26,462 nucleotides of DNA from positions 1 through 26,462 of IMG/VR virus record IMGVR_UViG_3300025133_000522. The stretch is one strand, 5' to 3'. The notes below the pieces were generated by a model, which saw only the letters and a list, made by a program, of their open reading frames with translations, was not told the origin of the DNA and made no database searches. This document shows positions 1 to 26,462 of this stretch, piece by piece (within the stretch, counting starts at the first letter, position 1; the number at the start of each line of letters is the position of its first letter). Source of the stretch: a virus. The position numbers were made by a program, and so were the translations under genes.

Positions 1-82
1 CTTTGAATACTGTTGATCCAGCAGTCTCGTCATCATCATTTCCTATTGTAGAGTCTTGTCTTACGTAGAAATACTTTTCCAT
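1..82 (-). CDS. Partial gene after the major capsid gene, unknown function
   Basis: Only the N-terminus (27 codons, beginning MEKYFYVRQD) lies in the window; the gene runs off the left edge. It starts at the ATG at 82 to 80, about 30 bases after the capsid stop, in the same direction. The visible residues are acidic and polar with no signal peptide. Genes here in tailed phages often encode head completion or other virion proteins, but nothing visible proves that. Confidence 0.6.
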   Translation of the reverse strand, partial: MEKYFYVRQDSTIGNDDDETAGSTVFK

Positions 83-111
83 TTTCTTATGTTTTTTTTA
101 AATGTTAATAA

Positions 112-1524
112 TTATGATTTTTTGAACAATAAGAAACGGTTAGGAGCAAATCCTTCAAAACCACGCTCAGTACGATAGTTACAACGTAACTCATCAACTT
201 GACTAGTTTTGTTTTGTAGAATAGCACCACCAGTTAACCAGTGTTCCATCTCACGAGAGTATCCGTTAGCTGCTTTGTATCTCATACGTAGCGAAGGAAT
301 CTTCTCACCAGACTTAGCATCTTTTTGTGAATCCATAGGAATACACATACCGTATCCGTTATACTTGAATCCAGCAGCACCTAACAAGTCAGGACGGTTA
401 AATAGGTCGTAAGTTTTCTTGTGGAAAGTATAACCACCACGAGAGAACGAGTTAAAACCTAAGTTTAACGCCATATCTTTGTTGTTAGCGAAAGTACCAT
501 AGTTAGCACCACCAGCAGCATAAGCTCCTTGTGCAGCTAATAAGTCATCAATATCTAAAGATAAGTTGATACCAGCGTAAAGAGCCATCTCTTTTGCACC
601 TCTATACTTGTCTAAAGACTTAACAGCAGCATCAAAGTCAGCCATTGTAATTGCTGAAGAACCAAGATCCATAGATTGACCTTTGTTTTCAATAAAATTC
701 AAAAGACCTTCTGTAGTGTGTACAGTATTAATATTTGATGAGCTACCCTCTGTGCCAGAAGCAGCATTAGTTAAAGTACCATCACCTGCAGATCCAACAA
801 TCATTGCTAATTCAGCATAATCTTGGAACCGTTGGTAAGTATCAGCCTCACCTTGTAAGTACCATAAGTAACCACCCTCAACTTTCACATAAACAGCGTT
901 AGTTGCCTCAGAACCTGAAACTACAAACGACTCCTTAATAATTTGACACTTATTAGAGTAGTGGTGAACCTTAGGTGTTAAACCATCTGGTTGACTTGTT
1001 TGCTCTGCAAAAGCGTTACCTACAACGGCAAATTCTGTATCTGCACCATTTGATGCAAATTCACCATCAGAAACATTTTTAAGAGTTATCTCATCTGGAG
1101 AGGCACTATCTGTTGTAACGTAATACATAGCCCCTGACGCTCCTAATAACAAATCTCCATCACGAGCAGCACCCTGATAGTCTGCTGTAGAGTTATCTGT
1201 ATCAGTATCAGTAGGGTCAATAATAGTTACACCACTACCGCCTCCAATAGCTGCTGTGAATGTATTATGAAGAAGAGTTTCTTCATAGTGCTCAAAAGTA
1301 CGAGCTGTTGTTTCTTTTTTAGAACCTAAAAGTTCCATAAGACCAGTAATACCTTGATTACCGTATCGTTTAATAAGTTGCTCATCAACGTCACGCTTAT
1401 GAAAAGCTGCTGAAGTATCCCCTGAAGCAATTAAGTCAGAAGAAGATACATAATTTGACGTTGTTGCAACTGCCGAACTAGATGGTGTTGCCACCATGTT
1501 AGTACCTAAACTTACTGTTGCCAT
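112..1524 (-). CDS. Major capsid protein (probable)
   Basis: This 470-residue protein probably forms the capsid shell. The call rests on size, an Ala/Ser/Thr-rich N-terminus followed by a segment like those of Bacteroidetes phage capsid proteins (DEQLIKRYGNQGITGLMELL, near residues 47-66), and gene order: terminase, portal, scaffold-like gene, then this one. It has no signal peptide or membrane segment. An insertion-like, glycine- and aspartate-rich stretch lies around residues 94-170. It follows the scaffold gene by 39 AT-rich bases and shares the promoter at 2675-2704. The HK97 fold is inferred, since no catalytic motif exists to confirm it. Confidence 0.72.
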   Translation of the reverse strand: MATVSLGTNMVATPSSSAVATTSNYVSSSDLIASGDTSAAFHKRDVDEQLIKRYGNQGITGLMELLGSKKETTARTFEHYEETLLHNTFTAAIGGGSGVTIIDPTDTDTDNSTADYQGAARDGDLLLGASGAMYYVTTDSASPDEITLKNVSDGEFASNGADTEFAVVGNAFAEQTSQPDGLTPKVHHYSNKCQIIKESFVVSGSEATNAVYVKVEGGYLWYLQGEADTYQRFQDYAELAMIVGSAGDGTLTNAASGTEGSSSNINTVHTTEGLLNFIENKGQSMDLGSSAITMADFDAAVKSLDKYRGAKEMALYAGINLSLDIDDLLAAQGAYAAGGANYGTFANNKDMALNLGFNSFSRGGYTFHKKTYDLFNRPDLLGAAGFKYNGYGMCIPMDSQKDAKSGEKIPSLRMRYKAANGYSREMEHWLTGGAILQNKTSQVDELRCNYRTERGFEGFAPNRFLLFKKS

Positions 1525-1563
1525 TTTGTTATATTTTTAAAATAAATAATTAATTTTTTTTTC

Positions 1564-2646
1564 CTAACCAAGAATTTGTCTTCTTAACAGGTCCAGAGTT
1601 GATGTTTGTTTTTGAGGAGCCTCTTGTTTATCTTGTGTAAACGAAGGGTTCTTAATCTCGTTAATTACGCTCTCTGTTCCTTTACTCCTATACTGATTAG
1701 CTACACCTCTAACAATCTTGTCGATGTTATTTAAAATGTACATATCTGTATTAAGAGCGTCAAAGTCCCAGCTACCTGCTTGATCTACATACTTATCGAA
1801 AAAGTTTTCTAGATTAGAATTATGACCTATAATCTCCTGTCGAGCCTCGTCATCCAAATTGTAGACGTACTCTTCCCCTTTGTCGTTCATCGAAAAAGAT
1901 AAACCTTCAAGGTCGTTGACTGTAGATTCCATTTTACTAATCCATTCCCCTCTTTCTGCTTCAGATACTCCAGGATCAGTTGCTTCTGCTTGTACGGGCA
2001 TAGCATAATCCTCTTTCACCTTATTAAAGTAATCTCTAGCAGCTTTAGCGTCTTTAGAAAGTTGAACCTTACCAGCGTTGGTTTCCCTTGCACTAAACCC
2101 TTCTGTGTCCGTTTTATAAGTCTCTGCAACATAATCATTTAACTCTGCATCAGTTAAATTAGGGTTTTCTAATTTTAAAAACTCCTTTATTACAGCGTTA
2201 TCAGACACGTCAGATAAATCAACACTCTGAGTATTCAGGTAATCTTGTACGGTACGACCAGTATTCTTAACATACTCGTTAATAACTTGAAGCTGTTCGC
2301 TTGCAAAGTCATTGCTTTCTGTTGAACTCTGTTCGGTTCCAAAATCATCAAGTGATGTTACGTCTCGCCCAAGCTTCTCGCTAAGGTATTTGAAAACAGC
2401 TTCATCATTAATGCCCTCCTGTTCAGGTTGCTGACTAGTCTCAGGTTGTTCCTCGCTAGTAGTCTCTTCAGTATTTAAAGAACTCTCTCCTGTTAAATCT
2501 ATAATATCTGATCTCTCTTCAATTATAGGTTCATTTGATTCAACCGCTTGGTTTTCATCACCAGTCAAATCAACAATATTTTGTTGTTGTTGGGGTTGTT
2601 CAATTTCTCCCCCAAACTTTTTTACTAATTCTTCTCTTATATCCAT
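1564..2646 (-). CDS. Scaffolding-like acidic protein
   Basis: This 360-residue protein sits between portal and major capsid genes, the usual place of a head scaffold. It is acidic and rich in Glu, Gln and Ser in the first 110 residues, with little sign of a compact fold there, and is charged and helical later, as scaffolds are. The short motif I[VI]DLTG[DE] occurs twice, near residues 24-30 and 48-54, and may be a repeated docking peptide. No protease motif (Ser-His or ClpP type) is visible, so a scaffold-protease fusion is not supported. The ATG at 2646 lies 29 bases downstream of a consensus promoter box. Confidence 0.6.
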   Translation of the reverse strand: MDIREELVKKFGGEIEQPQQQQNIVDLTGDENQAVESNEPIIEERSDIIDLTGESSLNTEETTSEEQPETSQQPEQEGINDEAVFKYLSEKLGRDVTSLDDFGTEQSSTESNDFASEQLQVINEYVKNTGRTVQDYLNTQSVDLSDVSDNAVIKEFLKLENPNLTDAELNDYVAETYKTDTEGFSARETNAGKVQLSKDAKAARDYFNKVKEDYAMPVQAEATDPGVSEAERGEWISKMESTVNDLEGLSFSMNDKGEEYVYNLDDEARQEIIGHNSNLENFFDKYVDQAGSWDFDALNTDMYILNNIDKIVRGVANQYRSKGTESVINEIKNPSFTQDKQEAPQKQTSTLDLLRRQILG

Positions 2647-2674
2647 GTCAATTAAATTTACTTAGTCTATTTCG

Positions 2675-2704
2675 CAAATATAACGATTTTATTTAAAACC
2701 GCAA
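2675..2704 (-). promoter_or_regulatory. Consensus Bacteroidetes promoter for scaffold and capsid genes
   Basis: On the minus strand TTG (2704-2702) is followed by 19 bases and TATATTTG (2682-2675). This matches the Bacteroidetes primary sigma-factor consensus TTG, spacer, TAnnTTTG. The scaffold ATG is 29 bases downstream. The site lies just beyond the portal stop codon (2707-2709), so it should add transcription to scaffold and capsid over the upstream late transcript. Confidence 0.65.
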
Positions 2705-2706
2705 TA

Positions 2707-5103
2707 TTATTTTTCTATTTCTTTCTCCTCACCTAAAGGACCTCTATTACCCTCTCTCTGTTCTATCATTTGAGATTGGTTTATAGCAGACTGTTGTTGA
2801 ACATTCTGTCTAACGTCTCCTTGAATAAACGCAGCACCTTCTTTCCCAAGGTTGCCAAGTTCTATCTCTCTTAAACGTCTTTCGTGTTGAGCCTGTTCAA
2901 ACTGCTCTTTAAGTTGATAATCCAGTTGCTTTAACTGCATATCTGCCTGAGCTTTAGCCTGAACCCTAGCTTGCTCTATCTGCATCTCTACCTCTAGCTC
3001 TTGCTGCTTTAATTGTGCAGCTTGCTGTGCTGATTGCTGTTGTAGCATAGCGTTTTGCTCAGAGGCTTGTTGTGCTAAGGCTTGCTGCTCTTTTTGATAC
3101 TTTCCTCTACGAAGGATAAGCATTTGATTAGCCATCTTGATATTCTTAATAGACCTAATCATTATAGCGTCCTCAAGTCTTAACTCTTTCTGAGCTAAAG
3201 AAACCTGAATATTCTGCTCCATTATCTGCTTCTCTTCCTCATCGGGTGCTACATCTAAAGTAATACCAAACTCGTGTATAGATAGCTTTTTCATCATGTC
3301 TATACTCTTCATAGAAGTTTCCCCTATGACGTTTGCATACATACCATGAAGACCTTTAAAGTTTATTAGGTCTTGCATACGAATTGTAATACTTTGAGAT
3401 ATACGCTTAGTAACATTAAGGTAGGCATCGTTAATATCACGAGTTGCGTTATTAGAAGCTAATAAGGCTAACTTCTGAACACCCACCAAAGCTTCGCTAG
3501 ATGGTTGAGAAGCGTCACGAGCTTCGTTAACCCCAGTAACGTCACGTATCATCTGAAGATTGTGTTGATATACGTTAATAAGAGTACCAAAGTCTCTACC
3601 AATACCGTTTTCTAACTCTTGAATAGGCATAGCCCCTGTCATCTGACCCTCATCGTCTATCCTTCGATAGTATATGTTACCAGTTTGATCGTAGATTTCC
3701 TGAAGTTCCATAGGGGTAAATGTTCCCCCATCACCTTTAGATACGTTCTCCAAAGACCCAACTTCAAACGCTGCACCCTTAGGTCTAGCTTTTGCTAGTA
3801 CGTGTTGTATCTTAACGTGTGCTAACTGTATTTGGTCAGCAAAAGGAATCATTCTATCAACTAAAGAACGAGACTTCATTTTATAAAGATTCGGTTGATA
3901 AACGATATATGACAATCTCGTTTCAGATAGGTTAGACTTAGATCTAGCCATGTCGCTTTTTAACCCGTAATTAAAGATATAATCTGTACCTGTAATATAT
4001 TTACCTGTATATACAACCTTAACAGTAGAGCCTATGTTTTCTCTTTTTGTTTTAGACTTCTTAGGAGCTTTATAGTTGGAAGCTTTTTTATTTACGGAGT
4101 ATCCTCCATGTTTGTTTTCCTTCTTTTCGTAATTTAAGTTATGACTCGTAATAAACTCAGCATCTAATATATTAACACTAAATTTATCATAGTCATAAGT
4201 GTCTTGCCCACTTTCGTAATAAGCTGTAGTGCTAAAAGTCATTGGGTTGTTATTTTTCCCTGCGTACTCTGTAGCTATTTTAATATAATCCTCTTCACTA
4301 AACTCATCACCTGCTTGCATCTTAAGGTCAGCAATAGTTATAGAGTAAACTTCTCCAGCGTGTCGTATGTTTTTAAAGTCTGATTTAGCAGAGTAAGATG
4401 TTATAAGATTAGCAGGGTCTACATGACGAATCTTCACACCTTCAGTTTGGGATAAATCTGTCTTAGCAGCACAGATACCTAAAACAACAAGGTCACGAAT
4501 CATAGATCTCTTAACCTCGTCAAAATCGTTAATATCTAAGGTGTACTCTATGGCTTTTTCTAAAGCTATCTCTACATTCTGTTTGTAGTTAAGAGCCATA
4601 AACATCTCCACCTCTTCAGAGGTTTCTGCAATAAATCCTTTAGGGGATAATGGTATACCTGTCTCGTCCTCTAAGTTTTCTACAAAATCTTTATTAATCA
4701 TGTCACCATATAGCTTCTTCTTCTTTGCCATCCTTTCATTAGCAGCAATAGGATCTATAGATTTAGCCTTTACATCGTACTCTTGATTAACCATACCGTT
4801 AACGATAACATCAACGAATTTAGGGATTATAGATACAGGAGTCCAATCTATATTGAGGTATGAGGAATCTCCCTGAACGTCTAATAAGTCCTTATACTTA
4901 CCTACGTCTTGATTACCCTCAGAATAACTTCTATTCCTAGCGTACCTAGCTTTGAGGTCTTTGAAGTATACGTCACCATTATTCTTCCACTCTTGGTACA
5001 TAGTCCTGAAGTATTCAAGACCGTACTGATTGGTAGCTTTCTCTTCGTTTGTAGACAAAGGAGATGGATAACCGTTTATTTTATTTTTGCTGCTATCAAA
5101 CAT
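2707..5103 (-). CDS. Portal protein
   Basis: At 798 residues this is a large portal, the dodecameric ring at the capsid vertex through which DNA is packaged. Support comes from its position directly after the large terminase, its length, and sequence patterns of large Bacteroidetes phage portals: a helical N-terminal part, a central beta-rich part, and a stretch near residues 500-560 ending in DVTGVNEARDASQPSSEA, where portal proteins commonly have a conserved TG.NEA/S motif. The last 150 residues are Gln/Ala/Glu-rich and predicted coiled coil, as in portals with long C-terminal barrels. The start is 2 bases after the terminase stop. Confidence 0.82.
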   Translation of the reverse strand: MFDSSKNKINGYPSPLSTNEEKATNQYGLEYFRTMYQEWKNNGDVYFKDLKARYARNRSYSEGNQDVGKYKDLLDVQGDSSYLNIDWTPVSIIPKFVDVIVNGMVNQEYDVKAKSIDPIAANERMAKKKKLYGDMINKDFVENLEDETGIPLSPKGFIAETSEEVEMFMALNYKQNVEIALEKAIEYTLDINDFDEVKRSMIRDLVVLGICAAKTDLSQTEGVKIRHVDPANLITSYSAKSDFKNIRHAGEVYSITIADLKMQAGDEFSEEDYIKIATEYAGKNNNPMTFSTTAYYESGQDTYDYDKFSVNILDAEFITSHNLNYEKKENKHGGYSVNKKASNYKAPKKSKTKRENIGSTVKVVYTGKYITGTDYIFNYGLKSDMARSKSNLSETRLSYIVYQPNLYKMKSRSLVDRMIPFADQIQLAHVKIQHVLAKARPKGAAFEVGSLENVSKGDGGTFTPMELQEIYDQTGNIYYRRIDDEGQMTGAMPIQELENGIGRDFGTLINVYQHNLQMIRDVTGVNEARDASQPSSEALVGVQKLALLASNNATRDINDAYLNVTKRISQSITIRMQDLINFKGLHGMYANVIGETSMKSIDMMKKLSIHEFGITLDVAPDEEEKQIMEQNIQVSLAQKELRLEDAIMIRSIKNIKMANQMLILRRGKYQKEQQALAQQASEQNAMLQQQSAQQAAQLKQQELEVEMQIEQARVQAKAQADMQLKQLDYQLKEQFEQAQHERRLREIELGNLGKEGAAFIQGDVRQNVQQQSAINQSQMIEQREGNRGPLGEEKEIEK

Positions 5104-5105
5104 AA

Positions 5106-7184
5106 TTAATTTATTTTTTTACTGGACATTCCCCTATTGCTATATCTTTTAACTAAAGGAGATGACACTTTAAATTCTTTTTTTGGTTTAACATATTTCT
5201 GAGAGGCTAGTAAAGCTAATGATGACGATATACTAGCATCGTACTTCGTTCTATTATCTATTTCAAATCTACTCCAATCATCTAAAAGAGTGTTAAAATA
5301 ACACCTTCCCATTTCTCCTGTATCAACATTATAGCCAACATGATCGTATATATACGTTGCTATTGCTTCTGCCTGAGCGTTTATTACTGCTGCACCAGAT
5401 CCTGGCACACCCTTTGTTTTTTGCTTTCCTCTACTCCACTCTGTATGAGTCATATCTGGTCTGTCCATCAAATACTCATAATAACCTCTATTCTCAAAGT
5501 ACTTTAATATACCAACTTTATTATTCTCCACCAACACCTGACACCCGTAGAAGACACACATCTTAATCATGTCCTCGTAAAATATTTCCGCTTTAGGCGG
5601 TCTATTAATATACTCACACACAAACTGCATAGACGCATCGCTTGCCATACTAAACTTATGAAAAACGTGAGCAGAAGCATCAGATCTCCTACCATCAGTA
5701 GTGGTGTCGTGATCATAAGGGTCACAACCTGCAACCAAGCTGTCTGATCTTCCAGGGAACTTCTTACTGAACCTAGAAGAGATAATATTTTGGTTTTGTA
5801 ATTCTGGAACCCAGCTAATTTCCCACTTGCCTTTTCTGTGAGGTATCCAAATAACTTCGCTATCTTGTACCCCATTCTTCCAGACAAACTCTCCTCTTGT
5901 TGTTGTTGCATTATTTACCTCGTTATAATCCATTTGTTGATATATCCTTTCAACGTCAAAGATACAACTTTGTGTGTCATTTCTAAACGCTTCCTCTACA
6001 GTAAAAGGAAATTGCCTTTTGAATTCCGATAAAGCTACCGTATCATTCTTTAAAGCGTCTCTTCTGTTTTGAATATAATCCTTAGCCCCAACGTCTATTA
6101 GCATCTCGTCAATTCCCATAACTGGCTTCTTAGGGGTATCCATAATAGAGTAACCATACTCGTCAATAAACCCTTCTAAGTTGTCAAACGCAGGAATAAA
6201 TAACCTATATAAACCACTCTTAGTTCTACCATTAAGGTCCTTATCTCCCATGTCAGAGTTGTAGAATATATCTTTAAATTCTGCCCCACCATCTTGCTGC
6301 TTATTAGCAGTAGAACCCATCATACACTTCCCTACAACCTTTCTACCTAAGAGTAAACAGGTTTGAGTAACACCCCAGTTTTTCTTTATAGAGTTTTGAC
6401 CTGTCCACTTACCAGCCTCATCATGTACCAGAAGTTTAAGCTTCATACCATCATAACTGTTGTCGGCAGTGTTTCTCCAGTCTATCGTAGAGTTTAAAGC
6501 TTCAGACTTTTCTATATGCTTCTGATTCTTCGTTATCTTCTTTGCTGGCTCTCTAAAGGCTAACTCTACACGAGGATTACTAGAACCATCTTGTATGGGC
6601 TGGAAGAAAAACGGATAGTTCCTATATATACGAACTACCTTATCAGTAAACATTGTTTTAGCATCAGACCCAGTTTTAGACAACAACCCAAAATTACTAT
6701 CGTAAACCTGAGTAGCTTGATTAACTATCTCACTACTTGCCATGTATGAGAACCCACTACGTCTGTTCTTAAGAAAACACATTCCGTAAGAGTTCTTATC
6801 TAGCTTACACGCTTCCCAAAAAATAAAGAACGTCCTGTTAGCGTCCCTATAATCAGGGAAACCAACGTCAATTTTACTCCACTGGATAAACATATAATGA
6901 GATCCAGTTATATAGGTAGGGACTCCGTTATTAAAAAACCAAAGCCCTTCTCTCCTTCTTCTAAACTCCTCGTCTATATAATCTACATAGTCAGAGGCAG
7001 ACTCTCTTGTTAGCCCGACTGGTGCGTTCTCCCTAGTCCACTTTTGCTTAGACTTAGGAAGGTTATGATAAAGTATATCCTTTTTAAGTCGTGGTTTTTT
7101 AGGTAACACAATCTTTAAGTTGTCAAACTCTAAGATCTCGCCCTCACTTCCCTCTATTAGATATATCGTATCACTTTTTTGCAT
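5106..7184 (-). CDS. terL: Terminase large subunit
   Basis: This is the DNA-packaging motor ATPase and headful nuclease (692 residues from the ATG at 7184; an upstream in-frame TTG at 7196 is less likely). The N-terminal ATPase has a deviant Walker A (KNRRSGFS, residues 139-146) and Walker B LLVHDEAG (251-258; D255, E256). The C-terminal RNase H-like nuclease shows D488 in AGCDPYD, E553 in LVEN and D649 in YDAS, the expected acidic triad. YITGSHYMFIQW (91-102) and FPFTVEEAF (392-400) resemble crAss-like/Cellulophaga phage terminases. It overlaps the preceding small gene by 14 bases, suggesting coupled translation. Confidence 0.92.
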   Translation of the reverse strand: MQKSDTIYLIEGSEGEILEFDNLKIVLPKKPRLKKDILYHNLPKSKQKWTRENAPVGLTRESASDYVDYIDEEFRRRREGLWFFNNGVPTYITGSHYMFIQWSKIDVGFPDYRDANRTFFIFWEACKLDKNSYGMCFLKNRRSGFSYMASSEIVNQATQVYDSNFGLLSKTGSDAKTMFTDKVVRIYRNYPFFFQPIQDGSSNPRVELAFREPAKKITKNQKHIEKSEALNSTIDWRNTADNSYDGMKLKLLVHDEAGKWTGQNSIKKNWGVTQTCLLLGRKVVGKCMMGSTANKQQDGGAEFKDIFYNSDMGDKDLNGRTKSGLYRLFIPAFDNLEGFIDEYGYSIMDTPKKPVMGIDEMLIDVGAKDYIQNRRDALKNDTVALSEFKRQFPFTVEEAFRNDTQSCIFDVERIYQQMDYNEVNNATTTRGEFVWKNGVQDSEVIWIPHRKGKWEISWVPELQNQNIISSRFSKKFPGRSDSLVAGCDPYDHDTTTDGRRSDASAHVFHKFSMASDASMQFVCEYINRPPKAEIFYEDMIKMCVFYGCQVLVENNKVGILKYFENRGYYEYLMDRPDMTHTEWSRGKQKTKGVPGSGAAVINAQAEAIATYIYDHVGYNVDTGEMGRCYFNTLLDDWSRFEIDNRTKYDASISSSLALLASQKYVKPKKEFKVSSPLVKRYSNRGMSSKKIN

Positions 7185-7458
7185 ACCTCTCAGCAAAAGA
7201 ACCTTTAAAATCTTTCTTCTCTTCTATCAGGGATTCCCCCTCTTTAATTCTATCCTCAAGGTTTTTAATACCTAAAAGGATTTCCTGACAATCCTCGAAG
7301 CACTCTCTTTTAGCTTTAATAGCTTGTCTTCTCTTAGCATCGTCCTCTTCTATCAAAGGCTTACCTATCTCTTCTATCAGAAGGTCAACAGCACCTTTAC
7401 TAGCCTCTATTAACTTCTCTAAAGTTTCAAGGGCATAATTTTTATTATCAGACTTCAT
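7171..7458 (-). CDS. Small helical protein, possible terminase small subunit
   Basis: This 95-residue protein begins at the ATG at 7458; a longer reading from TTG at 7476 is less likely. It is highly charged and almost entirely helical, with a probable coiled coil across residues 30-80 (heptad-like LLIEEIG, ILLGIKNLEDRI). Its stop overlaps the terminase start and its start overlaps the end of the co-chaperonin-like gene by 11 bases. A helical, charged small protein just before terL fits a small terminase subunit, but no DNA-binding helix-turn-helix is evident, so this role is a positional inference. Confidence 0.45.
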   Translation of the reverse strand: MKSDNKNYALETLEKLIEASKGAVDLLIEEIGKPLIEEDDAKRRQAIKAKRECFEDCQEILLGIKNLEDRIKEGESLIEEKKDFKGSFAERYAKK

Positions 7459-8017
7459 ACTTACAAAGAACGTCAAAGTTACGCATACGAAGAAGCTTTC
7501 TTCCGTCTATATCCATGTCGTACTCAGAGTTCTCGCTCCACATAATTCTATCTCCTTCATTAACCCCTTGTTCCTTCATCCAGTCATTAATAATAACTGC
7601 TTTTCCATGTAGCTCCACCTCAGAGGCAGATGTTTCCAAAAATATGCCAGAATCTGACTTTTCTGGCTCTTTCATTTCCTGCTCCATAAAGTTCCACACA
7701 CCTACTGGTATATATTCCTCCCCTCTTTTGATAAGGTATATCTGCTCTAAAAAAGCTTGATATATATTCTCCTTATCTGCGTGTTTTACAAGATTTACAG
7801 GTGTCGCTATAAAGTGGTGAAACCAAACCTTATCACCCTCCTGTATACCTGAATCTTTAGTATCTTGCATTGGAGTTTTATAAACAGTACCATACTGTCT
7901 TGCTAACTTCATAGGATCGTAAGAGGTATCTCTATACAATTCCTTACCGTTTAGCATTATAGTATCTTCTGTTTCTTTTTCTACCTCTATCCAGAATACG
8001 TCTTTAATTGGCTTCAT
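7448..8017 (-). CDS. Tandem GroES-like co-chaperonin
   Basis: The 189-residue protein reads as two GroES (Cpn10) domains in one chain. In domain 2 (about 106-189), KSDSGIFL (120-127) matches the GroES mobile loop with its GroEL-binding hydrophobic tripeptide. VNEGDRIMW (152-160) and IDGRKLLRMRNFDVL (170-184) match the usual GroES C-terminal pattern of VGD-V-F, then a KIDGEELLIMRESDIL-like strand. Domain 1 (1-105) repeats this: TIML (19-22) as mobile loop, YGTVYKT (42-48), then IQEGDKVWF (58-66). Phage co-chaperonins such as T4 gp31 work with host GroEL to fold the capsid protein, and this gene lies in the head operon. Whether both loops bind GroEL is unknown. Confidence 0.72.
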   Translation of the reverse strand: MKPIKDVFWIEVEKETEDTIMLNGKELYRDTSYDPMKLARQYGTVYKTPMQDTKDSGIQEGDKVWFHHFIATPVNLVKHADKENIYQAFLEQIYLIKRGEEYIPVGVWNFMEQEMKEPEKSDSGIFLETSASEVELHGKAVIINDWMKEQGVNEGDRIMWSENSEYDMDIDGRKLLRMRNFDVLCKYEV

Positions 8018-8037
8018 TTTTTTTCTTGTCTTTAAAT

Positions 8038-8313
8038 TTACTTAACCTCGTACTCTTCTAGTACGTCAGTATTATATTCTATCGCTGTGGGTTGAGAGAA
8101 AAATCTCTTCCAAGGTCTAGAAAACTCTTCATTTTCTTTTTTTACGTACACATCATATACTACCTGTTGATGCTTGTACCATGCTGCCTCATCTTGGATG
8201 ATGGCTGTAACTCTTAAAGAACCTCCCAACATTCGCTGACCTACTTGGTAAGTCAATCCTTGTTTTAAGTCCCCTATAGTTATCTTCCTAATAATAGGGT
8301 TTATTGCTTCCAT
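8038..8313 (-). CDS. Small protein of unknown function
   Basis: I do not recognise this 91-residue protein. It is soluble, with a probable beta-rich middle (LTYQVGQRMLGGSLRVTAII) and an aromatic, basic patch (RPWKRFF, near residues 67-73). It lies in the late operon between the fibre-like gene and the co-chaperonin-like gene, 20 bases from the latter. The ATG at 8313 directly follows an (AAATT)n tract on the minus strand. Confidence 0.6.
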   Translation of the reverse strand: MEAINPIIRKITIGDLKQGLTYQVGQRMLGGSLRVTAIIQDEAAWYKHQQVVYDVYVKKENEEFSRPWKRFFSQPTAIEYNTDVLEEYEVK

Positions 8314-8337
8314 TTAATTTAATTTAATTTAATTTAC
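8312..8337 (-). repeat. Short tandem repeat (TTTAA) before a start codon
   Basis: Nearly five copies of TTTAA (plus strand) occupy the leader of the 8038-8313 gene. On the coding strand this is an A-rich AAATT run ending at the ATG. A-rich leaders promote initiation in Bacteroidetes; slippage could alter the leader length. Confidence 0.6.
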
Positions 8338-8349
8338 TCTTTATTACTT

Positions 8350-9906
8350 TTAAATTCCTAGTTTTCTAGAAAGTTTCACGTAATGACAATATACATTTCT
8401 TTGACTACCTGTTAGGTTTTGAACCCCAACAACAGGAACTATATCCTGCGAAGTTCGCATTGCTAAAGATTTTTTTGTAGAGTTAGATTCAGTAACCCCA
8501 CCTGCAGTTGTACTTGTAGGAGTATGAGTTAATCCGTATTGTACACCGTTAACAAACACACTTATCTTTCTGTTCTCGTCAAAAGCAATCTTTAATCTAT
8601 ATACTGTATCTGCAGCTATTGCAATTCCTAAGTCTGTAACATAGTCTGTAGCTGAGTGACTATATATAAAATGTAGATTTGCGTTAGTTGTTAAAGCACC
8701 TAAATCATCATCAGTAGCAAATAAGAAATAAGCCTGTTCGTTATCTGTTGCGTAAGCTCCAGTAGCGGTTAACTTCATCCCTGCGAAAACAGCAACCGTA
8801 GTAATAGTGGGGATTGTAATTGCAATTTCACATTCCGTCTCGTATTGAGAGAAGAAACTAGTACTTCTCCAAGCACTAACATCACTACCTGCAGCATGAG
8901 GTCCACCATAATAAATACCAGCATCCCCTAGTTTAGGTAATATTATCATCTGATCGTTGTCGGCAGTCTGCGTTGTTAATTTAAGACCTGGATAAGTTCC
9001 ACCATAAATCGAATACCCCTCGTCTGAGTTTGTTCCTGTAAGCTCCCAATGAGAATTACTTTTAAGGTGAGGATCAACTAATATTTCTATTTCGTAAGTT
9101 TGTGACGCTACATCTACAGCGTTAGTTGCGATTCTAATTTTACAAGAACTATCGTCCACGTCATGCACCATAACATTAATCATAGCGTTATCAGCTATAG
9201 TTCCGCTAGAGTTTATAAGGTAAGCTAAAACGTGAGAGTTATCTTGAATCCTTGAGTTAGTAAAAGTAAACTCTACAGAGTCTGAAGCTGCTAAATCTAC
9301 AGCTTGAGTTGTTATCCTTGTCATTCTAGTGTTACTAGTTACTGCTGTAGTAGCAGAAGTATCTTGGGATACCTCACAGGCTAACACATCTTTATACGGT
9401 AACTCTAAGAAAGTTTCTAAAAGAGTATACCTATCTTGTGACTGGTTTAAAGTACCCCCAATAGTTAAATTCCCTTGAATGTCAAGGGTCATATTATTAC
9501 TACCTGAGGTTCTAAAGGTCATAGAGTCGTGACTATGATCGTAAGATATTCCACCTACATCATTATCGTCAGCGTCTCCGAAGTATATATGCCCAGAATT
9601 AGTATTCCCAGTAAGGATTGATAAACCAGCGTCTCCTGAGTTTTCCAGAGTTAGTTGATTAGCAAAGGTACTTGCTGTTACAGATCCTGCACTAACTGAT
9701 AATACGTGCAATAGACCGTCTGGAGTAGTGCCTTCAGTACCAATACCAACTTTTGAGAATTCTACCCTGTCGGTAGATATACTCATAGACGTATTACCTC
9801 CCCCACCTGTTTTTACATTTTTTAATGATGTGTCTGATACTTCAGAGCTAGTTTGAAGTAGTCGTTGATACGTTTTTGATATGGATTTCCCTGCTAATGA
9901 ACTCAT
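8350..9906 (-). CDS. Tail-fibre-like or receptor-binding virion protein
   Basis: A 518-residue surface-type protein. Residues 47-160 carry a pattern common in marine phage fibres and appendages: VGIGT..TPDGLLHV, then LTLENSGDAGLSI, HIYFGDADDNDVGGISYDHS and DSMTFRTSG, then MTLDIQGNLTIGGTL. The C-terminal half is rich in Thr, Ser and Ala and beta-strands, and ends with FDENRKISVFVNG, typical of a concanavalin/LamG-like jelly-roll lectin fold. The protein probably binds host-surface glycans. It has no signal peptide or catalytic motif and follows the holin gene by one base, so it may be co-translated with the lysis genes. Confidence 0.62.
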   Translation of the reverse strand: MSSLAGKSISKTYQRLLQTSSEVSDTSLKNVKTGGGGNTSMSISTDRVEFSKVGIGTEGTTPDGLLHVLSVSAGSVTASTFANQLTLENSGDAGLSILTGNTNSGHIYFGDADDNDVGGISYDHSHDSMTFRTSGSNNMTLDIQGNLTIGGTLNQSQDRYTLLETFLELPYKDVLACEVSQDTSATTAVTSNTRMTRITTQAVDLAASDSVEFTFTNSRIQDNSHVLAYLINSSGTIADNAMINVMVHDVDDSSCKIRIATNAVDVASQTYEIEILVDPHLKSNSHWELTGTNSDEGYSIYGGTYPGLKLTTQTADNDQMIILPKLGDAGIYYGGPHAAGSDVSAWRSTSFFSQYETECEIAITIPTITTVAVFAGMKLTATGAYATDNEQAYFLFATDDDLGALTTNANLHFIYSHSATDYVTDLGIAIAADTVYRLKIAFDENRKISVFVNGVQYGLTHTPTSTTAGGVTESNSTKKSLAMRTSQDIVPVVGVQNLTGSQRNVYCHYVKLSRKLGI

Positions 9907-9907
9907 C

Positions 9908-10294
9908 TTATTTTTTCTTTATTTTCTCTATAGACCTACCTGCGAAGTAAGCCCCATATACGGTTATTAATAACGTCTGATAAATAGGCTTGTAGGCTGC
10001 GTCTATAACAAAGCCCCCTGCGTTCCCATCAAACACTGATAAAATTACAAAAATTACTGTTAAAAAAATGCAGATTAATGGTCGGATATTCTTAGATAGC
10101 CAGTTGTCTGATTTCATATCAGCCTCCCAGCGTCTTGTAACCTGCTCCTGAGCCTGAGACTCAGCTTGCATAAGGACTTCTTCTATCTTTCTTTGAGCCT
10201 CTAACTTCTCTTCTTTAGACGTAGTTAAGTTGTCGAGGACTGCCCCGACTTGTTTAATAACTCCACCACCTAATATATCTAAAAGTTTACTCAT
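9908..10294 (-). CDS. Holin of the 3TM type
   Basis: This 128-residue membrane protein probably makes the inner-membrane lesion that times lysis. A helical cytoplasmic N-terminus (residues 20-60, rich in Glu, Gln and Arg) is followed by WLSKNIRPL (65-73), the signature before the first membrane helix of the GTA-type 3TM holins. Membrane segments are at about 73-88 and 103-119, with a short Gly/Asn-rich turn between, and the tail is basic (EKIKKK). Its ATG overlaps the endolysin stop codon by one base (TAATG), indicating coupled translation. Confidence 0.75.
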   Translation of the reverse strand: MSKLLDILGGGVIKQVGAVLDNLTTSKEEKLEAQRKIEEVLMQAESQAQEQVTRRWEADMKSDNWLSKNIRPLICIFLTVIFVILSVFDGNAGGFVIDAAYKPIYQTLLITVYGAYFAGRSIEKIKKK

Positions 10295-10761
10295 TAAAGT
10301 GCTTTTATATCGTCTGCGTGTTTATATGCTGTGTCTCCATCTGCATCTTTATACGCCTCTAAGACAAGCTTTCTATTTTTATTTTCTTTTAAAGAGATGT
10401 GAATCCAAGAAAAATCAAACTCGTTTATCATTTGATCAAACTCAATGTTATTTTTAAGAATCCAATCATACACCTTTTTATTATTCATAGCTCCGTTTTC
10501 CCAGAACTGAATATCTAAAGCTTGACCCTTGCAATGCTGTGATTTTTTACTACCACCGATGGCACGATTCAATCTTGGACTCCTATACCCAGAAGTTACC
10601 CGAATAGGTCCAAGTTCATCACGCATTGGTTGCAATACATCTCTAACTAGTAGTTGCAGATTTTGCAAGTGCTCCTTACTTGGCTCGTTAGGTATACCCT
10701 TCCTTAAGGCAGTATTGCTACGAGTTATCTCTGACAGCGTAAAGTTTTTACTTAGTCTCAT
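10294..10761 (-). CDS. M15-family peptidase endolysin
   Basis: A 155-residue zinc peptidase of the D-Ala-D-Ala carboxypeptidase/L-Ala-D-Glu endopeptidase type (Peptidase_M15_3), which cuts peptidoglycan stem peptides. Visible motifs are SGYRSPRLN (57-65), SQHCKGQALDI (74-84, giving zinc ligands H76 and D83) and WIHISL (119-124, giving H121). The N-terminal FTLSEITRS is the usual opening helix of this family. No signal peptide is present, so export needs the holin. It lies among four small membrane-protein genes in an apparent lysis cassette. Confidence 0.88.
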   Translation of the reverse strand: MRLSKNFTLSEITRSNTALRKGIPNEPSKEHLQNLQLLVRDVLQPMRDELGPIRVTSGYRSPRLNRAIGGSKKSQHCKGQALDIQFWENGAMNNKKVYDWILKNNIEFDQMINEFDFSWIHISLKENKNRKLVLEAYKDADGDTAYKHADDIKAL

Positions 10762-10776
10762 CTTTCTTTATTTACT

Positions 10777-10869
10777 TTAAATTAATTGAGGTATAACTAT
10801 AATCAAAAAAAAGACTACTGCTATTAATAAAGCAATAACCTCCACCTCTTTTAGTTTGTTTTTTCTCAC
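10777..10869 (-). CDS. Tiny single-pass membrane protein (30 aa)
   Basis: A short frame of 30 codons starts at GTG (10869-10867), overlapping the TGA of the preceding gene as GTGA. It encodes a basic N-terminus (RKNKLKEVE) followed by about 20 strongly hydrophobic residues (IALLIAVVFFLIIVIPQLI). The next gene, the M15 endolysin, starts 15 bases later. Tight coupling, position and composition suggest a real lysis-cassette peptide, perhaps a small holin-like or regulatory protein, but the GTG start and length leave room for doubt. Confidence 0.45.
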   Translation of the reverse strand: MRKNKLKEVEVIALLIAVVFFLIIVIPQLI

Positions 10870-11099
10870 TTACTTTTATCCTTTATATGATTTGACGCTA
10901 ACAATATCTCTATATGCTGAAGCTTTGCAGCAATATCAGCAAGAGCAGCTTTAATCTCGTTATCAGAAGCCTCTAGATGATATACTCTAGCCTTTATCTT
11001 TGTACAATCATTGTTAAGGTTAATATATAACCCGAATGCGGTAGCTAGTATAACCCCAACTCCTATCACTAATTCTACCATCCCTACACTTAATCCCAT
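10866..11099 (-). CDS. Small membrane-anchored coiled-coil protein
   Basis: The 77-residue protein has one N-terminal membrane helix (residues 8-27) and then a charged amphipathic helix (34-70) with heptad-like Leu/Ile spacing. This layout (N-in anchor plus periplasmic coiled coil) is seen in inner-membrane spanins and in some phage holin-like proteins. It lies between a two-helix membrane protein and the tiny 30-residue membrane protein. Spanin function is an inference from topology; no partner lipoprotein with a lipobox is visible in the window. Confidence 0.6.
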   Translation of the reverse strand: MGLSVGMVELVIGVGVILATAFGLYINLNNDCTKIKARVYHLEASDNEIKAALADIAAKLQHIEILLASNHIKDKSK

Positions 11100-11103
11100 T
11101 ATA

Positions 11104-11316
11104 TTATTTTTTTGCGAACTTTTCTACCCCAGAAATGCCAAACGAGCCCAACACAACCCAAACAAAGGAGTCGTATACAAACTCGTTGATCACCAGGTCT
11201 TTTCCGACCCAACCTGTAACAAGGTCAGCTACCATTATGATACACATAATAGCAAAAGCTACAAAGCCTACAATGGCTTTCTCGTTCCAGTCGTTGTTGT
11301 CTTTAAAGATTTCCAT
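11104..11316 (-). CDS. Small two-helix membrane protein, holin-like
   Basis: A 70-residue protein with two probable membrane helices, about 14-34 and 46-65, a polar acidic N-terminus (KDNNDWNEK) and a basic C-terminus (EKFAKK). Small proteins like this recur beside endolysins in phages of Bacteroidetes. Its ATG overlaps the stop of the upstream virion-like gene by one base. It may be a second holin, an antiholin or a membrane partner of the lysis system; the sequence does not decide. Confidence 0.6.
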   Translation of the reverse strand: MEIFKDNNDWNEKAIVGFVAFAIMCIIMVADLVTGWVGKDLVINEFVYDSFVWVVLGSFGISGVEKFAKK

Positions 11317-11864
11317 TAGTATTCAAATCCAAATCTAACTCTGAGGTCTGTAGATAAATTGAAATCTGGTGTACCACTACCAGTTAGTACAGCAGCACAG
11401 TATATAGCACCTTCTTCGTTATCATCATCAGAAGTACCTCCAGCATCAATCACTAAGTCTATTCCAGTTTTTGTAACTAAACTAACTGCTGTTAAAGTAT
11501 TCGCATCTGCATAGTCACCAGCAACAATCTCAACATGACCTAAAATCACGCAAGAATCTAGAGCTGTGCCATCAGTTTTCTTCACAGTACCGCTTGTAAC
11601 CATAAATGTTGAGGCAGCAGCATTGGCAGCAGCATTAACTGTTCCTAAGTCTTTTGAAACCTTCATAAATACCAACTCTATTGATAAACCTATTAAGTCA
11701 TCATCTATATCAACTATAGTTACAGATTTCAGAAGGGAAGATCCTCGGTGTCCTTGAACTGCTCCAGGAATTTTAACAGGATTCCATAAAACATCATTCT
11801 GAGCGTATGCAGCAGCAGATACTGTTGGCTGTACCTCTATATTACCAAATCGTCTATGTGCCAT
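11316..11864 (-). CDS. Small virion-like protein, unknown function
   Basis: The 182-residue protein is Ala/Thr/Val/Asp-rich with alternating beta-strand patterns (VTIVDIDDDLIGLSIELVFM, near 48-67) and no membrane segment. Similar proteins occur among structural genes of marine phages, so a head-decoration or tail-appendage role is plausible but unproven. It is the first gene of the minus-strand block, 32 bases downstream of a TACATTTG promoter box. Confidence 0.55.
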   Translation of the reverse strand: MAHRRFGNIEVQPTVSAAAYAQNDVLWNPVKIPGAVQGHRGSSLLKSVTIVDIDDDLIGLSIELVFMKVSKDLGTVNAAANAAASTFMVTSGTVKKTDGTALDSCVILGHVEIVAGDYADANTLTAVSLVTKTGIDLVIDAGGTSDDDNEEGAIYCAAVLTGSGTPDFNLSTDLRVRFGFEY

Positions 11865-11895
11865 TATATTTTCATTTTAAAAATTTGTTTATATG

Positions 11896-11903
11896 CAAAT
11901 GTA
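11896..11903 (-). promoter_or_regulatory. Minus-strand promoter -7 box for the late block
   Basis: TACATTTG on the minus strand matches TAnnTTTG and lies 32 bases before the first ATG of the late block. No TTG sits at the usual -33 distance, so this promoter may need an activator, such as the divergently encoded winged-helix protein. Confidence 0.45.
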
Positions 11904-11933
11904 CTAATAATTTTTTAATTATAATAAATTTAT

Positions 11934-11941
11934 TATCTTTG
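11934..11941 (+). promoter_or_regulatory. Plus-strand promoter -7 box for the regulator gene
   Basis: TATCTTTG matches the Bacteroidetes -7 consensus and lies 20 bases before the ATG at 11962. The upstream spacer is very AT-rich and lacks a clear TTG. It is 30 bases from the opposing minus-strand box, so occupancy of one may affect the other. Confidence 0.45.
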
Positions 11942-11961
11942 TAGTAATTTAATTTAAGAGA

Positions 11962-12285
11962 ATGAGAAATTATTTAAAGTATTTTAACGATACTTGGTAC
12001 TCATTCAAAAGAAAATACAATCTCTCAGACAATCAACTAGGATTCCTCCTATTTATAAATGACGAAAAAAAGTCATTCACGAAGAGGTTTATAAGGGAAA
12101 GTATGTACGTCAGTAAAGATTTTAACGATGTCAAATTTCCCGAACTAGTGAAAAGAGATTACGTGTTTTGTTTTGAGAAGAGAAGGTGGAACTCACATAA
12201 ACCTAATCAGTATCGAATAACAAGTAAGACTAAAAGGTTAGTAGATAAATTTTATAACGTCCTAGAAGGACAAGAAGAAATATAA
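11962..12285 (+). CDS. Winged-helix (MarR-like) DNA-binding protein
   Basis: A 107-residue basic protein. Residues 20-60 read as helix-turn-helix (LSDNQLGFLLFI ... SFTKRFIRESMYVS), followed by PELVKRDYVF and then NQYRITSKTKRLVDKF (82-97), the typical wing and following helix of MarR-like proteins (a YRLT.KG..LV pattern). It probably binds DNA as a dimer. Being encoded at the divergent promoter pair, it is a natural candidate for controlling late transcription or itself. No ligand-binding domain is seen. Confidence 0.65.
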   Translation: MRNYLKYFNDTWYSFKRKYNLSDNQLGFLLFINDEKKSFTKRFIRESMYVSKDFNDVKFPELVKRDYVFCFEKRRWNSHKPNQYRITSKTKRLVDKFYNVLEGQEEI

Positions 12286-12287
12286 CA

Positions 12288-12662
12288 ATGGCAAACCCAG
12301 TAAGGAAGCGTAGAAAAGCTGCACGAAAACAAGCTCGTAAGTATAAAAAGATGTCGGACCAAGAGAGGTATGAAAGAATTATGGCTGCTAAAGCCAGAAG
12401 AGGTGTTAGTGCTAAGAAGAAATCAGAGTACCCTAAGCCTAATATGGAAGAGGTTACTGTAACAGCTAAGAAGACTACTGGTCAAGAAAAAGCTAAAGCT
12501 GCGAGTGCAGACATTAAAAAGAAAAAAGCTGTTTCCAAAGAGAACGAGAGAGTTATCGCTAACAGAAAAGCTGCTGCGGCTGCTAAACCTGGGCAGACTT
12601 ATACCAGAACAATGAAGGATGGTACAAAGAAAAAGGTTAAAGCTGTAAAAAAGAAAAAATAA
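12288..12662 (+). CDS. Highly basic Lys/Ala-rich protein
   Basis: The 124-residue protein is extremely rich in Lys, Arg and Ala, with a basic N-terminus (RKRRKAARKQARKYKK), a central EEVTVTAKK segment and a Lys-rich tail. It resembles histone H1-like or polyamine-like proteins and would bind nucleic acid. It lies 2 bases after the winged-helix gene and 7 bases before the fibre-like gene, so it may be a packaged internal virion protein or a DNA-condensing factor. No fold-specific motif supports more. Confidence 0.55.
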   Translation: MANPVRKRRKAARKQARKYKKMSDQERYERIMAAKARRGVSAKKKSEYPKPNMEEVTVTAKKTTGQEKAKAASADIKKKKAVSKENERVIANRKAAAAAKPGQTYTRTMKDGTKKKVKAVKKKK

Positions 12663-12669
12663 TTAAAAT

Positions 12670-14319
12670 ATGAAGTCATCGCTTATAAAAGGTATAGGTG
12701 AAGTAGTTACCGATTACGGTGCTAAAGTGATGAAGGTTATCAAGAAGGGGCTACTAGGACGTAGCCTTTTTGATTTTTACGGAGACGTTAAAGCAGATAC
12801 TTTCAAAACTAGAGAGAACGCTAGTGTACCAACTACCCCTGCGGATGGTAAGGGTGGTGTTTTATACACTAAATCCTCTGATGGGAAACTCTACTATAAA
12901 AGTAACGAGGTTGCAGAGGTAGAACTTAGTACCAATCAGGCAACAACTTTTATACTAGAGGACGGAGACGGAACGGAAGTTACCTTATCCCAAGGAAAGG
13001 AGCTTAAGATTGTTGAAGGTACTGGTATAGATGTAGATTGGACCGACACAGACAACGGAACAGACGCTGACCCCTTTGATATAACTATCTCTTGTGATTT
13101 AGAAGGAACAGAACTTAAATCTACTGGAGAGGGTGGAGGAACTAAATTCCTTAGAGAGGATGGCGATGGGACCTCTAGTTGGCAAACTACTCCAGATACA
13201 AATACTCAATTAACTCAGGAGCAGGTAGAAGATTATGCTGGTGCTTTAATTGCTACTGGAGGAACTAAAACTGGTATCTCTGTAACGTATCAAGATGGTA
13301 CAGGAGACGTGGACTTCGAGGTAGACCATGATGCTGCCACGAACTTTGTCGCTGCAGAGCATTATAGGTGGGATAACGATATTAGTGGGACAGCTACTAT
13401 TAACGCTGCTAATATCCCAACTCTAAACCAGAACACTTCAGGAACTGCTGCAGGATTGTCTGCAACTTTAGTGGTTGGGAGTGGAGGAACAGGAACTACT
13501 AGCTTGGCTGCAGATTCTATATTAACAGGGAATGGCTCTAGTGCTATTGTAGCGGAATCCTTCTTAACCTATAGTACTACCGATGAGGAACTAATCATTG
13601 GAAACCCAGATGCTGGGGATGCTCAAATATCAAGGAGAGATAGCTCTGGAACGGATACTGCAGGAGGTAAGTTAATTATATCAGCAGGGGCTGCCACAGG
13701 TGACGCTGCAGGTGGAGCGATAGAGTTTCATTCAAGTGTTGCTGGATCTTCTGGGTCATCAGTACAATCTACAGCAGAGGTTGCCACTATATCTAAGGAT
13801 GGAGATTTATCTTTAGACGGAGGTATTACCGCAAAACAAAGAGAGATATATTTTAACAACTTTGAGGACAAAATTGGAACTTCAAAAGTATACATCCCTT
13901 TAATAAGTGCTTTAGAACAGTCATCTCCCGCTGTTGAAGAGGCTTGCTTCTTAGCCCCTACAGATGGTAGAATTGTTTCAGTAACCGTTAGACCCCATAT
14001 TATTTCTTCTGGGTCCAACTGTGATGTTACCGTTGAGATTTCTACAATGGGGTTAAATACATCGTCTGGAGGTAGCTGGACTGCTGAGGAATCAAAAGTA
14101 CACACTATGCAGGGGGCTGATGATTATCACGCTTTTCATTACGTGTTTGATAACGCAAAGCATTTTGAATCTGGGGAGTTAGTTGCTATGAGTATTCAGT
14201 CGGATACAAATATAGACTCAGGACCTTATACTATGTATTGGTATTTATCAACCGTAGTAGAATATGATTGGAAGAATCAAGGGTTCACAAGTCATACAGA
14301 ATATGACGCAGCACAGTAA
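12670..14319 (+). CDS. Fibre-like structural protein
   Basis: A 549-residue protein with the hallmarks of phage fibres: low-complexity Gly/Thr/Ser/Asp repeats, TKFLREDGDGTSSW (158-171), GSGGTGTTSLAADS (270-283), and a C-terminal domain (about 388-549) that begins IYFNNFEDKIG and continues as beta-strands (DGRIVSVTVRP), resembling C-terminal modules of marine phage appendages. The first 40 residues are basic and may attach to the virion. It is encoded on the opposite strand from the other fibre-like gene. Confidence 0.6.
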   Translation: MKSSLIKGIGEVVTDYGAKVMKVIKKGLLGRSLFDFYGDVKADTFKTRENASVPTTPADGKGGVLYTKSSDGKLYYKSNEVAEVELSTNQATTFILEDGDGTEVTLSQGKELKIVEGTGIDVDWTDTDNGTDADPFDITISCDLEGTELKSTGEGGGTKFLREDGDGTSSWQTTPDTNTQLTQEQVEDYAGALIATGGTKTGISVTYQDGTGDVDFEVDHDAATNFVAAEHYRWDNDISGTATINAANIPTLNQNTSGTAAGLSATLVVGSGGTGTTSLAADSILTGNGSSAIVAESFLTYSTTDEELIIGNPDAGDAQISRRDSSGTDTAGGKLIISAGAATGDAAGGAIEFHSSVAGSSGSSVQSTAEVATISKDGDLSLDGGITAKQREIYFNNFEDKIGTSKVYIPLISALEQSSPAVEEACFLAPTDGRIVSVTVRPHIISSGSNCDVTVEISTMGLNTSSGGSWTAEESKVHTMQGADDYHAFHYVFDNAKHFESGELVAMSIQSDTNIDSGPYTMYWYLSTVVEYDWKNQGFTSHTEYDAAQ

Positions 14320-14377
14320 AGAAATAGACTAACATAAAGTAGGAAAGAAAAAGTATTAGACTTAAAAATAATTTTTA

Positions 14378-14385
14378 TATATTTG
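14378..14385 (+). promoter_or_regulatory. Promoter -7 box before a virion-like gene
   Basis: TATATTTG matches the Bacteroidetes -7 consensus and lies 21 bases before the ATG at 14407 in an 87-base intergenic gap. No TTG is found 17-23 bases upstream, so the call rests on the -7 box and position. Confidence 0.45.
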
Positions 14386-14406
14386 TAAACAAATAATTTT
14401 AAAAAA

Positions 14407-14805
14407 ATGGCAACAGTAACATCTAAATTAACAATAAGTAGTGCGAATCTATTATCTCACTCACTTAATATAGTTACGACTAGTTCGGCAACAGCAACTC
14501 ATACTACAGGTTTATCTAGATCTAAGATAACCTCAACAGCTAAAGGGACTGCTTCTGGTCAGGTAACGCTTTACACGTCTGGAGACTATACCTCTCCGAA
14601 TTATCTTTACGTGAAAAATACAGACACTACAAAGACAAATTACATCTCCGTCTTTGCTGATACGTCTTCTGACGATCCAGACTTATTCTATATTCCAGGT
14701 GGGTCTTTTGCGTTTATCCCTCTTACAAGTGGGGTAACTCTTAAATCTTATGCTACCGTTAGTGGTACAGTTGTAGAGTGGATGGTATTTGGTACTGAGG
14801 CTTAA
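14407..14805 (+). CDS. Small Ser/Thr-rich virion-like protein
   Basis: The 132-residue protein is Ser/Thr-rich, acidic and beta-patterned, with no signal peptide or membrane segment. YLYVKNTDTTKTNYISVF and FYIPGGSFAFIPL resemble short jelly-roll proteins found near fibre genes in environmental phages. It has its own putative promoter. Its stop codon shares the palindrome TTAA with the stop of the convergent HNH gene. A decoration or appendage role is likely but unproven. Confidence 0.55.
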   Translation: MATVTSKLTISSANLLSHSLNIVTTSSATATHTTGLSRSKITSTAKGTASGQVTLYTSGDYTSPNYLYVKNTDTTKTNYISVFADTSSDDPDLFYIPGGSFAFIPLTSGVTLKSYATVSGTVVEWMVFGTEA

Positions 14806-15185
14806 GACTTAGCTCTTAACTTCTTTCGGTAATCAGAATAACATTTCTTACAATCGTCACACCTACACCCTCTTTTATATGAGGCTGTCGAAGGACAGGG
14901 TTGTTTTGTAGGTTTTCTGGCAGCACTATAGTTGCAACTCTTGTGAGAGAACGCTATATTATCTAGATCAAAATATAAAAACACAGGATCCTCTGAATTC
15001 AACCAGGGGATTTTGTGTTCTACACTCATATCTTTAACGCTTTCAATTTCTGCCCCACACTGAAAGCACCACTGCATATCTAATTTTTTCCCTAAAGCAA
15101 ATAGTAATTGTTTATTAAGGTGGTGAGAAGCGGTAGAGGGGTTCATCCCTAGTTGTTTTTTCTTCTCTTTAGTATACTTACACAT
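14802..15185 (-). CDS. HNH endonuclease with extra zinc-binding tail
   Basis: A 127-residue HNH nuclease. The ββα-metal core is visible: C40-x2-C43, then VEHKIPW (55-61, catalytic H57), N76 in LDNIAFS and the H81-x2-C84-N85 segment. A second Cys cluster (C107-x-C109-x2-C112) in YKRGCRCDDCKKC forms a tail seen in some phage and homing HNH proteins. It is the only minus-strand gene in its area and converges on the virion-like gene, with both stops inside one TTAA. It may be a free-standing homing nuclease or serve in DNA processing. Confidence 0.78.
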   Translation of the reverse strand: MCKYTKEKKKQLGMNPSTASHHLNKQLLFALGKKLDMQWCFQCGAEIESVKDMSVEHKIPWLNSEDPVFLYFDLDNIAFSHKSCNYSAARKPTKQPCPSTASYKRGCRCDDCKKCYSDYRKKLRAKS

Positions 15186-15286
15186 AATTATTGAATAAAG
15201 GTTTCAGCAATATAGGAATTAATTTGTTAATTTATTATATTTAGGTAAAAAGAAAAAATGGGGTAAGAGTAATTAAGGGAGGATAT

Positions 15287-15733
15287 TTGTTGATAACACT
15301 AATCCTCCTATCTAGTATGATAACATCAGTAGAGGGTTGGTTGATAGTTACAACTCCAATATCCTTCCTGGGAGTCCATCCAGCAACAAGAGTTCCATTT
15401 ACGTACTTTATTACCCTTCAGGCTATAGTCGTAGGAGCCCTATATAAAAGAAGGAACGTAAAACCTTTCCTGGCTTTTATGGGAGTCGCTTCCCTAGTCC
15501 TACTCAATATTTATAGCGTTAACGACAACCTGGTTCTACATAACATATTCGCTATACTATTCTTTCTAGTACAACCTATTATATTCTTTCTGGAGTACCG
15601 AAACAAGAAAGACACTTATTCCCTTAGTAAAGGAGCTGTGTTGATATTCCTAGCCCTTCTAACGTGGTTGGGAATTATACCTCTACCTATCTTCGAGGTG
15701 ATCGCCTACGCTCTGTTAATATTATTTCTTTAG
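15287..15733 (+). CDS. Multi-pass membrane protein, unknown function
   Basis: The 148-residue protein has about five hydrophobic segments (near 1-12, 36-52, 61-75, 84-102, 113-147) and short basic loops (YKRRN, EYRNKKD). HNIFAILFFLVQPIIFF recalls small polytopic families but I cannot assign one. It starts at TTG 15287 (or 15290) behind GGGAGGA, a Shine-Dalgarno site much stronger than those of its neighbours; an internal ATG at 15317 would remove the first segment. This translation signal, unlike the A-rich leaders nearby, hints at separate origin. It may alter the host envelope. Confidence 0.6.
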   Translation: MLITLILLSSMITSVEGWLIVTTPISFLGVHPATRVPFTYFITLQAIVVGALYKRRNVKPFLAFMGVASLVLLNIYSVNDNLVLHNIFAILFFLVQPIIFFLEYRNKKDTYSLSKGAVLIFLALLTWLGIIPLPIFEVIAYALLILFL

Positions 15734-16260
15734 GGGAGAGTAAAAAAGCACCCTCAATACAAGCCCATGAAGGACGCTCAGAGAGGATGCCCGAAGATAA
15801 CTCCGAATGTTTTTTTGCAATTTATAAAATTTTTGTGAGATGTGAAAGGGGTGGGGGTTATATCATATATGTACGCATACGTTCCATAATCCGAAACCGA
15901 AATCCCCGATGGGGGTGGTCGAAACCAATTCCAATGCACGCATTTCAAATGTCGATTCTACTTTCCAATGCACGCATACTATATTGTGGCTATTGTATCC
16001 ATCATTATCGGAATGGGGGACATAAGTTGCACCGATACCTTAAACCTATATAAAGCCCTGTAATGAATCGGCATATTGCTCCCTGGTAACACACCTAATA
16101 TCGGAAGAACTGCCCTTAAACGTAGTGAGAACAAGGGAGAGAGGGCATAACACCGCCTATCTACACACCAATCACTATCATTAGTGTTTACCTTAGAAAA
16201 AAGTTTACCCTCTGAATCCCTTGCTATCAGTACAATCGTTAAAATAAAGTGTAAAAAAAC
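15734..16260. other. Non-coding stretch with direct and inverted repeats
   Basis: No convincing gene. It is less AT-rich than its surroundings. It holds a 15-base direct repeat (15929-15943 and 15963-15977) with a third ACGCATAC core at 15873, and several inverted repeats: CCCC-GAT-GGGG (15904-15914), TATCGG/CCGATA (16006-16011/16032-16037), CTCCCT/AGGGAG (16079-16084/16134-16139) and CACTA-TCAT-TAGTG (16173-16186). It could be a replication origin, an attachment region, or a structured RNA or leader. It lies at the late/early boundary, which favours an origin or control region. Confidence 0.45.
15929..15977. repeat. Pair of 15-base direct repeats (iteron-like)
   Basis: TTCCAATGCACGCAT occurs exactly at 15929-15943 and 15963-15977, with start points 34 bases apart. 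A related core (ACGCATAC) is at 15873-15880 and again at the end of the second copy. Spaced direct repeats in non-coding DNA are typical of replication-initiator or regulator binding sites. Confidence 0.7.
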
Positions 16261-16292
16261 TTGACACGTATTATTTTTTTAGCTTATCTTTG
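16261..16292 (+). promoter_or_regulatory. Strong consensus promoter of the early region
   Basis: TTG (16261-16263), 21 bases, then TATCTTTG (16285-16292). This is the closest plus-strand match to the Bacteroidetes consensus in the window. Transcription would begin near 16298-16300. No gene follows for about 720 bases; a highly self-complementary stretch does, so the first product is expected to be RNA. Confidence 0.7.
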
Positions 16293-16297
16293 TTGCA

Positions 16298-16970
16298 GAC
16301 AAATGGGAGATATGTCTCTAACTACCTCCACGTTCTTTAACATACTGATTCAGATATAGCGTTCAGCGTAGGAGTAAGCAACGTGCCAAGGCATTGCAGT
16401 AAGGCTTACAACCATCCTTAGAATAGCATCTGACTAACAAGTTCCCACGAGAGATAGCATCAAAGGGATGTTAAGTTAGCACATCAGTTACACTTTAGCT
16501 TGATTGAGGATGATAAGCCTTAGTAATGACGAGTGAAGTTGCATTGTCAACAGAAGCGAGTTAAAGCAAAAATTCAATCAGCGTTTGCAAGTATCGAACA
16601 ACTTGACGGAAACCATCGCCGACAACCAGATGGGCTTGGATAGACCAATAGGCTATCATCAAGTTAGGTAAAGCACCATAGGGGAATTAAAACTTCCGTA
16701 CCGACTAATATGGGAATTCTCATCCGAGGGGATATGAATGTAAATTGTAAGCAATGCAATACAAGGAGCATGATTATGTAAGCACGATGAGAGATACGCA
16801 TTTGTAATGTTGTTGCGTATATGAATGACAACATACATTTTTGATTCGATGGGATGTTAAGTAAGGGTTACTCGCAGTAACTTAATATGGTGGTGCATGA
16901 GCCATCCTTACTTAGCCCCTTTAAAGCTACCAAAGGCAGTTACAAGTCTGCATAAAAGCTGAGTAGAGGA
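16298..16970 (+). ncRNA. Large structured non-coding RNA (candidate, about 670 nt)
   Basis: There is no convincing reading frame, yet the sequence is full of ordered complementary segments. Helices seen by eye: 16329-16334/16380-16385 (CACGTT/AACGTG); 16400-16408/16514-16522 (9 perfect pairs) continued by 16413-16421/16504-16512; 16430-16438 with 16475-16479 and 16484-16487; 16443-16446/16465-16468; 16588-16592/16601-16605; 16613-16617/16629-16633; 16635-16643/16653-16663; 16794-16800/16814-16820 with a pseudoknot to 16828-16834; 16858-16866/16906-16914 enclosing 16867-16881. It follows a strong promoter and precedes the first early gene. Size, phage context and a nearby tRNA-like element recall ornate phage RNAs such as GOLLD and ROOL, but I cannot assign a family. 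Confidence 0.72.
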
Positions 16971-17015
16971 AACCATTAACCATTAATACCTTAAGATCAC
17001 TAAACCTTAGAAACT

Positions 17016-17333
17016 ATGACAACTATTACCTTAAATTGGGAAACAGAAAATGGTCAGTACAAGCAAGACTTTAATGGTCTTAATACTGCCATAAAAGAAA
17101 TGAATAAGATGGCTGAAAGCATAGGCAAAATAGAAAGTTTATCTTTAGTCCCTTACAAAGTATCTGTTGTGATAACCGATAGAAATGACAATTGGGACTT
17201 AGTAATAGGTTCTAATGAGGAAGTTTATTACATAGCTAAAGAGGGCAGTAAATGTTCATCAGGTTACTACGGAACAGTAGGTCACCTTAGAAATAATATC
17301 CGATTAGGATACGAGAAAACAAAATTAAACTAA
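17016..17333 (+). CDS. First early gene, unknown function
   Basis: I do not recognise this 105-residue protein. It is soluble and mixed alpha/beta: a helix around residues 21-36 (LNTAIKEMNKMAESIG), then strands (VSVVITD, WDLVIGSNEEVYYIA) and a Gly/Ser-rich loop (CSSGYYGTV). It is the first gene after the structured RNA, and its start has the leader CCTTAGAAACTATG found throughout this block. Probably an early host-takeover or accessory protein, by position only. Confidence 0.6.
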   Translation: MTTITLNWETENGQYKQDFNGLNTAIKEMNKMAESIGKIESLSLVPYKVSVVITDRNDNWDLVIGSNEEVYYIAKEGSKCSSGYYGTVGHLRNNIRLGYEKTKLN

Positions 17334-17353
17334 ACCATTAATACCCTAAGATT

Positions 17354-17641
17354 ATGAAGAAGACATTTAGCAAAGTACGTTACATAGGATGGGAGCGTTC
17401 AATGAGTCCGACAATAGAGCGGGAGACGAGAACAATGGAATACCATGTTGTATGGAATAAGGAGCAAGAGCGTGGATGGTTTGAAATCTACGATAAGGAA
17501 AGTGGTGGGAAAGACTATCACGCTGAGGGTCGTCTATCATTCGATGGCGATAAACTTTACGACTACGATGGTGTATTCTCCTTGTTTGAAGTTATCAAGT
17601 GTCTCAAAGAGTGGGGTGCTGATACGAGTGAAATTGAATAG
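17354..17641 (+). CDS. Early protein of unknown function
   Basis: The 95-residue soluble protein is rich in charged and aromatic residues; MEYHVVWNKEQERGWFEIYDKESGG (read in parts near residues 28-52) looks like a small beta-sheet, followed by LFEVIKCLKEWG as a C-terminal helix. It follows gene 17016-17333 by 20 bases, with the recurrent leader CCCTAAGATTATG. A strong hairpin lies just after its stop. Confidence 0.6.
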   Translation: MKKTFSKVRYIGWERSMSPTIERETRTMEYHVVWNKEQERGWFEIYDKESGGKDYHAEGRLSFDGDKLYDYDGVFSLFEVIKCLKEWGADTSEIE

Positions 17642-17653
17642 GTTAACTGACGA

Positions 17654-17699
17654 GGTCTTAATGACCGAAACAATGTCATATCGGGGGGTATGACGTTGT
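17654..17699 (+). other. Two adjacent intergenic RNA hairpins
   Basis: GGTC-TTAAT-GACC (17654-17666) is followed by an 11-bp hairpin, ACAATGTCATA (17670-17680) pairing with TATGACGTTGT (17689-17699), with one G-T pair and loop TCGGGGGG. No T-run follows, so it is not a classical terminator; a processing, stability or protein-binding site is more likely. A 13-codon frame (17725-17766) with the CACTATCATTATG leader follows; its coding status is doubtful. Confidence 0.65.
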
Positions 17700-17771
17700 C
17701 TTAACCATCTAAAACACTATCATTATGACTAAAAGTTTGACATTAAGTACAACCAATAAACCTTAGAGACT

Positions 17772-18002
17772 ATGGAGAACTTAGAGAAATTTTCAAGGAA
17801 ATACGGAGATATAGAGAACGGATTCTATACCGTTAAGACCGTAGTAAGAAATCCAAAAGGTGAATTATTCGTTAACTATGTACAGTACATAGATGATAAG
17901 AAAGTAAGCCTTACTAAACATATAGCATGGATAGATGGGTATGGCGATATTGAAACAATCGAAGAACCATGTTACAGAAAATTTTATTCAACTAACCATT
18001 AA
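17772..18002 (+). CDS. Early protein of unknown function
   Basis: A 76-residue soluble protein, probably one beta-sheet: NGFYTVKTVVRN, GELFVNYVQYIDDKKVSLTK and IAWIDGYGDIETI alternate hydrophobic and polar residues. Leader CCTTAGAGACTATG. It lies in line with its neighbours and 12 bases before the next gene. No family recognised. Confidence 0.58.
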   Translation: MENLEKFSRKYGDIENGFYTVKTVVRNPKGELFVNYVQYIDDKKVSLTKHIAWIDGYGDIETIEEPCYRKFYSTNH

Positions 18003-18014
18003 TACCTTAAGATT

Positions 18015-18404
18015 ATGAAATACGGAATATTAGAGGGAGATACCTTAACTAAGTTTAAGAATCCTACAAACATTATAGAGTTAGCTAAATCTGTTTTAGC
18101 ACGAAAGCTAAGAGAGGACAATCAATCATTAAACGCTCAAGGTGTATTAGACTACATGAATGGTTGGGTTGAATGGTCACAAGACATGGACGAGCCTGTA
18201 ACTGAGCCACATCAGATAGTAGATGTAGCGGTAGATACCATAGTGTATAGTAACGCACACTACATAGACCTATCAACTAATATCGAAATCTCAAATGACG
18301 AGAGACATGAGTTATATACACACATGGTAAGACTGATAGACACTTTCTTAGACAAAGCATTATTGATAGGTAATTACTCTATTAATAAAGATGACTTACA
18401 ATAG
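18015..18404 (+). CDS. Early protein of unknown function, helical
   Basis: A 129-residue acidic, mostly helical protein: IIELAKSVLARKLRED (20-35), VLDYMNGWVEWSQ (44-56), then HQIVDVAVDTIVY and RHELYTHMVRLIDTFLDKALL (97-117). It has no membrane segment or catalytic motif I can name. Its start follows the full leader, CATTAATACCTTAAGATTATG in two pieces, shared with 17354 and 18500. Its stop overlaps the tRNA-like element by two bases. Confidence 0.58.
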   Translation: MKYGILEGDTLTKFKNPTNIIELAKSVLARKLREDNQSLNAQGVLDYMNGWVEWSQDMDEPVTEPHQIVDVAVDTIVYSNAHYIDLSTNIEISNDERHELYTHMVRLIDTFLDKALLIGNYSINKDDLQ

Positions 18405-18465
18405 CAATGAATCTTGGTAGAAGTCGAAATAATAAGGCTTGGGAGTTCGATTCTCCCCTTTGCTA
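18403..18465 (+). other. Degenerate tRNA-like element
   Basis: A canonical T-arm is present: GGGAG (18441-18445), loop TTCGATT, CTCCC (18453-18457). It is followed by CTTTGCT, which pairs with AGCAATG (18403-18409) at 6 of 7 positions to form an acceptor stem, then A. GGTAGA (18416-18421) resembles a D-loop end, and AAGTC/GGCTT (18421-18425/18436-18440) could form an anticodon stem but with a 10-base loop. At 63 bases it is about 10 short and lacks a variable loop and CCA. It may be a tRNA relic, a tRNA mimic, or a phage copy of a tRNA 3' end as in attP sites. Confidence 0.6.
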
Positions 18466-18499
18466 CAAACCACTATCATTAACCTTTAACCTTAAGATT

Positions 18500-18730
18500 A
18501 TGGGAAATTATACAAGACTATTGTGTGACCTACACGAGATAGCAAGTGAAACATCTGACGCAAAAACAAGAAATCAACTATTGACATTGTGGACTAATGT
18601 TGGTCACATCAAAAGAGCCGAAGAAGCGTTATATGTCGGTAGCCTACATTCAGAAGAAACATTAATCCAATCACGAAAAGAATTAAATGAAATCTTTAAC
18701 GCTAAGGATTTATACTCTAAAGTAATTTAA
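18500..18730 (+). CDS. Early protein of unknown function
   Basis: I place the start at the ATG at 18500 because the leader CCTTAAGATTATG precedes it; an in-frame ATG at 18407 would translate the tRNA-like element. The 76-residue product is helical (TRLLCDLHEIASETSDAKTR, then NVGHIKRAEEALYVG and ETLIQSRKELNEIF), with no known motif. Four bases separate it from the next gene. Confidence 0.6.
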   Translation: MGNYTRLLCDLHEIASETSDAKTRNQLLTLWTNVGHIKRAEEALYVGSLHSEETLIQSRKELNEIFNAKDLYSKVI

Positions 18731-18734
18731 GACT

Positions 18735-18935
18735 ATGGAAATTACAGAAACACACATAATATCACTTGCAAGATGTGAGGATTCATTCTACACAGATGTA
18801 CAAACGATTAGGTTTATAATGAGCAGATACGACCTAAGTGAGGAATCAGCTAAAGAGTTGATCGCTGACATAAAAGATAGGAGACAACAAGTAAGTGAGT
18901 GCTTCTACAAAAGAATTGTTAACCTAAGAAAATAG
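18735..18935 (+). CDS. Small early protein of unknown function
   Basis: A 66-residue, mostly helical charged protein (TIRFIMSRYDLSEESAKELI, 26-45; ADIKDRRQQVSECFYKRI, 46-63). LSEESAKELI looks like the helix-turn of a small UBA- or helix-turn-helix-like fold, but the match is too short to name. Leader TTTAAGACTATG, in line with neighbours. Confidence 0.55.
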   Translation: MEITETHIISLARCEDSFYTDVQTIRFIMSRYDLSEESAKELIADIKDRRQQVSECFYKRIVNLRK

Positions 18936-18940
18936 AAATT

Positions 18941-19159
18941 ATGCTAAAGACATCTTACACGAGCCACACTTACTATGGTAAGGGCTATCAAGTTAACGCC
19001 ATAGGCGTTGTACACAACGGAGATTTTGATGGTATTGAAAGGATACTATTCTTAGATACCAATACCAATACTGAAACAGATATTACAGACTTTATATACG
19101 ACCATTCGACTGATGCGTTTATAGAGGACATGGAGCAGAATTGTATAGACAATATTTAA
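18941..19159 (+). CDS. Small early protein of unknown function
   Basis: A 72-residue acidic protein. YGKGYQVNAIGVVHNGDFDG then IERILFLDTNTNTETDITDF looks like a small beta-sheet with a repeated Thr-Asn segment (TNTNTE); the C-terminus is acidic and helical. Leader AATAGAAATTATG, 5 bases after the previous stop. No family recognised. Confidence 0.55.
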   Translation: MLKTSYTSHTYYGKGYQVNAIGVVHNGDFDGIERILFLDTNTNTETDITDFIYDHSTDAFIEDMEQNCIDNI

Positions 19160-19172
19160 ACCCTAAGAACTT

Positions 19173-19373
19173 ATGACATACCTAACAATAGGGTACGTGC
19201 AATCTAAGATGATTCGCTTACCACTTAACCTTAACAAGGACTGGAACAATACTATCAACTCCCTTGAAACCATTAACGAGATAACACAATTCATTGAGAC
19301 CGACTCAAGGTCAACTAAAGATGAGGTATACAGATTAAGGTTTGCCCTCAAAATTAAAGATGAATTTGAATAA
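19173..19373 (+). CDS. Small early protein of unknown function
   Basis: A 66-residue protein with an N-terminal strand-like stretch (YLTIGYVQSKMIRLPLNL) and a helical C-terminal half (TINSLETINEITQFIETD, DEVYRLRFALKIKDEF). Leader CCCTAAGAACTTATG. It is the last gene before a 294-base structured non-coding stretch, so that RNA could act on this mRNA as a 3' element. Confidence 0.52.
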   Translation: MTYLTIGYVQSKMIRLPLNLNKDWNNTINSLETINEITQFIETDSRSTKDEVYRLRFALKIKDEFE

Positions 19374-19667
19374 ACATAGTTATCCCTACTTGGATAACCT
19401 TGTAACGAGTGGTGTTACTTATATTGTGACCCCTTTTAGGCAAGAATCGGCAATGCGATTAACTCCTTGTGAGCCAAAACAATCGACATTACGATTCGTT
19501 GCGGAGAGATTTTTAAAGATTTTTCTTTGAAAAGAAATCAGTAACAGATGTGTTACATTAGATAAGAGCGAAGTTATAAGAAATATTTGAGATAGTCAAG
19601 TGTTTCACCATAAATGTTAATAACTATTTTAAAAACCAAGAGAAATATCAAACTAAACACTATCATT
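19374..19667 (+). ncRNA. Structured non-coding stretch between early genes (candidate RNA)
   Basis: No plausible gene. Five clean hairpins: GTTATCC-CTACTT-GGATAAC (19379-19398), GTAAC-7-GTTAC (19402-19418), AATCG-GCAATG-CGATT (19445-19460), AATCG-ACATTA-CGATT (19481-19496) and GTAAC-AGATGT-GTTAC (19541-19556). Two arms recur (AATCG/CGATT twice, GTAAC/GTTAC twice). It ends in the leader CACTATCATTATG of the next gene. No consensus promoter is seen inside, so it may be part of the early transcript, as a leader or a processed RNA. Confidence 0.55.
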
Positions 19668-19910
19668 ATGAGAACAATTACGGTATCAAACAGGAGTGTG
19701 TACTTTAAGTATGCAGAAGTAGAAGTAACCATACCCGATGACATTAAAGATGAAGACATTTTGGATTGGTTAACGAGTAACGAACACGAGTTCGTAGAGA
19801 GAATAGATAACGCTATATATAAATCTGACTACGAGTGTAGCGATTCAGAGTGTGAATGGAGATACGATGTTGAGGTAGATGGGAAACAGACTATCGGAGG
19901 ACACCTATGA
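19668..19910 (+). CDS. Early acidic protein of unknown function
   Basis: I place the start at the ATG at 19668, behind CACTATCATTATG; a frame extending to 19614 would run into the structured leader. The 80-residue product is acidic: RTITVSNRSVYFKYAEVEV and IPDDIKDEDILDWL, then YECSDSECEWRYDVEVDG, with two Cys. It overlaps the next gene by four bases (ATGA), indicating coupling. I recognise no family. Confidence 0.58.
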   Translation: MRTITVSNRSVYFKYAEVEVTIPDDIKDEDILDWLTSNEHEFVERIDNAIYKSDYECSDSECEWRYDVEVDGKQTIGGHL

Positions 19911-20125
19911 AAAAGAAATCAAACATTAAGATAGACCTCTATCAGACGTTCCCCACTCAAATAGAAATACTACCACGACTTTCGATCATTTACGGATTCG
20001 GGGAGACTATTGAGGTAAAAACAGATGATGGAGATACTGAAATAATACGTAATGGTATTGCCATAGAGTGGCTATGGTTTGCAGTATTCATCCACAGGGT
20101 AAGAACAATAAGTGTAACAAAGTAA
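19907..20125 (+). CDS. Small early protein of unknown function
   Basis: A 72-residue protein starting inside the stop of the preceding gene (ATGA overlap). Its N-terminus is basic (KKKSNIKID), followed by beta-patterned segments (TIEVKTDDGDTEIIRNGIAI) and a hydrophobic C-terminal part (WLWFAVFIHRV, 51-67) that might touch a membrane but is short. Its only clear feature is coupled translation with the acidic 80-residue protein; they may be partners. Confidence 0.52.
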   Translation: MKKKSNIKIDLYQTFPTQIEILPRLSIIYGFGETIEVKTDDGDTEIIRNGIAIEWLWFAVFIHRVRTISVTK

Positions 20126-20144
20126 ACTACTAAAGACTAACATT

Positions 20145-20555
20145 ATGGAGAATAAAAATTACAAGTGCGATTACTACATGGGAGAAAATGTATCGCAAGG
20201 ATTAGAAGAGGCTAAATATTGTATAAACCAACTTGTTCCAGAAGAAGAGCAAAGCGATTATCACAAAGAAATATTTAATGCCATTAATAATGCTATAGAA
20301 ATAATGGAAACTAAAAAGAGTATTAAATATTGTCAAGCTATAGTGTGGGTAAATAAAATAAGAGAGTTTAGGGAGACCCTAAAAGAAATTAACATTGAGA
20401 AAGCTGATAAAAAAAGGGATGGACAATATACTATTGCTCTTAAAGAATTAGAATTAGTGTTAAATAACGAGATGAGTCTGGAGGATGTATTCATGAACCC
20501 CGACAACACCCTAAGAAATATAATGTTGTTGGCACATTTAGATAAGACTAAGTAA
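20145..20555 (+). CDS. Early helical protein of unknown function
   Basis: A 136-residue, strongly helical and charged protein (EIFNAINNAIEIMETKKSIK, 43-62; VNKIREFRETLKEINIEK and DGQYTIALKELELVLNNEM later). No membrane or catalytic motif. A 34-base piece of this gene (20271-20304) is repeated after the gene at 20581-20614, so a tandem duplication with later decay seems to have happened here. Confidence 0.58.
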   Translation: MENKNYKCDYYMGENVSQGLEEAKYCINQLVPEEEQSDYHKEIFNAINNAIEIMETKKSIKYCQAIVWVNKIREFRETLKEINIEKADKKRDGQYTIALKELELVLNNEMSLEDVFMNPDNTLRNIMLLAHLDKTK

Positions 20556-20558
20556 ATG

Positions 20559-20576
20559 TGGTGCATATTTGCACCA
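20559..20576 (+). other. 7-bp hairpin after gene 20145-20555
   Basis: TGGTGCA-TATT-TGCACCA is a perfect stem with a 4-base loop, starting 4 bases past the stop codon. It is followed by AATAAATATTTAATG rather than a T-run, so it is a weak intrinsic terminator at best; a processing or mRNA-stability hairpin is an alternative. Confidence 0.55.
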
Positions 20577-20580
20577 ATAA

Positions 20581-20633
20581 ATATTTAATGCCATTGATAG
20601 GGCTATAGAAATAACTAACAAGCACATCAGTTA
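20581..20633 (+). pseudogene. Decayed duplicate fragment with shared repeat
   Basis: Bases 20581-20614 repeat 20271-20304 with three mismatches, exactly 310 bases downstream, but no frame continues. Right after it, at 20614-20633, is ACTAACAAGCACATCAGTTA, whose two halves also occur in the structured RNA (16433 and 16480) and, in variant form, at 24532. The piece is a relic of gene 20145-20555 next to a dispersed repeat. Confidence 0.55.
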
Positions 20634-20663
20634 TAGAAAATAAAAACTAAAAACTTAGAAATT

Positions 20664-20915
20664 ATGAAGAACACAACCTTAGTACTAACGGATAGCTTAA
20701 CAATGTCAGAATGTAGAGATGGCTATTGGCTATATGATTACACAAGAGGAATGAACCTCTCTGTGAAGGCAAAAACACAAGAAGATGCCTTTGTAGAAGC
20801 ACTCACATACTACCAAAGAAGAACTAAAAAGGTAGAAGATGAATTAAAAAAGTTAAGCCAATCAGTGAGTGTCTTTATCAATTCTGTTTCAGATGAAGAT
20901 GAGGGCGATTATTAA
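20664..20915 (+). CDS. Early protein of unknown function
   Basis: An 83-residue protein: TLVLTDSLTMSECRDGYWLYDYTRG then MNLSVKAKTQEDAFVEALTYYQRRTKKVEDEL. The pattern of a strand followed by a helix starting TQEDAFVEAL resembles small alpha/beta domains in which a strand carries an Asp/Gly turn. The acidic tail (DEDEGDY) is unusual. Leader ACTTAGAAATTATG. No known family. Confidence 0.56.
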   Translation: MKNTTLVLTDSLTMSECRDGYWLYDYTRGMNLSVKAKTQEDAFVEALTYYQRRTKKVEDELKKLSQSVSVFINSVSDEDEGDY

Positions 20916-20949
20916 ACTGTAATAAAACAAAACTAAAAACTTAGAAATT

Positions 20950-21081
20950 ATGAACACAAACGATAATTTATTTGAAAACACCTTACAAGAAGACTTAATC
21001 GTGGAATTATGGGACTTTTGCCCCGATCTCGAATTAATAATTGATGGAGTAACTGGTAAGATAACTGAAATATACATTTAA
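20950..21081 (+). CDS. Very small acidic protein (43 aa)
   Basis: A 43-residue frame with leader ACTTAGAAATTATG, identical to that of the gene before. It is acidic with helices (NTLQEDLIVELWDF) and a strand-like end (LELIIDGVTGKITEIYI). Position, leader and tight spacing (11 bases to the next ATG) support a real gene. Function unknown. Confidence 0.55.
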   Translation: MNTNDNLFENTLQEDLIVELWDFCPDLELIIDGVTGKITEIYI

Positions 21082-21092
21082 ACCTTAAACCT

Positions 21093-21377
21093 ATGTTAAC
21101 TAAAGAACAAATTACAGAACTACAACAAGAGAATGGTGTAGATGAAATTCAAGGAATGATTAATGATGGTACTGCTTGGAAGATGGAGGGCAGTATAGGT
21201 AGACACGCTATGGATTGTTTAAAAAGAGGGGTATGTTTCCTACCTAAGAGACCTCAAAAAGACTACTATGGGAACACCATACCAAGTATAGACATGATTA
21301 AGGAGGGGAGTATAGGAAGTTTATCACTATCATCTCTTTATTGGAGCGATGTTATTAACTACGAGGAATTAGATTAG
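21093..21377 (+). CDS. Early protein of unknown function
   Basis: A 94-residue protein with an N-terminal helix (TKEQITELQQENGVDEI) and a Gly/Ser-rich middle (DGTAWKMEGSIGRHAMDCLK; KEGSIGSLSLSSLYW) holding the motif GSIG twice. It resembles small phage accessory proteins with an N-terminal helix and a compact C-terminus, but I cannot name it. It is followed by a possible internal promoter. Confidence 0.55.
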   Translation: MLTKEQITELQQENGVDEIQGMINDGTAWKMEGSIGRHAMDCLKRGVCFLPKRPQKDYYGNTIPSIDMIKEGSIGSLSLSSLYWSDVINYEELD

Positions 21378-21380
21378 GAA

Positions 21381-21405
21381 TTGTAAAAAATCTTTCCTAT
21401 ATTTG
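21381..21405 (+). promoter_or_regulatory. Possible internal early promoter
   Basis: TATATTTG (21398-21405) matches the -7 consensus; a TTG at 21381-21383 lies 14 bases upstream, shorter than the usual spacer. It is followed within 29 bases by a 27-codon gene. It may renew transcription in the second half of the early block. Confidence 0.42.
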
Positions 21406-21433
21406 TAAAACTAATTAACCAAAAATTAAGAAG

Positions 21434-21517
21434 ATGTACGAAATTAATTGGACTGATGGAACAACGACCAAGATGGTAAAAGGTAAAATAGTAACAGTAC
21501 CAACAGAAATTAACTAA
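21434..21517 (+). CDS. Very small protein (27 aa)
   Basis: A 27-residue basic, beta-patterned peptide (MYEINWTDGTTTKMVKG, then KIVTVPTEIN) following the promoter-like box and an A-rich leader (AATTAAGAAGATG). It is 12 bases before the next gene. The short length makes it uncertain, but the tight position and absence of other coding content support it. Confidence 0.45.
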   Translation: MYEINWTDGTTTKMVKGKIVTVPTEIN

Positions 21518-21529
21518 ATAAAAAAAACT

Positions 21530-21877
21530 ATGACACCAAACTACAAAGAACAAGCAGAAGAACTACTGGGTAGGATAGAGGGCATATACGAAAAGTATTG
21601 CTTTTTGGGGGGTATGGAAATCGTAGCTATGTGGGGGGATATAGACAAATTCCACGACTTCTTATATTTTCAGAAAGAGGGTGCTACCATATCGTGGGTA
21701 GTAGCAGAGGAAGAAGAATTACGTTGTAAATCAGGTGCTTACGCTATATCATCCACCAAACTACTATACCGAGAATTAGTTGAGGAATATGAGAAAGCCT
21801 TAAAACCTATGGAAATCGTGATTAAGATCGTAGAACTTATAGGGGAATTAAATAAGACACCTCATGTATACGGTTAA
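21530..21877 (+). CDS. Early protein of unknown function
   Basis: A 115-residue acidic protein with N- and C-terminal helices (YKEQAEELLGRIEGIYEKY; YRELVEEYEKALKPMEIVIK) and a central beta-hairpin (ATISWVVAEEEELRCKSGAY). No motif I can name. A 6-bp hairpin sits just after the stop. Confidence 0.56.
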   Translation: MTPNYKEQAEELLGRIEGIYEKYCFLGGMEIVAMWGDIDKFHDFLYFQKEGATISWVVAEEEELRCKSGAYAISSTKLLYRELVEEYEKALKPMEIVIKIVELIGELNKTPHVYG

Positions 21878-21898
21878 CCCTTGTTATAGAATAAGGGT
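21877..21898 (+). other. Intergenic hairpin
   Basis: ACCCTT (21877-21882) pairs with AAGGGT (21893-21898) around a 10-base loop, starting at the stop of gene 21530-21877. No T-run follows. A processing or stability hairpin is the likeliest reading. Confidence 0.5.
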
Positions 21899-21937
21899 AA
21901 ACACCTTAAATAATTGTAACAAAACAAACCTAAAATT

Positions 21938-22093
21938 ATGGGAAAGATGAAGGATTTATTTATATCCATGCAGGAAGGACTAATGCAAGGAGCAGACATC
22001 GAAAGAGAAGTCAGACAAAGGGTATTAGATGATGAGCATAGATACGTTATCTATAAAAAAGAAAAGAAAATTAAAACTAAGGAAGATGAGTAA
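21938..22093 (+). CDS. Small charged helical protein (51 aa)
   Basis: A 51-residue protein starting MGKMKDLFISMQEGLMQGAD, followed by IEREVRQRVLDDE and a Lys-rich tail. Short proteins with the opening 'MKDLF..MQE' are frequent in phage early regions, but I cannot attach a function. Its end overlaps the next gene by 8 bases. Confidence 0.56.
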   Translation: MGKMKDLFISMQEGLMQGADIEREVRQRVLDDEHRYVIYKKEKKIKTKEDE

Positions 22094-22298
22094 AAAAATA
22101 GAGATAGAAATTGATGACATACCTAAAGATACCGTTATCATTGAGATTAGTGGTGGGGTATTAGTTGGAGTACACAACGTACCTAATGACTACATACTAT
22201 TTGATTGGGATGGTATTACGCAAGACGATGTAAGCGGAGACATAACTAAAGTAAACGAAGACTTGTTGGAGGCTTACCTTAACTACTTAAACGATTAG
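22086..22298 (+). CDS. Early protein of unknown function
   Basis: I place the start at the ATG at 22086, inside the end of the previous gene; the frame could extend to 22029. The 70-residue acidic product is beta-patterned (IEIEIDDIPKDTVIIEIS, GGVLVGVHNVP), followed by YILFDWDG. No motif that defines a family. Confidence 0.5.
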   Translation: MSKKIEIEIDDIPKDTVIIEISGGVLVGVHNVPNDYILFDWDGITQDDVSGDITKVNEDLLEAYLNYLND

Positions 22299-22303
22299 AA
22301 ACT

Positions 22304-22732
22304 ATGGGGAAATTTAAAGACTTAGCTATTAAAAAAGGGAACACTGAAAGGTGGACATTCCCCATATCTACGAGGAAGTTGCCCTCATACGTGGAAGAAG
22401 GCAATAAGTTAATTGCATCATTCGAAGGCTTTAAGACCTATGTTATGAATGGTTATACAAACGTAGAGTATTCCGATGATAATGTACGTACAATACAAGA
22501 CACCCACTATCATTCTTCGTGGGATTGGTTGATGCCTATTATTGAAAAGATTGAGGATTTTCGTGATGAAAACTCATGTGCTTTATGGAATTTTAAGACT
22601 GAGCAATGTTTTGTTGAGGTAGTAGAAAATAAAACATCAGAGACAATACTTGAATGTGATGGTATGGATAAGTTGGACGCATCATACAACGCAGTAGTAG
22701 AATTTATCAAGTGGTATAACGAACAAAACTAA
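22304..22732 (+). CDS. LIAEF-family early protein, paralogue 1 of 3
   Basis: A 142-residue member of a small phage family. Shared blocks are NKLIASFEG (34-42), YHSSWDWLMPIIEKI (69-83) and YNAVVEFIKWYN (128-139). The same three blocks recur in the two following genes, so these are tandem paralogues. This copy has a longer N-terminus (residues 1-33). The function is unknown; the conserved Trp/Tyr/His block may form a compact helical fold. Confidence 0.68.
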   Translation: MGKFKDLAIKKGNTERWTFPISTRKLPSYVEEGNKLIASFEGFKTYVMNGYTNVEYSDDNVRTIQDTHYHSSWDWLMPIIEKIEDFRDENSCALWNFKTEQCFVEVVENKTSETILECDGMDKLDASYNAVVEFIKWYNEQN

Positions 22733-22737
22733 AAGCT

Positions 22738-23034
22738 ATGGAAACAAACAGATTGATTGCAGAGTTTATGGGGGTAGTTAAACATTACGAAGCACAGAGT
22801 AGTAATATGTTTAACCAATACCACACCTCATGGGATCGGCTTGTGCCTGTGATACATAAAATATTACACGACAATAATGACTCGTTATTCTTTAAATTTT
22901 CAATGAGTGTAAGCAACGCTATATTTAATAATAATATAGATAACGCTCACAATGCAGTAGTAGAATTTATTAAAATTTATAATGATGTAAGATTAGCCGA
23001 AGAGCAAGAGCATTACGATAACCAAAACAATTAG
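22738..23034 (+). CDS. LIAEF-family early protein, paralogue 2 of 3
   Basis: The shortest copy (98 residues): NRLIAEFMG (4-12), YHTSWDRLVPVIHKI (28-42) and HNAVVEFIKIYN (71-82). It lacks the insert between blocks two and three found in the others. Bases encoding AVVEFIK are nearly identical to those in paralogue 1, which points to recent duplication. It starts 6 bases after paralogue 1. Confidence 0.68.
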   Translation: METNRLIAEFMGVVKHYEAQSSNMFNQYHTSWDRLVPVIHKILHDNNDSLFFKFSMSVSNAIFNNNIDNAHNAVVEFIKIYNDVRLAEEQEHYDNQNN

Positions 23035-23039
23035 AAAGC

Positions 23040-23432
23040 ATGATTACATTTACAAATAGAAACAAACTCATAGCAGAGTTTATGGGGATGGAATTAGGAG
23101 ATGATAAGACTATGTATTTTGATGATGCAGAGAACTTGCATCCACCAACGCCTATTGACCAATTAAAATATCACGAGTCATGGGATTGGCTTCTACCAGT
23201 AGTCAATAAATGTACTCAAATAGGGTATAGAGATCAAGATTTTGATTCTGAGATTTACGGTACTTGGGAGGGATTATTTGACGATGCAAGTATGTTCTTA
23301 GGGAATCACATTGAAGAGGTGTATTGGTCAGTAGTACACTTTATAGAGTGGTACGCAGAGTATAAACGAGAAGAAGCACAAGAGTATCCATTGACTCCTA
23401 AAGAGTCTTATCCAGTAACTAAAAACAAATAG
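23040..23432 (+). CDS. LIAEF-family early protein, paralogue 3 of 3
   Basis: A 130-residue copy with NKLIAEFMG (8-16), YHESWDWLLPVVNKC (44-58) and YWSVVHFIEWYA (95-106). It is more diverged in the third block. The stretch coding AEFMG is nearly identical to that of paralogue 2. It follows paralogue 2 by 6 bases, with leader AATTAGAAAGCATG. Confidence 0.68.
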   Translation: MITFTNRNKLIAEFMGMELGDDKTMYFDDAENLHPPTPIDQLKYHESWDWLLPVVNKCTQIGYRDQDFDSEIYGTWEGLFDDASMFLGNHIEEVYWSVVHFIEWYAEYKREEAQEYPLTPKESYPVTKNK

Positions 23433-23437
23433 AAACT

Positions 23438-23779
23438 ATGGGGTATTACAGTCAAGTTGCACTAATTGTGCAGAAAGATGAAGAAGAAGAATTAGATAAA
23501 ATACTTAAGTCTATTGACTTAGAGAAATATTTTCAAAAAAATAACGGAGAGTTTTGGGACTACAACCACGAAAGAAAGGAGTTCTACGTGGTGTATATTG
23601 CGGATTGGTTGAAGTGGTATCCCGATTTTAAAGATGTATCTACCGTAATTAAATTCATGGATGAAAACGAGGAAGAACGCCACATGGTAGCAGTAGGCGA
23701 AGATGGTCACGTTCACTCAGAGGGAGGGGATTGGACTGCCTACGTTGAAAGAACTTGTTACTTAACACCTTTAACTTAA
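23438..23779 (+). CDS. MGYYSQV-type early protein, unknown function
   Basis: The 113-residue protein opens MGYYSQVALIVQK and contains WLKWYPDFKDVSTVIKFM (58-75) and HMVAVGEDGHVHSEGG (82-97). This combination recurs in small phage and plasmid proteins of unknown function. Several acidic, aromatic and His residues could bind a ligand, but there is no catalytic signature. Leader AATAGAAACTATG. Confidence 0.6.
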   Translation: MGYYSQVALIVQKDEEEELDKILKSIDLEKYFQKNNGEFWDYNHERKEFYVVYIADWLKWYPDFKDVSTVIKFMDENEEERHMVAVGEDGHVHSEGGDWTAYVERTCYLTPLT

Positions 23780-23784
23780 GAATT

Positions 23785-24009
23785 ATGAGTGAAGAATTAG
23801 CAAAAGAATTAGCTTTAGTGACCGCAGTCATATTACGAGAAGACACATTGGGTGGCTCGTTATTTCAAACCTTTGATGTGGCTTACAATATCGCTAAAGC
23901 GTTTACTAAGTTATACCCATGTGATTGTACGTGGGTAGACTTAGATTATGAAGAAACTATTATAGACTTTGTTCAAAGCAAGAAGTATTTAAACGAATTA
24001 AAATTATAA
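23785..24009 (+). CDS. Early protein of unknown function
   Basis: I place the start at the ATG at 23785 behind ACTTAAGAATTATG (the frame continues upstream to 23755). The 74-residue product has helices (SEELAKELALVTAVIL; YNIAKAFTKLYP) followed by CDCTWVDLDYEETIIDFV, with two Cys. Unknown function. Confidence 0.56.
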   Translation: MSEELAKELALVTAVILREDTLGGSLFQTFDVAYNIAKAFTKLYPCDCTWVDLDYEETIIDFVQSKKYLNELKL

Positions 24010-24012
24010 GTT

Positions 24013-24264
24013 ATGGCAAATATTTATTTAGACAACTCAAGTTATGTGGAATTCATAGCTGAGTTAGCACAAGAGATGACCTACCTTGCATACGGATTAG
24101 ACACTTACAAATTCAAAGAGGGTAAAGATGGGAATACTATTATTACTGCTGAGTTTACAGAAGAAGCTCAAGATTATTACAATAGCTCTTATGAGTATAT
24201 AGAGTTGAGATTAAATAAAGGATTAGGAATCCATAGTAACGAGGAATTAATCAATAAAAACTAA
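24013..24264 (+). CDS. Early protein of unknown function
   Basis: An 83-residue acidic protein: YVEFIAELAQEMTYLAYG helix, then TYKFKEGKDGNTIITAEFT and YNSSYEYIELRLN. Leader AATTATAAGTTATG, with its ATG 3 bases past the previous stop. I recognise no family. Confidence 0.56.
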   Translation: MANIYLDNSSYVEFIAELAQEMTYLAYGLDTYKFKEGKDGNTIITAEFTEEAQDYYNSSYEYIELRLNKGLGIHSNEELINKN

Positions 24265-24269
24265 AGGTT

Positions 24270-24494
24270 ATGAATAAAGAATACGCAAAAGAGTTCCTAC
24301 GCAACGAGGGATACTTCGTAGACAACTTATGGCACGTAGATGATGTCATGTGTAAAATTAAATGTGATGAGGACGAAGCACAAGAGATTCTATATAGTGT
24401 TTTAACCAACGATTGGATAGTAGAACAGATGCAAATATTTATAGATGACGTGGCAGACGAATTAGAGTTACCACGTAAAGAGGATAATGATTAA
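24270..24494 (+). CDS. Small acidic helical protein, unknown function
   Basis: A 74-residue acidic protein (NKEYAKEFLRNEGYFVDNL; EAQEILYSVLTNDWIVEQM), probably all-helical, with two Trp and a DDVADELELP end. Leader ACTAAAGGTTATG. It ends just before a 112-base gap with a copy of the dispersed repeat. Confidence 0.56.
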   Translation: MNKEYAKEFLRNEGYFVDNLWHVDDVMCKIKCDEDEAQEILYSVLTNDWIVEQMQIFIDDVADELELPRKEDND

Positions 24495-24606
24495 GGAGGT
24501 CTTCTTCCACTATCATTACCCTGTAAGTATTACTAACAAGTTCATCAGTTTACGAGGTTATATATACGCTATTAAACCGATAAACCGATGATTAAAAAAA
24601 ACTATT
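24495..24606 (+). other. Intergenic gap with dispersed repeat
   Basis: A 112-base gap. It contains CACTATCATTA (24509), a small hairpin GTAA-GTA-TTAC, the dispersed repeat ACTAACAAGTTCATCAGTTTA (in two parts, 24532-24552), and AAACCGAT twice. No gene. It probably includes leader sequences for the next gene. Confidence 0.45.
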
Positions 24607-24771
24607 ATGAGTTCAAACGAATTTAATTTAGCAAGGATTGAAGCCTTAGAGAAAAGGATTCAAGAGTTAGAGGGCAAGGTAAACTATTACGAGTCTATAT
24701 CTAACTCCCTATCAAGGAAGGTTAAGGGATGTAAGTCAGCCAAGTGTCCATGTAAACAAAAAGAAGTATAA
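24607..24771 (+). CDS. Small coiled-coil protein with a Cys cluster (54 aa)
   Basis: A 54-residue protein whose first 38 residues (LARIEALEKRIQELEGKVNY) form a leucine-zipper-like coiled coil, followed by CKSAKCPCK with three Cys (C-x5-C-x-C), a possible zinc or metal site. This small dimer could bind DNA or a partner protein. Leader AAACTATTATG. Confidence 0.55.
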   Translation: MSSNEFNLARIEALEKRIQELEGKVNYYESISNSLSRKVKGCKSAKCPCKQKEV

Positions 24772-24791
24772 ACGTAAAACCAAACATAAAG

Positions 24792-25130
24792 ATGCAAAAC
24801 CAAGTAAAGACGATTGATGTAGATCAAATGTGGATGAGAGGTAGAATGAATTCTTGTTCAGAGTACGTTTTATATACCAAAGTTAAGAAAAATTATATAG
24901 ACCGTATATACGATGATATTGTAGATATAGCAAAAGAGTTAAAAAATAAAGAACTATTTAGTAACTTAGCCTACGAGAATAGGAGAAAAATTTACTATAT
25001 TATAGATTCCATAGACGAATTTAGCGTTGAAAACCTTGAGGAACTATTGGAAGACAACTATTCTTTGGTAGAATTTATATATAAGGCTCATGCAATACGA
25101 AAAAGAAATCCTTCAAAATCTTCTGATTGA
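24792..25130 (+). CDS. Early protein of unknown function
   Basis: A 112-residue charged helical protein (YIDRIYDDIVDIAKELKNKELF; RRKIYYIIDSIDEF; ENLEELLEDNYSLVEFIYKA). The last 41 bases overlap the start of the next gene in another frame, more than is usual in this block. No family recognised. Confidence 0.55.
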   Translation: MQNQVKTIDVDQMWMRGRMNSCSEYVLYTKVKKNYIDRIYDDIVDIAKELKNKELFSNLAYENRRKIYYIIDSIDEFSVENLEELLEDNYSLVEFIYKAHAIRKRNPSKSSD

Positions 25131-25452
25131 GTCAGGGATTGCTCACAGGCTGGATAATAGAATAACTCCAAGTAAGCACCCCTATATGAGGTCTTTGCAG
25201 AAAAACCTTAAGCGGTTGAAGATTAAGTACACTTACTTCCCTGATACGGATAGCTTATCAGTTGTTAGTATTGATGATTCAGTAGAAGATAACCTTTGCC
25301 ACGCCCTTATGATGCCTTGTGATGTGGGTATTAGTGTTTTAGTTGTCATTAGGGACGAAACAAATATCAAGATAATCTTGGAAGATGCTTGTGCCACATT
25401 AGATGTAGTTATCCCTCAAGAGATGGGGTATACTATAGTAGGCATTGTGTAA
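25090..25452 (+). CDS. Early protein of unknown function
   Basis: A 120-residue protein with an N-terminal helix (YEKEILQNLLIESGIAHRL) and a mostly beta body (DTDSLSVVSIDDSV; GISVLVVIRDETNIKIILED). The ATG at 25090 lacks the usual leader and overlaps the preceding gene by 41 bases. The next gene is ERF, so a role in recombination or replication is possible but unsupported. Confidence 0.52.
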   Translation: MQYEKEILQNLLIESGIAHRLDNRITPSKHPYMRSLQKNLKRLKIKYTYFPDTDSLSVVSIDDSVEDNLCHALMMPCDVGISVLVVIRDETNIKIILEDACATLDVVIPQEMGYTIVGIV

Positions 25453-25533
25453 AAAAAAAAGACCAAAACGCTTTTACAAGTCAAAAGTATTTACGATATT
25501 TGTAAAAGAAAGTTAATTTAATTAAAACCAATT

Positions 25534-26109
25534 ATGGAGAAATCAGAAACTATAGGCAACCTAACCCTTGCCTTATCCAAAGTACAGGCTCAATTAAAAC
25601 CTGCAAAAGAAAACTCAAAGAATCCTTTCTTTAAATCTAACTATGCCGATCTGGGTGCGGTCTGGGATTCTGTTAGAGAATTGTTGGCTGAGAACGAGTT
25701 AGCAATAGTTCAAATGCCTACAGATGTAGGTGGGTTAACTACAATCTTATCACATTCAAGTGGAGAATACTTAGCCTCAACGTGCTACATTCCCTCAAAG
25801 GAGGATGCTCATGGTGTAGGTTCAGCAATAAGCTATGGTCGTAGATATGCTTTAGCTGCCTTTATTGGGGTGGTTACTGGGGATGACGATGGGAATAGTG
25901 CGGTAAAAGGATCAACGCCTAAGGCTTCTATATCTAAATCATCATCATCTAAACCTAAATTGACATCTGACCAATATAAAGCAATGGCTAAAGCTATTGA
26001 AGAAGGTAAGGGCGATGTAGTTAGACAAAAGATGAATGGGTACACCTTAACTAAAACTCAATCAGATAATCTTGGTAAGCTACTTAAATTATCTAATACC
26101 TTAGTGTAA
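25534..26109 (+). CDS. erf: ERF-family single-strand DNA annealing protein
   Basis: A 191-residue recombinase of the ERF superfamily, which anneals complementary single strands in phage recombination. The core spans about residues 30-121: NPFFKSNYADLGAVWDSVR (30-48), STCYIP, and GSAISYGRRYALAAFIGVVTGDDDGN (96-121, read in parts), the hallmark of ERF proteins. A Ser/Lys-rich linker (122-145) leads to a small C-terminal helical domain (146-191). It pairs with the exonuclease gene that overlaps it by one base. Confidence 0.88.
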   Translation: MEKSETIGNLTLALSKVQAQLKPAKENSKNPFFKSNYADLGAVWDSVRELLAENELAIVQMPTDVGGLTTILSHSSGEYLASTCYIPSKEDAHGVGSAISYGRRYALAAFIGVVTGDDDGNSAVKGSTPKASISKSSSSKPKLTSDQYKAMAKAIEEGKGDVVRQKMNGYTLTKTQSDNLGKLLKLSNTLV

Positions 26110-26462
26110 TGAGTTTAGATAGCTTTATAAAGAAGTTAGAGGATGACTCTTTCTACTATTCTGATTACGACTTTGTTACAAACTCGCAGTTAGGATTGAT
26201 AAAGAAAGATGTTAGAACCTACAAGATGATGAGGGATCATCCTGAGTTTAGGCTTGAGACCTTCCCTATGATATTCGGTAGGGCATACCATGTAGCTATG
26301 CTAGAGCCTAACGAGTTTGGGGACAAGGTTAAAGTGTTTAACTCAGCCACAAGAACCACTAAAGGGTACAAGGAATTTAAGGTTAATAACCCCGATATAC
26401 CCACTATCATTCTTACTAAGGAGTACGACAGAATTATGCGGATGCAAGATGTGTTGTTTTCT
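26109..26462 (+). CDS. RecE-like (YqaJ/PD-(D/E)XK) exonuclease, partial
   Basis: The N-terminal 118 codons of a gene running off the right edge. FGRAYHVAMLEPNEF (56-70) matches the GxxxHxxxL motif with its His (H61) of RecE/RecB-type nucleases. The start overlaps the ERF stop (TAATG), as in Red-like exonuclease-annealing pairs. The catalytic Asp/Glu/Lys residues would lie beyond the window, so activity cannot be judged. Confidence 0.72.
   Translation, partial: MSLDSFIKKLEDDSFYYSDYDFVTNSQLGLIKKDVRTYKMMRDHPEFRLETFPMIFGRAYHVAMLEPNEFGDKVKVFNSATRTTKGYKEFKVNNPDIPTIILTKEYDRIMRMQDVLFS

Follow-up and report, generated by a model that had tools for sequence, protein, structure and literature searches.

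A putative stand-alone early RNA of marine phages with a boxA-like element in front and a predicted twister ribozyme at its end

Results and discussion

The region at positions 16298-16970 of a 26.5-kb IMG/VR virus record (the window, by which we mean the whole stretch of DNA that was analysed) is likely to specify a stand-alone early noncoding RNA of about 620 nt, which would be made with rRNA-style antitermination, released by its own twister ribozyme and active in trans. Comparison across homologues shows a conserved structure, a twister, common ends, a modular core and independence from the downstream gene. The features of the region are listed in Table 1.

Table 1. Features of the putative RNA and its surroundings (positions in the window)
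Feature	Position	Strand	Basis or remarks
Bacteroidota-type promoter, TTGACA-N18-TATCTTTG	16261-16292	+	Sole such site in the window; aligns in homologues
5′ hairpin position, ahead of boxA	16298-16330	+	Folds per homologue
boxA-like element, CGTTCTTTAACATACTGATTCAG	16331-16353	+	Sequence and position
5′ domain, exchangeable module	16350-16479	+	Helices 16350-16355/16428-16433 and 16434-16438/16475-16479; inner hairpin 16374-16379/16404-16409
Core A	16490-16850	+	About 100 predicted pairs, of which 31 show double changes; best-conserved part 16574-16715
Pseudoknot	16795-16837	+	Stem 16795-16800/16814-16819; loop 16803-16813 pairs with 16828-16837
Terminal stem with three-way junction (16858-16914)	16843-16922	+	3′ end of the released RNA
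Type-P1 twister ribozyme	16918-16969	+	RF03160, 44.0 bits, E 3.7e-8
First early-operon ORF	17016-17333	+	93 nt past the predicted cleavage site; outside the RNA

The phage and its early operon

The terminase, portal and capsid proteins encoded in the window match PHROG families. Because the nearest named terminases are those of MW202828 (46% identity), Maribacter phage Panino and the Flavobacterium elemo phages (37%), and Cellulophaga phages (33%), we infer from sequence that the host of this phage belongs to the Bacteroidota. The RNA is carried by a group of marine phages, all uncultured, whose hosts are probably Bacteroidota. Structural genes, mainly on the minus strand, fill the left part of the window, and small plus-strand genes run from 17016, among them one for an Erf-type annealing protein at 25534. 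No tRNA was found in the window, and no further Rfam element in its early operon.

Upstream of the RNA, positions 15807-15965 constitute conserved noncoding DNA without obvious RNA structure, with the motif TTGCAA...AAAAGGGTGGGGGTTATATATA followed by CCGAAACC...GGGGGTGGTC. The same segment is present in related records (L083, L205, L166, L217, L224, L242, L187, L241, L221, L220 and L222) and is kept even in those that do not have the RNA; it may serve in replication or as a divergent promoter.

Conserved structure of the RNA body

The preliminary description of this DNA had proposed a large structured RNA, and the compensatory changes found in homologues, far above those in shuffled controls, bear this out. 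In an alignment of 11 distinct core-A sequences, the consensus folding energy was −239.7 compared to −165.9 ± 6.7 in column-shuffled alignments (z = −11), and none of 60 shuffles was as low. Pairs with double changes numbered 53, compared to 14.4 ± 4.0 in the shuffled alignments, the highest of which reached 25. When each part was taken alone, the z values were −4.8 for the 5′ domain, −8.5 for the core and, more weakly, −2.7 for the 3′ domain. The best-conserved segment of the core has 37 pairs, for which 98.8% of cells pair and 17 cells are doubly changed; neither level was reached in any of 500 shuffles, and structures slid along the alignment pair at 25-42%. These column-shuffle and helix-level tests were used in place of a per-pair tree-based covariation test; with a tree-based null over all column pairs, which is underpowered at n = 11, no pair had E < 0.05 and the best (E = 0.2) was a predicted pair.

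The support for the structure is comparative, not thermodynamic. The density of complementarity had been considered unlike that of the flanking genes, an argument that fails because single-sequence folding of the region does not stand out from that of the remaining window: its 220-nt segments have z values of 0.9, −0.1, −1.5 and 0.5, the mean for the whole window being −0.7 (sd 1.3), and the whole region has z = −1.8, a stability that is not unusual. Among the helices initially offered as evidence, the three-way junction and the pseudoknot were upheld by the homologues, whereas the 9-bp long-range helix was not. The three-way-junction-like unit is the apical part of the terminal stem, which covaries strongly across homologues; in some relatives short hairpins take the place of this apical part. 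The arms of the stem differ in sequence between homologues, yet the pairing holds in every one. The pseudoknot has covarying G-C/A-U positions, which in relatives read UUGUAUGUU/AACAUACAA or UGUGUGUU/AACACACA. The 9-bp helix (16400-16408/16514-16522) is present in the letters of the window, but all nine pairs are found only there and in L205, the other nine aligned relatives having 2-7 of them, and it was dropped as not conserved (full in 2 of 11). Two elements provide a better comparative fit, namely the inner hairpin of the 5′ domain, which competes with it, and the first helix listed for that domain in Table 1, which has 6 of 6 pairs in all 11 sequences.

A twister ribozyme at the 3′ end

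The twister match extends over the full RF03160 model (positions 1-68 of 68) and is significant, with a score below the 67.2-bit gathering score. A gathering-level Rfam scan leaves the element unannotated because its score is under the curated cut-off. The Rfam gathering score is a conservative curation threshold and not a structural feature. None of the 50 related records contains a copy above it, the best scoring 44.9 bits. Matches occur in 16 of these 50 records, one in each and at the end of the RNA, while none was found in 14 control genomes or in a second set of 50 relatives that included cultured phages. The region as first delimited ended at 16970, one base past the end of the twister, which had gone unrecognised.

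The UA cleavage step and the elements UAA, CAAG, AUAAA and GAG are invariant in the 16 copies. Over P1, P2, P4, T1 and T2, 99.6% of cells pair, with 13 double-change cells, a result seen in none of 500 shuffles. Both pseudoknots are formed in 16 of 16 aligned copies; T1 has a compensatory change from UAC/GUA to UGC/GCA in three copies, and T2 keeps AC/GU in all. Cleavage is predicted to occur between U16922 and A16923, because this dinucleotide corresponds to the known twister cleavage step. The bases C16918-C16919 can pair either in P1 of the twister or in the terminal stem, and the terminal stem may re-form after the cut by means of these bases.

Promoter, hairpin and boxA-like element

The promoter had been regarded as the best in the window, and TTGACA-N18-TATCTT is indeed the highest-scoring match in a scan of the region; the Bacteroidota-type pattern TTGACA-N-TANNTTTG has a single occurrence in the entire window, at this site. 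Transcription would start near 16298-16300. In most relatives the sequence that follows folds into a clean hairpin of 6-9 bp, with arms that have changed and still match; the window's own copy is weaker. The boxA-like element behind it is almost invariant among core-A homologues despite the swapped sequence downstream. The exact motif GTTCTTTRACA has one site in the window, without mismatch, and a GYTCTTTRANA-like motif is located shortly past the promoter and behind the hairpin (GTTCTTTAACA at 16332).

As a yardstick for boxA we used eight Bacteroidota 16S rRNA leaders, most of which contain GTTCTTTGAAT or a close variant between the promoter and 16S; the phage element agrees with these in sequence and in its place after the promoter. 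The phage has CGTTCTTTNACATACTGA directly after its promoter, and most relatives have a covarying hairpin in between. In MW202828, CGTTCTTTGACATATGG lies behind the early promoter. In E. coli, a boxA of this kind loads Nus factors, which help rRNA to fold and shield untranslated transcripts from Rho (PMC4807359, PMC6614801, PMC10250234). The phage boxA-like element may accordingly be read as a candidate antitermination signal of the rRNA type that would load Nus factors.

Homologues and module exchange

Viral contigs were scanned four times with protein guidance and four times by pattern, and the region was recovered, in part or as a whole, in at least 17 related phage contigs. Core A is found in the window, L205, L166, L217, L191, L231/L249, L224, L248, L251, L252, L246 and the split L260/L263, and core B in L083, L242, L173, L187 and L183, with fragments in L261 and L262. 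L260 and L263 are one contig with about 10 bases unread between them, and their joined version was left out of all statistics. Copies with core A and core B have in common their 5′ start, terminal stem and final 52 bases; as aligned, the cores are at least two unrelated versions between common ends. Twister-ended copies measure between about 360 and 602 nt from boxA to the predicted cleavage site. The core-A covariance model detected no core in 48 further related records, and thus no distant core homologues are known; a search of the 50,697 phage records in INPHARED found no similar DNA. Pattern matches in L255, L257, L258 and L259 (viral) and in L264-L266 (bacterial genomes) were set aside as chance, by alignment or by organism.

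The 5′ domain is exchanged between relatives and missing in L187. In L183 this domain is flanked by two boxA-like copies, and L187 has one such copy and no domain, as if it had been inserted or lost between repeats.

Two relatives, L220 and L221, still have the upstream region, with the promoter at the same position. The promoter of L221 runs straight into the first ORF with no RNA between them, and the alignment of L220 stops at the same point, the absence of the RNA in that record being by alignment only. Since these two phages do without it, the RNA appears to be dispensable. The first downstream ORF differs in nearly every relative, and the RNA and twister persist 70-93 nt before it. Because this ORF changes while the RNA and twister stay, the RNA would be a product in its own right and not a gene-specific leader.

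These comparisons bear on an alternative in which the whole stretch is a cis-acting antitermination or regulatory element of the early operon, of the kind seen in the HK022 put RNA or in nut sites. The twister would then only free the mRNA of its leader, for translation or stability. In favour of this, the RNA comes first in the early operon and follows a boxA-like signal, and boxA is retained at that place in distant relatives even where the RNA was not found. However, antitermination requires boxA and a small hairpin at most, not a stretch of some 500 nt whose core is exchangeable, the first gene is a different one in almost every relative, and L220 and L221 operate the same operon without the RNA; we consider a cis-acting leader unlikely. 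Still less probable is a decoy or counter-defence RNA that would sequester or inhibit an RNA-binding defence factor or an RNA-decay factor of the host early in infection. The early position, dispensability and rapid module exchange would be typical of counter-defence loci, but this would be one possible job of a stand-alone RNA and not a different anatomy, and the core shows no repeat-like or tRNA-like mimicry.

The region had also been described as having no plausible frame, in agreement with the homologues, which share no conserved reading frame across it. The plus strand contains no ORF of note at 16298-17016, and two minus-strand ORFs of 56-59 aa, seen in the window, are attributed to chance. 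A protein-coding or purely DNA element (an origin or packaging site) taken for RNA, for which the adjacent conserved DNA at 15807-15965 might speak, is very improbable in view of the lack of a common frame, the strand-specific covariation, and the strand-specific ribozyme at one end and promoter at the other.

Proposed mechanism

These results lead us to propose the following scenario for the stand-alone RNA. Host RNA polymerase would start at the promoter near 16298, and the hairpin and boxA-like signal in the first nucleotides would recruit the rRNA-type antitermination factors of the host and thereby enable the polymerase to traverse a long untranslated structured stretch. The RNA would fold during transcription, from the 5′ domain to the core and then the terminal stem. 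With the polymerase beyond 16969, the twister would fold and cut. The released RNA would then end in a 2′,3′-cyclic phosphate just behind the terminal stem, and the early mRNA would begin with a 5′-OH some 90 nt ahead of its first start codon. C16918 and C16919, now freed, could pair again in the terminal stem, so that reversal of the cut would be difficult, and the freed RNA would presumably act in trans. Dispensability and module exchange fit an accessory role, for example in counter-defence.

Parallels in related leaders

The Flavobacterium elemo phages are cultured distant relatives with a parallel arrangement. In elemoA, a hammerhead III ribozyme (36.3 bits, E 7.8e-6) lies between the early promoter and the first early ORF, and the stretch ahead of it contains the boxA-like TGTTCTTTCTTATACATTATG after the upstream promoter. 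A hammerhead III was found just before the first early ORF in all six elemo species searched, once in each. In the elemoA record MT497075 (L268, 14290-14720, minus strand), a structured leader is preceded by two Bacteroidota-type promoters, which lie about 225 bp from each other; the PHANOTATE genes placed in this leader (29372-30225, plus strand) are probably spurious.

Hammerheads were also observed elsewhere. The 57.9-kb contig G025, from a related phage, has two of type I between small early ORFs (G025:C1:20553-20602 and 20872-20921, or L304 and L305; 31.0 and 27.6 bits), and CUGANGAG cores suggest a third; its early mRNA may be cut into single-gene pieces. A hammerhead III (32.2 bits, E 2.6e-7) is located between two early ORFs in L302 (1501-1558, minus strand; G048:C1:6172-6229); at another place, this contig has a short leader that resembles core B.

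L224 lacks the twister, and in its place, behind the terminal stem, are a tRNA-like acceptor (GGGAAU/AUUCCC) and the T-arm GTGGTTCGATTCCAC (L224:2027-2178). Neither ARAGORN nor Rfam calls a true tRNA or tmRNA there. The element may be an RNase P site, a single case that we treat as a lead only.

It is an evenly balanced question whether the RNA represents a new class of large ornate phage RNA made in the manner of rRNA, with boxA-led antitermination in front and a programmed cut behind. In such a class the cutter would be swapped (a twister, a hammerhead in the elemo phages, perhaps a tRNA-like RNase P site in L224) and the core would be a cassette exchanged among Bacteroidota phages.

Comparison with known systems

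The twister was the only significant match in the region among 4227 Rfam models, which included group I and II introns and riboswitches, and the GOLLD and ROOL models gave no match at E ≤ 10 to positions 15780-17020. The region had been proposed to be either a new or diverged member of GOLLD or ROOL or an unrelated class. With no Rfam family covering the RNA body and GOLLD and ROOL unmatched, the reading as an unrelated class stands and membership in either family does not. These two are the nearest in general kind, and testing found no relationship. Like GOLLD, the RNA is large, structured, phage-encoded and of unknown function, and GOLLD is also conserved at the 3′ end and more variable at the 5′ end (PMC12286853); unlike it, the RNA has boxA in front and a predicted self-cleaving ribozyme at its end, shows no match in sequence or structure and lacks GOLLD's tRNA-island context. 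ROOL is similarly an ornate RNA of about 600 nt from phages or prophages, with unknown function (PMC12286853), but it too gives no match, and its structure, host group and processing signals differ. Large phage RNAs of this kind have no known function and offer few handles. The RNA described here offers an early-operon position, exact predicted ends, exchangeable modules and natural presence or absence between close relatives.

In the literature searched, which included few subscription journals, no account was found that combines boxA with a large, exchangeable structured RNA and an end made by a ribozyme; these parts have separate counterparts. The 52-nt unit belongs with the type-P1 twisters by its conserved nucleotides, P1, P2 and P4 and both pseudoknots, and differs in being short, without P3 and P5, under the curated score, and a putative 3′-end processor of a large noncoding RNA. 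If this is correct, it would provide a natural role for the twister ribozyme, whose biological uses remain largely unknown. Hammerheads are known between prophage genes, and phage transcripts are cut by ribozymes (PMC3088659), as the hammerheads of the elemo phages and G025 recall; those described earlier flank genes (PMC3088659), whereas the ribozyme here would part a large structured RNA from an operon. The leader of rRNA operons (boxB-boxA-boxC) and other boxA-led untranslated transcripts have the same succession of promoter, hairpin, boxA and long untranslated structured RNA (PMC10250234). In contrast to the rRNA leader, the present RNA is phage-encoded and its 3′ end would be made by a predicted ribozyme cut and not by RNase III, so if the proposal holds, these phages borrow the logic of the rRNA operon to produce a noncoding RNA.
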